Source: Candidatus Nitrosopumilus sp.
GTDB taxonomy: Archaea; Thermoproteota; Nitrososphaeria; Nitrososphaerales; Nitrosopumilaceae
Direction of reading: 5' to 3'
Assembly: GCA_029864235.1 (NCBI GenBank)
Contig: JAOTTW010000001.1
Location: 1 to 64,000, forward strand
Length of the DNA stretch: 64,000 bases
The notes beneath the pieces are model-generated. The model searched no databases and had not been told where the DNA came from. It was given only the letters and a program-made list of their open reading frames with translations. Positions 1 to 64,000 of this stretch are shown in pieces. The translations under genes and the position numbers were made by a program. How positions within the stretch are numbered: the first letter of the stretch is position 1; each line of letters starts with the position of its first letter.

Positions 1-1
1 T

Positions 2-151
2 TTTGCACTTCCTTCACTAGGACTGTTTCTTGTAATATATTTTGGAACGGGTAATCTTATCATGGGAGCAGTTACAGGATTTGGGGTTCATTTTGTCATA
101 TTTGCTTTTTCTGACAGAATTTCAAAATTTTTAACAAAAATTATGAGTTAA
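2..151 (+). CDS. Membrane protein, C-terminal fragment
   Basis: Open frame running in from the left edge and ending at TAA; about 49 residues are visible. They are hydrophobic and glycine-rich (two likely membrane segments, roughly residues 1-15 and 19-37) and end in a short basic tail. The family cannot be named from the fragment. It lies 32 bases before the Cas4-like gene on the same strand. Confidence 0.6.
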   Translation, partial: FALPSLGLFLVIYFGTGNLIMGAVTGFGVHFVIFAFSDRISKFLTKIMS

Positions 152-183
152 TCTATAAGGATGAATCTTGTAGGTGATTTATC

Positions 184-831
184 ATGATGGGGGATAGAGA
201 CTATAGGAGTGTCATAAAAAATGCAATTGATTCCATCGGTAGAGAATTAGAGATAGAAATCGATGCAAAAAATATTCAAACCATTCATCTAAAGGAAGTG
301 GTTCAGTGCTTAAGGCGTTCATACTATGATAGAATAGATCCCAAAGAAGTTGAGAGAAGGGGATTCAATGATCTGCTATCAGGATTACTTCGGAAATTAC
401 AATATGGTAGTGACCCAAAGGAATTTGCAATTGATGATATTAAATTAAGAGGGCAGGCAGACATGCTTGTAGATGATTCAATTATTTTATTCAGGCCCAC
501 TCATAGCACTCCAGAATCACCACTGGCAAATGATTTACTATATCTAAATGCATGCATGTGGATTTATGACAAAGTAGATGGAATGATTGTCTACATTTCA
601 GGGGATAGAGAAGAATCTAGCTTTTCATTAACTCGTAACAAGAAAATGTTTGAGGAGATAGTTCGACGAGTTAGGGTTCTAAATGACCTTCTAAAAGAGC
701 AAAAAACTCCAATTCTTGAGCCTTCGATGGATTGTATGGATTGCCAATATTATCAAAGATGCTACATTACAAAGAAAAACACCAAGCAGGTTTCCCTGGC
801 AGAAATGCTAGGCATGGGTAAAGATAATTAG
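184..831 (+). CDS. Cas4/RecB-like iron-sulfur protein, nuclease motif degenerate
   Basis: A 215-residue protein with the Cas4-like cysteine layout: one Cys near the N-terminus (C42, followed by LRRSYYDR) and a C-terminal C184-x2-C187-x5-C193 set that in Cas4 and AddB-type nucleases holds a 4Fe-4S cluster. D93 in GQAD matches the first metal-binding Asp of the PD-(D/E)xK fold. Where the ExK motif should follow, the sequence reads LFRPTH (102-107), so two catalytic residues appear to be lost. There are no cas1, cas2 or repeats nearby, so a CRISPR role is not supported. It may be a DNA-binding or structural Fe-S protein. Fold assignment is moderate; inactivity is inferred. Confidence 0.65.
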   Translation: MMGDRDYRSVIKNAIDSIGRELEIEIDAKNIQTIHLKEVVQCLRRSYYDRIDPKEVERRGFNDLLSGLLRKLQYGSDPKEFAIDDIKLRGQADMLVDDSIILFRPTHSTPESPLANDLLYLNACMWIYDKVDGMIVYISGDREESSFSLTRNKKMFEEIVRRVRVLNDLLKEQKTPILEPSMDCMDCQYYQRCYITKKNTKQVSLAEMLGMGKDN

Positions 832-869
832 AGATTTAATGAAAAATATTGTAAAGGAATAATTTCCTT

Positions 870-980
870 TTAGTCTAGTGGTTCGGGGTGTCCTTTTCCA
901 CGGAGTGCAAAACATACAACTGCTAATGCAATTGCAACCCCTATTGCTGAGCCATATGCGGCCATACCTGCTTCTGCCAT
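870..980 (-). CDS. 36-residue single-span membrane micro-protein
   Basis: ATG at 980 to TAA at 870. It has a short N-terminal tail with Met, Ala and Gly, one hydrophobic Ala/Val/Ile segment (about residues 11-27), then a basic-polar tail RGKGHPEPLD. A TATA-like box lies 24-32 bases upstream of the ATG, placing the transcript start almost on the start codon as expected for a leaderless archaeal mRNA. The family is not recognised. It occupies what would otherwise be an unexplained gap of about 260 bases. Confidence 0.6.
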   Translation of the reverse strand: MAEAGMAAYGSAIGVAIALAVVCFALRGKGHPEPLD

Positions 981-1003
981 TTGATAAAAACCCGCTCTAC
1001 GAG

Positions 1004-1012
1004 CTTTTATAA
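1004..1012 (-). promoter_or_regulatory. TATA box of the 36-residue membrane protein
   Basis: On the minus strand this reads TTATAAAAG, a strong archaeal TATA element, centred about 28 bases before the ATG at 980. The spacing predicts a leader of a few bases at most. Confidence 0.55.
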
Positions 1013-1090
1013 TTTTGCCAATATTTTTTTTCTAAAAACATACTATCATAATTTTTAGTTTTTATGATACATTACCAATTTTTGTTTATA

Positions 1091-1639
1091 TTATCTTGTA
1101 AATTCAAAATGAATTTCGTTTTCCTGGCCACTAGTCATAGAACTTAGATTATAGAAAACGTCTCCAGTGACTCTCCATTTTGCAGTGTTGCTTTCAAGTG
1201 CAGACCACAATTCAGGAATGTTTCCATTATTCTTCAAGACTGACTTGTCCTTTAGAATCATCTCAGCACCACTGAGAAGGGAATAGTAATTTGAGCCAAA
1301 CTGCACCATTCCCTCTGGCCTACTACCAATTTGACCACCGGAGATTTGTTTTTCTTCTGAAAAACCAGTTTCAAAGAGTTGATAATCCATTACTTGAACA
1401 ATTACCGAAGTGGGGTTTGGGTTTGTAAGTTTGAATTTAACCTCAATAGTTGCAGACCTTTCAGAAATGTCAAGTACTGAAATATCGTCCAGCTCCACAA
1501 TAATTGGTTCTATCTTTAGAACTTCTCTTTCGGGTTGAGGAGATGTCAAGTTTTCTAATGTGGAACCAGACAGGAAAATTCCGCCCAAAGCTGCTCCCAG
1601 AGCAATTATTGCAACAATAACAAAGATCTTGGGATTCAC
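1091..1639 (-). CDS. Membrane-anchored LEA14/WHy-like protein (paralogue 1)
   Basis: A 182-residue protein starting at GTG. An N-terminal hydrophobic segment (about residues 5-24) anchors or exports it. The rest is a beta-rich domain with the LEA14/water-stress-hypersensitivity (WHy) pattern: a strand ending in ATIEVKFKLTNPNPTSVIVQ, then a Y-x-L-F strand and a later 'W.v.G.v.y' strand. Two other proteins in this window (35315 and 40528) have the same anchor-plus-domain plan. Likely role: an extracytoplasmic, stress-related or lipid-facing beta-sandwich. The function in archaea is not known. Confidence 0.6.
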   Translation of the reverse strand: MNPKIFVIVAIIALGAALGGIFLSGSTLENLTSPQPEREVLKIEPIIVELDDISVLDISERSATIEVKFKLTNPNPTSVIVQVMDYQLFETGFSEEKQISGGQIGSRPEGMVQFGSNYYSLLSGAEMILKDKSVLKNNGNIPELWSALESNTAKWRVTGDVFYNLSSMTSGQENEIHFEFTR

Positions 1640-1746
1640 GATATCCTATTGCTTTGCTGATATCTTAAATGTTAAGGTATAAGGTAAAAGGAATTCTAGT
1701 TGGAAAAACATAGTATTTTAAGGTCTAGAGTAGTCATCTATGTAAA

Positions 1747-2097
1747 TTGGTTGAGCAAACAGTACATGGTTCAGGCGGATACATTGTTGCAGATTTGACT
1801 GAAGAACAAGCAAAGAAAGCAGATTTGGGAGTTGGAAAATTATTTTTGGCACCTATTGGCAAGATTGAAAAAGAAAAGATGCTAAAATACTTTTGCAAAA
1901 ACTGTGAGAAAGAATTTGATAATCCTCCAAAGATTCAGCTTGATGCAAATCCCAATGAAGAGGTTGCAGATAACTTGATTCTAGTTGAGAGAGGCCAGTA
2001 TACATGTGAGAAATGCAATTCAATTATTGGCGAATACAGGATGTTTCAAAAACAAGATGAATCCACTGAAGTTGGTAAGGCCAAGCCAATGGATTAA
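1747..2097 (+). CDS. Zinc-ribbon protein, unknown function
   Basis: 116 residues, TTG start, with a TATA-like TATTTTAAG about 30 bases upstream (leaderless). An N-terminal GSGGYIVADLTEEQ region is followed by two CxxC knuckles, CKNC (about 50-53) and CEKC (about 87-90), which would bind one zinc. The C-terminal tail is charged and probably disordered. No family name is recognised. A nucleic-acid or protein-binding role is a guess based on the zinc ribbon. Confidence 0.7.
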   Translation: MVEQTVHGSGGYIVADLTEEQAKKADLGVGKLFLAPIGKIEKEKMLKYFCKNCEKEFDNPPKIQLDANPNEEVADNLILVERGQYTCEKCNSIIGEYRMFQKQDESTEVGKAKPMD

Positions 2098-2153
2098 AGC
2101 CAGAAAATAAATTTCTGGAGATAGTTATTATATCATAAAAATAGAAAAAAAAT

Positions 2154-2510
2154 ATGCAGTACTTTCAAGCAGTTCAAAAGGGAAAACAAAGGGCCAGCAA
2201 ATCACAAATGAAAATGTTTGATGCTGCAGGATTTGGAATGCTGACCTTGACTACAAAAAAAATTGATGGTCAGTTTGTTCCAGTGGGAGAGGAAGATTTG
2301 ACAGCAGTGATAAATTCGCATGATGGATACGTTGCAATTCTTGTCGATAATGATGGATTTACAAAAGCACAGTCAAAGGCTGTCAAAAAAGAGGATGCAC
2401 TTAAAATTTACAAAAAATTAAGAGACTCTGGAATTCCCGAGTTTCCAGGAACCGAAATCCAAATTTGGTCCGAGACACTTCCAACCATTCAAAACGAAAT
2501 TTCTGAATAG
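2154..2510 (+). CDS. Conserved-looking hypothetical protein
   Basis: 118 residues with an ATG start; an AT-rich TATA-like stretch (TTATATCATAAAA) lies about 20-30 bases upstream. Soluble, mixed alpha/beta, basic N-terminus (KGKQRASKSQ), no Cys, no membrane segment and no motif I can assign. Its stop codon directly abuts the stop of convergent pyrH (2510/2511), leaving no space for separate terminators. Confidence 0.65.
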   Translation: MQYFQAVQKGKQRASKSQMKMFDAAGFGMLTLTTKKIDGQFVPVGEEDLTAVINSHDGYVAILVDNDGFTKAQSKAVKKEDALKIYKKLRDSGIPEFPGTEIQIWSETLPTIQNEISE

Positions 2511-3194
2511 CTATTTTGATGGAAGAACAATTTCAGTTCCTACATTAATACCCTTGATTGCTTTCTCTATAATTTTTGGATCTGCCTTTAAGATTCTGGT
2601 CTTTATTTTTGAACGTTCAATAATTTTCAAGGCAACTATGTCCATCAGATCATATCCACCTGCTACAGAATCCTCGTTTACAAGCATATTTTTTAGATTT
2701 TTGAGTTCTATTCTGGTGAATTTTTTTGCTTTCTTGAACTTGTTTGGATCCATGTCGTAAACCCCATCAACATCTGTGGCATTAAGAAACTGCTCGGCAT
2801 TAATTTTTTCAGCAATTAGAGCGGCTGTTCCGTTTGTACTCTGACCAGGATGCAGACCTCCTGCAACTACAATTAGACCATCATCAACTGCATGCTTGAC
2901 TTCCTGCAATGTGGTGGGAGGATGAGAGTATGCCTTGTTTTTTAGGGCATAGATGAGGAGTTTGGCATTTAGTCTAGATATTTCAATTCCAAGCTCATCT
3001 AGTGTTGATTCATCGGCTCCAGATGATCTTGCATAAGATATGTAGTGTCGTGCAATGTTTCCGCCTCCTGCAATCACGATAGGTTGGCAGAACTTGCTGA
3101 TTTTGACCAGAAACGATGCATAGTCTTTTAGCATCTTGACATTATCCATGCCAAAAACTCTGCCTGAAAGTTTAATTACAATTTTCTTCTTCAT
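2511..3194 (-). CDS. pyrH: Uridylate kinase (archaeal PyrH)
   Basis: 227 residues of the amino-acid kinase fold: N-terminal [12 protein letters not shown], glycine loop IAGGGNIAR (about 41-49), and the substrate/ATP region [13 protein letters not shown]. Length and the N-terminal SGRVF form match archaeal UMP kinases, which phosphorylate UMP to UDP in pyrimidine nucleotide synthesis. It is the last gene of a three-gene operon; its ATG overlaps the stop of the HD hydrolase gene by one base (TAATG), which suggests coupled translation. Confidence 0.9.
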
Positions 3195-4429
3195 TACTTT
3201 AAATCACCAAGTATTGATTTTGCGGCAATTTCAACTTTGTTTCTGTTTTTTTGGTGTGTGTAGATTCTTAGGATATTCATATAGCCAGAAATTGCTGAAA
3301 CCACTGGAATTTTTGATATTGGCATTTCTTGGGCAGACAGTTTTCCATTTTCACGAGTGATGAGGATTATTTGTTTTGATTCTTTTTTTGATGGGTTTAG
3401 TGGGATGGATGGGGTGATAGAGCTATCAATAAAAATTTCATTTTCGTCGACCTTGGATTTTTTAGATATTGCGGCTCTTAGCTCACTTGTCTTGATCTTT
3501 CCCAGGTTGCTTGGGCTGGTCAGGATTCTTTCAAATATGCATTTTAGCAGTTTTCTGTTCTGGTAATCTATGGCAAACTGCCTGGCTTGTTTTAGTTTTG
3601 GAGATTTTGAAGAGACTAATTTTGATAAAATATACTCATCAGTTAATTGTATGTAATTATCCATATTAAATGAGGTAAACCCAAATTCATCATCAGACAA
3701 TCGTAGTGCCTCCAAAAGCATGACTTCTGCTGCCCTGACTGTTTTATGAAAATATACTGCCTTGAACATCTGGTATCTTGAATGCATCATCGACTCAAAG
3801 GAGTACAATGCTGAGCGCTCTAGTGCAAGTTTTTGCCTGTGCACTTCTAGTGATTGTGTAATTCTTTTGTGATCTATTTTTGCATGCTCGGCACCTGTAA
3901 AGTAGCCATCCCTCAGCAAATAGTCCATCATGTCAGCACTGAGCGCACCTGAGACAATCTCGTTCATGTACTGGAATTTTGAGTCGCCAAAGGCTATCTT
4001 TGCTACAAGTTTCTTGTCATAACCGTTTTTGGTCAGGTTATCTCCGATTTCGGATTTTAGAATAATTGCCTTGCCAAAGTCCTCATGAGACATTTTCTTT
4101 TTCTGAATAATTTCCTCAAAGAGGTGCGAGAATGGCCCGTGACCTATGTCATGCAAGAGCCCTGCAAGCCTAAGTATCTCAATGTCGTCATGTTTTAGAA
4201 TCCCTTTCTCATTTAATGCATAGCCTGCTTGTCCAGAGATGTGCATGACTCCCAGTGAATGCTCAAATCTTGTGTGCTGTGCAGCTGGATAAGTCAGGTG
4301 TGCACCTGAGAGCTGCCTGATTCGTCTTAGTCTTTGGAAAATTGGATTGTCGATTAGCTGCAACTCGTGATTATAAACACGAATAAAATCATGGATTGGG
4401 TCAATTATGTCGAGATAGTTTTTTTTCAT
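3194..4429 (-). CDS. HD-domain phosphohydrolase (dNTPase/SAMHD1-like)
   Basis: 411 residues. The HD motif residues are visible: H52 in [11 protein letters not shown]93-D94 in [12 protein letters not shown], and D166 in [12 protein letters not shown]. This arrangement is that of dGTPase/SAMHD1-type metal-dependent phosphohydrolases, which cut dNTPs to nucleoside and triphosphate. It sits between thymidylate kinase (4-base overlap, ATGA type) and PyrH (1-base overlap), so a nucleotide-pool role is well supported by context; the exact substrate is not. Confidence 0.85.
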
Positions 4430-5007
4430 AGCCCTATTTTTTTAGAAAATATTTTTAGAATGTCCTCATGAACTTGTTTTTTTGGCTTTGATGCATCGAT
4501 AATTTTCCAGTGTTTTTTCTTTGCAGTGATACGATAAATCTTTGAGATTTTTCTTAGAAATTCTATATTTTTCTCAAACTTGTCACGGTTTGTTTTTTTT
4601 CTGTTAAATGATTCAGTCTGGGTTACATCAAGCAGTATAACAAGATCAGCCTTTGGAAGCCCATCATCAAGATTCTCCAGCCACTTTTGTTTCATTCCAT
4701 TTGCCAAGCCATATACGAGATTTGATTGATAATATCTGTTCATTATTACAACAGAATGTTTTGACTGGGCCTCCAGAATTTCGTTTAGTTTTTCCCACCT
4801 GTTTGCCGCTAAAAGGCAATGAATCACTTGTGGGGGGAAATTTCTCTTTCCTGTAAGATATTTTGAGATCTCTTTTCCAATTGGTGTCTGGTAATCAGGA
4901 AAGCTAAAGGTCTTTGTTGTTATTTTTCTTTTTTTAAGTGCCTTTTCTAACATTCCAGTCTGGGTTTTCTTTCCTGCCTGGTCGCCGCCCTCTATAACAA
5001 TAATCAT
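4426..5007 (-). CDS. tmk: Thymidylate kinase
   Basis: 193 residues. P-loop GGDQAGKKT (7-15), the NRYYQSN segment corresponding to the DR(Y/F) motif, and the LID-like region after LLDVTQTESFNRKK. It makes dTDP from dTMP. First gene of the tmk-HD-pyrH operon. Family members often have GxDGxGKS/T in the P-loop; here Q replaces the second Gly, a mild variation. Confidence 0.9.
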   Translation of the reverse strand: MIIVIEGGDQAGKKTQTGMLEKALKKRKITTKTFSFPDYQTPIGKEISKYLTGKRNFPPQVIHCLLAANRWEKLNEILEAQSKHSVVIMNRYYQSNLVYGLANGMKQKWLENLDDGLPKADLVILLDVTQTESFNRKKTNRDKFEKNIEFLRKISKIYRITAKKKHWKIIDASKPKKQVHEDILKIFSKKIGL

Positions 5008-5636
5008 GGATAACCAATCAGAGAAAATGATTGATTAAAAATCTATCAAGTTTCTTTGTAAGATATGGAAATATCAATTGTCACAAAGAATGAATTAATT
5101 TTGATGTTAATAGTTGTTAGGTTCGTCAACATAGAGACTAAAAGCGAGAATGACCATAAAATTATCATGTCTGAGGATCCAGATCTCAAGAGTTTCTTAC
5201 AGAAGGACATCTTTGCCAAAATCACAAAAAAGGTGTCCTTATCCTGTACAAGATAAAATTAAGGCATTGTGAGGTCTAAGATTTATTTTGATTATGATTA
5301 CTCCTAGAAGAATTGCAGATAAAATGAAGGTCAATAGAAATATCATGACTCTGATAGCATGTATTGATATTCACAACTTCAAAAAGAGGGTCCTGGTGTA
5401 TCAAAAACAAATGTTTAATGGTTACAAATTATGATTTGTTCAAATATGATAATAGTTGACTTTGTACAAAATTAAGTCAATCATTTGATTGAATTTAAGA
5501 TTATATCAAAATTGTTTTTATTTAATAATTAGGATTAGCCATGTATTCTAAAATTGAAATACATCAAATATCATGTGCAGAAAAACAAAAAGTTGGTTAT
5601 ACAAAATATTGGTATTAAAAACAAGGAAGAAACAAA
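5008..5636 (+). other. Gene-poor AT-rich stretch with doubtful short frames
   Basis: No convincing gene. Three short plus-strand frames could be read: 5065-5256 (63 codons, ATG), 5294-5434 (46 codons, ATG) and 5541-5618 (25 codons, ATG). None shows a recognisable motif, a good promoter spacing or an obvious coding composition, so they are not called. The stretch separates the tmk operon from a cluster of micro-genes and may hold their promoters. Confidence 0.4.
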
Positions 5637-5765
5637 ATGAGCCAAAATTTTGACCAGCGCCTAGATGAAATCTTTAATAATTCAGATTCATTTGATGAAA
5701 AGTTTCAAAGGCGTAGGGAGTATTCTAAAAAATATACAAATAAAACCAAGAGAGGATTAACATGA
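5637..5765 (+). CDS. 42-residue charged micro-protein, coupled to a Cys-rich gene
   Basis: ATG to TGA with no interruption. The protein is acidic at first (FDQRLDEIFNNSDSFDE) then strongly basic (RRREYSKKY, NKTKR). It has no Cys and no membrane segment. Its stop overlaps the start of the next gene as ATGA (5762-5765), the typical arrangement of translationally coupled partners. Function unknown. The coupling is the main evidence that both are real. Confidence 0.5.
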   Translation: MSQNFDQRLDEIFNNSDSFDEKFQRRREYSKKYTNKTKRGLT

Positions 5766-5941
5766 GATGTGCAAACTGTGGTAACCAATGCAGCTGGCGT
5801 GATCCTGATTGTAACAAGTGTGACAAGCCATTGCACCAGAAAAACTGCAAGGGAAAATCTGAGGACTGTAAATGTCATACTGTAAATGAGCAGTTGTGGA
5901 TGCAAAAAAAATCACAGCAACAACAAATCAAATCCTCTTAA
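5762..5941 (+). CDS. 59-residue cysteine-rich metal-binding micro-protein
   Basis: Nine cysteines in the first 38 residues (RCANCGNQC, DCNKCDK, KNCKG, DCKCH) plus His, a spacing that suggests zinc or copper clusters rather than disulfides in a cytoplasmic protein without signal peptide. The tail is Gln/Lys-rich (KKSQQQQIKSS). It starts inside the stop of the preceding 42-residue gene. A second Cys/His-rich mini-protein lies at 37009 but is not clearly homologous. Metallothionein-like storage or a small zinc finger are both possible. Confidence 0.6.
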   Translation: MRCANCGNQCSWRDPDCNKCDKPLHQKNCKGKSEDCKCHTVNEQLWMQKKSQQQQIKSS

Positions 5942-6034
5942 TTTTACAAAATAAATCATGTTCATTATTTTCAATATGCAATCTATTCGAAAAATTCTGA
6001 ATAGATTATATGACTGAAAAAAAGATCTAATCTG

Positions 6035-6190
6035 ATGCAAGTAGAAACAGTGCAGACAGAGGAGTTGTCTCAGTTAGACAAGTTGATAAATGAAGTAATA
6101 GAACAAAGAAAGGTCGTTGATATTAAACTGAGTATTACAGTATTTCAGGAAAAGATTCTATACACTGCACTTATCATCCTTGATGACTAG
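6035..6190 (+). CDS. 51-residue hypothetical micro-protein
   Basis: ATG to TAG. The N-terminal half is helical and charged (EELSQLDKLINEVIEQRK), the C-terminal half hydrophobic and beta-like (ITVFQEKILYTALIILDD). No motif is recognised. Together with the two genes before it, it forms a run of micro-genes in front of the cation antiporter. Confidence 0.45.
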   Translation: MQVETVQTEELSQLDKLINEVIEQRKVVDIKLSITVFQEKILYTALIILDD

Positions 6191-6258
6191 TTTTGGGTTT
6201 TATCAGTATAGAGGTCAAACATTTAGTTGTGATTTTTATCATTAAGGATGTCTAGATA

Positions 6259-7203
6259 ATGGAAATTCTGATAGAGACAATATTGATGAGTCTAGGTCTT
6301 GTAATGTTGTATTTTGGTGCCGAATGGTTGGTCAGGGGTTCTGTTGCAATTGCAAATAAACTGAAGATAAACCAATTGGTGATAGGTCTTACAATTGTTG
6401 CATTTGGTACATCTACTCCTGAGATGGCAGTAAACGTATCATCTGCCATTCAGGGAATATCAGACGTTGCACTTGGAAATGTGGTAGGAAGCAACATTGT
6501 CAATATTGGATTGATTTTGGGAATTGCTGCAATTATTAGACCTATTGCTGTCGCAAAAAATGTAGTAAGAAAAGAGATTCCAATATTAGTAGGTGTGTCA
6601 TTCTTGCTCTTGTTTTTGTCCATCGACCAGTCATTATCTTCTACTGATGGAATAATCCTGGTAGTTGGGATTGTAATGTTTACAATATTTAGTTATAAGA
6701 CATCAAAAAAAGAAACCCATATAGAATCAGATACAGGTTTGCAGATTGTAACCAAGACTCTGGTGCCAAAGGCAATTGCTCTTATTGGTGTCGGACTTGG
6801 ATTATTGACTATAGGTTCATTTGTTACTGTAGAGAATGCAGTCAATTTAGCACAGGAATTTGGCATCTCTGAGAGAACCATAGGCTTGACTTTGGTTGCA
6901 GTAGGAACCTCCCTTCCTGAACTTATCACATCAGTTATTGCTGCAAAAAAAGGACATGCAGATCTCAGTGTTGGAAATATTATTGGTAGTAATATCTTTA
7001 ATATTTTGGCAATACTTGGAGTATCGTCTGTAATAACAGGAATTGCGGTAAGTGATGCAATATGGACTGATTATTATGTAATGATAGGTTTTGCTCTTGT
7101 TTTGATACCGATTATGAGAACTGGTTTTATCATAAGCAGGATTGAAGGAATTATTCTTTTGATTGGGTATGTAGTTTATTCTGTTTTCTTGTTTGTAAAA
7201 TAG
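6259..7203 (+). CDS. Calcium/sodium antiporter, CaCA family (YrbG-like)
   Basis: 314 residues, about ten membrane segments. The two inverted alpha-repeats are clear: GTSTPEM (about 51-57) with GNVVGSNIVNIG in the first half, and GTSLPEL (about 217-223) with GNIIGSNIFNI in the second; the Glu of each repeat binds the cation. Length is typical of prokaryotic K+-independent Na+/Ca2+ exchangers. Acts in the cytoplasmic membrane to extrude Ca2+ or a similar cation. Confidence 0.9.
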   Translation: MEILIETILMSLGLVMLYFGAEWLVRGSVAIANKLKINQLVIGLTIVAFGTSTPEMAVNVSSAIQGISDVALGNVVGSNIVNIGLILGIAAIIRPIAVAKNVVRKEIPILVGVSFLLLFLSIDQSLSSTDGIILVVGIVMFTIFSYKTSKKETHIESDTGLQIVTKTLVPKAIALIGVGLGLLTIGSFVTVENAVNLAQEFGISERTIGLTLVAVGTSLPELITSVIAAKKGHADLSVGNIIGSNIFNILAILGVSSVITGIAVSDAIWTDYYVMIGFALVLIPIMRTGFIISRIEGIILLIGYVVYSVFLFVK

Positions 7204-7249
7204 TTGTGTAAAAATTAATCATTTGCAATTATTACATTTCATGTATCTA

Positions 7250-8515
7250 TCAATCCATGTTAAAATCAAACTGTTTCAAAAACAGGTTTCTATTATGCAG
7301 TAATTGACTTTTTATCTCCTGCTTTTCTTTGTTGTCTGAAACAGATGCGATAATTTTTTCTAAAACAGGGTCTGTTGCATTGTTTCCTTCTATCATTCCC
7401 ATCTGGTACAGAAGTGGAAGTTTAGCCATTGGTGAAATTTTTGCATGTGATAACTCTGATGTTTTATCATATTTTGTGCATTTTGTGACAATTTTGGCAA
7501 AAATCTTAGACATATTCTCATTCAGATTACGTTCGAGTTTAGTACCTTGTTCTTTTTTTGCGCTTCTGATTATTCTCTTCATCTTTAGTAACGCCTGATT
7601 TGTCTCAATTGAATCAAAATCATTTGCAGTAAATTTTACCCCAAATTCATCATTAAGAAAGTATGTGATGTATGAAATGGAGTCTTTGCGACAAGATCCG
7701 CTTGTGGTTCCAAAAGGACAGTTCTCGCAGTTGGTTGTAAAGTATTTTGTTCCTCTTTTTCCCAGACTGTGAAGGATGATTTTATCTTCGTCACGTAGTT
7801 TTTGGATTGCTCTTGAAATTAATGATTCATCTGTTTGAAATACTTCAGCAATCTCTTGGTTGGAATAAGACCCCTCCTCAAGTAAATTGAGAATCTGTTC
7901 TTCCATTTCTCCAGGGGATCGGTGTAATTTCTCTTCAATTGCGTCTAATAGGTAGTGTCCTATCATTTTTTCATTCATCTCAGAAGATATTACAAAGTCT
8001 TTATCATCATATTTTGCATCAAGGCCGGATTTTGATTCCTTTGCTATGATTTTTTTCAAGATCTTGTCGATATTTAGAATTTGAAATTCAGAAAGAAGTG
8101 AATTCAATAAATTTTTGGGAATGATTCTCTTTCCTGATGAAAATACATAATATAGAGCCCATCGGGTTTTTCTTTCATCACTTCTTTCTATCAAACGTAA
8201 TACATCACAGAGTTTTTCTATATCATTCCATTTTATTTCTGAAAGTTCTTCCATGTAATATTTAACCAAAAGTGTAGCATCCAATTTTTTTATAAAATTC
8301 TCAAAGAGTTCATTAGTATCTTTTAAAATCAATTTCTTACTCTTGGATTTTACTAGATCAAGATACAGTGTTACAAGTTCCGTTTTGGTAATAATTGGGT
8401 TTTTTCTTAATATATTTGTGTGGTATTTTAGAAACTCAAATAATTCCAGAGTTTCTACGAATGAAACAGGTGAAAATATGCGTAATGCTATCAATGTTGA
8501 TGATGATAATCCCAT
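7250..8515 (-). CDS. Winged-helix protein with a Cys cluster, putative regulator
   Basis: 421 residues. A helix-turn-helix lies at about 205-250 (ILNLLEEGSYSNQEIAEVF, then SLISRAIQKLRDEDKI), followed at once by C263-x2-C266-x8-C275 (TTNCENCPFG...GSCRKD), which could hold a metal or an Fe-S cluster. The long N-terminal half is alpha-helical and may serve dimerisation or ligand sensing. Family not recognised. It is separated by about 160 bases from photolyase on the same strand. A DNA-binding, redox- or metal-responsive regulator is the inference. Confidence 0.65.
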   Translation of the reverse strand: MGLSSSTLIALRIFSPVSFVETLELFEFLKYHTNILRKNPIITKTELVTLYLDLVKSKSKKLILKDTNELFENFIKKLDATLLVKYYMEELSEIKWNDIEKLCDVLRLIERSDERKTRWALYYVFSSGKRIIPKNLLNSLLSEFQILNIDKILKKIIAKESKSGLDAKYDDKDFVISSEMNEKMIGHYLLDAIEEKLHRSPGEMEEQILNLLEEGSYSNQEIAEVFQTDESLISRAIQKLRDEDKIILHSLGKRGTKYFTTNCENCPFGTTSGSCRKDSISYITYFLNDEFGVKFTANDFDSIETNQALLKMKRIIRSAKKEQGTKLERNLNENMSKIFAKIVTKCTKYDKTSELSHAKISPMAKLPLLYQMGMIEGNNATDPVLEKIIASVSDNKEKQEIKSQLLHNRNLFLKQFDFNMD

Positions 8516-8674
8516 GAATTAACAAACTCATTTGATTTATTTATGCATATTTTTCTCATGTTGATTTATTTTGATATTTCAGAGACTATTTTTCCTTTAA
8601 CAATATCTTCATACATGTCGTGTTTCTAATTAAATTTGAATCCGTTAATTCTGAAAAGTGTATATCACAAAAAA

Positions 8675-10060
8675 TTATCTAACGAATATTTTTGGTAATT
8701 TTTGAGACTTGAAAAGCTGTTTTGTTTTCTCTACCTCTGTTTTATGCTCTAGCATTGGCTTGTTGTAGCTTAAATCATTAGGAAAATGTTCCCATAAATT
8801 ATGAATTAATTTTGGCGGTAGTTCTCTTAGCTCTGAAATCCATTTTTTAATATAGACACAGTCCGGATCAAACTTTTTTTGTTGCAGCCATGGATTGAAA
8901 ATCCGAAAATATGGTACTGAATCACATCCTGTAGATGCTGCCCATTGCCAATTTCCTGAATTCACTGCAGGATCATAGTCTACAAGTTTTTTTGCAAAAT
9001 ATCTTTCACCCCATCTCCAATTGATGCGTAAATCTTTTGTTAGGAATGAGGCAACAATCATTCTTACCCTATTGTGCATAAAGCCGGACTGATTCAATTG
9101 CCTCATACCTGCATCAACAATGGGAAATCCTGTTTTCCCTTCAGCCCATAAATGAAAATTCTCCTCAGATTTTGACCATGGGATTTTTTGAAATCTTGCC
9201 TTGAATGATTTTTTTTGTGACCAAGGAAAGTGAAAGAGAATATAGTTGAAAAATTCCCTCCAGTAAATCTCCCCTAGTAGTATGTGGTCTGGGCCTAGTT
9301 TTTGTTTTATGTTGTCGTAAACCTCTCGAATGGATACGGTTCCAAATTTGTTGTGAGCTGATAGTTTTGTGGTATGATCTAATGCTGGAAAATCTCTAAA
9401 ATTTTTGTAATCCTTAAAGTTTTTCAAATTTTTTAAAATTTTTAAACCATTTGTTCTTCCGCCTGGAATTTCACCATTTGGTTGGGGGGTTCTGATGGTT
9501 ATATCTGAAATATTTTTGTTAAGATAATTTTTGCCGTGATTTTTTAGAGTTTTTCTTACTGGAAATTGTTTTGATTTTTTATAAAATTGCGAATAAATCA
9601 TGTATGGTTTTCTGTCATTTGTTTTGATCTCGTTTGGATTATGCAAAAGAAAATCAAGTGTACTGCAAATATCAACATTATTTTTTCTACAAATTTGGTG
9701 AATTCTTGAGTCACGATTTTGCGAATAATTTGTAAAATCTGTATTGTAAAATATCGCATCAATATTATGCTCCAGGATAATTTTTTTTATTACTTTATCT
9801 ACATTGCCTTCAAACACTTGCAGCATGCTGTTCTTCTTTTTTAATTCCAGATCCAAATCCAATAGTGATTCATCAAGAAAATTCCATCTAAATTTTGATT
9901 CGTTTGAATTTTTTAGAATCATTTTATCATAGATAAAGCATGGGATTACAACTTTAGATTTTTGAAGAGCATGAATTAATCCCGTGTTATCTTCTAATCT
10001 TAAATCCCTTCTAAAGACAAATAATGATTTTTTGTAAAGTTCAGTATTTCTCTTATTCAT
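8675..10060 (-). CDS. phr: Deoxyribodipyrimidine photolyase (cryptochrome/photolyase family)
   Basis: 461 residues. N-terminal DNA-photolyase domain beginning LFVFRRDLRLEDNTGL (alpha/beta antenna-binding fold) and C-terminal FAD domain with YWREFF, the conserved GFPIVDAGMRQL, and GNWQWAASTGCDS (about 375-387) with the FAD/DNA contacts. It uses light to split cyclobutane pyrimidine dimers. Placement as class I CPD photolyase follows from length and motifs; a cryptochrome-like role is not excluded. Divergent from the small gene at 10117. Confidence 0.92.
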   Translation of the reverse strand: MNKRNTELYKKSLFVFRRDLRLEDNTGLIHALQKSKVVIPCFIYDKMILKNSNESKFRWNFLDESLLDLDLELKKKNSMLQVFEGNVDKVIKKIILEHNIDAIFYNTDFTNYSQNRDSRIHQICRKNNVDICSTLDFLLHNPNEIKTNDRKPYMIYSQFYKKSKQFPVRKTLKNHGKNYLNKNISDITIRTPQPNGEIPGGRTNGLKILKNLKNFKDYKNFRDFPALDHTTKLSAHNKFGTVSIREVYDNIKQKLGPDHILLGEIYWREFFNYILFHFPWSQKKSFKARFQKIPWSKSEENFHLWAEGKTGFPIVDAGMRQLNQSGFMHNRVRMIVASFLTKDLRINWRWGERYFAKKLVDYDPAVNSGNWQWAASTGCDSVPYFRIFNPWLQQKKFDPDCVYIKKWISELRELPPKLIHNLWEHFPNDLSYNKPMLEHKTEVEKTKQLFKSQKLPKIFVR

Positions 10061-10116
10061 GATTTTTTATTTCAAAATGATTAGTATTAAAAACAAACAA
10101 GTCATTGATAATAAAT

Positions 10117-10455
10117 GTGAAAGAATTAAGATTTTTCATGGATGTATCACCTGACTGGTGGCTAAAGGCCAGAATCAACCAAAGTTTTCTAAAACAATAT
10201 GTCTATGAAAAGTTTGAACGAGATTACTATCCAAGAATTATTTCTCAAGGAAGAGAGAAGATCGATTTAGACAAGTCAGGTCAACCAATTAAACAACACA
10301 TCCTAGGGTTGCTGAAATTTGGGAATTTTGAATATGAGTTTTTACCAGAAGATGAGAACCTAAAAGAAAGCTATTCGATCTCAAATGGTTACATTCACTT
10401 TCATCCAAGAAGAAGTAAAATCAATTCTCGTCTTTTAATCAAGGTCAAAATTTAG
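10117..10455 (+). CDS. Hypothetical protein of about 112 residues
   Basis: Soluble, basic protein with aromatic-rich N-terminus (FFMDVSPDWWLKARIN). In-frame TTG (10105), GTG (10117) and ATG (10138) starts exist; GTG is preferred because a TATA-like TAGTATTAAAAA is centred about 28 bases before it. No family recognised. Transcribed divergently from photolyase, so the two may share control. Confidence 0.55.
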   Translation: MKELRFFMDVSPDWWLKARINQSFLKQYVYEKFERDYYPRIISQGREKIDLDKSGQPIKQHILGLLKFGNFEYEFLPEDENLKESYSISNGYIHFHPRRSKINSRLLIKVKI

Positions 10456-10578
10456 GTAAAACTATAGTTTTTTTCAAAATTTCACAAAATTTCTAATGAG
10501 TGAAAAAGCCATTTTTTCAAGTGTGTGATGATTTTTGAAATTAAGTTTGCACACAAAATACAAATTAAATCTATAAGG

Positions 10579-10586
10579 TTTATAAC
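10579..10586 (+). promoter_or_regulatory. TATA box of the Hsp20 gene
   Basis: TTTATAAC centred about 28 bases upstream of the ATG at 10611, predicting a leaderless or near-leaderless heat-shock transcript. A second TATA-like CTATAAGG overlaps just upstream (10571). Confidence 0.5.
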
Positions 10587-10610
10587 CAAAAATTAACCAG
10601 TTATCTCAAA

Positions 10611-11000
10611 ATGGGATTGGTAAAATCGATGGCAAAAGAGATGATGAAGGAGATAGGCAACAAGTCACGAGAGTTTTACGAGTTTGTCTTGCCCCCCGTT
10701 GATATGCACATAGATGACGACAAGCTAACTCTGTTGATTGACATTCCTGGATTTGAAAAAAAGGACATCAAATTATCACTAAATGGAAACATCCTCTCGA
10801 TTCAGGCCTGTAAAGAGATACCTGATGAAAAACACAACATGATTTGCAACCAGAGGCCAAACATCATTGACAAGAAAATGAGATTGCCAGTTGAGATAAA
10901 AGAGGGCGAAGAGTCAGTTAGCTCTGCAAAATATGACAAGGGGGTCTTGACAGTTATAATTCCTGTGGAAAAACATGGAAAAGACATTGCAATAGAATAG
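10611..11000 (+). CDS. hsp20: Small heat shock protein, Hsp20/alpha-crystallin
   Basis: 129 residues. Short N-terminal helix, then the alpha-crystallin domain from about residue 32 (DKLTLLIDIPGFEKKDIKLSLNG) to about 122, including the conserved GVLTV strand (A-x-x-x-G-V-L motif: AKYDKGVLT). The C-terminal IxI/V motif is short (VIIPVEK...IAIE). ATP-independent chaperone that holds unfolded proteins. Converges with the UbiB-type gene, leaving two bases between stops. Confidence 0.9.
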   Translation: MGLVKSMAKEMMKEIGNKSREFYEFVLPPVDMHIDDDKLTLLIDIPGFEKKDIKLSLNGNILSIQACKEIPDEKHNMICNQRPNIIDKKMRLPVEIKEGEESVSSAKYDKGVLTVIIPVEKHGKDIAIE

Positions 11001-11002
11001 TG

Positions 11003-12559
11003 TTATCGTTTTCTAAATATTACAAAGATACTCATTATAACCAAGGACCCAATCATTCCAGATATTCCAAGTGCATCATCTGTTGTATACAAAATTGCAG
11101 AACCAATAAAGATTGCAGCAGAAAGTATGCTGCCAGAAAGCAAAACGTTTGACTTTGGTTTTGCGTTTAACATTTGCAATGATCTATTTTCATCAAGAAA
11201 TTTTTTAAGCTCCGGTGCTATTGATATTGTAGCATCAATTGACTTTGCAAACCTGTCAAAAAAATACTTGAGCTCTTCGATGTATGCGTCTTTTATAAGA
11301 CTCTCCTCTTCCAGAATCTCTCCGATAACTTTGACAAACTTGAAATTTATCTTGTGCGTTTTGTATATTCCCTCAATAATTGAGGCCATCCTCATGTACA
11401 AAGCCAGGTTCTTTGGGAGGATAAAAGGAAATCTGCTCATCGTTTTATTTGCAAGTTCCATCAGGCCTTCCACTTCCATCTCATCTGGCTTTTTTCCATG
11501 CATTGCACGAACAGCAAGTTCTATGCCCTTTTCAATAACTGCACGGTTAGAATCAGGAGTTAGCATTCCAAGATCATTCATGGCATTTACTGTTCTTGGA
11601 GGATCTTTTTCAACTAGTGCCAAGTACAGGCGAATCAGTTTTAGTCGGGTTTCATTATCGAGTTTACCTACCATTCCATAGTCGTACAGGATTAGTTTGC
11701 CGTCATCTGTCACTGAAATATTGCCTGGATGTGGGTCAGCGTGAAAAATAGAGTATCTAAGAAGCATCGTAAAGAAGACTTTGTGCACATCAATGACTAG
11801 TTTCTGTCTGTCGATTCCCTTTTCGTCAAGGGCTTTGATGTTTGTCACTTTGATTCCGGGAAGATATTCCATTGTCAGAACATTTTTTGAGGAATAGTCA
11901 TCGTAAACTGAAGGAACCACAACTTTGTTGTTTTTTTCCATGTCATGTTTTATTTTTTTGAGATTGTCTGATTCGATTCTATAATCCATTTCTTCGTGAA
12001 TCGTTTCAATAAATTGAGCAAGCATTGCTTTTGCAGAAAAACGGAGATTTGGATCTACAAACCGCATTGCCAGTGGAAGGATTTTTTTTAGTACTTTGAT
12101 ATCCTCTTCAACCACTTTTTCTATACCAGGTCTTTTTACCTTGACTACAATCTCTTGTCCAGATATGGTACCTCGATAGACTTGTCCTAGGGACGCACCT
12201 GACAGAGGGTTTGGATCTATCTTATCGAATTTCTCGTTTATTGGTCCGATATCATTTTCAATGATAGACTTTGCTTGATCAAATGGAGCTGCAGGAACAC
12301 TGTCTTGGAGCTTTCCGAGCTCCTCAAGGTATGGTTGGGGCAAAATATCTGCCCTTGAGGACAACCATTGTCCAAGTTTGATGTAAACAGGACCCAATGA
12401 GACAAAGGTGTTTAGAACCTTCCTGGCATTTTTTCGAAAGATTTCCAAATCAAGCTCTTCTCTCCTTTCATGTTTTACCCATCTTCTTCTATCTTTTCGC
12501 AAAGCTAGAATTGATGGCAAAAGTTTGAGCAGTACTTGTATTGTTCTGGCAGTTGACAT
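11003..12559 (-). CDS. ABC1/UbiB-type atypical kinase
   Basis: 518 residues with the UbiB/ADCK hallmarks: KxGQ-type motif YIKLGQWLSSR (about 60-70), Ala-rich loop GASLGQVYRG, the ExD-type segment EEMDYRIESDN, the catalytic-loop motif HADPHPGN and the metal-binding YDYGMVG. Two membrane helices close the protein. In bacteria and eukaryotes the family supports isoprenoid quinone synthesis; in this archaeon a quinone- or lipid-related role is inferred. It follows the 128-residue membrane gene by two bases. Confidence 0.88.
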   Translation of the reverse strand: MSTARTIQVLLKLLPSILALRKDRRRWVKHERREELDLEIFRKNARKVLNTFVSLGPVYIKLGQWLSSRADILPQPYLEELGKLQDSVPAAPFDQAKSIIENDIGPINEKFDKIDPNPLSGASLGQVYRGTISGQEIVVKVKRPGIEKVVEEDIKVLKKILPLAMRFVDPNLRFSAKAMLAQFIETIHEEMDYRIESDNLKKIKHDMEKNNKVVVPSVYDDYSSKNVLTMEYLPGIKVTNIKALDEKGIDRQKLVIDVHKVFFTMLLRYSIFHADPHPGNISVTDDGKLILYDYGMVGKLDNETRLKLIRLYLALVEKDPPRTVNAMNDLGMLTPDSNRAVIEKGIELAVRAMHGKKPDEMEVEGLMELANKTMSRFPFILPKNLALYMRMASIIEGIYKTHKINFKFVKVIGEILEEESLIKDAYIEELKYFFDRFAKSIDATISIAPELKKFLDENRSLQMLNAKPKSNVLLSGSILSAAIFIGSAILYTTDDALGISGMIGSLVIMSIFVIFRKR

Positions 12560-12561
12560 TT

Positions 12562-12948
12562 CTACTCCAAATAATTTTTAATTTTTTTTGTTGTTACATA
12601 TCCCATGTATCCGGAAATAATTGAAGATAAAAGTCCTGCTCCGGTTGACAAACTTTTTGATTTGTTTTTATTTTGAAAATTTTTTGCGATTTGTGAACCA
12701 CCAAATATTGCACAAGCCAAGCCAATCAATACTTCTGGTGCATCAAAAACCAAATGACCTAATGGATCTTTTCGTGGATCAACTCTATCAGTATGAACTA
12801 GAAATTTGTCATCATACTCTCTTATGTGTAAATTACCATAACGATATTGCTTGTTTGCGCCATTTTTTTCTCCAAGGACGGTTTCTTCTGCTCTATCAAG
12901 CATGAATTCACGCAATTCCTTTGGGACTTCAATCTCATCCCTTGACAT
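12562..12948 (-). CDS. Small membrane protein upstream of the UbiB-type kinase
   Basis: 128 residues with a soluble, charged N-terminal half and two hydrophobic segments (about 70-88 and 100-120). No family recognised. A TATA-like ATTATAAG is centred about 27 bases before the ATG, so this is probably the first gene of a two-gene transcript with the UbiB-like kinase only 2 bases downstream. A partner or substrate-recruiting role for the kinase is plausible but unproven. Confidence 0.65.
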   Translation of the reverse strand: MSRDEIEVPKELREFMLDRAEETVLGEKNGANKQYRYGNLHIREYDDKFLVHTDRVDPRKDPLGHLVFDAPEVLIGLACAIFGGSQIAKNFQNKNKSKSLSTGAGLLSSIISGYMGYVTTKKIKNYLE

Positions 12949-13182
12949 GATCGCAAGATCCAGTAATTGCTTATAATCTTAAGGGTAATCAAAAACCCGA
13001 GCCTAAGCAAAAGTAACATGGTGTTTGATAGTGTTTAGAAAAGATACCAAAATGATAACACATCATGCTAAATTGTCATGTCTGGAGTATTTTGTAAAAT
13101 CTATGGCTTAATCTTTTTAGAATCAAACTAGATAATGCATTTAGTAGTATAGGAAGAAAATAGTTTTTGTCTTGTGAGGATT

Positions 13183-13386
13183 TTATTTTTTAGATTTTGA
13201 TTCCTTGGATTTTTCTTTGTTGATTAATGCCAAGCTGGCCATAAATACAATTATCATAGCAACTCCGGTAACATAGGCATAGTTGAATCCGTCATCAGGA
13301 TGATCCTCCTCATGGTAGAAATAGATTGCAATGGTAGCTGCAAGCAAAACTACACCTAATATTGTTAGTTTCCTATGAGTTTCCAA
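13183..13386 (-). CDS. 67-residue two-span membrane protein
   Basis: TTG start. Two hydrophobic segments (about 8-23 and 36-53) flank an acidic, His-containing loop (YHEEDHPDDG), with a Lys/Ser-rich tail (NKEKSKESKSKK). The loop could bind divalent metal. Family not recognised. Preceded on the right side of the map by about 150 bases without a gene. Confidence 0.6.
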   Translation of the reverse strand: METHRKLTILGVVLLAATIAIYFYHEEDHPDDGFNYAYVTGVAMIIVFMASLALINKEKSKESKSKK

Positions 13387-13542
13387 TAAGATTGATTTTA
13401 AAAATTAGTATATGAATTAAAGAAACTTGAAATTCGGGTTTTAGAATATTTTATGATAATTCTGCCATGCCATATGCTGATCCTCATCCCAGACTCTAGA
13501 ATAATAGAATATACAGCATTGTCAAGTAAAAGACGAAACTAT

Positions 13543-13872
13543 CTATGGATTAGATTTCATCTTGGAGAGTCTTTGTATGACCTGTTCAAGTTCTGCCTTG
13601 TTATCACTGATGACTCTTTTTAGAACATCGATCTCTTCTCTTAATTGCTCCAGGTTTACATCATCAGAATCAGCTATCTGTTGCTGTAGATCCTCTAGGA
13701 TTTTCATATTGTATTGATTGATTTTTTCTAGTTCTTCTTTGTAGTTTTGCAGTTTTTCATAAGGGGTAATGTCTGGAGTTACTTCTTGTTCTTGATTTGT
13801 CAGAAATCCAAAGACAACCACAGAACCACCTATAGCTGTTACAAGAATTAGGATAATTATTGTTAATCTCAT
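13543..13872 (-). CDS. Membrane-anchored coiled-coil protein
   Basis: 109 residues. An N-terminal membrane segment (about 4-24) is followed by a Pro-containing linker and a long heptad-patterned coiled coil (about 38-105; EELEKINQYN, LEQLREEIDVLKR, LEQVIQRL). No enzymatic motif. It lies 38 bases downstream of the secreted-protein gene of the ABC exporter cluster on the same strand and may be part of that assembly. Confidence 0.65.
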   Translation of the reverse strand: MRLTIIILILVTAIGGSVVVFGFLTNQEQEVTPDITPYEKLQNYKEELEKINQYNMKILEDLQQQIADSDDVNLEQLREEIDVLKRVISDNKAELEQVIQRLSKMKSNP

Positions 13873-13910
13873 TTCAAACTAATTGGTTTTCTGATATTTG
13901 TAATTTGAGT

Positions 13911-15218
13911 CTAGCTTGCATTGATTTGTGCTTTTTTACGCCTACGAATAACAAAGATTCCAACTGCAATGGCAGCTATGATTGGAATGATTATCAATTC
14001 TATATTATAATCTGATTCATCTGAGTTTGAATTGTTCTCTACTAAAATGGTTGTATCCAAAGTTACAAAGTGTTCTTCTCTTGTGTCGTCTTTGTATCTT
14101 GCAGTAATTTTAATTTCATGTTCTCCATATTGTGGCTCTCCATTAAATTCAATTGGAACATTAAATGGTACAGGAGAATCAATTCCAATTTCATCAATAA
14201 ATTGGGATGTTTTTTTAATGTTAGAGTTTCCCAGTGGCTCAACTGTAACAAATCCAAACAATGCATCGATATTGCCTTCATTGCTTATTTCACCAATAAC
14301 CATTTGTTTTCCAGACAATTCAATTACATCTACACCATAGATTGATATGTCAATAAGTCCCTTGACAAAAAAATCTGCAATTCGTGAAGTTGTAAGTTGA
14401 TCACCATGTGCATTAAAGTAAGTTATTTCGATGGGTGCACGAAGTGTCTCACCTTTCAGAGACTCTGGTACATAGATATCAGCCTCAATTAATTTTTTTG
14501 ATTTTGGTTTAATTTCCCCAACTTCCCAATTAGTATTTAGAATGACAACATTCTCAACATTAGTAATAGATTGGGTTGTTGATGCTCTTTCACTTTGTGT
14601 ATTTTTTAGTTCAATGTCTACACTTGAAATTGGTGCTGTTCCATCATTTGAAATTTCAATTGTTACATGGTTTTTCTGTAAGGATATAAGAAATGGATTG
14701 AGCGCACGTATGTTTATCACGCTTTCTCCAGTTATTTTAAAATCAAAATTTTCAAATGCAGTTCTGACTCCAGATTCTCTTAGTCGTGAATAATCTACTT
14801 TGATAGTGCCAGGATATTGTTGGATTTTAACGCTATTACCTATATCAACAAAAAATGTAAGATGAAAATTTTCACCTGCAAGAGAATTTGAATCTGCATC
14901 TGCATATATAAGCGAGCCTGGTCCATCTGCAGCTGAAAACCCAAGAGGCAAAGACAACTGACCTCTTATTCCAGTGATGTCTTGGGTTCCAACATTTGCC
15001 AGTATTACAGTAAATGGTACGCTTTTATCTCCTGGGTTAACCTCAAATTTTTCATCAACTGTTCCAAAGTATGCATCAAGGAATTTGACATCTCCAAAAT
15101 CTCTCTCAAATGGGGAATTACCAAATCCACCAGAAGAAATTTGAGCAAACGAATTATCAATTATTGGAGATACAAGTAGCAATGATGCAAAGATAATTAC
15201 AATTTTTAAATTAATCAT
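13911..15218 (-). CDS. Exported beta-sandwich protein of an ABC exporter operon
   Basis: 435 residues. Signal peptide (about 1-25, ending SFA), several Ig/CARDB-like repeats resembling S-layer-type COG1361 proteins (strands such as FTVILANVGTQDITGI, VTIEISNDGTAPISSVDI, MVIGEISNEGNI), then one C-terminal membrane helix (about 405-423) and an RRRKK stop-transfer tail. Its ATG overlaps the end of the ABC ATPase gene by 4 bases (ATGA). It probably takes the place of a MacA-like periplasmic adaptor outside the membrane; that is inferred from gene order only. Confidence 0.75.
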   Translation of the reverse strand: MINLKIVIIFASLLLVSPIIDNSFAQISSGGFGNSPFERDFGDVKFLDAYFGTVDEKFEVNPGDKSVPFTVILANVGTQDITGIRGQLSLPLGFSAADGPGSLIYADADSNSLAGENFHLTFFVDIGNSVKIQQYPGTIKVDYSRLRESGVRTAFENFDFKITGESVINIRALNPFLISLQKNHVTIEISNDGTAPISSVDIELKNTQSERASTTQSITNVENVVILNTNWEVGEIKPKSKKLIEADIYVPESLKGETLRAPIEITYFNAHGDQLTTSRIADFFVKGLIDISIYGVDVIELSGKQMVIGEISNEGNIDALFGFVTVEPLGNSNIKKTSQFIDEIGIDSPVPFNVPIEFNGEPQYGEHEIKITARYKDDTREEHFVTLDTTILVENNSNSDESDYNIELIIIPIIAAIAVGIFVIRRRKKAQINAS

Positions 15219-15910
15219 GTCAAAACCTCCATTTCTGGCGGTAGGTTGCCTTCAAATGCGCGCCCATCTTTTATGGTAATTACCTTATCAACTTCTCCAA
15301 AATGTTGTCTGTCATGAGTGACAATAATGAATGTGTGATTGAATTTTTTGGCCATGGACTTCATGAGTTGAACTATTTTTTCAGAAGTTACCGAATCCAG
15401 GTTTCCTGTTGGTTCATCGGCCAGAACAATTGATGGGTTGTTTATCAGTCCCCTTGCAATAGCTGCACGCTGAGCTTGACCACCAGAAATTTTGTTGGCC
15501 CTTTTGTTCATTTGATCTTCTAGTCCTACAGATATGAGTAATTCTCTGGCATCTTTTTCAGCTGAGCCATTTGTTCCAGCAATTTGTCTTGGAAGTAATA
15601 CGTTTTCTAAAACTGTCAAGTCAGACAACAGATTAGAAAATTGGAAAATGAATCCCAGCTTTTTATTTCTAAATGATGAAATCTTGCCATCATCAAGTTT
15701 TGTAGTGTCAGTTCCATCAATGAAGACTTTACCATTGGTTGGTCTGTCTAGCAGTCCTATCATGTTTAGGAGTGTGGATTTTCCAGAACCGGAACTGCCA
15801 ACAATCAATACAATTTCACCCTTTTCAAGAGAAAATGTTGCATTATCTAATGCTTTTACTTGGTTTTCTCCTTCACCGTAAATTTTGCTCAGATTTTGAA
15901 TTTCAAGCAC
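15215..15910 (-). CDS. ABC transporter ATP-binding protein (LolD/MacB type)
   Basis: 231 residues. Walker A GSSGSGKS (about 38-45), Q-loop FQFSNLL, signature ISGGQAQR, Walker B IVLADEPTG, switch His in IIVTHDRQH. The sequence style is that of the LolD/MacB/FtsE branch, which works with FtsX-fold permeases in mechanotransmission rather than classic transport. Permease gene is one base upstream. Confidence 0.92.
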   Translation of the reverse strand: MLEIQNLSKIYGEGENQVKALDNATFSLEKGEIVLIVGSSGSGKSTLLNMIGLLDRPTNGKVFIDGTDTTKLDDGKISSFRNKKLGFIFQFSNLLSDLTVLENVLLPRQIAGTNGSAEKDARELLISVGLEDQMNKRANKISGGQAQRAAIARGLINNPSIVLADEPTGNLDSVTSEKIVQLMKSMAKKFNHTFIIVTHDRQHFGEVDKVITIKDGRAFEGNLPPEMEVLT

Positions 15911-15911
15911 C

Positions 15912-17099
15912 TTAGACAGATCTCATCGCCTCCACCGGTAGAAGTTTTGTAGCTCTATACGAAGGGTACAGAGATGCAATTATAGCTAAAACAAATGATG
16001 TCAAAGCTGTTTGGATTATTTTGGCCCAATCATAACTTACCTCCAAAGGCAGACTGTTGTTAAAGGACATCTTTGTCTCTTTTGCATAAAATGTGTATCC
16101 TAATCCTGCTGCAGTCCCAACGCCTGCACCAATTGCACCAATTATCATTCCCTGAAAAATAAAAATTATCAAAATATCTTTTCTTTTTGCACCAATTGAT
16201 CTCATTACTCCAATCTCCCTTGTTTTCCCATTCACCAACATCATCTGGATTGTAACTATTGCAAATGCCGAGGACATCATTCCAAAGTATCCAATCATGT
16301 TAATCATTGCAATACCAGACCTGAATCCAGCAAGTTGTTCTTCTGCTGATTCTTCTATGGTTTCTGCAAGAAAGTCATCATTTGGAAAGGCTGTCAAAAA
16401 GAATTCCTTTACTTCCAATGCTTTATTGGGATCATTGAGTTTTACCATAAAAGATCCAGTTTCACCTTGTCTATTCATCATGTCCCGTAAGGTATCAATG
16501 TGAACTACTGCAGTGTAATCAAATCCTTGTCCACCAGGAGATTTTGCGATTCCAGTTACTGTAAATCTTCTAATTTGATCCTCGCCGAATCTATCAACAA
16601 TAAGTACTTTAACACTGTCACCAACTTCAGCTCCACCTAAATCTCTTGCAACATTAGAGCCTAGCACGATAGAATTTCTTGAAAAGACATAAGTTCCCTC
16701 TGTAACTGTTTCATGAACTGTAGATGCTCTAATGTCTCTGAAAGGATCAACTCCAACAATTGGAATTCTTGTCTCCTCAATGAGTTTTCCATTTTTTGTC
16801 ATATTCATCTCTGCACTTGAAGAAAGCCGCGGTGTTGCGGCCTCAACATATGGAATTCTTTCAAACCAGCTGACTACCGATAAATCAGACTTGTCGATAT
16901 AATCTGCTTCGTCTGTAACAAGAATATCACCATTTCTATAATCACTAATATCACGAACAATAGCATCAAAGAGTCCCTGAAAAATTACAAAGTTTACATG
17001 AATTACCAAAATTCCAATTGTAACTGCTAGAACAGCCCCAATTAGGCTGCCTTTTTTGTTGAATAGCATTCGTTTTGCTAGTGTTAATCTGTACTCCAC
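15912..17099 (-). CDS. FtsX/MacB-type ABC permease
   Basis: 395 residues. One N-terminal membrane helix (about 17-40), a large extracytoplasmic MacB-type domain (about 41-260), and three C-terminal helices with the FtsX pattern (GKTREIGVMRSIGAKRKDIL coupling loop near residue 300). First gene of permease-ATPase-exported-protein-coiled-coil order on the minus strand. Substrate unknown. The divergent Lrp-type gene at 17215 may control it. Confidence 0.88.
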   Translation of the reverse strand: MEYRLTLAKRMLFNKKGSLIGAVLAVTIGILVIHVNFVIFQGLFDAIVRDISDYRNGDILVTDEADYIDKSDLSVVSWFERIPYVEAATPRLSSSAEMNMTKNGKLIEETRIPIVGVDPFRDIRASTVHETVTEGTYVFSRNSIVLGSNVARDLGGAEVGDSVKVLIVDRFGEDQIRRFTVTGIAKSPGGQGFDYTAVVHIDTLRDMMNRQGETGSFMVKLNDPNKALEVKEFFLTAFPNDDFLAETIEESAEEQLAGFRSGIAMINMIGYFGMMSSAFAIVTIQMMLVNGKTREIGVMRSIGAKRKDILIIFIFQGMIIGAIGAGVGTAAGLGYTFYAKETKMSFNNSLPLEVSYDWAKIIQTALTSFVLAIIASLYPSYRATKLLPVEAMRSV

Positions 17100-17214
17100 A
17101 AATATAGTGAAATAGTCTAATATTTAATGTCTATTATGTATAGTACTAACAGTATAGACATTTTTATATTGAATTAGTTGCTTAGGTACTATTGATGAGT
17201 ATTTAGGTGATAAA

Positions 17215-18117
17215 TTGGACAATTTAGATATCAAAATTCTGAGCAGACTATTGAATAATTGTAGAGAGTCAGATAGACAAATTGGTAAAGAGTTGGGAGT
17301 TTCAGGTGGTGCAGTTAGAGCCAGAATTAGAAAGATGGAGAATTCTCAGATTATAGAGAAATTCACTATTAGAGTGGAGCCACCTGTTTTGGGTTATGGT
17401 GTATTGTATTTTGTAGTTACTGGACAAAATATGGAGGAGATTTTAGAGCAGGTCAGTCTTGTAGGTGAGCCATTTTTTGTTGTGCCATGTGTTGGTGGGA
17501 TTACAGTTTGCAGTATTGTTGTAAAAGATAACTTAGAACAAAAAATTGAATTAGCCAAACAATTAATGAAAGATGTTCGGGTGTTGTCAATTTTTGAAGC
17601 GGAGAATCCAGGATATGCATCAAATCTAACAAAAACAGATTTAGAAATTTTGGAAAAATTGATGAGAGATCCGCGACAAAAGATAGAAACCATTGCAAAA
17701 ATCACTAATCTATCAACAAAAACCGTAACTCGATGTTTAGAAAAGCTGCAAGAAAATGAAGGAGTTCAATTTACATTAATTTATGATCCAACTAAAATTC
17801 AAGGATTTATTTCTCATGCAATTCTTACATGGATTGAAAGAGACCTTAAAGAGACATTATCAGATATGAATAAAAAATTTTCAGAGTCTTTTATACAAAT
17901 TCCATTTATAGCAAAAAATCAAATTGTATTGTTTATGTATAGTGATGATATTTTCAAAATGGATGAACTTGCTCAAGAGGTTAGAAAGGTGAAAAATGTC
18001 AAATCGGCTGACTTGTTTATACCAAAAAAAATTACATTTATCCAAAAATGGCTAGAAAATAGTATCAAGGATGCAAAACAATCAACTACACTTCACTTGT
18101 CATATCATACAAATTAA
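17215..18117 (+). CDS. Lrp/AsnC-type transcription regulator with two HTH domains
   Basis: 300 residues, TTG start. The first HTH (about 3-48; LDIKILSRLLNNCRESDRQI) is followed by a RAM-like beta domain, then a second HTH of the same type (about 141-190; TDLEILEKLMRDPRQKIETI) and a further beta domain, i.e. an internal duplication of the Lrp plan. Divergently transcribed from the ABC exporter operon with about 115 bases between, a classic regulator-target layout. Confidence 0.8.
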   Translation: MDNLDIKILSRLLNNCRESDRQIGKELGVSGGAVRARIRKMENSQIIEKFTIRVEPPVLGYGVLYFVVTGQNMEEILEQVSLVGEPFFVVPCVGGITVCSIVVKDNLEQKIELAKQLMKDVRVLSIFEAENPGYASNLTKTDLEILEKLMRDPRQKIETIAKITNLSTKTVTRCLEKLQENEGVQFTLIYDPTKIQGFISHAILTWIERDLKETLSDMNKKFSESFIQIPFIAKNQIVLFMYSDDIFKMDELAQEVRKVKNVKSADLFIPKKITFIQKWLENSIKDAKQSTTLHLSYHTN

Positions 18118-18141
18118 ATAATAAAATATCAAACAATTCAC

Positions 18142-18657
18142 ATGAAAAAGAAAAAGATCTATGAAGGAAAAATTCTAGGCCTAAGTGTCTATGATGGTAT
18201 TATTGAAGGAAGAAAAGTAAAACGCGAAATGATTGAGCACCGTGGTGCAGCTGCAATGCTAGCTTTTGATGAAGATAAAAAAATAATTCTTGTAAAACAA
18301 CACAGATTTCCTCATGGATATGTACTTGAGATCCCTGCTGGAACTTTGGAGAAAAGGGAAGATCCAATTAAATGTGCATTTAGAGAATTGGAAGAAGAAA
18401 CAGGCTATAGAGCCAAAAAAATGACTCCTCTAATCTCATTTTACCCCTCTATTGGGTACAATTCTGAGATAATTCATTGTTATGTGGCCTCAGGATTGAA
18501 AAAAATTGCAGACTTGAAATTAGATGCAGATGAGATATTATCCGTAGAAAAGATAGAACTTGAAAGATTAATAAAAATGATAAAGGCGGGAAAAATTCAA
18601 GATGCAAAAACGATTTGTGCAGTAATGACCTATGCTTCCAAGAAGAAACTAAGTTAG
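18142..18657 (+). CDS. Nudix hydrolase, ADP-ribose pyrophosphatase-like
   Basis: 171 residues. The Nudix box is complete: G67-x5-E-x7-REL-x-EE-x-G-Y89 (GTLEKREDP ... RELEEETGY). The preceding VKQHRFPHGY and IEHRGAAAML segments match ADP-ribose pyrophosphatases of the NudF type. It hydrolyses nucleoside diphosphate-X compounds, probably ADP-ribose, to AMP and sugar phosphate with Mg2+. End-to-end with convergent PhoU gene (no spacer). Confidence 0.88.
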   Translation: MKKKKIYEGKILGLSVYDGIIEGRKVKREMIEHRGAAAMLAFDEDKKIILVKQHRFPHGYVLEIPAGTLEKREDPIKCAFRELEEETGYRAKKMTPLISFYPSIGYNSEIIHCYVASGLKKIADLKLDADEILSVEKIELERLIKMIKAGKIQDAKTICAVMTYASKKKLS

Positions 18658-19638
18658 TTACTCATTGTAAATTGGCTTTACGAGATCCACAACATCTGCC
18701 CAAGACTTTGCAATTCTTTCAAACATATAGATAAGATCAAGAAAATCAATTGGAATTTGTTTCTTATTTCCAAGTGAGATTCGTAGTTTGGAAAGTTTTT
18801 CCTGATATTTTTTATGTAATGATATAGCTTCGATTGCCAATAGTCTATCAGGTTTGGTGAATGATACAATTGATTTTTCTGCAAGATTGTTAAAATTTTG
18901 TACAATATCAAATATTTTCTTTAGATGTTCTGTTGATAATGACGAGTTGTAAATGAAATCTGCTAGTTCAACTATTGTGTCACCAGCATTTTCTAAAAGA
19001 TTTGCAGCAACTCTATAATCTAAAACATCAATATTTTCAAGATTAAATACATTAGCCAATCTTCTGTCAACTAAAGCACTTCTAATCAATCTGACAAGAA
19101 GAAAGTATTGTCTGTTAACTTCTACATCTCTATTTGATAATGTTTGTAGATTTGATTTGTCATCAGATATCAATCCATTACAAACATCTTCATACATTCC
19201 AAGTGCGATTGAACTCATCCTTTTGAGAATTTTTTCAGGGTTTAGTGTGGTTGTATCTAAAAGGAATTGCATGTTGATCTTTGATGCATCTTCTTCAACA
19301 ATCTCCATTCCCACCAAGCGTCTCATTGAATTACGAATTGTTTCCCTGTCTTGACCTGGAATTATAGATTTTGAGTTAATTTCAATAATGTCATATCCCA
19401 AAAGATATGCTCCCGTAATGTCAGCTACAATATTTTCTTCCTTTGGAAGAGGATAAGATATTACAAGTTCTTTGGCAGGACGCATTTCTTTATTTGCAGA
19501 AATTGAGATGCTGTCCTGACCTGTCTCAAGTTCAACTTGACTGCTTTTATCCAAATTGTTGGCATCTACCCACTCTTTTGGAAGTGAAACCAGTATACTA
19601 CTTCCAATTCTTTGTAGGCGCCGAATGAATTTAGTCAA
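18658..19638 (-). CDS. PhoU-like phosphate regulator with AbrB-type domain
   Basis: 326 residues. N-terminal SpoVT-AbrB swapped-hairpin DNA-binding domain (FIRRLQRIGSSILVSLPKEW, 4-23) followed by helical PhoU-like region (about 110-320). Archaeal fusions of this kind are annotated as phosphate uptake regulators that combine DNA binding with phosphate signalling. No pst genes are in the window, so the target is unknown. Divergent from pantoate kinase with 64 bases between. Confidence 0.82.
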   Translation of the reverse strand: MTKFIRRLQRIGSSILVSLPKEWVDANNLDKSSQVELETGQDSISISANKEMRPAKELVISYPLPKEENIVADITGAYLLGYDIIEINSKSIIPGQDRETIRNSMRRLVGMEIVEEDASKINMQFLLDTTTLNPEKILKRMSSIALGMYEDVCNGLISDDKSNLQTLSNRDVEVNRQYFLLVRLIRSALVDRRLANVFNLENIDVLDYRVAANLLENAGDTIVELADFIYNSSLSTEHLKKIFDIVQNFNNLAEKSIVSFTKPDRLLAIEAISLHKKYQEKLSKLRISLGNKKQIPIDFLDLIYMFERIAKSWADVVDLVKPIYNE

Positions 19639-19702
19639 TTTATACTAATTTAATTAATTTAAGCCATATTCTTATATTTTATGAATAATTTAAACTCAGA
19701 TC

Positions 19703-20614
19703 ATGGAAGCGATGGCATTTTGTCCCGCACATGTTACTGGTTTTTTCAAAGCCTATTTAGACAATAACCAAAAATTTTCTGAAAAATTGGGTTCGATGGG
19801 TGCAGGATTCTCAATTAAAGAGGGCGTCACAACCAGTGTCAGGATTACACCAAAGACAAGTCAAAAATCGGGCTTTAAGATTTCTGCACAAGGATATCAA
19901 CCAGACAAAACTAACGTGTCTGAATTTGTATTAAATGAATTTTTAAAACTGGGAAATTTTGAAGAGTTGTTTTTTGACATCACACATAAAATATCAGTCC
20001 CTGTTGGTTACGGATTAGGGTCAAGTAGTGCTGTTGCCTTGTCACTTGCATTTGCATTAGATAAAGCCCTTCAAACAAAGTTGCAACAGAAAGTTATTGG
20101 AAAAATTGCTCATAATGCAGAAGTAAATTGTAAGACAGGACTGGGGGATGTTTTGGCTTCATACTTTGGTGGCTTTGAAATTAGAGTTAAACCCGGTGCT
20201 CCAGGAATTGGAAAAGTCGAGAAAATCAAGACTGAGCCTATTTCCATAGTTATGATATGTTTTTCCCCAATTTCAACAAATAACTTTCTAAAAGAAAAAC
20301 TTTCACAGATTAACGGGTTGGGTGGAAAAATGGTTAACAAATTACTAGAGTCAAAGGATTATGAACATTTTCAGGATATGTCTTTGGAATTTGCAAAATA
20401 TGTAGATGTAATAACACCAAGAATGAGAACGATAATTGAAGAGTTGACTTGTAACAAAATCAAATGCGGGGTAGCATTTTTTGGTGAAACAATTTTTTCT
20501 ATGATCCCAAAGGAAAAAGAAAGTGATGTTTTAAAAATATTCAAAAAATATACTGATGGAATTATTATAAAATCTGAATTGGATGATTTAGGCGCAAGAG
20601 TCCTTAACAACTAA
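19703..20614 (+). CDS. Pantoate kinase (GHMP family)
   Basis: 303 residues. GHMP ATP-binding motif PVGYGLGSSSAVALSLA (about 99-115). It lies directly in front of the archaeal phosphopantothenate synthetase gene, the pairing that defines the archaeal PoK/PPS route to 4'-phosphopantothenate (pantoate to phosphopantoate). GHMP kinases are otherwise hard to tell apart; operon context fixes the substrate. First gene of the CoA operon. Confidence 0.9.
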   Translation: MEAMAFCPAHVTGFFKAYLDNNQKFSEKLGSMGAGFSIKEGVTTSVRITPKTSQKSGFKISAQGYQPDKTNVSEFVLNEFLKLGNFEELFFDITHKISVPVGYGLGSSSAVALSLAFALDKALQTKLQQKVIGKIAHNAEVNCKTGLGDVLASYFGGFEIRVKPGAPGIGKVEKIKTEPISIVMICFSPISTNNFLKEKLSQINGLGGKMVNKLLESKDYEHFQDMSLEFAKYVDVITPRMRTIIEELTCNKIKCGVAFFGETIFSMIPKEKESDVLKIFKKYTDGIIIKSELDDLGARVLNN

Positions 20615-20624
20615 TTGAATCCTA

Positions 20625-21389
20625 ATGACCTTAATTCCAAAATCTCATCCTAGAGCCAAGTCACTTTTAATTAGAGAGAAACTTGTTAGTGGTTTTGAAA
20701 ATGGGTTGGTTGCTAAAGAGGGACTTCTCGCTCAAGGCAGAGGAGAGGCATTTGATTACTTGTTGGGAGAAAAAACTGGCAGAACCGCAAGAAAAGCAAT
20801 CAAAGCTGCTGCAGCACAGATCCTTTTAGCAGATTTTCCAGTGATTTCTGTAAATGGGAATATTGCTGCATTATGTCCCAGGGAAATCGTTACACTAGCC
20901 AAGACTGTAAATGCCAAAATTGAAGTAAATTTGTTTTATACTGATGAAAAAAGAAAACAAAATATTGTCAAGACTTTGAAAAAAAATGGCACAAAGGAGA
21001 TTCTAGGTGTAAATAATAGCTCGAAAGCTACATTACGTGGGATTGATTCGGCAAGAAGGATTATCGACAAAAATGGTATTTTGTCGGCCGATGTTGTGGT
21101 TGTTCCCCTAGAGGACGGAGATAGAACTATGGCATTAAGAAAAGCTGGAAAAATAGTGATTACATTTGATCTAAATCCATTCTCAAGGACATCACAAACC
21201 GCAAACATAACAATCGTAGATAATGTTATACGCGCCATAGATTTGTTAATTGATTCATGCAAAAAAATATCAAAAAAAAATCGTTCTGCTCTTCAAAAAA
21301 TCGTTAAAGACTTTGATAACAAGAGAAATCTTTCAGAAAACATTATTGAAATAAAAAATAATCTATCAAGGAGAGCTCAATTTGCATAA
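20625..21389 (+). CDS. 4-phosphopantoate--beta-alanine ligase (archaeal PPS)
   Basis: 254 residues of the COG1701/DUF137 family: opening IPKSHPRAKSLLIREKLV, central GRTARKAIKAAAAQ and ISVNGNIAALCP, later VPLEDGDRTMALRKAGK and DLNPFSRTSQTA segments. It joins phosphopantoate with beta-alanine using ATP and replaces bacterial PanC. Ten bases after pantoate kinase and overlapping panB by 8 bases. Confidence 0.92.
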   Translation: MTLIPKSHPRAKSLLIREKLVSGFENGLVAKEGLLAQGRGEAFDYLLGEKTGRTARKAIKAAAAQILLADFPVISVNGNIAALCPREIVTLAKTVNAKIEVNLFYTDEKRKQNIVKTLKKNGTKEILGVNNSSKATLRGIDSARRIIDKNGILSADVVVVPLEDGDRTMALRKAGKIVITFDLNPFSRTSQTANITIVDNVIRAIDLLIDSCKKISKKNRSALQKIVKDFDNKRNLSENIIEIKNNLSRRAQFA

Positions 21390-22221
21390 ATCGGTTCAAG
21401 ATATTATTAAGATGAAAAAGAATGGAAAAAAGATTTCAGTTATTACAAGCTATGACTATACTTTAGCATCACTATGTGATAAGGCCGGAATTGATGTATT
21501 ACTTGTAGGTGATAGTGCAGGTATGGTAATGTTGGGATATGAAAATACAATTCCTGTAACAATGGAACAAATGTGTATTTTTACTGAAGCAGTTAGTAGG
21601 GCACGACAGAATTCTCTACTAGTTGCAGATTTACCTTTTATGTCATATCAAGCAAGAATTGATGATGCAATAAGAAATTCTGGAAGATTGATTAAAGCAG
21701 GAGCAGATGCGGTAAAACTTGAAGGAGGTAGTCCGATTACTAAAACGATTAGGGCAATTGTTGATGTTGGAATTCCAGTAATGGGCCACATAGGTTTGCA
21801 ACCACAAACAACAATGCTGTCAGAAGGTTACAAGGTCCAAGGAAAAACAAAGGATGCAGCTATGAAATTAATTCACGATGCAAAGAATCTGGAAGAAGCT
21901 GGAGTTTTTAGCATTGTTCTAGAAATGGTAAGTCGGGAGGTAGCAGAAATAATTTCTGAAACTGTCAGTGTACCGACAATAGGTATTGGATCAGGTGCTG
22001 GATGTAGTGGTCAGGTTCTCGTGATTCAGGATTTGCTTGGAATGTATGACAAAATTAAGCCTAAATTTGCAAAAAGATACATGAATCTATCTGAAGATAT
22101 TGTAAAATCCCTTGAAAAATACAAAAATGACATAGAATCAGGAACATTTCCTTCTAATGAAAATTGGTTTTCGATGGAAAAAGAAGAACTAGAAAAATTA
22201 CGAGATAAAATTGGCAGTTAA
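21382..22221 (+). CDS. panB: 3-methyl-2-oxobutanoate hydroxymethyltransferase
   Basis: 279 residues, TTG start inside the PPS gene. Typical PanB motifs: SYDYTLASLCDKAGIDVLLVGDSAGMV region, KLEGG (Mg/substrate region), VMGHIGLQPQT, and GIGSGAGCSGQVLV. A TIM-barrel enzyme that makes ketopantoate from 2-oxoisovalerate and methylene-tetrahydropterin. Third gene of the CoA operon; overlaps coaBC by 11 bases. Confidence 0.94.
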   Translation: MHKSVQDIIKMKKNGKKISVITSYDYTLASLCDKAGIDVLLVGDSAGMVMLGYENTIPVTMEQMCIFTEAVSRARQNSLLVADLPFMSYQARIDDAIRNSGRLIKAGADAVKLEGGSPITKTIRAIVDVGIPVMGHIGLQPQTTMLSEGYKVQGKTKDAAMKLIHDAKNLEEAGVFSIVLEMVSREVAEIISETVSVPTIGIGSGAGCSGQVLVIQDLLGMYDKIKPKFAKRYMNLSEDIVKSLEKYKNDIESGTFPSNENWFSMEKEELEKLRDKIGS

Positions 22222-23467
22222 AAGAAAAATCACAAAAAACGATCATCCTTCATTAGATATTGTTGCTTCACATGGGATGGAGTTGACAGGCAAAAAGATA
22301 GTTCTTTGCGTTGCAGGTAGTGTTGCCGCATACAAAGCAATCGAGCTAGCAAGACTGTTAATGAGACATGGCGCAGATGTTACATGCGTAGCAAGTAGCG
22401 CAGTTACAAAACTCATACAACCAGATTATTTCAAATGGGCTACTGGAAACAAAGTCATTACAAAACTTACTGGTGAATTAGAGCACATCAGATTAGCAGA
22501 CTATAATCAATCAGATCTAATTATTGTATATCCAGCAACGGCAAACACTCTTGGAAAACTTGCAAATGGAATTGATGACACTCCGATATCTACGGTTCTT
22601 ACTGTAGGATTCGGTTCAAAGATTCCAATTTTGATGTGTCTTGCTATGCATGAATCAATGTATGAGAATTCTGCGATAAAAAAGAACATTGAATTCCTAA
22701 AAGGGAAGATCCAATTTCTTAGTCCACAAATGATTGAAGGAAAAGCAAAAGCTCCAGAACCTGAAGATGTCTTGGAGTATGTATTAAGAAGATTTGGATT
22801 TTCATCAGTATTAAAAAATAAAAAAGTGTTAATGACTGCAGGACCAACAATAGAATACATTGATCCTGTAAGGGTGATAACCAATCAGAGCTCAGGTAAA
22901 ACAGGAGTGCTCTTAGCTGAAGAATTAATCTCTGCAGGAGCCAAAGTGACTTTAGTTTATGGACCAGGAATAGAAAAACCGCCTAAAGGTGCCAAAGTGA
23001 TAAAGATTTTAACAAGCAAAGAAATGTTTGACGTTGTAAAAAAAACTATGAAGAAGAGATTTGACGTTGTAGTTATGGCTGCAGCTGCTGCAGATTACAC
23101 CCCTGAAAATCCAGATAAAAAAAAGATCAAAAGTTCCCAGAATGTGCTGACAATTAGGCTCAAAAAAGCGCCTAAAATTATCGATCACATAAAAAAAATC
23201 CAAAAAGATGTCTTCCTAGTGGGATTCAAAGCAGAGGCAAATTTATCAAGAAAAGAATTGATCAAAGAAGCAAAAAAGAAGATGGCTGAATCAGGTGCAG
23301 ATATTGTTGTGGCAAATGACATTGGAACTTCCAGATATAGGAAAAATCCAGATAACAATGAAGTACTTATTGTAAATTCAAAAAGTGTAGTTTCATCAGG
23401 GTGGGTGAAAAAGCAAAAGATTGCAAAATTTATCAGAAAAGAATTGGAAGATCGATTGAAAGGGTAA
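22211..23467 (+). CDS. coaBC: Bifunctional phosphopantothenoylcysteine synthetase/decarboxylase
   Basis: 418 residues, TTG start. N-terminal flavoprotein CoaC domain (CVAGSVAAYKAIELARLL; catalytic-type His in ELEHIRLAD region; substrate loop YPATANTLGKLANGI) and C-terminal CoaB domain (MTAGPTIEYIDPVRVITNQS, about 210-230; MAAAAADYTP; KAPKIIDHI). It adds Cys to phosphopantothenate and decarboxylates it to phosphopantetheine. Last large gene of the operon. Confidence 0.94.
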   Translation: MAVKRKITKNDHPSLDIVASHGMELTGKKIVLCVAGSVAAYKAIELARLLMRHGADVTCVASSAVTKLIQPDYFKWATGNKVITKLTGELEHIRLADYNQSDLIIVYPATANTLGKLANGIDDTPISTVLTVGFGSKIPILMCLAMHESMYENSAIKKNIEFLKGKIQFLSPQMIEGKAKAPEPEDVLEYVLRRFGFSSVLKNKKVLMTAGPTIEYIDPVRVITNQSSGKTGVLLAEELISAGAKVTLVYGPGIEKPPKGAKVIKILTSKEMFDVVKKTMKKRFDVVVMAAAAADYTPENPDKKKIKSSQNVLTIRLKKAPKIIDHIKKIQKDVFLVGFKAEANLSRKELIKEAKKKMAESGADIVVANDIGTSRYRKNPDNNEVLIVNSKSVVSSGWVKKQKIAKFIRKELEDRLKG

Positions 23468-23468
23468 A

Positions 23469-23633
23469 TTGAAAAAATCAGAAATCAGAAGACTCGTTGC
23501 AGAATATAAAGAAATTAAGATAAAATTAAAAAAGTCATACAATAAAAAATATGTTGAAAAGTTGGGAGAAATTCAGCATAGATACTATCATGAGACAGGC
23601 AGACCGTTAGAATCTGACTTTAAAGTTGTATAA
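23469..23633 (+). CDS. 54-residue basic protein at the end of the CoA operon
   Basis: TTG start one base after the coaBC stop; ends TAA. Strongly basic N-terminal helix (KKSEIRRLVAEYKEIKIKLKKS) and a C-terminal RYYHETGRPLESDFKVV. No Cys or membrane segment. Tight spacing suggests co-transcription with coaBC and the methyltransferase that follows. Family not recognised. Confidence 0.55.
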   Translation: MKKSEIRRLVAEYKEIKIKLKKSYNKKYVEKLGEIQHRYYHETGRPLESDFKVV

Positions 23634-23647
23634 CTGAATCAAACTAG

Positions 23648-24502
23648 ATGTATAATAAAATGAGATTTAACAAGACAGAATACAAACAAAGGAATATTGG
23701 CATATGGAATGAGGTAGCACCACGTTATCATAAAAGGTGGGCAAGTATCAATGATGGGCCGTTTCAGAGCACTTCAAAACTGGTTCAACTAATGAAGCTA
23801 GAGAAAGGAAATACGGTCTTAGATGTTGCATGCGGTACAGGAGTAGTTACCAAAAAGATTAGAGAAAAGATTGGAATGTCCGGCTATGTTGTTGGTGTAG
23901 ATACATCGGTTACTGCAATTAAAATTGCAAAGAAATGGAACAAACTTAAATCAAATTTAAATTTTGTAAATATGGATGCTGAAAAATTTAATTTTACTAC
24001 AAAGTTTGATGCCATCACATGTCAATATGCACTGTTTTTTTTTCCAAATGCGCAAAAAGCACTAAAAAACATGAAAAACAGCCTCAAAAAAGATGGAAAA
24101 ATAGGTATATCAGTTCATGGTCACAAAGACAAGGTTCCATTCTTTAGCAATATACTTGATGCCATAATGGAATTTATTCCAAATTATATTCCACCCGGAG
24201 CTCCAGATTTGGACAGATTTGGAACAAAATCATCACTTAGTAATGAAGTAAAAAATGCAGGGTTTTCAAGTGTATTTGTTAAAGATTATGTGTTCAAGTA
24301 TAGTCCAGGGAAATTTGAAGATTACTGGAAAAATTATCTCAGATACGTGGCAAAGCCGTTAAAAGAAAAGCTGGATTCCCTTGAAAGAAAAACAAGAGAG
24401 GAATTAAGAGAAAAAGTTAGAGAGAATACTATTCAGCATACTAAAAGAAATGGAATTATCGAATTTCCTTGGGAAGTTTTAATTTTGACTGCTAAAAACT
24501 AG
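23648..24502 (+). CDS. SAM-dependent methyltransferase (UbiE/Methyltransf_11 type)
   Basis: 284 residues. Class I fold: motif I VLDVACGTGVVTKKI (about 58-72), acidic residue of motif II in VVGVDTS, FVNMDAEKF, and motif post-I. The C-terminal quarter is basic and helical. An alternative ATG lies four codons in (23660). The acceptor is not predictable. The UbiE resemblance hints at quinone or lipid methylation, unproven. Confidence 0.8.
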   Translation: MYNKMRFNKTEYKQRNIGIWNEVAPRYHKRWASINDGPFQSTSKLVQLMKLEKGNTVLDVACGTGVVTKKIREKIGMSGYVVGVDTSVTAIKIAKKWNKLKSNLNFVNMDAEKFNFTTKFDAITCQYALFFFPNAQKALKNMKNSLKKDGKIGISVHGHKDKVPFFSNILDAIMEFIPNYIPPGAPDLDRFGTKSSLSNEVKNAGFSSVFVKDYVFKYSPGKFEDYWKNYLRYVAKPLKEKLDSLERKTREELREKVRENTIQHTKRNGIIEFPWEVLILTAKN

Positions 24503-24510
24503 AATAAGAA

Positions 24511-24993
24511 ATGGTTAGAGAATCTAAGAAGGAAGACAAACCAAAAGAATCTGAATTTAAGAAATTTATAAAAAAGCGTGCTCCAATTTATCTTGGTGTA
24601 ATAGCATTAGTAATTGTCTTTGTCATACCTGAATTGACTAAAGGTGATTTACAAAGTAGTTTTCCTGAAAATCTTACAGATCAAGAAAAAGAAGTGTTGG
24701 ACACTCTAATGTCATATAAGGGTCCAAATGAAAAAGGCCTAAGTATACTTGATGCAATCTCCAATAAAATAAGTGAAGAGTATCCAAATGAAAAAATTTA
24801 TGATAATAAAAAAACCAAAGTCAGTCTTTTAATTGATGAATTGAAATTAGAGAACTATCACATCATATTGAATTTTCAATCTTACAAGGGTGAATTAAAT
24901 TATGATTGGAATGTCAATATGGAAACAAAGACCATTAAGGGAAACAATCCTGAGGCAAAACATGTTATTGATTTGGTAGATTTTTATGATTAA
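24511..24993 (+). CDS. Single-span membrane protein, unknown
   Basis: 160 residues. A Lys/Glu-rich N-terminus (about 1-28), one membrane helix (about 29-46; YLGVIALVIVFVIPEL), and a soluble domain of about 110 residues outside. No signal peptidase site, no Cys. Eight bases after the methyltransferase on the same strand; convergent with the M24 peptidase gene. Family not recognised. Confidence 0.65.
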   Translation: MVRESKKEDKPKESEFKKFIKKRAPIYLGVIALVIVFVIPELTKGDLQSSFPENLTDQEKEVLDTLMSYKGPNEKGLSILDAISNKISEEYPNEKIYDNKKTKVSLLIDELKLENYHIILNFQSYKGELNYDWNVNMETKTIKGNNPEAKHVIDLVDFYD

Positions 24994-24995
24994 GC

Positions 24996-26060
24996 TCAAA
25001 CTGTTACCAAATCTTTAGTAAATTTGTGCATGACAATTGGTTTATCTTTAACAATCAGAGAGTCTTCAATTCTGATTCCAAATTTATTTTCAATGTAAAT
25101 TCCGGGCTCTACTGTAATGGCCATATTTTTTTCTAGTTTTGTATCACTTCTGTATGAAATTGTAGGCAATTCATGTACCTCAAGACCTATACCGTGTCCT
25201 GTAGAATGAATAAAGTATTTTCCAAAATTTTGATCTTCGATATATTTTCTGCAAGCGAAGTCTACTTCCTTACAATCAACATTTGGTTTGACTGTTTTTA
25301 ATCCAAGTTTCTGTGATGCTTTAACAATTTCATAAGCTTGATTAGCCAATGGTGAAATATTTCCTAATGCAAATGTCCTTGTTGCATCAGAAACATATCC
25401 CTTGTATCTAAGGGTAAGATCAACTACAACAAGTTCTCCTTTTTTGAATTTTCTATCAGTAACTTGTGCATGAGGTAAGGCACCATTTGGTCCACCAGCT
25501 ATTATGAGTGGATTTAGAGTGGATTTGTACCTGGTATCAAACATCTGGTGATTTATGGCATAGGACATTAGAATTGCTTGAAGTTCTGATTCTTTTTGTC
25601 CGACTTTGATTTTGTTTGAACAGATTTCAAACATTTCATCAATAATTTTTGAGGCTTTCTTGAGGATCATTATTTCTTTTTCATCTTTAATAATTCTAGA
25701 ATTGTAAAAGGGATCAGCAGAGGATTTTATTTTAGGAATGGATTTTTTGAGAGACGTCATTACAGAATAATTCTGACAATCAGTACAGACTCTTTTTTCC
25801 TTGATTCTATTTACCAGTGAAGATACCAACCCAGTACCACGTTCGGCAGTAATCACATCACAGTCTTCAGATTCTTTTCTTGCGCGCCCAACTTCTAATT
25901 CAGGCGTAATTATGGTGGTTTTTCCATTCTTTTCCAGCAAACCAATTGCCTCTCCCCAAAATCCAGTCATGTAAAATAGGTTTTCAGGCTCAAAAGTAAC
26001 AAGCGTATCGCAATTTATCTTCTTGGCAAACTTGAGGAGGTTATTTCTACGCTGTTTCAT
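24996..26060 (-). CDS. M24 family aminopeptidase (Xaa-Pro type)
   Basis: 354 residues. N-terminal creatinase-like domain (about 1-125) and a pita-bread C-terminal domain with metal ligands: D in VVVDLTLRYKGY, D in SDATRTFA, H in HSTGHGIGLEVHE, E in TVEPGIY, E in GIRIEDS. This set is that of X-Pro dipeptidases/aminopeptidase P. Cytosolic. Divergent from the PP-loop gene. Confidence 0.9.
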   Translation of the reverse strand: MKQRRNNLLKFAKKINCDTLVTFEPENLFYMTGFWGEAIGLLEKNGKTTIITPELEVGRARKESEDCDVITAERGTGLVSSLVNRIKEKRVCTDCQNYSVMTSLKKSIPKIKSSADPFYNSRIIKDEKEIMILKKASKIIDEMFEICSNKIKVGQKESELQAILMSYAINHQMFDTRYKSTLNPLIIAGGPNGALPHAQVTDRKFKKGELVVVDLTLRYKGYVSDATRTFALGNISPLANQAYEIVKASQKLGLKTVKPNVDCKEVDFACRKYIEDQNFGKYFIHSTGHGIGLEVHELPTISYRSDTKLEKNMAITVEPGIYIENKFGIRIEDSLIVKDKPIVMHKFTKDLVTV

Positions 26061-26131
26061 GAGAAAATTTTGTTTATTCTTAATTTATGTATGATGCAAA
26101 GTTTGTATATACGAATTTTAGTTTTGAAATT

Positions 26132-27139
26132 GTGACTGAAGAAAAGAAGAAAGTGGTTGCACTGTTGTCTGGAGGATTAGATAGTCAGCTTGCTGTAAGA
26201 ATGATGCAAGAGCAGGGTTTTGATGTTTCAGCTGTTGCAATAAAGACCCCATTTTGTGACTTTGATTGTGGGAGAGGTTGTGGTTTTGAAATTAGAGAAA
26301 GAGCTGATGATCTTAATGTAAATTTGAAAACAGTGTATCTCGGAGATGAGTACATTGAAATGTTAAAGCACCCAAAGTATGGAACCGGTGCAGGATTTAA
26401 TCCATGTATTGATTGCAGAGCAATGATGTTTGAAGCTGCAAAGAAGCACATGGATGAGATTGGGGCAGAATTCATAATTTCAGGTGAAGTTTTAGGGCAA
26501 AGACCAATGAGTCAGCATGCACCTGCACTAAGAACTATAGAAAAAGAATCCGATCTTGTTGGAAAAATTGTAAGACCATTATCTGCAGGATTACTTCCAG
26601 AAACTGATCCTGAAAAAGAAGGATTGATCAGAAGAGAAAATTTGGGAATGATTAAAGGGAGAACTAGAAAAAATCAATTAGAAATGGCAAAAAAATATGG
26701 CATTGAAAATCCTCCTAATGCTGGTGGTGGATGTCTTCTAACAGATCCAGCTTTTGGGTTAAAAGCTAAAGATTTGTTTGAACATACTCAAACTCCAACT
26801 ATCAATGATATTGATCTACTAAAAATTGGAAGACATTTCCGATTAGATGAAGAAACAAAATTTGTTGTTGGAAGAAATAAAGATGAAAATGAAATGATAA
26901 AGTCAATGGCATTATCCGATGACATTTTACTTGAAGCACGTGATTATGTAGGACCAGTTTCTATATTGCGTGGCAAAAATACAGCTCAATATATCAAATT
27001 TGCAGCATCTGTAACTCTAAGATATTCAGATGCTCCTAAGGATGGGCAAGCATTTGTAGTTTCAAGTGGGGAAAAATCTAAACTAGAAATCTTAGCTGAT
27101 TGTGCTAAGGAAGAATATTATATTAAATTTAGAATTTAG
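26132..27139 (+). CDS. PP-loop ATPase, tRNA 2-thiouridine synthase-like (MnmA/ThiI-like)
   Basis: About 335 residues from the GTG at 26132; an ATG at 26087 would add 15 poorly typical residues, and a TATA-like TATATACG about 24 bases before the GTG favours the shorter form. PP-loop SGGLDS near the N-terminus adenylates the target uridine. Cysteines in CDFDCGRGCGF and CIDC, plus GGGCLLTDP, could carry sulfur or a cluster. The domain order resembles archaeal proteins annotated as MnmA-like tRNA thiolases. Exact modified position unknown. Confidence 0.75.
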   Translation: MTEEKKKVVALLSGGLDSQLAVRMMQEQGFDVSAVAIKTPFCDFDCGRGCGFEIRERADDLNVNLKTVYLGDEYIEMLKHPKYGTGAGFNPCIDCRAMMFEAAKKHMDEIGAEFIISGEVLGQRPMSQHAPALRTIEKESDLVGKIVRPLSAGLLPETDPEKEGLIRRENLGMIKGRTRKNQLEMAKKYGIENPPNAGGGCLLTDPAFGLKAKDLFEHTQTPTINDIDLLKIGRHFRLDEETKFVVGRNKDENEMIKSMALSDDILLEARDYVGPVSILRGKNTAQYIKFAASVTLRYSDAPKDGQAFVVSSGEKSKLEILADCAKEEYYIKFRI

Positions 27140-27212
27140 GCGTGGAATTTTTAGAAAATTAGTTAAAACTATGGAAGAGTTTTTGAGGGAGTAGATCAAA
27201 ATTTCCTCAAGG

Positions 27213-27491
27213 ATGCAAAAACAGGAAAATCCAACATATTTGAAGGCGTTAACTATTCGTGATGTTAGTGATGTGCATTCAATCAAAGAAGATATCAAAA
27301 AAGATATGATTCTCATTCTTAGAGTTACACCTTTAGCTCAAAAAGATGTAGAACAATTACGAAAAGTAGTAGAAGAGTTGTATTCCATTGCAAAAACTGA
27401 AGGTGCAGATATTGCTAGATTAGGTGAGGAGAGAATAATTGTAGCACCATCAAATATCAAAATTTGGAAACCTGAATATGATCTAAAATAA
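27213..27491 (+). CDS. sepF: SepF-like protein (archaeal cell division)
   Basis: 92 residues matching the archaeal SepF core: YLKALTIRDVSDV, ILILRVTPLAQKDVEQLRKV, GADIARLGEERIIVAPS. SepF polymerises and anchors FtsZ to the membrane in Euryarchaeota and Gram-positives. The archaeal N-terminal amphipathic helix seems very short here (MQKQENPT). Role in this lineage, where Cdv/ESCRT proteins divide cells, is uncertain. 3' end overlaps the convergent aCPSF1 gene by 9 bases. Confidence 0.75.
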   Translation: MQKQENPTYLKALTIRDVSDVHSIKEDIKKDMILILRVTPLAQKDVEQLRKVVEELYSIAKTEGADIARLGEERIIVAPSNIKIWKPEYDLK

Positions 27492-29459
27492 TTTTATTGC
27501 TTCTTGAATTTGTGGATAATGAGCTGGAATTCTATACATTCTTCTAATATTCATTGCAAGATTCTCAGATTTCTTTCGTTCACCGTGATTTACAAGTACT
27601 CTGCGAAGTTTTGGTCTAAGTTTCTGGACAAATGACATTAGCTGATTATAATCGCTGTGTCCACTGAATCCATCAAGTTTTTCAACACTAGAGTTTATTG
27701 TAACAACTTCAACCTTGCCTTCTTTACCTAGCATTGAAACTTGTTTTGATCCATCCAGTACTCTTCTTCCCAGAGTTCCATTTACTTGATAAGAAACAAA
27801 CAGAACTTTATTTTTTTTATCAGGAGCAATATTTTTGAAATATTCTAAAACGGGTCCTCCTTCTAGCATACCAGATGTTGCCAAAATAATACATGGTGAA
27901 TTATCCCTCATTGGTTCTTCTCTTGCATCGGCATGTTCAATATTTGTAAAGTATTCTGAGTCAAATGGATTATCATCTGTCTCTAGGATTTTTTGTTTTA
28001 ATTCTCTTGCAAGATATTCAGGATATGCCTCATGAATTGCAGATGCCTCTGAGATCATTCCCTCAGTGAAAACAGGTGCTTCTACCATTTCTCCTGATTT
28101 CATGTAATGATCTATAACCATCATTATTTCTTGAGCACGGCCAACTGCAGGTATTGGAATTAGAACTTTGCCACCATCTGTAAGTGTGTTATTTACAGCA
28201 TTTATGAAAGCAGATTCAACCTCTTGTCTTGATGGTTGAATGTCTTCTTTTGCGCCATAGGTACTTTCAACCAGCAAAGTTTCAACTCTTGGGAAATTCC
28301 AGTTTGCAGCCTCAAAGAGAATGCTTTTTCCAAATTTAATATCACCAGAGTAAACAAAGTTATGATCGCCGTTTCCAATGTGAAAATGGCATAATGCTGA
28401 ACCAAGTATATGACCAGCATTTGCAAGAACGAGTTTAATATCAGGAGAAATGTCTGTCACAGTTCCATACGGTAGGGTTATTGCTTGTTTCATGATTTGT
28501 TTTACATCTCTTTCAGAGTACAGTGGTGTTCTTCCCTGAGCAGCAGCAACTTTGATTGCATCTAGTTGAATTAGATTCATCATGGGCAATGTTGGTTCAG
28601 TACAATAGATTGGTCCTTTATATCCAAATTTACATAAAGCAGGTAAAAATCCAGTATGATCAAGATGAGCATGCCCGATTACTATCGCATCAAATTCATC
28701 AAGGGTATTGTTTATCCAATCTAATCTAGGAAACGCATCCATTGGGTGTTTTGCACCAGGATTAATTCCACAGTCTACTAGAATTTTGCTTTCAGGTGTA
28801 GATAGCAGCATGCATGATCTTCCTACTTGACCAAATCCACCAAGTGTCAATAGAGAAACCTCTGATTTTTGTGCTAATCTTGGGCGAAAAATCTCATCAC
28901 CAATCTGTTTGAACTGCTTACTTCTCTCAGCAGTAGATAGTTTGAGGTTAGAGTTTATTGTCTGAATTGTACGTGATGGTATTGTAGTTGCCTTTCTAAT
29001 GCGTAATTTCCAACCTATATTTTCAGTAATATCAACATGATTGAATTCTTTTGCATCTCTTTGAAGCAACCAAGGTCTTTTTGCTTCAATTGATACCTCA
29101 CCTATAGCACTATCAAAGAATGCTCCTTGGAAATTAGCTTCCTTTGGAATTGAGTTTGTTAAAATTTTTCTAGCATCTTCTTCTGATTTTCTAATTGATT
29201 CATCTGTTCTAATGACAATTCTTTTTTTGATAATATTAACAAGATTTGAAATTGTTTCATTGTTTTCCATCAAGTAACGGGGCGCACTGGTATAAAGTGC
29301 TATTCGTGGACCTTCATACTCAATTTTAGTGACATTTGCTTCTTTTGGAATACTTTGCAGTATGGTGGCCATTATATTTTGGCTAGAAGGTACTTCTTTT
29401 TGAAACTGTTTTCTTTGCATGAAATCACTAAAGTTCGATGATTGCTTTTTTTTGCTCAT
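27483..29459 (-). CDS. aCPSF1 / FttA, KH-beta-CASP ribonuclease
   Basis: 658 residues. Two N-terminal KH-like domains (about 1-150), a metallo-beta-lactamase core with HAHLDHTG, a beta-CASP domain (about 420-560; TSGMLEGGP) and the closing GHSDYNQL and VNHGE motifs. In archaea this enzyme cleaves nascent RNA to terminate transcription. The start overlaps psmB by 32 bases; a later in-frame ATG at 29420 (Met14) would leave a 7-base gap instead. Confidence 0.93.
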   Translation of the reverse strand: MSKKKQSSNFSDFMQRKQFQKEVPSSQNIMATILQSIPKEANVTKIEYEGPRIALYTSAPRYLMENNETISNLVNIIKKRIVIRTDESIRKSEEDARKILTNSIPKEANFQGAFFDSAIGEVSIEAKRPWLLQRDAKEFNHVDITENIGWKLRIRKATTIPSRTIQTINSNLKLSTAERSKQFKQIGDEIFRPRLAQKSEVSLLTLGGFGQVGRSCMLLSTPESKILVDCGINPGAKHPMDAFPRLDWINNTLDEFDAIVIGHAHLDHTGFLPALCKFGYKGPIYCTEPTLPMMNLIQLDAIKVAAAQGRTPLYSERDVKQIMKQAITLPYGTVTDISPDIKLVLANAGHILGSALCHFHIGNGDHNFVYSGDIKFGKSILFEAANWNFPRVETLLVESTYGAKEDIQPSRQEVESAFINAVNNTLTDGGKVLIPIPAVGRAQEIMMVIDHYMKSGEMVEAPVFTEGMISEASAIHEAYPEYLARELKQKILETDDNPFDSEYFTNIEHADAREEPMRDNSPCIILATSGMLEGGPVLEYFKNIAPDKKNKVLFVSYQVNGTLGRRVLDGSKQVSMLGKEGKVEVVTINSSVEKLDGFSGHSDYNQLMSFVQKLRPKLRRVLVNHGERKKSENLAMNIRRMYRIPAHYPQIQEAIKLF

Positions 29460-30060
29460 CGGTTAATAGACGGAATCCGTCTTTATCCATAATGGCAATA
29501 TTTATTCCGTCACCAGTACCAATATTTCTTACAATAGCAGCTTTTACTGCTCTAAGAGCAATCTTTTTTGCTTCTTCTATTGTAAGGTCAGGACGATATT
29601 CTTCTTCTAATGTGCCATATGCAACAGGAGAACCGCTTCCTGTTGTAACATAGTTTTTTTCCTCAACTGAGCCAAACATGTCAATATTAAACAATGCCGG
29701 ACCATTTGAGTCATAACCACCCACCAATATATCAGCCATAAACGGATAACCACGATTTTGGTGAAAAATGAGTGAACAAAGTCGAGCAAGAGAATGAATT
29801 GCAATTGGGCCTTGTTTTTCTACTCTGTGTAGATTTGAATGATAACGAAGGATATCGACAATGTTTTGGGCGTCTGCAACTCCACCTGCCAGTGTTAAAC
29901 CTGCATGATCATCAATTTTTTGGATTTTCATTGTGTTGTTATTTGCAATAAAATATCCTGCACTGGCTCTCATATCAGCACATAAGACGACACCGTCTTT
30001 AGCCTTGATACCTACTGTGGTAGTCCCATGCAAAATTTTTTCTTCAACATTATTTGACAA
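29428..30060 (-). CDS. psmB: Proteasome beta subunit
   Basis: 210 residues, TTG start. The 12-residue propeptide ends in HG followed by TTTVGIK, so Thr13 becomes catalytic Thr1; Asp and Lys fall exactly at mature positions 17 (CADMRAS) and 33 (MKIQKID), completing the active triad. GSGSPVAYGTLE is the conserved Ser129-type loop. Active subunit of the 20S core. Directly precedes aCPSF1 on the same strand. Confidence 0.96.
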   Translation of the reverse strand: MSNNVEEKILHGTTTVGIKAKDGVVLCADMRASAGYFIANNNTMKIQKIDDHAGLTLAGGVADAQNIVDILRYHSNLHRVEKQGPIAIHSLARLCSLIFHQNRGYPFMADILVGGYDSNGPALFNIDMFGSVEEKNYVTTGSGSPVAYGTLEEEYRPDLTIEEAKKIALRAVKAAIVRNIGTGDGINIAIMDKDGFRLLTDEQKKAIIEL

Positions 30061-30099
30061 AAATACACCTATAGAGATATTCTAAATGGCATAACACCC

Positions 30100-30110
30100 T
30101 TTTAAATAAC
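30100..30110 (+). promoter_or_regulatory. TATA box of the glycerol-1-phosphate dehydrogenase gene
   Basis: TTTTAAATAAC centred about 32 bases before the ATG at 30137; consistent with near-leaderless initiation. It lies in the 76-base divergent gap shared with psmB. Confidence 0.5.
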
Positions 30111-30136
30111 TTTTTGATCCTTTGAAATCATAAATA

Positions 30137-31201
30137 ATGACAAAAAAGCAAGATCACATGCAATCACACACCATGGAGTTACCAAGGCTAATAGTGGTTG
30201 GTGAGAAAAATATCGAGGAGTTTGGGAGATTCTTACATACTTTAAACAAGCCCAAAAAGGTTTCATTAATTTCTGGAATTCATGTTAAAAAAATTCTCAA
30301 ACGACAAATTGAAAATTCGCTAAAAGGTGAAAAAATTATCTTTGTTTGGCATATATCAAAAGACAGCAAGTTACAAATGCTAAATCAGATCCAAGAAGAT
30401 GTAAAAAAAGATTATAGCGATCTTATTGTAGGGATAGGAGGGGGGCGTTCAGTGGATACTGCCAAAATGGTTGGATTTAAACTAGATATTCCATTTGTGA
30501 GTCTGCCAACAGCAGCTTCACATGATGGCATGGCCAGTCCATTTGTTTCAGTAAAAAGTGATAAACCACATTCCATAGTTGCAACTGCACCACTGGGAGT
30601 TTTTGTGGATATAGATATAATCAAAAAATCACCAAAGAGACTTTTGGCTAGTGGTTGTGGAGATTTGATAGCAAATATGATTGCTGTCAAGGATTGGCAA
30701 TTAGGTCATGAAAAAACTGGAGAGTACTATGGTATGTATTCAGCAAATTTAGCTACAATGAGTGCCAAGATAGTTTTTGAAAATTCAAAACGCTTTACCA
30801 AAAAAGGATTAGACGTCAGAGTGATTGTAGAGGCATTAATTAGTGCAGGTGTTGCCTCATGTATAGCTGGAAGTAGTAGGCCATGTTCGGGAGCAGAACA
30901 TCTTTTTTCTCACGCCCTAGATAAAATTGCGCCTGGAAAGGGATTACATGGTGAAAAATGTGGAATTGGAGCAATAATGATGGCAAAATTACAGGGACAG
31001 GATTGGAAAAAAATTGTAAAGACATTGAAAGAAGTTGGTGCACCAACAACTGCAAAACAAATTGGTCTAAAAGAAGGAGAGGTAGTAAATGCCCTAATGA
31101 TAGCACAAGACTTGAGACCAGAAAGATATACTATTCTAAAAGAAGTTGAGATGACAGAAAGAAATGCATTAAATTTAGCAAAAAGTACTAAAGTGATTTA
31201 A
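30137..31201 (+). CDS. egsA: sn-Glycerol-1-phosphate dehydrogenase
   Basis: 354 residues. NAD(P)-binding loop GIGGGRSVDTAKM and PTAASHDGMASP; metal-binding residues in GCGDLIANM, the SGAEHLFSHAL helix and HGEKCGIG. This is the archaeal enzyme that reduces dihydroxyacetone phosphate to G1P, setting the stereochemistry of archaeal ether lipids. ATG is chosen over the later internal Met because of TATA spacing. Overlaps convergent FKBP by 4 bases. Confidence 0.95.
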   Translation: MTKKQDHMQSHTMELPRLIVVGEKNIEEFGRFLHTLNKPKKVSLISGIHVKKILKRQIENSLKGEKIIFVWHISKDSKLQMLNQIQEDVKKDYSDLIVGIGGGRSVDTAKMVGFKLDIPFVSLPTAASHDGMASPFVSVKSDKPHSIVATAPLGVFVDIDIIKKSPKRLLASGCGDLIANMIAVKDWQLGHEKTGEYYGMYSANLATMSAKIVFENSKRFTKKGLDVRVIVEALISAGVASCIAGSSRPCSGAEHLFSHALDKIAPGKGLHGEKCGIGAIMMAKLQGQDWKKIVKTLKEVGAPTTAKQIGLKEGEVVNALMIAQDLRPERYTILKEVEMTERNALNLAKSTKVI

Positions 31202-31944
31202 GCTGCTTTTGGTTCGGGAGTCTTTTGTTCTTTGGTCTCAGTTTTCTTTTGAGCCTGTTTGTTAAGATGTGTTTCAACAAAATTAATTTTCTCCAATGAT
31301 GGAACGAACTTGAATATATCTAATTGAATAAAATGCTTCATTATTTGTAGTCCGTCGGCTCTCAAAATTTCCTCGGGAATGGTAATGTAGACTTGATTAT
31401 CCTTCAATTCAAAATTAATTTTTGAATTTTCCAATGGTAATCTATTTTGTAGAATTCCATCTATTCTATCATTTGGAGAATCAAGAGATTTTACTACGTT
31501 TACATCATAAAGTATTGTTTTTCCTGCATATTTGTGATTGTAATCTATTTGAACTCTTCCTGAACCAATAAATCTAATAATTCCTCTTTTATTATCGACC
31601 TCTATTGTATCACCTACAGAAACTTTTTCTGCATCTTCACCAAGTTTTCTAATTGGAATCATTCTTACCTTGCTGGAATCTCTTTCACCAAATCCTTTGT
31701 CAGGAATTACTTCAACAGTGAGTTTTTCTCCTACAGATGTCTTTGTTAGAGCTTCATCAAGTCCTTTAAGAACCGGATAAGAAACTTCGCCAATTGAAAC
31801 AAGTTTTGGTTGATATTTTACATTTGACTCATAAATGGAATGTTTCTTTGCTTCTTCTTCCATAGTGGTATCAAAAATCTCTTCAGTATCTTTGACTTTT
31901 GCAGTATAGTCTATAAGGATTAATGAACCTTTTTCGAAAGTCAA
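31198..31944 (-). CDS. FKBP-type peptidyl-prolyl isomerase (SlyD-like)
   Basis: 248 residues. N-terminal FKBP fold with insert-in-flap: GSLILIDYTAKVKDTEEIFDTT, then VLKGLDEALTKTSVGEKLTVEV, GFGERD and the closing VDYNHKYAGKTI-type motif (IDYNHKYAGKTILYDV). A C-terminal extension of about 95 residues ends in a Lys/Glu-rich tail (KKTETKEQKTPEPKAA). Cytosolic folding catalyst. Confidence 0.9.
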   Translation of the reverse strand: MTFEKGSLILIDYTAKVKDTEEIFDTTMEEEAKKHSIYESNVKYQPKLVSIGEVSYPVLKGLDEALTKTSVGEKLTVEVIPDKGFGERDSSKVRMIPIRKLGEDAEKVSVGDTIEVDNKRGIIRFIGSGRVQIDYNHKYAGKTILYDVNVVKSLDSPNDRIDGILQNRLPLENSKINFELKDNQVYITIPEEILRADGLQIMKHFIQLDIFKFVPSLEKINFVETHLNKQAQKKTETKEQKTPEPKAA

Positions 31945-31986
31945 TGTGATCGGTCTCGAATTTCCTTATATTAAGTTAACATGGAT

Positions 31987-33132
31987 TTAGAGAGCTTTGA
32001 GTTTGTCTTCTGCAGTCTTAAGACCTGCTTGTACATCTGTATCATATCCCATCATAGCTAAGGTAGATGCAATTCCAGAGATTGCTCTCATTACATGATA
32101 GACATTGACTTCTCCCATGCATCCAACTCTGAAGACTTTGCCCTTTAGATTTCCAAATCCACCTGCAACTAAAATTCTGAATTTTTTGGCAAGCGTATCT
32201 CGGAAAATTTTATCTTCTAATCCATCCAAGTAATTTAATGCAATGACCACTGTAGAACGAGAGTCTTCACGTGCAAATGGTGTTAATCCAATTGCTGACA
32301 GCCCAGAGTATAATGCATCTGAACATACTCTATGACGATGTATTCTTTTTTCCATTCCTTCTTCTAGAATAATTCTCATTGCTTCTCTATATGCATAAAG
32401 AACAGGTAATGCTGGTGTAAATGGAGTATGTTTGGATTCATCATAATACTTGAAGTATCTTGGTAAATTGAAGTACATTGTATTTGGAGGATTGTCTTCC
32501 ATATACTTTCTAGTTCTTTGATTAACACAAATTGGTGAGATTCCAGGTGGGCATGCAAATGCCTTTTGAGCGCCAGTCATTGCAATGTCAATTCCCCACT
32601 TATCCATGTGAAGTTCTTCGCCTCCAACAATAGATACGCCATCTAGAACATAGTAAGAGTCATTTCTTGATGTAAGATCTTTAATTTTATCAAGATAATT
32701 AAGCATGGTCCCAGTTGAAGTTTCATTCCAAACGCAGTAAAATGCTTTTACGTCTTTATTATTATCAAATGCTTCTTTAATTTGATCAAATGTTGCATTA
32801 ACTCCTGGTTCAGTTTCAACTCTAATTGTTTGACCACCTGCCCACTCAACTTGTTGTGCTAAACGACTGCTAAATTCTCCATTAACTGGAATAATTACTT
32901 TGTCACCTTTTTTGATTAAATTAACAACGCTAGCTTCAACAGCACCAGTTCCTGAAGCTGAAAGACATACTGTATTACCTTCTGTTTCAAAAATTTTCTT
33001 TGTGTTATTTACACATTCTTCATAAAGTTCAACAAAATCATTGCTTCTGTGATTAATTGATGGGGTAAACATTGCTCTGGTTACTCGTTCAGGAACGTTT
33101 GTAGGTCCTGGTAACATAACTAAATATTCCAA
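31987..33132 (-). CDS. Class V aminotransferase (alanine/serine-glyoxylate type)
   Basis: 381 residues. Opening LPGPTNVPERV, SGTGAVEASVVNL, PLP-binding Lys in TGAQKAFACPPG, then the class V C-terminal domain (FRVGCMGEVN). Similar enzymes move amino groups between Ala or Ser and glyoxylate/pyruvate. Substrate cannot be fixed from sequence. Stand-alone gene followed by NMN adenylyltransferase upstream. Confidence 0.88.
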   Translation of the reverse strand: MEYLVMLPGPTNVPERVTRAMFTPSINHRSNDFVELYEECVNNTKKIFETEGNTVCLSASGTGAVEASVVNLIKKGDKVIIPVNGEFSSRLAQQVEWAGGQTIRVETEPGVNATFDQIKEAFDNNKDVKAFYCVWNETSTGTMLNYLDKIKDLTSRNDSYYVLDGVSIVGGEELHMDKWGIDIAMTGAQKAFACPPGISPICVNQRTRKYMEDNPPNTMYFNLPRYFKYYDESKHTPFTPALPVLYAYREAMRIILEEGMEKRIHRHRVCSDALYSGLSAIGLTPFAREDSRSTVVIALNYLDGLEDKIFRDTLAKKFRILVAGGFGNLKGKVFRVGCMGEVNVYHVMRAISGIASTLAMMGYDTDVQAGLKTAEDKLKAL

Positions 33133-33173
33133 ATATTATCTCCTAATCGAGTTTTTTTGAGGCTTATTTATAA

Positions 33174-33668
33174 TTAAAGAATTTTTAGTCGATCTTTTGC
33201 ATTTAACTTTTCTAAAAAAATTTTAGTCCCTTCGGGTACCAGATCATCCCATCTCTGATCGCTAATAATTAGATCACGAATGTTGGTTCCAGATAATTTA
33301 TCCCTTTTTAAAAAAGGAATTGGAATTACTTTAACAGATCTTTTTGAATACAGATGTTTTGTCAATTCATCATTTGAAAAAACTATATCAAATTTTGGAA
33401 CAATAGTATCTATTTTTTCAATCCATTTGACATGATTATCCATATCTGGTATAAAATAAATTGAAATTTTCTCTTTCATTGAATCATCAATTGAAGATAG
33501 AATCATTTCTTTTCTTTCCTTAGCTGAGAAAGGATTATTTTTTTGTGCAGGTTTGTTGGAACTGCCTAAGCCTATCCATAATTTATCAACTTTGGATAGG
33601 GCAAATTGTAATGCTTTAAGATGACCCAGGTGAAAAGGCTGAAATCTTCCAATTAACAATCCATCCAT
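33174..33668 (-). CDS. Nicotinamide-nucleotide adenylyltransferase
   Basis: 164 residues, typical length for the archaeal enzyme. Nucleotidyltransferase motifs GRFQPFHLGHLKAL (7-20, with the HxGH signature) and SGTNIRDLI (ISxTxIR type) near the C-terminus. It makes NAD from NMN and ATP. Divergent from rtcA (about 60 bases). Confidence 0.92.
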   Translation of the reverse strand: MDGLLIGRFQPFHLGHLKALQFALSKVDKLWIGLGSSNKPAQKNNPFSAKERKEMILSSIDDSMKEKISIYFIPDMDNHVKWIEKIDTIVPKFDIVFSNDELTKHLYSKRSVKVIPIPFLKRDKLSGTNIRDLIISDQRWDDLVPEGTKIFLEKLNAKDRLKIL

Positions 33669-33729
33669 AATTAATGCTAAAAAGTTTGTTTTAAAAAACT
33701 ATCATAAGTACAAGCATATTAGAAAAAAT

Positions 33730-34755
33730 ATGAACTATCTAAAAATTGATGGTGCATTTGGTGAGGGCGGAGGTCAAATTGTACGTACAGCAATAACATT
33801 ATCATGTATTACAAAAAAGCCAATTATTTTAGAAAACATTAGACAGAATAGAAAAAATCCTGGATTAAAACCTCAACATCTAACTGCGATTAAAATTCTT
33901 CAAAAAATTTGTAAGGTCAAAGTGGATGGTGCATATATTGGTTCAACAAGTTTCACATTTATTCCAAATGACGTAAAAGAGGTTAGTCTAAAAGAAGACA
34001 TAGGAACAGCAGGTAGTATTTCTTTAGTTCTTCAAGTTTTAATTCCAGTTTCAGCGATGTGTCAAAAGAAATTAGAATTGTCTATCAGAGGAGGAACAGA
34101 TGTTCTTTGGAGTCCAACAATAGATTATACACGATATGTTTTAAGTGAGGCATATACAAGACTAGGGATAAATTTTTCAATGAAATTAATCAAACGAGGT
34201 TATTATCCTAAAGGTGGCGGAGAAGTTAAAATAGAAGTCTTACCATCTAAGATTAGGTCAATCTCTTTAATTGAAAGAAGTACAAAAAATCTGAAATTAT
34301 ATTGTTCATTTTCTAAATTGTCTGCAGAAATAATTCAAGAAAAAATAAAAAAAATTGAATTAAAATTAATAGGAAAAAAATTTGTTGTAGAAAGTATTAT
34401 TAGAAAAGAGGATGCACTGGATTCAGGTTCTTCTATTCTAATTACAAGCATTGATAAAAATTCAATTATTGGTATAGACAGTATTTATGATAAAAAAAAT
34501 AATGAATTTAATTTAGATTTGAGCAGAATTACAGAGAATAATCTAGGAGTAGATGAAAATCTTGCAGATATGCTTGTTCTTCCTGCAAGTCTATCAAATA
34601 GTTTGACTACATTTAGAGTGCCAAAGATTTCAAAACATTTAGAGACAAATCTGTATTTGACATCAAAGATTACGGGATGCAGATATGGTATTGGAAAATT
34701 ACAAAATGGTTATGAGATTAGAATAGAGAGGGCCTCAAACTCCTGCATTCAATAG
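33730..34755 (+). CDS. rtcA: RNA 3'-terminal phosphate cyclase
   Basis: 341 residues. EGGGQIVRTAITLSCIT at the start, PGLKPQHLTAI, and the catalytic-region GGTDVLWSPTIDYTRY. It converts RNA 3'-phosphate to 2',3'-cyclic phosphate with ATP. The usual C-terminal H-x-x-D-x-x/AxxL region is represented by DMLVLPASL; the expected His nucleophile is not obvious to me, so activity should be checked. Its last 21 bases overlap the convergent CopD-like gene. Confidence 0.88.
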   Translation: MNYLKIDGAFGEGGGQIVRTAITLSCITKKPIILENIRQNRKNPGLKPQHLTAIKILQKICKVKVDGAYIGSTSFTFIPNDVKEVSLKEDIGTAGSISLVLQVLIPVSAMCQKKLELSIRGGTDVLWSPTIDYTRYVLSEAYTRLGINFSMKLIKRGYYPKGGGEVKIEVLPSKIRSISLIERSTKNLKLYCSFSKLSAEIIQEKIKKIELKLIGKKFVVESIIRKEDALDSGSSILITSIDKNSIIGIDSIYDKKNNEFNLDLSRITENNLGVDENLADMLVLPASLSNSLTTFRVPKISKHLETNLYLTSKITGCRYGIGKLQNGYEIRIERASNSCIQ

Positions 34756-35232
34756 AGATGCGAAAAATAGAATTGAAACAGACAATATTACTGTTACTTC
34801 ACCTAGAATAATAATTTTCTTTCTTAATTTTTGAATTTGCTTTTCGGGCATTTGTCTCGACATTATTTTTTCTTCAACATCCTTTCGAATTATTCTAACA
34901 TGTATTGTATAAGCAATAATTAATGCTATAACTAAAATTATCTTAATTATAAGAAAAATTCCATAGCTTGTTGCAACCAACAAATCAGGTTTACTCAAAA
35001 GTGCATGAGAATTATACAAACCAGTTCCCATCAGAATTATCAATGATGGTACTGCAATTTTGTTGAATCTTTTTCCAACCTTAATCATAATGTTTAATCT
35101 TTCTTCAATTGAATTTGACATTGTTTTGAGAAGTGGTGAAAAAACTACCCCAATAAATAATGAACCGCCAACCCATATTGCTGCTGAAATCAGATGGACC
35201 CATGTAAGTATTGCCTGTTCTATTGGGGTCAC
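34735..35232 (-). CDS. CopD-like membrane protein
   Basis: 165 residues, four membrane helices. Starts with the CopD-type WVHLISAAIWVGGSLF, where His and Trp could touch heme or copper; helix 4 carries ILGEVTVILSVSILFFAS. Similar proteins are annotated as copper resistance CopD or DUF2214/2269-like. In a copper-dependent nitrifier a role in copper handling is plausible, not shown. Confidence 0.7.
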   Translation of the reverse strand: MTPIEQAILTWVHLISAAIWVGGSLFIGVVFSPLLKTMSNSIEERLNIMIKVGKRFNKIAVPSLIILMGTGLYNSHALLSKPDLLVATSYGIFLIIKIILVIALIIAYTIHVRIIRKDVEEKIMSRQMPEKQIQKLRKKIIILGEVTVILSVSILFFASLLNAGV

Positions 35233-35314
35233 AATATCTAATGTTTGAAATCAAATATTATGTATTTGTATCTTGACAACCTTTTTTAGTTGTACAGAAT
35301 GTGATACCAGTAAA

Positions 35315-35812
35315 TTGGGACTTCAAAGTAAGATGATTGTCTACGCTGCAATTGTAGGTTTACTAGGTATGATGGGAGTAATTGTATACTATGCAAGTTT
35401 AGATAATCCACAATTAGAACAGGTTGAAATTAGTTTAAGTGAAGTTATAGTAAGGGATGTGAATAAAATTGAAAATACTGCAAAATTGGAAGTTTCATTT
35501 CTTGTAAAGAATCCAAGTGAAAAAACATTTACTGTACCAATTATTAGCTATCAATTGTTTGCTGATGGACAATTGTTAGGTTCAGGTCAATATTCTACTG
35601 AAGATATTTCAATGCCAGGCAGAGCAGTATTTTATCCAGGTGCAGAAGTTCCATTGAAAAATAGATTTGTTCTATCAGAGTCTAATGTAGATTCTGAAAT
35701 ATATAACTCAGTTTTAAATGATGAAATCACTAATTTTACTGCTGAAGGCAGTATAACAACTGAAACTACTTGGAGTGTTATTGAAAAAGAATTCAAGAGT
35801 AGTTTAAATTAA
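35315..35812 (+). CDS. Membrane-anchored LEA14/WHy-like protein (paralogue 2)
   Basis: About 165 residues from the TTG at 35315, which gives MGLQSK before the membrane helix (about 8-27), matching the short basic N-terminus of the other two paralogues. A longer form from TTG 35273 adds a CTEC-containing 14 residues, and ATG 35333 is also possible. The body shows the WHy pattern: AKLEVSFLVKNPSEKTFTVP, ISYQLFADGQLLG, FTAEGSI. Outside-facing beta-sandwich. Convergent with the tRNA-Val gene, which begins 5 bases past the stop. Confidence 0.65.
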   Translation: MGLQSKMIVYAAIVGLLGMMGVIVYYASLDNPQLEQVEISLSEVIVRDVNKIENTAKLEVSFLVKNPSEKTFTVPIISYQLFADGQLLGSGQYSTEDISMPGRAVFYPGAEVPLKNRFVLSESNVDSEIYNSVLNDEITNFTAEGSITTETTWSVIEKEFKSSLN

Positions 35813-35816
35813 AAAG

Positions 35817-35890
35817 TGGGTCGAGTGAGATTCGAACTCACGATCACCGCCGTGTCGAGGCGGTATCCTAACCAGCTAGACTACCGGCCC
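35817..35890 (-). tRNA. tRNA-Val (GAC), with unusual C33
   Basis: 74 bases fold as a cloverleaf: acceptor GGGCCGG/TCGACCC (with a C4-A69 mismatch and G7-T66 wobble), D-stem GTCT/GGAT with a 9-base loop, perfect anticodon stem CCGCC/GGCGG with loop TCGACAC, five-base variable loop, T-stem GTGAG/CTCAC with TTCGAAT. The anticodon at 34-36 is GAC (Val), and discriminator A73 fits Val. Position 33, almost always U, is C. CCA is not encoded. Confidence 0.85.
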
Positions 35891-35968
35891 ATTGAAGTAC
35901 AAAACTAGTTACTGACATTATTAACGTTTAACAAAAGCATGAAATGATGGTAAAAGAGGTTAAAGGAA

Positions 35969-36676
35969 TTGTCAGAATTTACTGAGGAAGAAAAAAGAGG
36001 CTTTTACAAGGCCATCTATTCTAGAAGAGATGTCAGATCTCATTTTACTTCAAAATCTATCAAAAATGAAATTTTATCAAAAATTTTAAATGCTGCTCAT
36101 CATGCGCCTTCAGTAGGATTTTCTCAACCTTGGAATTTTATATTAATTAAGAATAATTTAACGAAAAAGAAGATTAAAGAGTCTTTTGAGATTGAAAAGG
36201 TTCGCTCTTCACAACTAATTGAGGAACCAAAAAGATCGAAATATCTTTCATTTAAGCTTGAAGGTATTTTGGAATCTCCAGTTAATCTTTGTGTAACATA
36301 TGATCCGTCAAAATTTGGTCCGTTTGTAATAGGCAGATCTAGTATTCCCGAAGCAGGATTGTATAGTGTTTGTTGTGCAATTCAAAATTTATGGCTTGCA
36401 GCAAGAACTGAAGGTATCGGTGTTGGATGGGTCAGTATTCTTTCAAATGATACACTAAAAGATGTTTTAGAATTACCTGAATATGTTGTTCCTATTGCAT
36501 ATCTATGTTTAGGTTATGTTGATGAATTTGCAGAAAAACCGGACCTTGAAAAGGCCGGATGGCTTCATAGACTTGATCTTAAAGATGTTGTATTCTTTGA
36601 AAAATGGAAAGAAAAAGAAAATTCAGACTGGAAAGAAATTCAAGAGATGATCAAAACTAATCTTAATTACGCTTAA
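35969..36676 (+). CDS. bluB: 5,6-dimethylbenzimidazole synthase (BluB-like nitroreductase)
   Basis: 235 residues, TTG start. BluB-type landmarks: YKAIYSRRDVRSHF, HAPSVGFSQPWNFI (flavin loop), SIPEAGLYSVCCAIQNLWLAARTEGIGVGWVSIL-region split here as GVGWVSI, and YLCLGYVDEF. BluB destroys FMNH2 with oxygen to make the lower base of vitamin B12. CobJ at 46404 belongs to the same pathway. Other nitroreductase roles are less likely given these motifs. Confidence 0.87.
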   Translation: MSEFTEEEKRGFYKAIYSRRDVRSHFTSKSIKNEILSKILNAAHHAPSVGFSQPWNFILIKNNLTKKKIKESFEIEKVRSSQLIEEPKRSKYLSFKLEGILESPVNLCVTYDPSKFGPFVIGRSSIPEAGLYSVCCAIQNLWLAARTEGIGVGWVSILSNDTLKDVLELPEYVVPIAYLCLGYVDEFAEKPDLEKAGWLHRLDLKDVVFFEKWKEKENSDWKEIQEMIKTNLNYA

Positions 36677-36680
36677 ATAA
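36672..36680 (+). promoter_or_regulatory. TATA box of tRNA-Arg
   Basis: CTTAAATAA centred about 25 bases before the first tRNA base, in an AT-rich spacer after bluB. Confidence 0.5.
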
Positions 36681-36700
36681 TTAAAAGTATTTTTTTTTCT

Positions 36701-36794
36701 GGGCTTGTGGCGCAGAGTCATTTATGACGCGAAGCATGGATAGCGCGGTAGCCTCCTAAGTTACAGGTCGAGGGATCGAAGCCCTCCGAGCCCG
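36701..36794 (+). tRNA. tRNA-Arg (CCT) with probable D-loop intron
   Basis: Acceptor GGGCTTG/CGAGCCC, D-stem GCGC/GCGC, anticodon stem GTAGC/GTTAC with loop CTCCTAA (anticodon CCT), T-stem GAGGG/CCCTC, discriminator G. The D-loop is 29 bases instead of about 10; removing about 19 bases (within about 36714-36735, containing the small hairpin GTCAT/ATGAC) gives a normal 75-base tRNA. Non-canonical introns like this are known in archaea, including this phylum. The T-loop reads ATCGAAG, lacking the usual T54. CCA is not encoded. Confidence 0.85.
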
Positions 36795-36815
36795 TTTTTT
36801 AGATTTTATTTTTCT
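36795..36815 (+). terminator. Oligo-T terminator after tRNA-Arg
   Basis: Six T directly after the discriminator base, then further T-runs (TTTTATTTTT). This is the usual archaeal intrinsic termination signal; no hairpin is required. Confidence 0.55.
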
Positions 36816-37008
36816 TGAAATTTAAATAGAGAATTAGAGTTTCTATATGAAAGTTGATTGTTTTTGTAAATAGATTATATTGATTAGGGAAGTTAGTATT
36901 TCAATTCTAAGATCTTTTTAATAGAATTGTTATAATTTTCATTAAATTGATTTTTTTCAATTAGTAGATCTAACTGTAAAAGTCAAATATTAATAAAATG
37001 TAAAAATT

Positions 37009-37131
37009 ATGATGAGTGAGAAAAAAGATCTAACAGAATTATGTTCATGTAAATGTCATTATGGAGGTGCAGTCAGTTGTCCAGGATGCAAAAATAATCA
37101 TGACATTTCTTGTTGCCATTGTAAGAACTAA
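37009..37131 (+). CDS. 40-residue Cys/His-rich micro-protein
   Basis: ATG-ATG start, TAA stop. Eight Cys and three His within about 30 residues (LCSCKCHYGG, SCPGCKNNHD, SCCHCKN), no signal peptide. Likely binds zinc, copper or an Fe-S cluster; comparable in style to the Cys-rich gene at 5762 but without convincing alignment. It lies five bases before the convergent membrane gene. About 210 AT-rich bases without a gene precede it. Confidence 0.6.
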   Translation: MMSEKKDLTELCSCKCHYGGAVSCPGCKNNHDISCCHCKN

Positions 37132-37136
37132 TTCTA

Positions 37137-37613
37137 CTACTTTTTCTTACCAGAAGCCAACATCTTTAGATTAGCAAGTTCTGTTTTTAATGACTCAATC
37201 TGTACTAGGGTTTGAAGATTTGAAATTTCTTGATTCAATCTTTCAATTTCCTCATCTTTAATCTTTACAGATTCTTTTAATTGATTTAATTGGTCAGATA
37301 GTTGATTTTGTGCTTCTTTAATTTCAGCATAATTTACTTGGTTTACAGTTGAAGCATAAACTTGTGTGGTCTGAGTATTACTCAAGCTTTTTTTTTCACT
37401 GTGAGAATGACTAACCTCGTATTTTTTCATGTAATCGGCACTTCTCTGTGAAATCCAACATGTAAAAGTCAGAAACCAAGTAATTGGTACGGCCATGATG
37501 AATACGAACTCAAGTATAGGTGCAAAGTCTACGAAATAAGGCCAAAGTCCAGTCAGAACTGCTGCAAAGACTCCAGTTACGACTGTTGCTAGATGGTTTC
37601 CAAGATATCCCAT
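37137..37613 (-). CDS. Membrane protein with cytosolic coiled coil
   Basis: 158 residues. Two membrane helices (about 8-27 and 31-52), then a Ser/Gln-rich linker and a coiled coil (about 95-155; EIKEAQNQLSDQLNQLKESV, EIERLNQEISNLQTLV). Family not recognised. Could organise membrane-bound complexes. Divergence: its ATG lies about 80 bases from the stop of the small HTH gene on the same strand. Confidence 0.65.
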   Translation of the reverse strand: MGYLGNHLATVVTGVFAAVLTGLWPYFVDFAPILEFVFIMAVPITWFLTFTCWISQRSADYMKKYEVSHSHSEKKSLSNTQTTQVYASTVNQVNYAEIKEAQNQLSDQLNQLKESVKIKDEEIERLNQEISNLQTLVQIESLKTELANLKMLASGKKK

Positions 37614-37691
37614 AATTTATTGGAAAAATTCATTGTTTATAATAGTAATGCTAAAAACAAAAAATGAGATTAAAAAGAAAAAGGAGTCAGT

Positions 37692-37919
37692 TTACTCGTC
37701 TTCTTCAGGAGTAGATGTTTTAGGCATGTCAGACTGTAAGATCTGAATTTTTTGTAACAGTTCAGTCCTAAGATCTCTTGCAACTCTTCTAACTGTTGGC
37801 CTTGGAACACCTAGTTCATTAACAACCTTGGTGTAGATGTCTTGTTTGTCAGTAACTCCCCTGTCTAGATAAGAATTAATTGCTTCTTTAATAATCGTGC
37901 TTTGGTTTGTACGATTCAA
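37692..37919 (-). CDS. Small helix-turn-helix DNA-binding protein
   Basis: 75 residues, nearly all one HTH domain: helices around IIKEAINSYLDRG and DIYTKVVNELG, recognition helix VPRPTVRRVARDLRTEL (about 38-54), acidic tail (TPEEDE). Likely a chromatin-like or regulatory DNA-binding protein. It is upstream of and on the same strand as the coiled-coil membrane gene. The 250-base gap to the cyclophilin gene holds promoters in both directions. Confidence 0.7.
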   Translation of the reverse strand: MNRTNQSTIIKEAINSYLDRGVTDKQDIYTKVVNELGVPRPTVRRVARDLRTELLQKIQILQSDMPKTSTPEEDE

Positions 37920-38169
37920 CGAATACTAAACTTTAGTTGTTCTATATAACACTATAACTTTCAAAATAGAAAATTTTTGATTTTAAATTGCATTGACTGA
38001 TTTACAAAATGCATCTTGGTAGCTATGAAATGATATTTAAAAAATAGATTAAAATCATTAACGAAAAACGTACTAACAATTATGGATTTTTTAATTTTGA
38101 TAAAAAAAATCATATGAAATTTCACATATTACAAAAAGACTCTTATGATAAGACAAAACATTAATTGTA

Positions 38170-38646
38170 TTGAGTACAGTAAGAATAGAAACTAATTTTG
38201 GAAATGTTCTATTTAAATTACTTCCTGAACTAGCGCCAGAAACTGTAAGAAATTTTGAAAAATTAGCTAAAGATGGATTCTATGATGGTACTTTATTCCA
38301 CAGAGTTATTCCTGGATTCATGATTCAGGGAGGAGATCCAAATACAAAGAGTGGAAATAAGAGTTCATGGGGAACAGGTGGGCCTGGTTATAGTTTAAAG
38401 GCAGAATTTAATTCCAGGTCACATCTACGTGGGATTGTTTCTATGGCAAGAGCCCAAGATCCAGATAGTGCAGGTTCTCAATTTTTTATTGTAACCACTG
38501 ATAGTACATTTCTAGATAGACAGTATACTGTATTTGGGGAGGTAATTGAAGGAATGGATGTTGCAGACAAGATTGTAAATTTACAGCGTGATCAAAACGA
38601 TTGCCCTCTAGAAGAGGCAAAAATGCTTCATGTTACAGTGGAATAA
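38170..38646 (+). CDS. Cyclophilin-type peptidyl-prolyl isomerase
   Basis: 158 residues, TTG start, with TATGATAAG-type TATA about 25 bases upstream. Motifs FHRVIPGFMIQGGDP (active-site Arg/Phe), GSQFFIVT, TVFGEVIEGMDV. Cytosolic by lack of a signal peptide. Stop TAA abuts the ATG of the next gene (TAAATG), so the two are co-transcribed. Confidence 0.93.
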   Translation: MSTVRIETNFGNVLFKLLPELAPETVRNFEKLAKDGFYDGTLFHRVIPGFMIQGGDPNTKSGNKSSWGTGGPGYSLKAEFNSRSHLRGIVSMARAQDPDSAGSQFFIVTTDSTFLDRQYTVFGEVIEGMDVADKIVNLQRDQNDCPLEEAKMLHVTVE

Positions 38647-39537
38647 ATGCTTAAGATTTTTCCGTTGATAGTAATTTTCTTGGTAATAACGATTGTTCCT
38701 GCTTTTGCTCAAATTCAAATTGGTGAAAAGGTTGTACAAAAAGCCATTGAAGTTATGATAAATTCAGATGGAGGTGTTCATGTAAAACACGTTATTGGTT
38801 CATCTAACATACCAAAACAAGTTGAGCTGATTCATGGAACAGTTTCAAATCTTTCAGTAATAAATAAACATGGGGAGGAAATACAATATTCAACAATTGG
38901 GGATAGTAATGGAGTTTTGATTCTCCCATATGATGAAGATTCCATCATAACGTATGATCTACAAGATGTACTTTCTCAAAAGGATAATGTATGGAGGTGG
39001 AATTTCAAATATCTTGAAAAAACTTCGTTTATTTTTCCTCATGAGGTTGATTTGATTTTTGCTAATGAAAGACCTGTTTATTTAGATGAGAAACGAGGAA
39101 TTACGTGTCATGGATGTGAGATATCTTTAGAATATTCTATTAACGAACCAAAAATTTTAGAAAATGTGAAATGGGAAGATAAGGAATTTGTAGTAGAGAT
39201 TAGAAGCCATTCCAACATTAATGAATTTATTTTTGATCAACCAACAAAGAGTATTGGTTTTGATATTTCTAAAGAAAATGGATTTGTCACCATAATAATT
39301 CCATTAGAATTGTTATGGGAACCATATACAATATTTTTAGATGATGAAAAAATTTACTTCCATGAATATAACAATAATGGAACACATGTATGGCTAAATA
39401 TTAAACCCAAAAGCTCTGGTGAAATTTCTATTATTGGAACCTCTGTAGTTCCAGAATTTCCAATCATTACTCCTTTAGCAATTAGCTTTTTGATTATAGT
39501 AATAATACCAATTATTAAAAAAATTAATCTCCACTAG
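38647..39537 (+). CDS. Exported surface protein with PEF-type C-terminal anchor
   Basis: 296 residues. Signal peptide (about 1-22, ending in FAQ), about 240 residues of beta-rich exported domain with a CHGC pair (about residue 158), and a C-terminal VVPEFPIITPLAISFLIIV helix followed by a short basic tail. A PEF motif just before a terminal helix is the pattern of archaeosortase-type sorting signals, although the thaumarchaeal form is usually PEFG. Domain family not recognised. Follows cyclophilin without spacer. Confidence 0.7.
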   Translation: MLKIFPLIVIFLVITIVPAFAQIQIGEKVVQKAIEVMINSDGGVHVKHVIGSSNIPKQVELIHGTVSNLSVINKHGEEIQYSTIGDSNGVLILPYDEDSIITYDLQDVLSQKDNVWRWNFKYLEKTSFIFPHEVDLIFANERPVYLDEKRGITCHGCEISLEYSINEPKILENVKWEDKEFVVEIRSHSNINEFIFDQPTKSIGFDISKENGFVTIIIPLELLWEPYTIFLDDEKIYFHEYNNNGTHVWLNIKPKSSGEISIIGTSVVPEFPIITPLAISFLIIVIIPIIKKINLH

Positions 39538-39679
39538 AACCACAGGAACAAAATCCATATTCATCAATTCGTGCATTACAAATTATACATTTCTCGCCAT
39601 AATCTACCTCCCATGGTTCCTTACCATAAAGCTTAAAATGGTCATCTATTTCAAGAGGAATTTCACGCTTTTTTTCCAA
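39524..39679 (-). CDS. 51-residue zinc-binding micro-protein
   Basis: TTG start (the only one after an in-frame stop), TAA stop. Charged N-terminal half (KREIPLEIDDHFKLYGKEPW), then CIIC and CSCGSSG, four cysteines forming a likely treble-clef or zinc ribbon. Its 3' end overlaps the convergent surface protein by 14 bases. Clean composition and the Cys pattern support it as a real gene. Confidence 0.65.
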   Translation of the reverse strand: MEKKREIPLEIDDHFKLYGKEPWEVDYGEKCIICNARIDEYGFCSCGSSGD

Positions 39680-39724
39680 TGATTTGTATAGATGATCAAA
39701 CTATACATACATTGTCTAGAAACT

Positions 39725-39904
39725 ATGATAATCGAATGTGGCTGTCACTGTATAAAATGTGGAAGTACCGAATTAGATTCGAACAGAGTAGGCCAAGTTG
39801 AAGATGATGGATATTTTGACATGCATCATACCTGTAAACAATGCAATACACACTTTGATCATTTAGATGGAGAAACTTTTGATAATTGTAAAAAATGTAA
39901 ATAA
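39725..39904 (+). CDS. 59-residue zinc-finger-like protein
   Basis: Started at ATG 39725 (an earlier ATG at 39692 would add 11 residues overlapping the promoter of the opposite gene). Cys/His pattern: CGCHCIKCGS, HHTCKQCN, HFDHLDG, CKKCK, enough for two zinc sites. Ends in a basic CxxC. Divergent from the 51-residue zinc protein. Probably a small nucleic-acid or protein-binding zinc ribbon. Confidence 0.65.
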   Translation: MIIECGCHCIKCGSTELDSNRVGQVEDDGYFDMHHTCKQCNTHFDHLDGETFDNCKKCK

Positions 39905-39919
39905 AAGATCAGTTAGTAA

Positions 39920-40396
39920 TTATGCTTGCACAAAATAATATGTTCTATTTTCTTCAGAATTTTTGTTGATTTCTCTCTTTGATGCCATTTTAGCAAGAGA
40001 TTTTGAGACATCAAGTGAACTTGCTGCCCATCCATACTCTCTTAATTGCTGTACAGTTTCAGTAACTGTTCTTGGAGAATTAAAGAACCCACTTGTTTCT
40101 AAAATGTGCAATTTTGATTTAATTTCATGAAAACCAACTGATTTTGGCTCGTTAAATTCTGGTTCAAAAGCTTCTGCATTGTCTAGATATTCTAAACCAT
40201 ATTGATTTTGTTGGGAAGTTTGATCGGAGTATTCCGTTTCTTGATTACTATTTTCATAATCTATTTTAGTTTGATTTTCTTGTAATAATTTTGTGATGTT
40301 TTCAATAATTTCAGTCAGGGTATTATTATCCACATAGAAATCTCTAGAATCAACTTCAATTTCATTTTCTCCAAGTTTCAGCTTTATCCTAGCCAT
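39920..40396 (-). CDS. Hypothetical protein with C-terminal helical domain
   Basis: 158 residues. N-terminal beta-like segment (IKLKLGENEIEVDSRDFYV), a low-complexity Gln/Glu/Asn linker (about 50-75), and a C-terminal winged-helix-like domain (about 85-158; LREYGWAASSLDVSKSLAKM then a KREI...TYYFV wing). DNA binding is possible. Not recognised by family. Confidence 0.6.
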   Translation of the reverse strand: MARIKLKLGENEIEVDSRDFYVDNNTLTEIIENITKLLQENQTKIDYENSNQETEYSDQTSQQNQYGLEYLDNAEAFEPEFNEPKSVGFHEIKSKLHILETSGFFNSPRTVTETVQQLREYGWAASSLDVSKSLAKMASKREINKNSEENRTYYFVQA

Positions 40397-40527
40397 CTAT
40401 AAATAGAACATGAGATTTTGATTTATTTTGTTAGCTCTAAGTAGCTTTAAGATTAGATTAAAACTTTTACACATATTATTTGGTTTTTTTTTCATTTGTA
40501 TTAAAAAGAAATTTTGGTATTTTTGTG

Positions 40528-40977
40528 ATGAGTTTGACCAAGAAAACAGCCGTTTTTTTACTTATAATTGCTATCGGTATTTTTGTGTACTTGCAATATG
40601 TATTAGTATCTCAGATATCTGCAGAAATAACTCAAAGTGTTCTTATTGAAGAAAATGAAAAAGAGGAAAAATATAATCTAGAAATAAAGTTTCAAAATCC
40701 TTCATTTTTATTTTTAACGGCAGGTCCGACAGAATTTTTTGTGATTATAGATGATAATATAATAGGAAAGGGAAAATTGGATTCTTTTATTTTACCTTCT
40801 TTAGGTAGTAGTTATGTAAAAGGAATCTTTATAATAAATTCTAATTCAGATTCAGAATTTCCTGTTGTAAAAATTTCAGGAGTCATAAATTATGATTTTT
40901 TCTTTGCATCAATTGATGTACCTTTTGTTTATTATCCAACACAAGAGCAGGCAAGAAAATTTATACATCAAAGTTAG
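40528..40977 (+). CDS. Membrane-anchored LEA14/WHy-like protein (paralogue 3)
   Basis: 149 residues from ATG 40528, which puts a basic SLTKK before the membrane helix (about 7-24). The body repeats the WHy plan: YNLEIKFQNPSFLFLTAGP, FFVIIDDNIIGKGKLDS, VKISGVINYDFFF. More divergent than paralogues 1 and 2. Eleven bases before the PfkB kinase on the same strand. Confidence 0.6.
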   Translation: MSLTKKTAVFLLIIAIGIFVYLQYVLVSQISAEITQSVLIEENEKEEKYNLEIKFQNPSFLFLTAGPTEFFVIIDDNIIGKGKLDSFILPSLGSSYVKGIFIINSNSDSEFPVVKISGVINYDFFFASIDVPFVYYPTQEQARKFIHQS

Positions 40978-40988
40978 TTTTTTAGAGA

Positions 40989-41882
40989 ATGCTAACTGTT
41001 TTTGGCTCTACCGCATTAGACACTATTAGAACTCCAAAAAAAACTTTAAAAAATGTATTAGGAGGTGCAGCAACATTTGCTGCTATTTCAGCTAGTAATT
41101 TTGTAAAAACAGGATTGATTGCTGTTGTAGGAAGTGATTTCCCAAAGAAACATCAAAGAATCTTAGCTAAACGCCTTGATTTACAGGGATTGACTGTAAA
41201 GCAAGGAAAGACTTTCCGGTATGATGGCAGTTATGATAAGACGTTAAGTGTTAGAGAAACTCTGAAAACAGAGCTTAATGTCTTGGCTGATTTCAAACCT
41301 ACAGTTCCAATAGAATATAAAAAGTCACAATTTGTTTATCTTGCAAACAATGATCCTGATCAAAATTTTACTTTAATAAGCGAGTTTGACAAATTAAAGT
41401 TTTCTATGTGTGACACTATAGAATTTTGGATATCTACAAAACGAGAATCTGTCATCAAGATGATTAAAGCAGTAGATGCAATTGTCATTAATGATGAAGA
41501 GGCAAAACTTCTCACAAAGGAATTCAATTTGATAAAATGTGCAAAAAAAATGATGGAATGGGGAGCAAAGTATGTGATAATTAAGAAAGGAGAGCATGGC
41601 TCATTGATGTTTTTTGACGATGTAATATTTCCATCTGCAGGGTTTTCGTTAGAAGATGTTGTAGATCCCACTGGAGCTGGAGATTCATTTGCAGGTGCTA
41701 TGATTGGATATCTTGCAAGCAAAAAGTCTACTAGTCTTTCTGAAATAAAAAAAGCAGTAGTATATGGAAATGTTTTAGGTTCATTCGCAGTTGAAAAATA
41801 TGGTTTAGATGGATTATTAAATCTGAAAAAATCGGATATAATAAAAAGGGTAGAATTATATGAGAAAATGATTCGCTTTTAA
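40989..41882 (+). CDS. PfkB/ribokinase-family sugar or nucleoside kinase
   Basis: 297 residues. N-terminal substrate region LGGAATFAAISASNF, and the catalytic-base motif DPTGAGDSFAGAM (about 227-239). Family members phosphorylate ribose, adenosine, fructose-6-P and similar. Which one cannot be told here. Its position before a dUTPase-like gene suggests nucleoside metabolism. Confidence 0.87.
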   Translation: MLTVFGSTALDTIRTPKKTLKNVLGGAATFAAISASNFVKTGLIAVVGSDFPKKHQRILAKRLDLQGLTVKQGKTFRYDGSYDKTLSVRETLKTELNVLADFKPTVPIEYKKSQFVYLANNDPDQNFTLISEFDKLKFSMCDTIEFWISTKRESVIKMIKAVDAIVINDEEAKLLTKEFNLIKCAKKMMEWGAKYVIIKKGEHGSLMFFDDVIFPSAGFSLEDVVDPTGAGDSFAGAMIGYLASKKSTSLSEIKKAVVYGNVLGSFAVEKYGLDGLLNLKKSDIIKRVELYEKMIRF

Positions 41883-41921
41883 AAAAACTTAAGTTCAATT
41901 ATTCACGCAAATAATCAAATA

Positions 41922-42275
41922 TTGTCACAAGATAATTTTGAAAAAGAAGATCGCCTAGAAACTATTTTCAAATTACAAAAAGGATTATCAGAAATGATGG
42001 AGTTAGATAGGTACCCAAAGGATTCTGAAAGTCGTATTTCTGCATTATGTACAGCTATTATTCATGAAGCAGTAGAGCTACAAAGAACTACAAATTGGAA
42101 ATGGTGGAAAACCCCAATTCCATTTAATGAAACTGATGCAAAAGAAGAATTAATTGATATTTGGCATTTTGTTATTCAGGCATCTCTAGAATTGGATTTA
42201 ACTCCAGATGATATTATTATTGAATATAGGAAAAAAAATGAAATCAATCGCGAGAGACAGAGAACTGGTTATTAA
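41922..42275 (+). CDS. dUTPase-like all-alpha NTP pyrophosphohydrolase
   Basis: 117 residues, TTG start. Motifs of dimeric dUTPase/MazG-like enzymes: IIHEAVELQRTTNWKWWK (metal-binding Glu and aromatic base-sandwich) and EELIDIWHFVIQASLELDL (E-x-x-D Mg motif). Probably hydrolyses dUTP or dCTP to the monophosphate. Its 3' end overlaps the convergent MtrA-like gene by 32 bases. Confidence 0.8.
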   Translation: MSQDNFEKEDRLETIFKLQKGLSEMMELDRYPKDSESRISALCTAIIHEAVELQRTTNWKWWKTPIPFNETDAKEELIDIWHFVIQASLELDLTPDDIIIEYRKKNEINRERQRTGY

Positions 42276-42747
42276 TTGAAATTACTTTTTGCTTGATTAT
42301 CTCAGGATTTATTTCGTTAATCATGTTAATCAGAGTAATTTCTCTTTGAAAATAATTTACTTCATTTTTATTTACACTAAGAAATGGATCTGGGCTAGTT
42401 GAACCAATTATTCGTCCATTATCATCTATTCCGTTAAGATGTAATTGAAATAATGAATGACCTGCTTTATGTCCGGATGCATCCTTACCACAAACAATTA
42501 TGATTTTGATATTTTTATTTTGGTTTACATGTTTAAGAATAGAATTAATCCCTTTGTTTTCTGAAAGAAGTCTACCAACAATAGAAATCTGACTCAAGAT
42601 ATCAGAAATTGCAAAATTTTTGAGAAGATCAATACTTGATAGTGTACATATGGCAACAGCAGAATTATTTGTTCCTAGGTATAATTCTTCAGGTATTGGT
42701 AAAAATACTTTACACAAGTTACCAATAATGTTCCCAAAACTATTCAT
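42244..42747 (-). CDS. MtrA-like (DUF4346) putative corrinoid-binding protein
   Basis: 167 residues. The C-terminal domain shows the MtrA signature: VCGKDASGHKAGHSLFQLH, NGIDDNGRIIGSTSP. MtrA is the cobamide-carrying subunit of methyl-H4MPT:CoM methyltransferase in methanogens; here it lacks the C-terminal membrane helix and no other mtr gene is present. It overlaps the DegT aminotransferase gene by 8 bases. A cobamide- or pterin-linked methyl transfer role is an inference. Confidence 0.72.
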   Translation of the reverse strand: MNSFGNIIGNLCKVFLPIPEELYLGTNNSAVAICTLSSIDLLKNFAISDILSQISIVGRLLSENKGINSILKHVNQNKNIKIIIVCGKDASGHKAGHSLFQLHLNGIDDNGRIIGSTSPDPFLSVNKNEVNYFQREITLINMINEINPEIIKQKVISINNQFSVSRD

Positions 42748-43831
42748 TTAATATTTCACGCAAAGATTTTGCTATAAATTCGATACTTTTAGAGGTTATT
42801 TTTGGATGAATTGGAAGAGACAATACTTTTGATGCTGCCCACTCTGTAATAGGCAAACTAGTTTTTTGGTTGTAAAAGGGAGTTTTATGGATTGGAATAG
42901 GATAATATGAAGTTGCTCCAATCCCTTTTTTGTTTAGTTTTTTTAAAACATAATCTCTTTTCTTGGTTCTAATTGTATACAAATACCAGTTAACTTTTTC
43001 ATATTTTCTTTGAATAGGGACATTAATTTTTAAATCTGAGATTAGTTGTGAAAGTAAAATAGCATTTTTTTCCCTTTTATCTAAAAACTTTGGTAGTTTT
43101 TCAATTTGAATAGATGCTATAGCTGCACTAATTTCTGATAGTCTAAAATTTAATCCAAATATTTTAGTATCATATCCATGAATCATTCCATGATTTCTAA
43201 TCATTAGAAGTTTATCTCTAAGTTTTTTGTTATTTGTTACAATAAATCCTCCTTCTCCTGATGTAATTACTTTAGTAGGATACATGCTGTAACATCCTAA
43301 CTCAAAAAATGTTCCAGAGTGCTTTCCTTTAAATGTAGAACCAAGTGCTTGAGCAGAATCCTCTATAACCATTAAATTGTATTTTTTCGCAATTTCTGAA
43401 ATTCTATCTAAAAATGCAATATTTCCATAAATATGAACTGGAATTATTGCTTTAGTTTTCTTGGTAATTTTTTTCTCTAGATCAGTAGGATCTATTGTAT
43501 AATTCTCTTTTAGAATATCAACAAAAACGGGTTTTGCACCAGTAGATATAACTGCATTAGCAGTGGCAACAAAAGTAAATGACGGTATTAGTACTTCATC
43601 GTTTTTTTTGATATCTAATGCATAAAGTGCAGCTTGCAAAGCAGCTGTTCCAGAGTTTACAGCAATTGCATATTTTGATTTAACATATGATGATACTAAT
43701 TTTTCAAATTTTTGTACATTATTACCTCCTTGATTAGCAGATGACGTAAGTAAGCCTTTTTTTAGAACTGAGGTAACAGCTAAGATCTCCTCTTTTCCTA
43801 AATTAGGTTCATTAATTGTTATTTTCAACAT
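42740..43831 (-). CDS. DegT/DnrJ/EryC1 aminotransferase
   Basis: 363 residues, PLP fold type I. VNSGTAALQAAL, IPSFTFVATANAV, VIEDSAQALGSTFKGK, and PLP Lys in the YPTKVITSGEGGF loop; ends with SLPIHP. It aminates sugar nucleotides for glycan or S-layer glycosylation. Probably transcribed with the MtrA-like gene, which begins before its stop; that link is puzzling. Confidence 0.92.
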   Translation of the reverse strand: MLKITINEPNLGKEEILAVTSVLKKGLLTSSANQGGNNVQKFEKLVSSYVKSKYAIAVNSGTAALQAALYALDIKKNDEVLIPSFTFVATANAVISTGAKPVFVDILKENYTIDPTDLEKKITKKTKAIIPVHIYGNIAFLDRISEIAKKYNLMVIEDSAQALGSTFKGKHSGTFFELGCYSMYPTKVITSGEGGFIVTNNKKLRDKLLMIRNHGMIHGYDTKIFGLNFRLSEISAAIASIQIEKLPKFLDKREKNAILLSQLISDLKINVPIQRKYEKVNWYLYTIRTKKRDYVLKKLNKKGIGATSYYPIPIHKTPFYNQKTSLPITEWAASKVLSLPIHPKITSKSIEFIAKSLREILNE

Positions 43832-43906
43832 TATTTTTTGTTATAATCAGATATAAATCTCAAGTAGACATGAATTTTTATATTTCAAAATTTGGCAACG
43901 AATGTA

Positions 43907-44467
43907 ATGAAATCACGGCATCTTGAAAAAAGTGACACAGCTTACAAAGTTTATCTCTATATTTTTTATGTCTGTGGATTCATTATGGCATCATCATTAG
44001 TATTTGGAGTGTATATTACTTCACTAGAATGGATAGAAAGTGGAACCTATGTAATGGGTGAAGCAATTCATAATACGGTAATCCCTTTTGAAAATTTTTC
44101 TAGAGTTTCAACGTGGATATTTTTTTCAACAATAATCGGTTGGTATTGTGTTTCTAGAATTGGGTGGAGACGAACTGCAGGAAATAAAATTATTGGATGG
44201 CGAATGGCGTTGTTACAATTAATGTTGTTAGGATTTACAATAATCACATTTTATGAAGTATTGTACAATTTTACAGTACTAAATGCACAGATTACAGCTG
44301 GAATAATTGATGGTCGAGTTCCAGATATAGATAGATTATATGTTGCGTATCCTGATCCTGAAAGACCTTGGAATTTAGTTTTTGCAACCAAAGTATTTCT
44401 TGCAGCATTCATCATTAGTGCTCATGCATTTTATCTTAGTGTTAAACCGCGAAAAAATTTGGAGTAA
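43907..44467 (+). CDS. Four-helix membrane protein, unknown
   Basis: 186 residues from ATG 43907; a TATA-like TTTATATTT centred about 27 bases before it favours this over an earlier TTG (43892). Four membrane helices (about 16-38, 66-84, 99-122, 155-175) with an aromatic, charged loop between helices 3 and 4 (YVAYPDPERPW). No family recognised; no redox motif beyond scattered His. Confidence 0.65.
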   Translation: MKSRHLEKSDTAYKVYLYIFYVCGFIMASSLVFGVYITSLEWIESGTYVMGEAIHNTVIPFENFSRVSTWIFFSTIIGWYCVSRIGWRRTAGNKIIGWRMALLQLMLLGFTIITFYEVLYNFTVLNAQITAGIIDGRVPDIDRLYVAYPDPERPWNLVFATKVFLAAFIISAHAFYLSVKPRKNLE

Positions 44468-44857
44468 TAAAATATAACACATTTTTTGCAGAAAAATTTT
44501 TCATGTTTTTTTATATTATTTTTTTACATAATTAATAGAAATTTTGTGTAGTAAAAGCAAGTTACCTTTTTGGAAATGTATGGTGATATCTCTATTTTTA
44601 TCAGGAATAAATTTAGAGATTTTTTATCCACGTAGATTTAGATATTTTTTGTTTTAGGGAACGGTTTATTTCATTTCTGGATTATTGTCATTTTGTGTAA
44701 TTCAGGAAACAAATTTCCAAATTCTTTCCTAAAATACTTTGAGACTATTATAATTAACTACATTTTTGACCATGAAGATATTCAGGGCAAAAAACAGGTG
44801 CCGGAGTGGAATAAGAGATCCAAGTAGATTTTTCTATTAGAATGATAAATTTAGAAT
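44468..44857 (+). other. Intergenic region, no gene seen
   Basis: About 390 bases, very AT-rich at the left end. I see no frame over 30 codons with coding character on either strand, no tRNA, and no clear repeat. It includes an AT-rich possible promoter in front of the zinc-finger gene and a GC-richer patch (about 44790-44830, AGGTGCCGGAGTGG) that could be part of a small RNA, without support. Confidence 0.5.
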
Positions 44858-45046
44858 ATGGGATTATTTGGTTTTAGCTCAAATAGTACAAAATGTAAAA
44901 AGTGTGGAACTTTGTTACCTGATTTAGAACGACTAAAAAAACATGAAGAAAAAGCTCATAACAAGAAAAACGAAAAATGCAGGATTTGTGGAAATGAATT
45001 TCATACTAGTGATGAATTAAGAAGACATAAGAAAAATTGTAAATAA
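44858..45046 (+). CDS. Two-finger C2H2 zinc protein
   Basis: 62 residues with two C2H2-type units: CKKCGTLLPDLERLKKHEEKAH (shown here by its first and last ligands: C-x2-C...H-x4-H) and C-x2-C in CRICGNEF followed by H-x4-C in HKKNC. Small C2H2 zinc proteins occur in archaea and may bind nucleic acid or ubiquitin-like partners. Ten bases before the convergent 68-residue gene. Confidence 0.7.
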   Translation: MGLFGFSSNSTKCKKCGTLLPDLERLKKHEEKAHNKKNEKCRICGNEFHTSDELRRHKKNCK

Positions 45047-45055
45047 TTTCAAAAT

Positions 45056-45262
45056 TTAATTTAATCCTGATTCATATTTTGGTAGTCTTTTCAAAGCTTT
45101 TTCTATGGCTTCTAAATTTGCCATCTCATTTTTTGAATTCATTGTTAAAGTGTTTATCATTTCTGGACCTAATTGTACTGCTTGTTCTGGTAAAGTTTCA
45201 AGAAATTTTTGAAGTCCTTTTTTATAATTTTTAATTAATTCTATACCTTCCTCAAGTGTCAT
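45056..45262 (-). CDS. 68-residue helical protein, unknown
   Basis: All-alpha, no Cys, mixed charge (EEGIELIKNYKKGLQKFLETL ... NLEAIEKALKRLP). No motif recognised. ATG start with AT-rich sequence upstream; divergent from tyrS with about 100 bases between. Confidence 0.55.
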   Translation of the reverse strand: MTLEEGIELIKNYKKGLQKFLETLPEQAVQLGPEMINTLTMNSKNEMANLEAIEKALKRLPKYESGLN

Positions 45263-45360
45263 GATTAATGATCAATTAACTAGTATTCAAATCTTAATTT
45301 TCTCTTAATTTACAATTTTTTAAATAACTTTATAGGCATACTTCTCAGAATTGTTTTAAT

Positions 45361-46407
45361 TTGGATATAGCAGAAAAAGTCGATTTGATTGAACGTCCTC
45401 CTACTGAAGAAGTAATTACACGTGATGAATTAATTAATTTATTCAAGATAAATTCATCTCCAAAGCATTACATTGGTTTGGAAATCTCTGGTTTCTTACA
45501 TTTAGGTAGTTTGATCAGTACAGGTTTCAAAATTAATGATTTTGTAAAGGCTGGAGTAAAATGTACTATTTTTCTGGCGGATTGGCATACATTAATCAAT
45601 GATAAACTAGGTGGTGATTGGGAAATAATTGCAAAAGTTGCAAAATATTATCAAGACGCTTTTAAAATAGTATGTCCACAGGCGCAAATTATTTTAGGTT
45701 CAGATCTTTATCAAGAAAAAATTGAATATTGGTCTGAACTAATTAAATTCACTAAGCATATGTCACTTGCTAGAACTATGAGAACATTAACAATCATGGG
45801 CCGCTCAGAAAATGAAGAAAAGATTGATCTTGCAAAATTATTATATCCACCTATGCAAGCAGTAGATATTCACTCATTAGATGTCGATATTGCTCATGCA
45901 GGAATGGATCAAAGAAAAATCCATATGTTAGTAAGGGAAATATTTCCAAAAATGAAATGGAAAGTTCCAGTAGCAATTCATCATAGACTTTTACCAGGTT
46001 TATCAAAACCAGTTGGAACTGATGATTCTCAGGTATTAGGAAAAATGAGTAAATCAGATCCAAATTCTGGGATTTTTATTCATAATTCAGATGACGAAAT
46101 TAGAACAAAGATCAAAAAAGCATGGTGTGAAGAGGCAAATATTCAGAATAATCCATTATTGGAAATCTCAAAACATGTAATTTTTCATGAGTTTGATGAA
46201 ATGAAAGTTGAAAGACCAGAGAAATTTGGAGGAAGCATTGAATATTCAGATTATAATCAGCTTGAATCAGATTTTGCCCTAAAGAAATTACACCCAACAG
46301 ATCTGAAACAGACTGTAGGAAATTATATTGTAAAAATTATTTCTCCAATTAGAGAAAAACTAAATCTAAGTGAAGAATTGTTTAAAGCAATTAAAAAGAG
46401 CTGTTAG
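45361..46407 (+). CDS. tyrS: Tyrosyl-tRNA synthetase, archaeal type
   Basis: 348 residues, TTG start. Class I signatures: HIGH-like ISGFLHLGSL (about 43-52), Tyr-pocket residues, GMDQRKIHML, and KMSKSDP (about 228-234). Length and lack of a C-terminal S4 domain are typical for archaea. Charges tRNA-Tyr. Overlaps convergent cobJ by 4 bases. Confidence 0.93.
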   Translation: MDIAEKVDLIERPPTEEVITRDELINLFKINSSPKHYIGLEISGFLHLGSLISTGFKINDFVKAGVKCTIFLADWHTLINDKLGGDWEIIAKVAKYYQDAFKIVCPQAQIILGSDLYQEKIEYWSELIKFTKHMSLARTMRTLTIMGRSENEEKIDLAKLLYPPMQAVDIHSLDVDIAHAGMDQRKIHMLVREIFPKMKWKVPVAIHHRLLPGLSKPVGTDDSQVLGKMSKSDPNSGIFIHNSDDEIRTKIKKAWCEEANIQNNPLLEISKHVIFHEFDEMKVERPEKFGGSIEYSDYNQLESDFALKKLHPTDLKQTVGNYIVKIISPIREKLNLSEELFKAIKKSC

Positions 46408-47195
46408 ACTTTAAGATTAGGATTGGCTTGTTCCAAATTATATTTAGATTTGTATCCTCTAGGATTAATCATTAGATCTTTGTAGGTAAAAGTTGAGGAG
46501 TTTCCAATAATTACAGTACTAATCATTCCTAATTGATCAGAATGATTTGGAAGATCCTCCAAATTTGTCATTACTATTGTTTGGGAGTCTCTGAATGCAC
46601 CTTTGATGATTGCAACTGGTGTTGTTGGTTTTCTATATTTTAATAGTATTTTTCTTGTATTCTGTAGCTGATGAATTCTTTTCTTACTTGCTGGATTGTA
46701 TATTACAATGACAAAATCTCCTTGTGCTGCAGCCTCAACTCTTTTTTCAATGATTTCCCAGGGTACTAACAGGTCACTCATACTAACTACTGCAAAATCT
46801 GTCATTAGTGGTGAACCGATAATTGATGCACAAGAATTCAAAGCAGAGACGCCAGGAATAATTTCAACTTTAAGTCCATCAATAGGATTCCATCCAGTTT
46901 CTGCAAGCGTTTCATAAATTAATCCAGCCATTCCATAAATTCCAGGATCACCACTAGAAACTAGTGATACAATCTTTCCTGATTTTGCTAAATCAATGCA
47001 TTGATGAGCACGCTCGACTTCTTGTGTCATTGCATAGCGATAAACAGTTTTCCCTTCAATCATATCTTGAACAAGGTTTACATATGTTTCATAACCCACA
47101 ATTGTATCACTTTCATTAATTACTTGTTTTGCACGAAAAGTCATATGATCATGATGTCCAGGACCAACACCAACTATGTAGAGTTTACCGTTCAT
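46404..47195 (-). CDS. cobJ: Precorrin-3B C17-methyltransferase
   Basis: 263 residues. Tetrapyrrole methylase fold: LYIVGVGPGHHDHMT at the N-terminus, GYETYVNLV, VSSGDPGIYGMAGL, EIIPGVSALNS, IYNPASKKR. The GYxTY and ASKKR details point to the CobJ/CbiH branch, which methylates C17 and contracts the corrin ring. Other cob genes are outside the window except bluB. Confidence 0.9.
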   Translation of the reverse strand: MNGKLYIVGVGPGHHDHMTFRAKQVINESDTIVGYETYVNLVQDMIEGKTVYRYAMTQEVERAHQCIDLAKSGKIVSLVSSGDPGIYGMAGLIYETLAETGWNPIDGLKVEIIPGVSALNSCASIIGSPLMTDFAVVSMSDLLVPWEIIEKRVEAAAQGDFVIVIYNPASKKRIHQLQNTRKILLKYRKPTTPVAIIKGAFRDSQTIVMTNLEDLPNHSDQLGMISTVIIGNSSTFTYKDLMINPRGYKSKYNLEQANPNLKV

Positions 47196-47238
47196 TTTAA
47201 AATAAAACTGATTTAAACCAATTTATCCCTTTAGCAAT

Positions 47239-48702
47239 TCACTGAAATGGATCGATGAATGGACTATTAACTATGTATTCACTATTCATAGAACGTGCTA
47301 CACCAGTCGTAATCTTATTTTCTTTTTTGAAAAAATCAATATCAGAATAAGATTCCAAAATTTTTGCAGAATCTGGTTCATTCCATTCAACATTATGAAT
47401 TCGCCATATTGGGCTATAATTTTCATCATCAAGTACAGCTGTTGCTATTCCTGGTTGAAATCCAAGTGATCCAGAACCTTTAATTCCATTTTGAAATTGG
47501 AAAAAATCAAGTGCAGTAGAATTGGATGCTAGTTTTAAGGATCTAGGCGAATGTATTACTCCCATTATTTCGGCTGGTACCGAAGGGGTTGCATCTGTAA
47601 TAATGTAATAGATTGTTCTACCGTCTTGACCCCATCCACGATGAGCAACAAATGTAACAGTCATTTCTTCCTTATTTATTTCAGTAATTTGACCACCAGC
47701 AAATAACAATTCATCAGTAATTCCTTTATCAGTTCTTATTTTCATCTGGCCGTCAGGCCAGATTATCTGAGGAGTATTAAGAACAATTCCAGTTTCATTA
47801 AATTCAACTCTTTGACTCTCATGTGCATCAATTACATCATCTACTGATTCAAAAAGAGATATGTTTTGTCCTTTTTTCCAAGTTACTTCTATAATGGAAT
47901 TTAGTGCGCTATATTCTGATTCTTGAGATGGTGTACTTGAAAAAACCTCTTCCTGATATCCGTAAAATCCATCTCCTTGAATACCATTAGTAAAAACAAA
48001 AATTTTTTGCAAGGTTTTTTCAGGAATGTTTGTTAGCGGATAAGCTGTCTGGACTTGCCATTCTTGTTTTTCTGAAATAATTTTTGCGAATTCTCTGTCG
48101 CTTGAATCAGTAATAATATAGAAAATTAATTGATCATTGTAAAATCCTTTATGCATGGGAATAGTAACAGGAATGTTTGCTCTTGAGAGTGGTATTGATG
48201 GTTCTTTATTTTCAAATTCAATTTTTTTCATAATTACTTCAGTGGATTGCCCTCGAATCCAACCATCAAGACTTACAGTTACTGTAAATTCTTTTGAATG
48301 TGGGGAATGGAAAGCAAGTGCAGCCCCAGTAAACTCAAAAGAATCTGATTTTTTATCAAGGTCTACCAGAGATAACCCATAGATTGTTTTTCCATCAATA
48401 CTCCAAATAGGTTGTCCTTTTGCATCATTTTCATTAATTTCATGTAAAACAATAATTTGCACTGGTTCACTTGAAGAAAATGTGATTGAACCATCATAGA
48501 TAGTTCCTTGATTAGGTGACAGAATCATCGCTAACTGATGTTTTTCATGTCCTATAGCAGGATCTTGAGTAGATGTTATAGTTTGAGTAAAATGGATTTT
48601 TTTTCTTGAACCTGCATTTGCAAATTGATCAGATGTGATAGATAATATTAAAAATCCAGCTACAAAAATCCCAATTATCAAAAATACTAAAACAGTATTC
48701 AA
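47239..48702 (-). CDS. Membrane-anchored exported protein with duplicated domain
   Basis: 487 residues. One N-terminal membrane helix (about 3-22), a beta-rich domain (about 35-165), then two homologous domains (about 175-325 and 345-480) sharing IFYIITD/IYYIITD, F-x-NGI-x-G-x-G-x-x-G-[YF]-Q, and a W-type strand before ...ESVDD/ESYSD. Family not recognised. Probably a cell-surface binding protein. Upstream of the aspartate kinase stop by 38 bases but on the same strand downstream of it. Confidence 0.72.
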   Translation of the reverse strand: MNTVLVFLIIGIFVAGFLILSITSDQFANAGSRKKIHFTQTITSTQDPAIGHEKHQLAMILSPNQGTIYDGSITFSSSEPVQIIVLHEINENDAKGQPIWSIDGKTIYGLSLVDLDKKSDSFEFTGAALAFHSPHSKEFTVTVSLDGWIRGQSTEVIMKKIEFENKEPSIPLSRANIPVTIPMHKGFYNDQLIFYIITDSSDREFAKIISEKQEWQVQTAYPLTNIPEKTLQKIFVFTNGIQGDGFYGYQEEVFSSTPSQESEYSALNSIIEVTWKKGQNISLFESVDDVIDAHESQRVEFNETGIVLNTPQIIWPDGQMKIRTDKGITDELLFAGGQITEINKEEMTVTFVAHRGWGQDGRTIYYIITDATPSVPAEIMGVIHSPRSLKLASNSTALDFFQFQNGIKGSGSLGFQPGIATAVLDDENYSPIWRIHNVEWNEPDSAKILESYSDIDFFKKENKITTGVARSMNSEYIVNSPFIDPFQ

Positions 48703-48740
48703 CGTAAATAGTTGTTAATATTCCCTTAAATGATTTTATT

Positions 48741-50144
48741 TTAATTAATTTTGTCTAGTTTAAATGCATCATGGATTGCCTTTACTGCATCTTGGGAATC
48801 TGAATTTTTGATAACAAATGCTAGATTGAGTTCTGATGAGCCTTGAGTTATCATTGCTACATTGATTTTATTTTTTTCAATAGCATCGAATACTTTAGAT
48901 GCTACGCCAACAGTACCACGCATTCCTGAGCCAATAAGAGCAATAATGGCAACATCTGTGGTTACCTCAAGTTTTTTGATAATTTTTCCTAGTAATGCTA
49001 TCTCCAATGCATTTACTGCTTTATCTAGATCAGCATTTTTAACAACTATTGTAATACTAGATTCTGAGGGATTTTGTGATATCATCATGACGTTTATTTC
49101 GGCTTTTGCAAGTGTAGCAAAAATTTTAGCAGCAGTACCAGGCGTACCTAACATACTTCCACCTCGTATATCGATCAATCCATTATGAAGAATATTACTT
49201 ACACATTTTACGGTATTTTTTACAGATGGTGAGGGAGATGCTGTAACTAGTGTTCCTTCATTTTTTACATTAAATGAACTTCGTATTCTTATTGGAATTT
49301 TTTTAGTAAGAAGTGGTTCAAATGTTCGTGGATGAATCTGTTTGGCTCCAAACAAAGCCATTTCAATTGCTTCTATGTATGAAACTTCTTTGAGTAGTTT
49401 TGCATTTTTAACAATTTTGGGATCAGCAGTCATTAATCCATTAACATCGCTCATTAACCAAATTTCATCTGCTTTTATGCAAGAACCAATAATGGTTGCA
49501 GTATAATCAGAACCACCTCGTCCAAATGTGGTAATGTGACCATGTTGGTCTGCACCAGTAAATCCACCTATTATTGGAACTATGTTCTTTGAAAATAATA
49601 ATTCTATAGTTTTGGATACTCTTAATTTGGTTGTATCCATTAATGGTTTGGACTCACCAAAATTGGAATCAGTGACTATTCCAACATCTTTACCAGTTAA
49701 TGAGATTGATTTTTTACCTGTATCATGTATTGCAAAAGAAATTAATTTTATTGAAATACGTTCTCCAAAAGAATTCAAATAATCCATTGATCGAGGGGTA
49801 ACTTCACCAAGTAATATCATTCCATTAATTAGTGCAACGAGTTCCTTAAAGTCTTCATCTAATTTTTGTAATAATTTCTTTCTTAATTCTGATTTTTTGA
49901 TAGTTTGTTTTGCAATTTGTTTAGATCTATTGATTATTTTTGATGCTAGTTGTTGAGCTTTTTGTTTGTTTTCTTTTTTTATTGACTTGGAAATTTCCAT
50001 TAGGTCATCGGTTGTTCCATTAATTGCAGAACAAACAACTGTCACTTTGTTCTGTTTTAATAAGGAATTTACATATTTGGCAATAGATTGAATATCTTTT
50101 GCAGTTGAGATTGATGTACCACCATATTTTAAAACAAGTCTCAA
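48741..50144 (-). CDS. lysC: Aspartate kinase
   Basis: 467 residues. LKYGGTSISTAKDI at the start, FGRGGSDYTATI, SDVNGLMTADP, then two C-terminal ACT domains (about 315-385 and 395-465) that bind feedback inhibitors. Catalyses aspartate to aspartyl phosphate for Thr/Met/Lys synthesis. Follows pcna by about 35 bases on the same strand. Confidence 0.95.
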   Translation of the reverse strand: MRLVLKYGGTSISTAKDIQSIAKYVNSLLKQNKVTVVCSAINGTTDDLMEISKSIKKENKQKAQQLASKIINRSKQIAKQTIKKSELRKKLLQKLDEDFKELVALINGMILLGEVTPRSMDYLNSFGERISIKLISFAIHDTGKKSISLTGKDVGIVTDSNFGESKPLMDTTKLRVSKTIELLFSKNIVPIIGGFTGADQHGHITTFGRGGSDYTATIIGSCIKADEIWLMSDVNGLMTADPKIVKNAKLLKEVSYIEAIEMALFGAKQIHPRTFEPLLTKKIPIRIRSSFNVKNEGTLVTASPSPSVKNTVKCVSNILHNGLIDIRGGSMLGTPGTAAKIFATLAKAEINVMMISQNPSESSITIVVKNADLDKAVNALEIALLGKIIKKLEVTTDVAIIALIGSGMRGTVGVASKVFDAIEKNKINVAMITQGSSELNLAFVIKNSDSQDAVKAIHDAFKLDKIN

Positions 50145-50179
50145 TTCAAAATATCTGAATTAACCAATCTTTAAATGCT

Positions 50180-50926
50180 TTAACTTTCTACGCGTGGAGC
50201 CAAATAAAAGTGAATTCTGCCTATGTTTGCTACTTTAAATTCAATTCGTAGTGGTTTTGCACTAGAAAATTCACATGTAATTTGACCAGCAGTTGTTCCT
50301 ACTGCTTTCACTACAGGATTAAGATATTCAAGACTATATGTGCCTGTACTATCTTCTTTTGAAGAAATTTCTTCAATTTCATCAGTATTCTTTTCTAGTT
50401 CAATTATCACTTCACCAGAATCACCTTTTCCAGAGAAATCTGCTTTTGAATTAGAGGTATGCATTGTTAAATAATCAGAAACAACCTGAACATCACCTAA
50501 GATTTTATCAAATTTTGAGGACGATAATGTAATTTTAGAATCATATGGAATTTTTGGTAGCGGAGTATCAGTTGCAGAACTCTCAATTAATCGCATTTTA
50601 TATTTTTTATTTTTTCCAATTGTTACAAGTAGCATATTTTGTTCAGAAATACTAATTTCTATACTGTCTTTTTTTTCTGCTCTTTTAATGAGTTTAGAAA
50701 ATTCATCGATTCGAACTCCAAATTTTATATCACTATCACATTCATATTTTTCAAATGCTGAATTTGGCCATGAGATATCAATTAATGCAACGTGTGATGG
50801 ATCCATGCCTCGAAAAGTAATTCCCTCTGCTGTTGCAACAAAAGTAGCTTCTTCAACAAGAGTGGATATTGCTGAGATGATAGCTTTTAGATCATCAGAA
50901 CCACTTGTTTTTGCTTCAAAAGTCAA
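50180..50926 (-). CDS. pcn: DNA polymerase sliding clamp (PCNA)
   Basis: 248 residues, the standard PCNA length. Features: AISTLVEEATFVATAEGITFRGMDPSHVALID (quoted only in part as FRGMDPSHVALI), the interdomain loop region around TPLPKIPYD, and C-terminal GRIHFYLAPRVES. Homotrimeric clamp for DNA polymerase, ligase and FEN1. Third gene of rpoL-tfs-pcn-lysC order. Confidence 0.95.
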   Translation of the reverse strand: MTFEAKTSGSDDLKAIISAISTLVEEATFVATAEGITFRGMDPSHVALIDISWPNSAFEKYECDSDIKFGVRIDEFSKLIKRAEKKDSIEISISEQNMLLVTIGKNKKYKMRLIESSATDTPLPKIPYDSKITLSSSKFDKILGDVQVVSDYLTMHTSNSKADFSGKGDSGEVIIELEKNTDEIEEISSKEDSTGTYSLEYLNPVVKAVGTTAGQITCEFSSAKPLRIEFKVANIGRIHFYLAPRVES

Positions 50927-50961
50927 GCTAACATTGTTGAACTTAATGTTCCAGTTAAACG

Positions 50962-51276
50962 TTATGCGTAATTACGCCATGTATATCTGCATTTGTTACA
51001 TCGGTAAAATTGAGTTGTGGGTTCATCAGCACTTCTGGTTTGCAACATCCACCATACTGCTTCATCATTACCACATTTTTCACATTCTATTTTGATTGTA
51101 GGTAATGATTCTTCTCCTTCATTTTCCGCTAAAACATTGAAATTCGATTGAGTTTCTCCTTTTACTACTTTCTTGGCATGCTTATTTTCTTGTCCTTCAA
51201 TATAATTACATTTAGGGCATTGAAGTTTAGAATCACTTTTTTTTAATTTGACCTCACAATTAGGGCAAAATTTCAT
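50962..51276 (-). CDS. tfs: Transcription factor S (TFS, TFIIS/Rpb9-like)
   Basis: 104 residues with two zinc ribbons: N-terminal C4, C7, C20, C23 and C-terminal C-x2-C ... C-x2-C (CEKC and CNKC). The catalytic hairpin RSADEPTT carries the Asp-Glu pair that stimulates RNA cleavage by stalled RNA polymerase. Its ATG overlaps the rpoL stop by one base (TAATG). Confidence 0.95.
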   Translation of the reverse strand: MKFCPNCEVKLKKSDSKLQCPKCNYIEGQENKHAKKVVKGETQSNFNVLAENEGEESLPTIKIECEKCGNDEAVWWMLQTRSADEPTTQFYRCNKCRYTWRNYA

Positions 51277-51554
51277 TAGTTTACCTGAATTTTTGAATTA
51301 AATAATTGTTTAAACTCATTGGACATTTTTATTGCGGAATCTACCGCTTTTTTCATTTCCGTCAGAGGTTTTGTACTTGAATTAACTTTCATCCAGCATT
51401 CATTGGTAAGAGGATGTTTGACTATAACTCCAGCAAAATCGATATTTGATTCCTTGAGTAGCTCATGTTGAATAATATACAAGATACCAATGTCAGTTTC
51501 TTTAATTGAAAGACTAATCTCTTTTGGTTCTGAATTAATTACTTGAGCGCGCAT
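51276..51554 (-). CDS. rpoL: RNA polymerase subunit L (Rpo11)
   Basis: 92 residues of the Rpo11/RPB11 (alpha-like) fold: ELSLSIKETDIGILYIIQHEL core and the VKHPLTNECWMKV strand. Forms a heterodimer with Rpo3 at the base of RNA polymerase. First gene of the transcription/replication cluster rpoL-tfs-pcn. Confidence 0.92.
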   Translation of the reverse strand: MRAQVINSEPKEISLSIKETDIGILYIIQHELLKESNIDFAGVIVKHPLTNECWMKVNSSTKPLTEMKKAVDSAIKMSNEFKQLFNSKIQVN

Positions 51555-51607
51555 GTATTCGGAAAAAGCACTTATTGTGGATATAAATCATTATGAGCAG
51601 TTAGGTA

Positions 51608-52144
51608 ATGGTTGAAAGTAAGATTTCTGAGATTGAATTAATCAAAAATAAGGATGAGTATTCTGTGGATGATACTATTGAGATTATTGTAAACTTTTCA
51701 ATTCAAGGGGGTATTAGGAATGCCTTCAATGAGACAAGTTGGACAAAAGCCTATAATAATAATGATGTTTCATTCAAGCTCAAATATGGTGTAAGCCTCT
51801 TCTCTGGTGGTTTTAGGAAAAAAGGAATCGGAAAAACTATTGATACTTATAGAAAAGCTTCAATTTTTTGGACAAGAAATCCAAAACTAGTAAATCCGAT
51901 GAAAGATAGAAGAATTTGGGTTCAAGTTGCAAAGAATTTTGAACCATTTATTAGACTTTCAGAAGAAGAAGTCAGGGAGGAATTATTTGATTTTGGTGAA
52001 AAAATTACATTCAAGGCATCAGAATTAGGAAAAGGAAAGTATAGGATTGGAGCAGAGGTTTTTACATCTTGGCAAAAGCATGACTATACAGAACCAGGAA
52101 GTATTAAGAATAATTCTAAAGAGATTGAGATTACGATCAATTAG
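51608..52144 (+). CDS. Hypothetical beta-rich protein
   Basis: 178 residues, soluble, no Cys, no signal peptide. Opening KISEIELIKNKDEYSVDDTI and closing IGAEVFTSWQKHDYTEPGSI suggest an Ig-like or arrestin-like beta-sandwich. No family recognised. Divergent from rpoL and followed by two small paralogues on the same strand. Confidence 0.6.
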   Translation: MVESKISEIELIKNKDEYSVDDTIEIIVNFSIQGGIRNAFNETSWTKAYNNNDVSFKLKYGVSLFSGGFRKKGIGKTIDTYRKASIFWTRNPKLVNPMKDRRIWVQVAKNFEPFIRLSEEEVREELFDFGEKITFKASELGKGKYRIGAEVFTSWQKHDYTEPGSIKNNSKEIEITIN

Positions 52145-52174
52145 GGATATAAGGAACTTTTTCAAATAATTAAC

Positions 52175-52327
52175 ATGGCAAAATATGATGGTCTATTAGG
52201 ACAACCAATTCTAGAGGTTGAGGAACCTGACAAAGAAGGTGGGATTACATTTATCTTCAAAGATAATAGATTTTTATTTGTAAAAGCAGTTGATGGAAAG
52301 ATTGAAACCGTATCTATTCCAGAATAG
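52175..52327 (+). CDS. 50-residue protein, tandem paralogue A
   Basis: ATG to TAG. The pattern V-E-x-PD-x-E-x-G-[IL]-T-x-[IV]-F-[KQ]-[DE]-N-[RK], then a hydrophobic strand, V-[DN]-G-K, aligns along almost the full length with the next gene, so they are an adjacent duplication. A small beta-hairpin domain of unknown role. Fits after the 178-residue gene with a 31-base spacer. Confidence 0.65.
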   Translation: MAKYDGLLGQPILEVEEPDKEGGITFIFKDNRFLFVKAVDGKIETVSIPE

Positions 52328-52333
52328 GTGAAA

Positions 52334-52483
52334 ATGATGGAGAAGTTTGATCGAATTAAAATGATAGAACTTGTAAAGGTTGAAGATCCAGATTCCGAGG
52401 ATGGATTAACGTTGGTATTTCAGGAAAATAAAATATTAAAGATCAAAATTGTTAATGGAAAACTAGTTTCAGAATTTGTATGA
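52334..52483 (+). CDS. 49-residue protein, tandem paralogue B
   Basis: ATG 52334 (a GTG at 52328, two codons earlier and one base after the stop of paralogue A, is also possible). It aligns with paralogue A (KVEDPDSEDGLTLVFQENK against EVEEPDKEGGITFIFKDNR). It ends TGA four bases before the stop of the convergent phosphatase gene. Function unknown. Confidence 0.65.
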   Translation: MMEKFDRIKMIELVKVEDPDSEDGLTLVFQENKILKIKIVNGKLVSEFV

Positions 52484-52487
52484 GCTT

Positions 52488-52982
52488 TTAATATTCTAAA
52501 TGTTTTTCATAAAAGCTAATAGCTAATTCTTGTACTTCAGATTGAATAGAACCTGGTCTTTCTTTCCTTACTTTGTTAATTGCATCTTGTGCAGAAAATT
52601 TTTCATATTTTACTAAATAACATGCCAAGATGGTTCCTGCTCTTCCCATTCCAGCAGCACAATGAACCATTACAGCTTGATTTTCAGAAATATTTTCATG
52701 TATAAAATTTACAGCAGTATCAATTCTATCCATATCTGGTGCAGTAAAATCCGGTGTAGGTATATGTAAGTAATCAATCTCTTTAATCCAGTTTTCAGGT
52801 AACGCATTTTCTGTCATTGTTACAATTGATTTTACACCTTGACTCATAATCCATTCTAGTTCATCAAAAGTGGTAGGCATTCCAGAACCTGCAAGTTTTT
52901 CTTCAATTAACCATGAGAAGTTTGTGGGTTTTTTGGTAATTTTTCCATGTACTTTTCTCCAAAGATTACCTGGTTTGCTCAT
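52488..52982 (-). CDS. Dual-specificity protein phosphatase
   Basis: 164 residues. Active-site P-loop VHCAAGMGRAGT (C-x5-R pattern with HCxxGxxRxGT) at about 114-125, general-acid Asp in the FTAPDMDRID region. Family removes phosphate from Tyr/Ser/Thr. Cytosolic. A signalling partner is not identified in the window. Confidence 0.9.
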   Translation of the reverse strand: MSKPGNLWRKVHGKITKKPTNFSWLIEEKLAGSGMPTTFDELEWIMSQGVKSIVTMTENALPENWIKEIDYLHIPTPDFTAPDMDRIDTAVNFIHENISENQAVMVHCAAGMGRAGTILACYLVKYEKFSAQDAINKVRKERPGSIQSEVQELAISFYEKHLEY

Positions 52983-53063
52983 GCATTATCTTGGTATTTC
53001 TATATTTTTAGGATTGCGAATAGTAGATTCATCTTATATTGATAAAACAGGTACTAGATATTG

Positions 53064-54122
53064 ATGGAAAAAGAAGCAGTTCTGTATGAGAAACTTTCTG
53101 GAAATAAGGTTCGATGTACTGCATGTGCAAGATATTGTGAAATGAGTGATGGTCAAATTGGTTTATGTGGTATTCGTGGGAATAAAAATGGAAAATTAGA
53201 TCTGTTTGTTTATGGTAAAGTCATAGCTGGACATGTTGATCCTATTGAGAAAAAGCCTGTGACTCATTATTATCCTGGTTCTAAAGTATTTTCAATTGCT
53301 ACAACTGGATGTAATTGGCTCTGCAAATATTGTCAGAACTATGATATAAGCCAACGAAGAAAGATAGAGGGAATAGACATGACTCCTGAACAAGTTGTTC
53401 AAACAGCATTGAATAATTGTGCTGATGGAATTGCATACACTTACAATGAGCCATCAATTTTTATTGAATTTGCAAGAGATTGTGGAGTTATTGCACATGA
53501 AAAGAACCTTTACAACGTTTTTGTTTCTAATGGGTATAATACTCCTGAATCAGTAAAAATGATGGGAGAATTTTTAGATTCCATTACAATTGATTTCAAA
53601 GGAAATGCAGAACCAAATTTCACACGAAAGTATATTGGTGTTCCAGATCCTAAACCAATTTTTGATACATTAATTGAAATTCGGGATAAAACAAAAATTC
53701 ATGTAGAAATAACAGATTTGATTATTCCCCAAGTAGGCGATAGTTTAGAGTATGCAGAAAAACTCTGTAAGTTCATTTATGATGAGTTTGGACCTGAAAT
53801 GCCCATTCATTTTTTACGTTTTCATCCAGATTATAAAATGATGGAATTTGATTCAACCCCGATTAAAACACTAGAAAAACATCATGAGATTGCAAAAAAA
53901 GTTGGCTTAAAGTATGCATATATAGGAAATGTGCCAGGACATCTCTTGGAACATACCTATTGTCCAGAATGTAATAATATAGCAATCAAACGATTTGGCT
54001 TTAATATTGAAAAATGGAATCTTGATGATCAAAATAAATGTAAATCGTGTGGAAACAAGATTCCAATTATTGGAAAATTATCAAAAAATTATAAAAAGAA
54101 TAGATTTCATTTTGCCAGTTAA
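53064..54122 (+). CDS. Radical SAM enzyme, AmmeMemoRadiSam type (AmrS/PflA-like)
   Basis: 352 residues. N-terminal Cys pair region (CTACARYCEM, LCGIRG), radical SAM cluster motif TGCNWLCKYCQN (C-x3-C-x2-C), glycine-rich SAM region, and a C-terminal zinc ribbon (CPECNN...CKSCG). Members of this group occur in a three-part AMMECR1-Memo-radical-SAM set of unknown role; the other two are not next to it here. Overlaps the convergent cyclase gene by 4 bases. Confidence 0.85.
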   Translation: MEKEAVLYEKLSGNKVRCTACARYCEMSDGQIGLCGIRGNKNGKLDLFVYGKVIAGHVDPIEKKPVTHYYPGSKVFSIATTGCNWLCKYCQNYDISQRRKIEGIDMTPEQVVQTALNNCADGIAYTYNEPSIFIEFARDCGVIAHEKNLYNVFVSNGYNTPESVKMMGEFLDSITIDFKGNAEPNFTRKYIGVPDPKPIFDTLIEIRDKTKIHVEITDLIIPQVGDSLEYAEKLCKFIYDEFGPEMPIHFLRFHPDYKMMEFDSTPIKTLEKHHEIAKKVGLKYAYIGNVPGHLLEHTYCPECNNIAIKRFGFNIEKWNLDDQNKCKSCGNKIPIIGKLSKNYKKNRFHFAS

Positions 54123-54760
54123 ATTGCAATGGCTCTAACTGGAGAACCAGTAGCGTCTTTCAGTTTTAAGGGTAAAATTACAAAATTAAAATATTTTGAT
54201 TTAATTTTATTTAGATTAGAAAGATTTTCTATAATCAAGACATTGTTTTTTGCTAGAATTCTATGTGCAGGAAATTTTTTATCCTTTCCTAAATCTATGC
54301 TGGGGGAATCAATTCCAACTAAATTTATTCTCTTTGAGGCTAAATATCTTGCTCCAGATTTGGATAAGCCAGGATTGTCATAAAAATAGAAATCTTTGTT
54401 AAGATTTTTTTGCCAGTTTGTAAGAAAAATAATTGATGAATTTTTTGTAATTTTTCCATTTTTCTTTTCAAATGAAACAAGATCAGTTTTTGTAATTGCT
54501 TGATTTTTTTCCTTGTAAATTTTAACAAGTGTGGCAGTACCAAATAATCTCTCTAGAGAAATTTGATGAATTTTTGTACCATTTTTTACAAAATGAAAAG
54601 GAGCATCCAAATGTGTCCCTGTATGAGAGCTTAGAAATAGTAATTCTAGGTTGTAGCTATCCTCTCTAATTGTTGACCAAATAATGAATTTTGGTTTTGG
54701 TGAACCTGGAAAGTTTGGGATGGATTGGGATATTGTGAGTGTAAGATCTATTGGTTTCAT
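54119..54760 (-). CDS. Cyclase-family hydrolase (kynurenine formamidase-like)
   Basis: 213 residues. Metal-binding signature HTGTHLDAPFHF (about 46-57; HxGTHxDxPxH), opening DLTLTISQSIPNFPG, and GIDSPSIDLGKD...PAHR. Mn/Zn-dependent amidohydrolase fold. The tryptophan route is not evident in the window, so the natural substrate is unknown. Confidence 0.85.
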   Translation of the reverse strand: MKPIDLTLTISQSIPNFPGSPKPKFIIWSTIREDSYNLELLFLSSHTGTHLDAPFHFVKNGTKIHQISLERLFGTATLVKIYKEKNQAITKTDLVSFEKKNGKITKNSSIIFLTNWQKNLNKDFYFYDNPGLSKSGARYLASKRINLVGIDSPSIDLGKDKKFPAHRILAKNNVLIIENLSNLNKIKSKYFNFVILPLKLKDATGSPVRAIAI

Positions 54761-54837
54761 ATCAATTAATTGTTCTTGTGTTTAATCAATTTTGAGATTT
54801 ATGAAAGGTTAAATACTGTTTTATGAAAATCTGAAAT

Positions 54838-55095
54838 GTGCCTACAGCATATGTTTTACTAAATTCGGACTTAGGTTCAGACGAATCAATTATTGATGAA
54901 GTAAAGAAAATTCTCTTAGATGAAGATGTAAAGTATGAAGTGCAAGGTGTTTATGGTGTTTATGATATTGTATTGAAACTTTCATCAGATGATGCTGAGA
55001 AATTACGAGCAGTAATCACAAATAAAATTAGAAAAATTGCTAAAGTTCAATCAACACTTACTATGATGGTAATTGAAGAACAAGAAAATCTATAG
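54838..55095 (+). CDS. Stand-alone Lrp/AsnC ligand-binding (RAM) domain protein
   Basis: 85 residues, GTG start. PTAYVLLNSD, VQGVYGVYDIVLKLSSDD and ALTMMVIEE-type strands (TLTMMVIEE) make the alpha/beta RAM fold without any HTH. Such proteins bind amino acids and pair with DNA-binding Lrp proteins. Six bases of overlap with the convergent aminotransferase. Confidence 0.85.
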   Translation: MPTAYVLLNSDLGSDESIIDEVKKILLDEDVKYEVQGVYGVYDIVLKLSSDDAEKLRAVITNKIRKIAKVQSTLTMMVIEEQENL

Positions 55096-56241
55096 ATTTT
55101 TTATAGTATCTATTACATGAAGGATATCTGATTCTGAATTAAAAAAATGAGGAGAAGCACGGACAATTTTTGTATCTAATATTTCTCTAACAGTAAGTAT
55201 AATTTTCTGTTTTTCTAATTTTTCAACAATATATTTTGGCTCATGACCTTCTATATTGAAAGATATGATGCTAGTTCTTTTATTAGGATTTTCTGGTCCA
55301 TAAATAACAACATTTTTAATTTTAGAAAGCTCCTCTCTGAAAATTTCTGACAAACGGAGATTTTTCTTTCTAATATTATCCATTCCAAATTTAAGAAGGT
55401 AGTCAATAGAAGATTCCAGGCCTACTATTCCAACGTAATTTCTAAATCCTGTTTGAAATTTGTCTGGAATTTCTTTAAATGCTAAATTTGTTTTATCATA
55501 TAACATCGCAGATTCTCCTCCAATAGTTATGGGTTCTAATAATTCACTAGATTTTTTGTTACAGTAGAACAAACCTGTTCCCATAGGACCACAAAGCCAT
55601 TTTGAGCCATTAAATGACATAAAATCACATTTAATTTTTTTAACATCAAAATTTCCTATACATCCTACTGTTTGTGCACTATCAAGAAAAAAAGGAGTTT
55701 TGTTATGAATAATTGTTCCAATTTCTTCTACGGGTAGTATTGATCCAGTATTATACAATGCATGACTTAATGCTACTAGACTAGTATTTTTATCCAAAAA
55801 TTTTTCAAATTCATCAAAATCGAAAAAACCATTTTTATCAACTGATAAATTCTTAATTTTAGTTATATTTTGTAATTTTAACCAAGGATAGAAATTTGAG
55901 TGATGTTCATGAGATAATCCTCTAATTATCAAATTAGAATTTTTACTAAACGAAATTCCATTAGCTACTATATTAATTCCATCAGTTGTGCTTTGTGTTA
56001 AAATTACTTCTTCAGGTTGGCAATTTATTATTTTTGAAATAGTTTTTCTAATATTTTGTAGTTTTTCAGTAACAAATTGTTCTGAATCAATTGAATCAGG
56101 TCCTATTGAATTATATTCAATTAAAAAATCATGCATTGCTTCAATACTTTGTAATGGCATTAAGGAAACTGAAGCATTGTTAAGATAGATTTTTTCAGAA
56201 ATCGGAAAATCAACAGAGATATCTTTAGCTGCTAAATTCAT
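55090..56241 (-). CDS. Class V aminotransferase / cysteine desulfurase-like
   Basis: 383 residues. Opening FPISEKIYLNNASVSLMP, TQSTTDGINIVANG, PLP Lys in NGSKWLCGPMGTG (about 215-227). Similarity to SufS/CsdA and isopenicillin-epimerase-like enzymes. The expected active Cys of desulfurases (near the C-terminal domain) is not clear: the visible SKWLC Cys sits beside the PLP Lys. Desulfurase activity therefore uncertain. Confidence 0.8.
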   Translation of the reverse strand: MNLAAKDISVDFPISEKIYLNNASVSLMPLQSIEAMHDFLIEYNSIGPDSIDSEQFVTEKLQNIRKTISKIINCQPEEVILTQSTTDGINIVANGISFSKNSNLIIRGLSHEHHSNFYPWLKLQNITKIKNLSVDKNGFFDFDEFEKFLDKNTSLVALSHALYNTGSILPVEEIGTIIHNKTPFFLDSAQTVGCIGNFDVKKIKCDFMSFNGSKWLCGPMGTGLFYCNKKSSELLEPITIGGESAMLYDKTNLAFKEIPDKFQTGFRNYVGIVGLESSIDYLLKFGMDNIRKKNLRLSEIFREELSKIKNVVIYGPENPNKRTSIISFNIEGHEPKYIVEKLEKQKIILTVREILDTKIVRASPHFFNSESDILHVIDTIKNL

Positions 56242-56267
56242 TATTATATCTGTATGATAATAACCAA

Positions 56268-56879
56268 TTGTTGGATAAAAATCCTAAGCAGATTTTAGAT
56301 AATAACTTAGTACAAATTTTAAATGAATTTTCTAGTAAAAATCCAAATATCATTTTATGCTCTGAGCCATTTATGAAATCACAGTTTCTAAATGAATTAA
56401 TTGATTCTGTAGATTTACATGTAATTTTTCTAGATTTTGACTTACTTTATACAGGTTATGTTGTTTCTGAAATGCTGGAAAAAAATACTAGGGTTGAGAT
56501 TTATCATCCTAAAAAGGACAATCTAGAAGAAATTTTTTCAGAAATTGCAAAAAAGGTTTCAGTTAAAAAATACTTAGTTATTCTAGATTCGTTTAATGGG
56601 TTATACAATCTTTTCACTGAAATCGAGTCTGGAATATTTGTAAATACAATAATAATGCTGCTTGCATCAATTGCAAGCCAAAAGAATTCGATAATTGTTG
56701 TTTCTGCAATGGCTAGAAAAATGAAGAATGGAGGCTGGGTTTTATCTCCTGGAGGCAGGCATATAATTAATTCAACAAATTCGGGAATTTATTATGTAAA
56801 TAGTGAGGGGAAATCTTTAATTTTAAAATCTTTAAATTATGATGGTTCTCTGAAAATTTTTAGAATTGATCTAATGTAA
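56268..56879 (+). CDS. RecA/RadB-like protein without a Walker A motif
   Basis: 203 residues; TTG start with ATTATATC about 25 bases upstream. The fold hints are Walker B YLVILDSFNGLYNL (about 104-117) and a RecA-type strand-loop IIVVSAMARKMKNGGWVLSP, but where GxxxxGKT should be the sequence reads SEPFMKSQFLN (about 33-43). So it looks like an ATPase-fold paralogue that no longer binds ATP, perhaps a RadA/RadB partner. Low-to-moderate certainty about family. Confidence 0.55.
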   Translation: MLDKNPKQILDNNLVQILNEFSSKNPNIILCSEPFMKSQFLNELIDSVDLHVIFLDFDLLYTGYVVSEMLEKNTRVEIYHPKKDNLEEIFSEIAKKVSVKKYLVILDSFNGLYNLFTEIESGIFVNTIIMLLASIASQKNSIIVVSAMARKMKNGGWVLSPGGRHIINSTNSGIYYVNSEGKSLILKSLNYDGSLKIFRIDLM

Positions 56880-56903
56880 ATTTAGTTAAAGCGATCAAAT
56901 TTT

Positions 56904-56935
56904 ATAACGTCGTTAAGAAATTGAAACGGCGTTAT
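56904..56935 (+). promoter_or_regulatory. Palindromic element upstream of the ferredoxin promoter
   Basis: Arms ATAACGTCGTT (56904-56914) and AACGGCGTTAT (56925-56935) are inverted repeats with a single mismatch (T/C) and a 10-base spacer. It ends about 20 bases before the ferredoxin TATA box, the position expected for an activator site. It may alternatively form a hairpin at the end of the preceding gene. Confidence 0.5.
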
Positions 56936-56954
56936 AATTAGCATTTTTTGGGCA

Positions 56955-56965
56955 AATTATATTAA
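56955..56965 (+). promoter_or_regulatory. TATA box of the ferredoxin gene
   Basis: AATTATATTAA centred about 31 bases before the ATG at 56991; predicts a leader of about five bases or less. Confidence 0.55.
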
Positions 56966-56990
56966 GATCAAAATTAGACTTTATTTTGTT

Positions 56991-57290
56991 ATGCCAGTAG
57001 GAATTATTCCAGACATCAGTGAACAAATGTGTATTGGATGCGCACTATGTGTAGAAATCTGTACTACATTGGGACCAGATGTCCTTAGAGTAAAACCAGT
57101 TGAAGGCTGGAAGAGAGGTAAAGCATTTGTCTTTTACCCAGAAAGATGTATTTCTGATGGTGCATGCATTGGTGTATGCCCAACAAAAGCAATCTTTTGG
57201 ATGAGACCAATGGACTTTACTGTTGGACAACCAGTTCCACTCTACAAAAACTCAGTCTTCGTCAAAGGTTGGACTGAACTAATAGATTAG
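56991..57290 (+). CDS. Two-cluster ferredoxin with an Asp in cluster-ligand position
   Basis: 99 residues. First motif C14-x2-C17-x2-C20-x3-C24; second C53-x2-D56-x2-C59-x3-C63-P. Asp56 sits where the middle Cys belongs, as in archaeal 7Fe ferredoxins, so one cluster is probably 3Fe-4S or Asp-ligated 4Fe-4S. A C-terminal extension (after about 70) runs to 99 residues. Likely electron carrier in central metabolism. Strong TATA and the upstream palindrome suggest high or regulated expression. Confidence 0.88.
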   Translation: MPVGIIPDISEQMCIGCALCVEICTTLGPDVLRVKPVEGWKRGKAFVFYPERCISDGACIGVCPTKAIFWMRPMDFTVGQPVPLYKNSVFVKGWTELID

Positions 57291-57325
57291 AATAGTTCAA
57301 TCATTTTTAATTTCTTTTTATTATT

Positions 57326-58318
57326 TTAGATTTTAACAGCACCTGGCTTGGTTGATTCTATATTTGGTTTTTTCTTTAACCACAATATAACATAGACAAA
57401 CAATACTGCTGGAACCAAGATGAAAATTATAGCTAATTCATAATAAAGTTCCAATCTTTGAGCTGGTTTTACATGATAAACTTCATGAGTGGTTTTTTCA
57501 GGATTTTCATAGACCACAGTTGTAAAATCAACCGTTCTTATGGATTTATTTTCAACAGTACCATATACCGTAACACTCTCTTCAGCTAAAATTGATGATG
57601 CTTCTATTCCTTCTATTCTAATTATTATAGAGCCATAATCATTAAATACAAAGTTTCTATAGTCACCACCAATTTGATTTAGTCCTTCATCTCGAAAAAT
57701 TTCTTGACCATTTTGAAAAATTATGAAATTATATTTCATTTTTGCTAGATTAGAATTTGTTAGTGGATCATAAAATTGGTATACAAATTGAATTTTTTCG
57801 TGAGTTTTAATCACAGGTGGATCCCATGATAGATTGACCTCTATGTTTCTATCTGGAGTATACATTAGTAATGGGAATTGAAGTTTTTTTCCTGTTGCAT
57901 CATGTGGAAAATCTGGAATTTCTTTTTCAACTATTACAATTCCTTCCATCCAAGGATGGATTATACAGAAATATGGAAATGTTCCAGATTCTTCAAATTT
58001 GAAAGACCAGGATTCTCCAGGCATGAATCTTTCACTATCAAAATATCCATCAGGAGTTCCAAAGTTATCACTCATCCACCCAAATCGTCCAGAACCTTCA
58101 CCACTTGTTACGGTGTGACCTTCTTTGTCATCATTGTACCATGTAATGGAATCACCGACAGTAATGAAAATTCTTGGAGGATCAAACCACACCTTTGCAG
58201 GTGTATTTAATTCAGGATTGTATGCACCAAATGGAATATCTACTACATAGTCTTCAGCGTAAGTTATAGGGAGATAAGCAAATAATCCGAATAAAAAAAG
58301 TACAAGTAGGTAATTCAT
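57326..58318 (-). CDS. Exported cupredoxin (plastocyanin-like) with C-terminal anchor
   Basis: 330 residues. Signal peptide (about 1-21), type 1 copper domain with His in KEGHTVTSG, then C-x2-H-x2-M in FCIIHPWMEG, all four ligands present. A further beta domain of about 150 residues and a membrane helix (about 290-312) with Lys-rich tail follow. Blue copper electron carrier outside the membrane, expected in a copper-dependent ammonia oxidiser. Confidence 0.87.
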   Translation of the reverse strand: MNYLLVLFLFGLFAYLPITYAEDYVVDIPFGAYNPELNTPAKVWFDPPRIFITVGDSITWYNDDKEGHTVTSGEGSGRFGWMSDNFGTPDGYFDSERFMPGESWSFKFEESGTFPYFCIIHPWMEGIVIVEKEIPDFPHDATGKKLQFPLLMYTPDRNIEVNLSWDPPVIKTHEKIQFVYQFYDPLTNSNLAKMKYNFIIFQNGQEIFRDEGLNQIGGDYRNFVFNDYGSIIIRIEGIEASSILAEESVTVYGTVENKSIRTVDFTTVVYENPEKTTHEVYHVKPAQRLELYYELAIIFILVPAVLFVYVILWLKKKPNIESTKPGAVKI

Positions 58319-58418
58319 AATAATAGTAGGAAATTAGTTTTCATATAAACTTGACATAATTTTTAATCATGATTTTCAATATTGAGATAAGACAAAATTA
58401 GTGATAATCAAAAGTATG

Positions 58419-58427
58419 TTTTTAAAT
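58419..58427 (+). promoter_or_regulatory. TATA box of the P-II gene
   Basis: TTTTTAAAT centred about 27 bases before the GTG start at 58450, predicting a leaderless transcript. Confidence 0.5.
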
Positions 58428-58449
58428 TGCATGTATTCAGAATTTAATT

Positions 58450-58776
58450 GTGAAGAGAATTGAAACCATTGTTCAGAGTGAAGTATCTAAGAAAGTTGTA
58501 AATGCAATTTCTAAAACAGGGGTTGGAGGTGTAACATTAATCCAATCTTTAGGACAGGGTGCAGGAGAAAGACCAGAAATCGGAGGTCATCAAATTGAAT
58601 TTAATTCAACAGATGTCATAGTTACTGTTGTTCAAGATTTGATGGTACCAAAGGTAGTCAATGCAATTATTGAAACAGCTCACACAGGAGAAAAAGGTGA
58701 TGGAAAAATATTTGTAACAAATGTAGAAGAATCATATGATATTTCTACAAAGGAAAAATCTACAGAATTGATTTAA
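58450..58776 (+). CDS. P-II family regulatory protein, divergent
   Basis: 108 residues, GTG start. The GlnB fold is shown by KRIETIVQSEVSKKVVNAI, and the B-loop HTGEKGDGKIFVTNVE. The T-loop (GQGAGERPEIGGHQ) lacks the Tyr uridylylated in enteric GlnB, and the C-loop reads ISTKEK rather than IRTGE. Likely senses ATP/ADP/2-oxoglutarate, but by altered sites. No amtB adjacent. Its stop is 10 bases from that of the convergent nucleotide cyclase. Confidence 0.85.
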   Translation: MKRIETIVQSEVSKKVVNAISKTGVGGVTLIQSLGQGAGERPEIGGHQIEFNSTDVIVTVVQDLMVPKVVNAIIETAHTGEKGDGKIFVTNVEESYDISTKEKSTELI

Positions 58777-58786
58777 TATTTTAAAT

Positions 58787-60544
58787 TTATTTATTAGAAT
58801 TTTTTCGTGATACGATATATCCTTGGTATCCATGTTCAGCTGAAATTACATCATTTTCAATTTTTTCAAAAATAAAACCATCTATAGCTTTAGCATTATT
58901 ATAAAAATCTTGTCCAATTATCAAGCCATTAGCAGGTGCTGCTCGATTAATTTTAGCACATCTGTTTACAGTTGTACCAAAAATATCATTTACAGAGGAT
59001 GTGGAAGTTTTTGCAATTCTCACAATACCATAAGTTGCACTAATTCTATAATTAAAAACAGGGAGCTTTTCTTGTTTCAATTGAGTCTTAATGTTTTCAT
59101 GAGATTCTGCTATTGTTAAACAACAGTCAAGACATTTCTTTAATGTGAATTTATGTTCAGAATGAATTACAGGAAAGTAAAACAATAATGCGTCACCAAT
59201 ATTTTTTACAACAATACCGTCAAATTTCCTAACAATAATAGCAATTGAATTTAAGAATATTTTATAAAATTCGCTTGTTTGTGTCTCTGATAAACTTGAA
59301 GTGATTTTGGTAGAATTCATAATATCTACCATACATACACAATAATTTTCACTATAATCTGAGAATTGTAAAAGAATATCTTCTTGCTTTTTTATAACAT
59401 CTTCTTTTTCCTTAATTTCAATCAAGGAGTCTTGTAATTTTTGGGTCATAAAATCAAATGCATATGATAACTCTCCAATTTCGTCACTAGTTTTGATGTT
59501 TGTTCTGACATCAAAGTTTCCATTTGCTACTTTGTTAGCAGCATTTTTCAGTTTGATTAAAGGTGTTGATAGAGTTTTTGAAATTGCAAATGCAATTATT
59601 GCCATTCCAGTTGTGATCAAAATACCAGTTTGAAAAATTCGATTTTGAAGAACTAAAATGGGCTCTATGGTTTCTGCTTCATCAATTTCAGCCAGCAATA
59701 CAAATCCTAGATCATCAGCACAATATGAAGAACCATAAATGTTGATTCCTCTATAATCGGGGTAAAATCCAATGTGATCTTCTTCTTCTCTAAAACATTT
59801 TTGGACAGGAATTGTATCGACTTTTTGTTTAAAGACAGCATTTTCAATAAATCTAGACTCAGAAAGCATTAGAAACCCATCATTTACAATGTAGACTTCA
59901 CCAGTTTCACCTAAACCACTTCTATTAAGCAAAATGCTATCTATTGAAGCAGTTCGCATTCTAGAAACAATTACACCAATTGGCTCATCACCTTTTTTAC
60001 TGTCTTGAGCAAAGATTGGAGAGATAACAATCATCTTTTTTCCAGTTGGGGTAGGCTCAAAATCGACAAATGATTTTGTCAGTCCTTTTTTGAATAGAGG
60101 ATCATCAAGGAAATTAGTACTTGTGACTCTACCTAGAGTAAATAGAATTTTTCCATTTAAGCCTATTACCTTTACATCCTCAAAACCAATTGAAAATCCA
60201 ACTAATTCTTGAAACGCTTGAACTTGAGTAAGAAAACTTCTGCGTTTTTCTTCTTTAATTTTTTCAAATTCATTATCAGGAATCTGATTTAATTCAGTGA
60301 CAAGAATTCTGATCATAGGATCATTTGCTAAGATTTTATTTTGTTCTATCCGTGATTCAAAAAGAAATCGAATTGTATCACCTCGAACTCTAGATTCTCC
60401 AAATAATTGCTCACCTTGTCTTTCTTTAAGAATTTCATCAGCATAGTTAAAACTCAGATATGCAGTAATGGATAAAGCGATTACTGAAACTATCATCACA
60501 AGAAGAATGAGTTTTTTGTCTAGACCAAATGAAATTGCCATCAA
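58787..60544 (-). CDS. Sensor adenylate/guanylate cyclase: Cache-HAMP-cyclase
   Basis: 585 residues. Membrane helix 1 (about 13-32), extracytoplasmic Cache-like domain (about 35-300), membrane helix 2 (about 303-325), HAMP (about 325-378), short coiled coil, class III nucleotide cyclase domain (about 395-575) with both metal Asp positions (VCMVDIMNSTK and NIGDALLFYF). Receptor-type cyclase, rare in archaea. Product (cAMP or cGMP) not decided by sequence. Confidence 0.88.
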   Translation of the reverse strand: MMAISFGLDKKLILLVMIVSVIALSITAYLSFNYADEILKERQGEQLFGESRVRGDTIRFLFESRIEQNKILANDPMIRILVTELNQIPDNEFEKIKEEKRRSFLTQVQAFQELVGFSIGFEDVKVIGLNGKILFTLGRVTSTNFLDDPLFKKGLTKSFVDFEPTPTGKKMIVISPIFAQDSKKGDEPIGVIVSRMRTASIDSILLNRSGLGETGEVYIVNDGFLMLSESRFIENAVFKQKVDTIPVQKCFREEEDHIGFYPDYRGINIYGSSYCADDLGFVLLAEIDEAETIEPILVLQNRIFQTGILITTGMAIIAFAISKTLSTPLIKLKNAANKVANGNFDVRTNIKTSDEIGELSYAFDFMTQKLQDSLIEIKEKEDVIKKQEDILLQFSDYSENYCVCMVDIMNSTKITSSLSETQTSEFYKIFLNSIAIIVRKFDGIVVKNIGDALLFYFPVIHSEHKFTLKKCLDCCLTIAESHENIKTQLKQEKLPVFNYRISATYGIVRIAKTSTSSVNDIFGTTVNRCAKINRAAPANGLIIGQDFYNNAKAIDGFIFEKIENDVISAEHGYQGYIVSRKNSNK

Positions 60545-60583
60545 TTTTTTAGTATTTCTATATGAATATCAATTCTTCGTGGG

Positions 60584-61360
60584 TTATACTACTGTAATTA
60601 CGCCTGTTCTCCACGGATGAAGTGTACATAAATAATGATACGCTCCTGGTTCATCAAATTCATAATTGTATACCTGCCCAGGTTGAAGAACATTACTATT
60701 GAATAATGAAACAACATTTCCTTTTCCATCTTGACTTTGAACAGTATGAGTTACTGAATCATGATTTACCCAAGAAACAATTGTTCCTCTGAACACTGTT
60801 GGTTTTTCAGGAATATAAGAGGATGATTCTTGTTGATATGCATTTCCAGTTGGGATTACAATAGTGGAAGTCAATTGGGGCGATGTAGTTGAAAATCTAT
60901 CATCGCCAGTGACAATAAATCTTAAAGAATATTTTTCTTGATTTGCTCTTTTTAGTTCACCAACTGCTTCCCACATCGACCAATTATTAGCAACATACTT
61001 TCGTTCACCTTTAATTGTCATATCATAAGATGTATCTTGTAAAGTTCTAACCGGACCTGAACCTACAAAAGAACCATCAGCATTATATGAAATGTGCCAA
61101 TCATCTTTAATCATTCGAGCTGCTATTGTATTTTCTTGTGATTTTAGAACAATTGAACCTTTTGAAACTTCTGATAAACTGGTGAATTCCAAACGCAAAT
61201 TAGATTTGTATAAGATAGGATTTTTGAGATTTGAATCAAGGGAAATACCTGTTCCTTTTAGTTCATAAGTGTCTACAGCAAAAGAAGGTACAGATATCAA
61301 TAAGGATAAAGATAAAAGAGCAAAAATTAACGGTATGATAATTTTTGCCATATTATTCAT
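60584..61360 (-). CDS. Exported cupredoxin-like protein, axial Met replaced by Arg
   Basis: 258 residues. Signal peptide (about 1-28), a beta domain of about 130 residues, then a C-terminal amicyanin/plastocyanin-like domain: His in NHDSVTHTVQ, and LCTLHPWRTG where C-x2-H is intact but Arg occupies the Met position (C+6). Copper could still bind with two His and Cys. No C-terminal anchor. Follows the cyclase gene on the same strand by about 40 bases. Confidence 0.8.
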   Translation of the reverse strand: MNNMAKIIIPLIFALLSLSLLISVPSFAVDTYELKGTGISLDSNLKNPILYKSNLRLEFTSLSEVSKGSIVLKSQENTIAARMIKDDWHISYNADGSFVGSGPVRTLQDTSYDMTIKGERKYVANNWSMWEAVGELKRANQEKYSLRFIVTGDDRFSTTSPQLTSTIVIPTGNAYQQESSSYIPEKPTVFRGTIVSWVNHDSVTHTVQSQDGKGNVVSLFNSNVLQPGQVYNYEFDEPGAYHYLCTLHPWRTGVITVV

Positions 61361-61459
61361 ACATAGTATTTGTTAATATGTAATTTGGTGATTATTTTAT
61401 TTGGAATTAAATTTGGTGTTTAAAGATATTATTTAGAGAAAGAATGAAAAGATTTCAGG

Positions 61460-62614
61460 TTATTTTTTAGAAAAACCAAATTTTGAGGTCCATCCAGATT
61501 TTTTGGGTTTTGATGATTTCATTGAGAGGTTATCTAGCATTTTATATGTAATTGTAAATCCGTTTCCTACCATAGTCGCATCTTTATCATAATCATCTTT
61601 GTTAGGTATTAATTCGTCAGATAAATCCCTAATTTTTTTAGTTTTAATATCAAACAATGGAATTCTTTTTCCATTTTCAAGTTTGATGATAGCATCATTG
61701 CTTAGACCTTGAATTGAAAAATTTTCAAAAAATCTTATGAAACCATCTTTCTTTAATTCAATTATTGTATCATATGTGACTTTGCCTCCATAAATTAGAA
61801 TTTCACGCCCACAAATATTTACATCATCTTCTAAATTCAAAGTAATAATAGTATCAGCATCAAGAGAAACTGTATTTACAACATTTTCTGCAATAATTTT
61901 TCCGTTTGGAGCTAAGATATGTGTTCTATGCTCTTTAGTTTGATAAACTCCGACTCTACCGTCAGGATCATTAATCTTATATTTTCTTCCAAAAATATTT
62001 CCAACTACTACATTTCCATTATCAACGACAATTTGTGCTCCATTTTCAATTCGATACTTATTTTCAAGTGGGTTGATAAATTTAAAATCTCCTTTAGTTA
62101 AATGAATTTTTGTTCTAAATTCTTCTGTCCAAGATGGACTTGTAATATTTCCCTGCATAATTATAGGCCCATCATATGTCAAACTACCAGCCATAAAATT
62201 TCCTTTGATTGATAGTGCACCATTGGCTTTTCTTTCTAATTCGATTTCACCAAGAGTTTTTGAACCAAATAATCTAGAAGCAGTAGAATTTGATCTGTTA
62301 AGTGCAGCTGCCCATTCCTCAGCAGTTTGCATTTCTTTTGATAACTGTTGACCAAGAATTTGGTTTTTTCTTCGAATATCTTCTTCAGGTTCACTAGAAT
62401 ATACTCGAGTATTTTGTAGTTTTTCTAGATCAGTTTGAGGATATTTTCTTCCAATTTTGAGATCTTCATATGCCTGTTTAATTTTTATAAATTGTTCATT
62501 TTCTCCACCTCGATCAGAGTGAAATTGTAGTGCCATTCGTCTAAAGGCATCACGAATTTCATTCTCTGTTGAACCCTCAATAATACCTAAAATGTCATAA
62601 TTACTTTCGACCAT
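61460..62614 (-). CDS. J-domain protein with beta-rich C-terminal region, HPD changed to HSD
   Basis: 384 residues. N-terminal J domain (about 5-52; NYDILGI, DAFRRMALQFHSDRGG). The Hsp70-activating HPD motif reads H32-S33-D34. The rest (about 110-360) is a long run of short beta strands (KGNFMAGSLTYDGP, GNVVVGNIFG, DADTIITLNLE) resembling bactofilin-like or beta-helix folds. No Cys-rich zinc region of DnaJ. Role unknown. Confidence 0.75.
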   Translation of the reverse strand: MVESNYDILGIIEGSTENEIRDAFRRMALQFHSDRGGENEQFIKIKQAYEDLKIGRKYPQTDLEKLQNTRVYSSEPEEDIRRKNQILGQQLSKEMQTAEEWAAALNRSNSTASRLFGSKTLGEIELERKANGALSIKGNFMAGSLTYDGPIIMQGNITSPSWTEEFRTKIHLTKGDFKFINPLENKYRIENGAQIVVDNGNVVVGNIFGRKYKINDPDGRVGVYQTKEHRTHILAPNGKIIAENVVNTVSLDADTIITLNLEDDVNICGREILIYGGKVTYDTIIELKKDGFIRFFENFSIQGLSNDAIIKLENGKRIPLFDIKTKKIRDLSDELIPNKDDYDKDATMVGNGFTITYKMLDNLSMKSSKPKKSGWTSKFGFSKK

Positions 62615-62702
62615 ATCTATCCCTCATATTTTTGGTTAATCTGTTCATATTTCCCATACTTCTAGTTTTTTACATTATAAAATAACAGGTATCCTTATTT
62701 GA

Positions 62703-63173
62703 TTATATCATATCTTTAAGAAAACCTGTAAAACCATCAGATGGAACTACTTGAACTGATTTTAATTGTCCTAGTAGAGACATTTTTTCTCTTTTGTCAT
62801 AATAATTGAAAATTCCTTCCTTATCGGGATAAATTGTAATGGTATCAGTTTGTCCAGGCTCTAAAAGATCTGTTTGTACATTAAAGCCTTCAATGTATAA
62901 TCTGTGATGTTGATTTCCATGATTCTCTACTGTAAGAATATATGCAAAACTAGTTCTAATAATTAATGTTGGGTTGTCATCTTCAGCAGTTCCTAAAATT
63001 CCAACCAATACAACTTTGTCATCAATATCTTTGAATGCAACTGTTTGTTCAACTTTTTCTGGCCAAAAAATTTCAACGTGTCTTACATTTCCTTGACCTA
63101 TTACACCAATAAATGAAGCAAATCCAATAATTCCTACTATCAACCCAATAATTACAAAATGCCTATCCTTCAA
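62703..63173 (-). CDS. Membrane-anchored cupredoxin-fold-like protein without Cys ligand
   Basis: 156 residues. N-terminal membrane helix (about 6-26), then a cupredoxin-type beta domain: HRLYIEGFNV and the strand EGIFNYYDKREKM, which is laid out like the C-x-x-H loop of cupredoxins but has Asp in the Cys position; HH in NQHHRL could bind metal. Copper binding of the usual kind is unlikely. Function unknown. Confidence 0.55.
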   Translation of the reverse strand: MKDRHFVIIGLIVGIIGFASFIGVIGQGNVRHVEIFWPEKVEQTVAFKDIDDKVVLVGILGTAEDDNPTLIIRTSFAYILTVENHGNQHHRLYIEGFNVQTDLLEPGQTDTITIYPDKEGIFNYYDKREKMSLLGQLKSVQVVPSDGFTGFLKDMI

Positions 63174-63273
63174 TATTTAATATTAATTGTAATTCATAGT
63201 ATTTTTACTGAACATATGATTTTCTAAATTGTGAATAAGATGCAAGAAAAATGAAATGGGAAATCCCAATTTT

Positions 63274-63696
63274 TTATTTTACCACTAATACAGGAATCTT
63301 TGTTTTATGCATTACATAATTAGAGGTACTTCCCAAGAATGCTTCTTTAGCACCACCCATTCCTCTTGCACCAATTACAATCATGTCATATTTGCCTTTT
63401 TCAGCATGTTTGACAATTTCTGATCCCGTATGACCGCCACCAGTTTTGTATTTGAATACTGCACCTGCTTTTTGAGCACGCCTCATAGCTGGTCCTATTG
63501 CTTTGACCGCTTTTTCCTGTGCTTCATCATGCATTTTTTTTGTATATTTTAGTCCTGCAACAAGTGGCAAATGAAATACGTAAAATCCAGTAATTTCTGC
63601 ACCACTCTCTTTTGCAATTTCTATGGCTCTATCTAAACCTCGATTAGCATTAGCAGAACCGTCAAGTGGGACAAGGATTTTTTTGAACTTTGCCAT
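63274..63696 (-). CDS. Universal stress protein (UspA family)
   Basis: 140 residues. FKKILVPLDGSANANRGLDRA start and ATP-binding G-x2-G-x9-G-[ST] near the C-terminus (GARGMGG ... LGSTSNYV), so of the ATP-binding UspFG type. Cytosolic. Separated by about 100 bases from the neighbouring genes. Confidence 0.92.
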   Translation of the reverse strand: MAKFKKILVPLDGSANANRGLDRAIEIAKESGAEITGFYVFHLPLVAGLKYTKKMHDEAQEKAVKAIGPAMRRAQKAGAVFKYKTGGGHTGSEIVKHAEKGKYDMIVIGARGMGGAKEAFLGSTSNYVMHKTKIPVLVVK

Positions 63697-63833
63697 GATT
63701 CCAGATTAAATTCTTCAAATATAAAAAAGATTATAATTACCAAATTGAGAACTAACTATCTAAATTAAGATAGGGATACTCAGTAATGAAAATTATATCA
63801 TTGTTTTTATAGAAAAGTAATTTTAATTAAACA

Positions 63834-64000
63834 ATGTCAGTTTTAGATATTTCAAAAAAACCAATTTCAATTCTAAAGAATTCTAGCGTTTCAGACGTAA
63901 TCAAAAAATTATTAGAAAACAATGTTAGTAGATTAATTGTTGTAGAAGATAAAAAACCAATAGGTATAATTACAGAAAAAGATGTGGGTTTATTCTTATT
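63834..64000 (+). CDS. CBS-domain protein, N-terminal part
   Basis: Starts ATG at 63834 and runs off the right edge; 55 residues visible. VSDVIKKLLENNVSRLIVVED, PIGIITEKDVG make a standard first CBS motif, which binds adenosyl ligands in pairs. Full length and partner domains unknown. Confidence 0.8.
   Translation, partial: MSVLDISKKPISILKNSSVSDVIKKLLENNVSRLIVVEDKKPIGIITEKDVGLFL

Follow-up and report, generated by a model that had tools for sequence, protein, structure and literature searches.

Position 33 of elongator tRNAs is U almost universally, and this residue makes the U-turn. In this turn, U33 makes contacts through its N3-H and its 2'-OH, and the N3-H donor is missing in C33. In the Sulfolobales, C33 is present clade-wide in tRNA-Cys(GCA), where it is known from gene sequences; the tRNA could not be isolated in that study, which therefore gives no mature base (PMC7668247). 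C33 is also found in the eukaryotic initiator tRNA-Met (PMC9023262), and the U33C mutant of yeast tRNA-Gln(CUG) (sup70) has a phenotype (PMC3664417). In the archaeon Methanopyrus kandleri, 30 tRNAs have C rather than U at position 8 in the gene, and C8-to-U8 editing has been shown (PMC3695527). Here, we describe a tRNA-Val(GAC) gene of an ammonia-oxidizing archaeon of the Nitrosopumilaceae in which the conserved U33 is replaced by C.

A tRNA-Val(GAC) gene with C at position 33

The window analyzed here is a stretch of DNA of 64,000 nt, and its sole tRNA gene, located on the minus strand at 35817-35890, is tRNA-Val(GAC). ARAGORN calls this gene at 35816-35890 (minus), and Rfam RF00005 matches 35817-35890 (minus) over the full length of the model (1-71) with 55.4 bits. 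The gene is 74 nt long, has neither an intron nor an encoded CCA, and reads GGGCCGG UA GUCU AGCUGGUUA GGAU A CCGCC UCGACAC GGCGG UGAUC GUGAG UUCGAAU CUCAC UCGACCC A. It forms a complete cloverleaf with the anticodon GAC (positions 34-36; 35854-35856, minus) and has A35, C36 and A73; all stem pairs are standard or G-U with the sole exception of C4-A69. The anticodon loop (35852-35858, minus) is U32 C33 G34 A35 C36 A37 C38. Its position 33 (35857, minus) is C, and in this the gene departs from the U33 that is expected of a functional elongator tRNA. RNA folding gave no alternative pairing of note in loops with C33 or with U33.

The initial annotation had pointed to C33 and to an acceptor mismatch, and had not regarded the gene as an obvious pseudogene. 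All three points stand: C33 is seen in the sequence and in the ARAGORN structure, and the same base recurs in independent genomes of many species; C4 (35887) does face A69 (35821, minus); and the gene is the sole Val(GAC) gene of its genome, with C33 kept over the whole clade. The mismatch is confined to the source genome (G000) among 26 distinct 74-nt C33 sequences, while all congeners have C4-G69 and one relative (G086) has U4-A69. C4-A69 has no visible tie to C33. It would be either a separate, private change, an intermediate between C-G and U-A, or a single-base error of the draft assembly, the latter being possible because C4-A69 is limited to this genome.

The only GUU/GUC reader in the genome

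The source genome is 1.68 Mb in size and 99.7% complete. U33 is present in 36 of its 37 distinct tRNAs, a count of the tRNA loci resolved by ARAGORN to which a few intron-bearing ones (e.g. L136) do not belong, and the lone C33 is that of tRNA-Val(GAC). This gene is single, no further tRNA-Val(GAC) gene being present in the genome at that completeness, and the other Val tRNAs have the anticodons UAC and CAC and both have U33. As the only tRNA with a GAC anticodon in the genome, tRNA-Val(GAC) is expected to read GUU and GUC. Together, these two codons make up 51.2% of the Val codons at C33 loci and 50.9% at U33 loci; for the window, the share is 54.5%. Because the share in C33 lineages is about half of all Val codons and is like that of the U33 relatives, GUY codons are neither rare nor avoided in these lineages, and codon demand on the tRNA is high.

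Some other tRNA loci of the same genome have features of their own. The gene for tRNA-Val(CAC) (L130, G000:C13:13855-13947, plus strand) has ~20 extra bases between the anticodon stem and the T-arm, possibly a non-canonical intron. L137 (G000:C64:7348-7436, minus strand; 35.7 bits) is tRNA-like with a long variable arm and the apparent anticodon GAA, and is present besides a normal tRNA-Phe(GAA) (L021); the combination of a type-II structure and a Phe anticodon is unusual, and L137 may be degenerate or of mobile-element origin. L138 (G000:C109:24023-24079, plus strand) matches the tRNA model in part (positions 8-63, 31.7 bits); its anticodon loop is CAU-like, the acceptor stem is left unmatched, and the locus could be an interrupted gene or a fragment.

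Conservation of stems, loop and flanking sequences

Stems and loop were compared among the 26 distinct 74-nt C33 sequences, one of which is from G267, a genome of another family. Anticodon-stem pairs change jointly (C-G to U-A and C-G to G-C), positions 33-37 (C33-G-A-C-A) are invariant, and positions 32 and 38 vary. The GG, CC and some of the D-stem mismatches in the tabulated stems come from one 73-nt gene (G247) that was aligned out of register. With a single Val(GAC) gene and this pattern of change, the only GUY tRNA of the genome is under purifying selection. As a side observation, U50 opposes U64 in the T-stem of many C33 relatives (L075, L089, L139 and others; two sequence types with 18 copies in all), a mismatch that the gene in the window does not have.

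Upstream of the gene, TTTGTTAAACGTTAATAATG (35916-35935, minus; -26 to -45 relative to the 5' end) is a putative archaeal tRNA promoter, an assignment suggested by its conservation while the flanks diverge. In nearly all of the 30 loci compared, TTAAACGTTAATAAT lies within -26 to -45, while the flanks are mostly 75-83% identical to those of the source genome. A similar upstream block precedes the gene in most of the U33 relatives displayed. Immediately 3' of the tRNA is an oligo-T (35811-35815, minus), a probable terminator, and most of the 30 loci have an oligo-T after the 3' end.

Distribution and origin of C33

The same tRNA with C33 is present in close relatives of the source genome and, more widely, in at least 177 of 250 Nitrosopumilaceae genomes from 17 genera. 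To arrive at these numbers, the 250 genomes were scanned with two matched patterns that differ at position 33 alone. The C33 pattern matches 172 genomes in 16 genera, and five more C33 genomes (G006, G247-G249 and G097), with other D-loops or undetermined bases, fall outside it. The U33 pattern matches 34 genomes, all in the genera g5, g9, g15, g18 and g19; together with seven more outside the pattern, U33 is found in 41 genomes of five other genera, including Nitrosotalea. The rest of the 250 genomes, many of which are incomplete, are without a C33 or U33 call. None of the 250 genomes has a C33 and a U33 Val(GAC) together, and a reversion from C33 to T33 occurs in none of the 177 C33 genomes. 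The named records with C33 are from Nitrosopumilus, Nitrosarchaeum, Nitrosotenuis, Nitrosopelagicus and Cenarchaeum, those with U33 are from Nitrosotalea, and the outgroup families listed for the order and the class also have U33. The C33 loops are UCGACAC or UCGACAU; in Nitrosarchaeum-like genomes, the loop is CCGACAU. Matches to CGACAC in G212, G275, G313, G345 and G335 were rejected because they are not tRNAs by ARAGORN.

To place these changes, we used a tree of a single marker, a 658-aa protein encoded in the window. In this tree, all 17 sampled core C33 genomes fall into one group (support 99/98), the U33 genome G015 is the sister of this group (99/94), the other U33 genera lie outside, and the outgroups have U33 with the exception of G267. 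By the pattern scan and the tree, C33 in this elongator tRNA is clade-wide; it is a clade trait that is old and kept. The data fit a single change at the base of the core family, after the Nitrosotalea-like lineages had split off, in which an ancestral loop C32 U33 GAC A37 C38 would have become a C33 loop.

C33 is also present in G267, while G251 of that same family has U33. A nitrilase-like gene adjoins the tRNA in G267 (L302, G267:C16), in G251 (78% identity) and in G250 (59%), and since this neighbor is common to the three genomes, the G267 locus belongs to its own lineage. We judged it unlikely that C33 in G267 stems from contamination, as the nitrilase-like neighbor is 78% identical to that of G251, where it lies beside a U33 tRNA. 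The anticodon arm of G267 is identical to that of some core members. C33 in this genome may represent a parallel change, or it may have arrived by gene conversion or transfer; both readings are possible.

Discussion

Based on these comparisons of gene sequences, we suggest that tRNA-Val(GAC) is probably a working elongator tRNA and the sole reader of GUU and GUC, that its C33 goes back to the ancestor of the core Nitrosopumilaceae and that it is used unedited. In this model, the change from U33 to C33 would date to the common ancestor of the core group, after the split of the Nitrosotalea-like lineages, and the mature tRNA would keep C33 and decode efficiently. The anticodon loop with C33 would take a U-turn-like conformation in which the contact between the N3-H of U33 and the phosphate is dispensed with, and the archaeal ribosome would tolerate the resulting tRNA. 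Because a change of U33 to C alters function elsewhere, namely in yeast, a compensating feature is to be expected in the C33 tRNA; none was identified in tRNA-Val(GAC).

Alternatively, a site-specific deaminase could convert C33 to U33 after transcription, similar to the C8-to-U8 conversion in Methanopyrus tRNAs. Editing of this kind, which the initial annotation had named as a possibility, would restore the universal U33 and has a precedent in archaeal C-to-U tRNA editing; elsewhere, C can even become pseudouridine, by TrcP (PMC9553926). However, if C33 were edited to U33, nothing would hold the genomic base at C, and a genomic change from C33 to T33 should then be neutral. In genomes with ~30-37% G+C, as in the window, a C-to-T change should also be easy, and yet none of the 177 genomes has T33 although positions 32 and 38 change. 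This disfavors editing. In addition, a search with PF00383 and PF14437 recovered a single gene from every genome of the family that was tested, be it a C33 or a U33 genome, and none that tracks C33; the gene of the source genome resembles ComEB/dCMP deaminase and is below the curated cut-off. With neither T33 nor a deaminase of these families specific to the C33 clade, we regard editing of C33 to U33 as unlikely. To our knowledge, editing has not been described at tRNA position 33. That the core Nitrosopumilaceae have an unrecognized enzyme that acts on C33 of tRNA-Val(GAC), either by converting C to U or by modifying the C so that the U-turn is restored, is a broader proposal that we consider conceivable but on balance rather unlikely; if true, such an enzyme would mean that mesophilic marine archaea edit a tRNA at position 33.

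A special decoding role, also raised early on, would imply that C33 deliberately alters the decoding of GUU and GUC, making it slower, more accurate or regulatory, or that it serves a second role of the tRNA. Selection does seem to maintain C33, and G267 evolved or acquired it anew. However, the codon usage reported above lends no support to such a role, GUY being about as common as in the U33 relatives and not avoided, and a tRNA that alone carries GAC in its genome must serve general translation; we find this explanation doubtful. That the gene is a pseudogene, or an assembly or sequencing artefact, is hardly credible even with two departures in a single gene and C4-A69 confined to one genome, because it is the sole GAC gene, has covarying stems, a conserved upstream block and an oligo-T, and because C33 is carried by 177 independent genomes of many species and is no sequencing error, so that this reading is refuted for C33, and the artefact reading stays for A69 alone.

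The reading that we prefer, a C33 tRNA used unedited, means that a major group of abundant marine archaea would retain C33 in the sole tRNA for very common codons, and this runs against the textbook rule for U33. The sister lineages with U33 give an unusually clear phylogenetic contrast and, thus, a natural experiment in culturable organisms, e.g. Nitrosopumilus maritimus. The question that it addresses is whether passage through the A site requires the U33 contact, or whether an editing or modification step has yet to be recognized.

In the literature searched, subscription papers and GtRNAdb being outside the search, we found no report of C33 in a thaumarchaeal tRNA-Val. C33 in tRNA-Val of the Nitrosopumilaceae is thus a second, independent case of a rare kind, after tRNA-Cys of the Sulfolobales. 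As in the Sulfolobales tRNA-Cys(GCA), C33 extends over a whole clade in an archaeal elongator tRNA, and both cases are known from gene sequences. However, the Sulfolobales tRNA, with its G27-U43 pair, is another isoacceptor in another archaeal class, whereas tRNA-Val(GAC) has no intron, has U32 or C32 and has intact stem ends. The eukaryotic initiator tRNA-Met is similar in that C33 replaces U33 in a functional cytosolic tRNA, but the initiator enters at the P site while tRNA-Val(GAC), as an elongator, must pass the A site. Finally, in M. kandleri, as here, an archaeal tRNA gene has C in place of a conserved U; there, the change concerns position 8 in 30 tRNAs and is edited, while in the Nitrosopumilaceae it concerns position 33 in one tRNA and is known from the gene.
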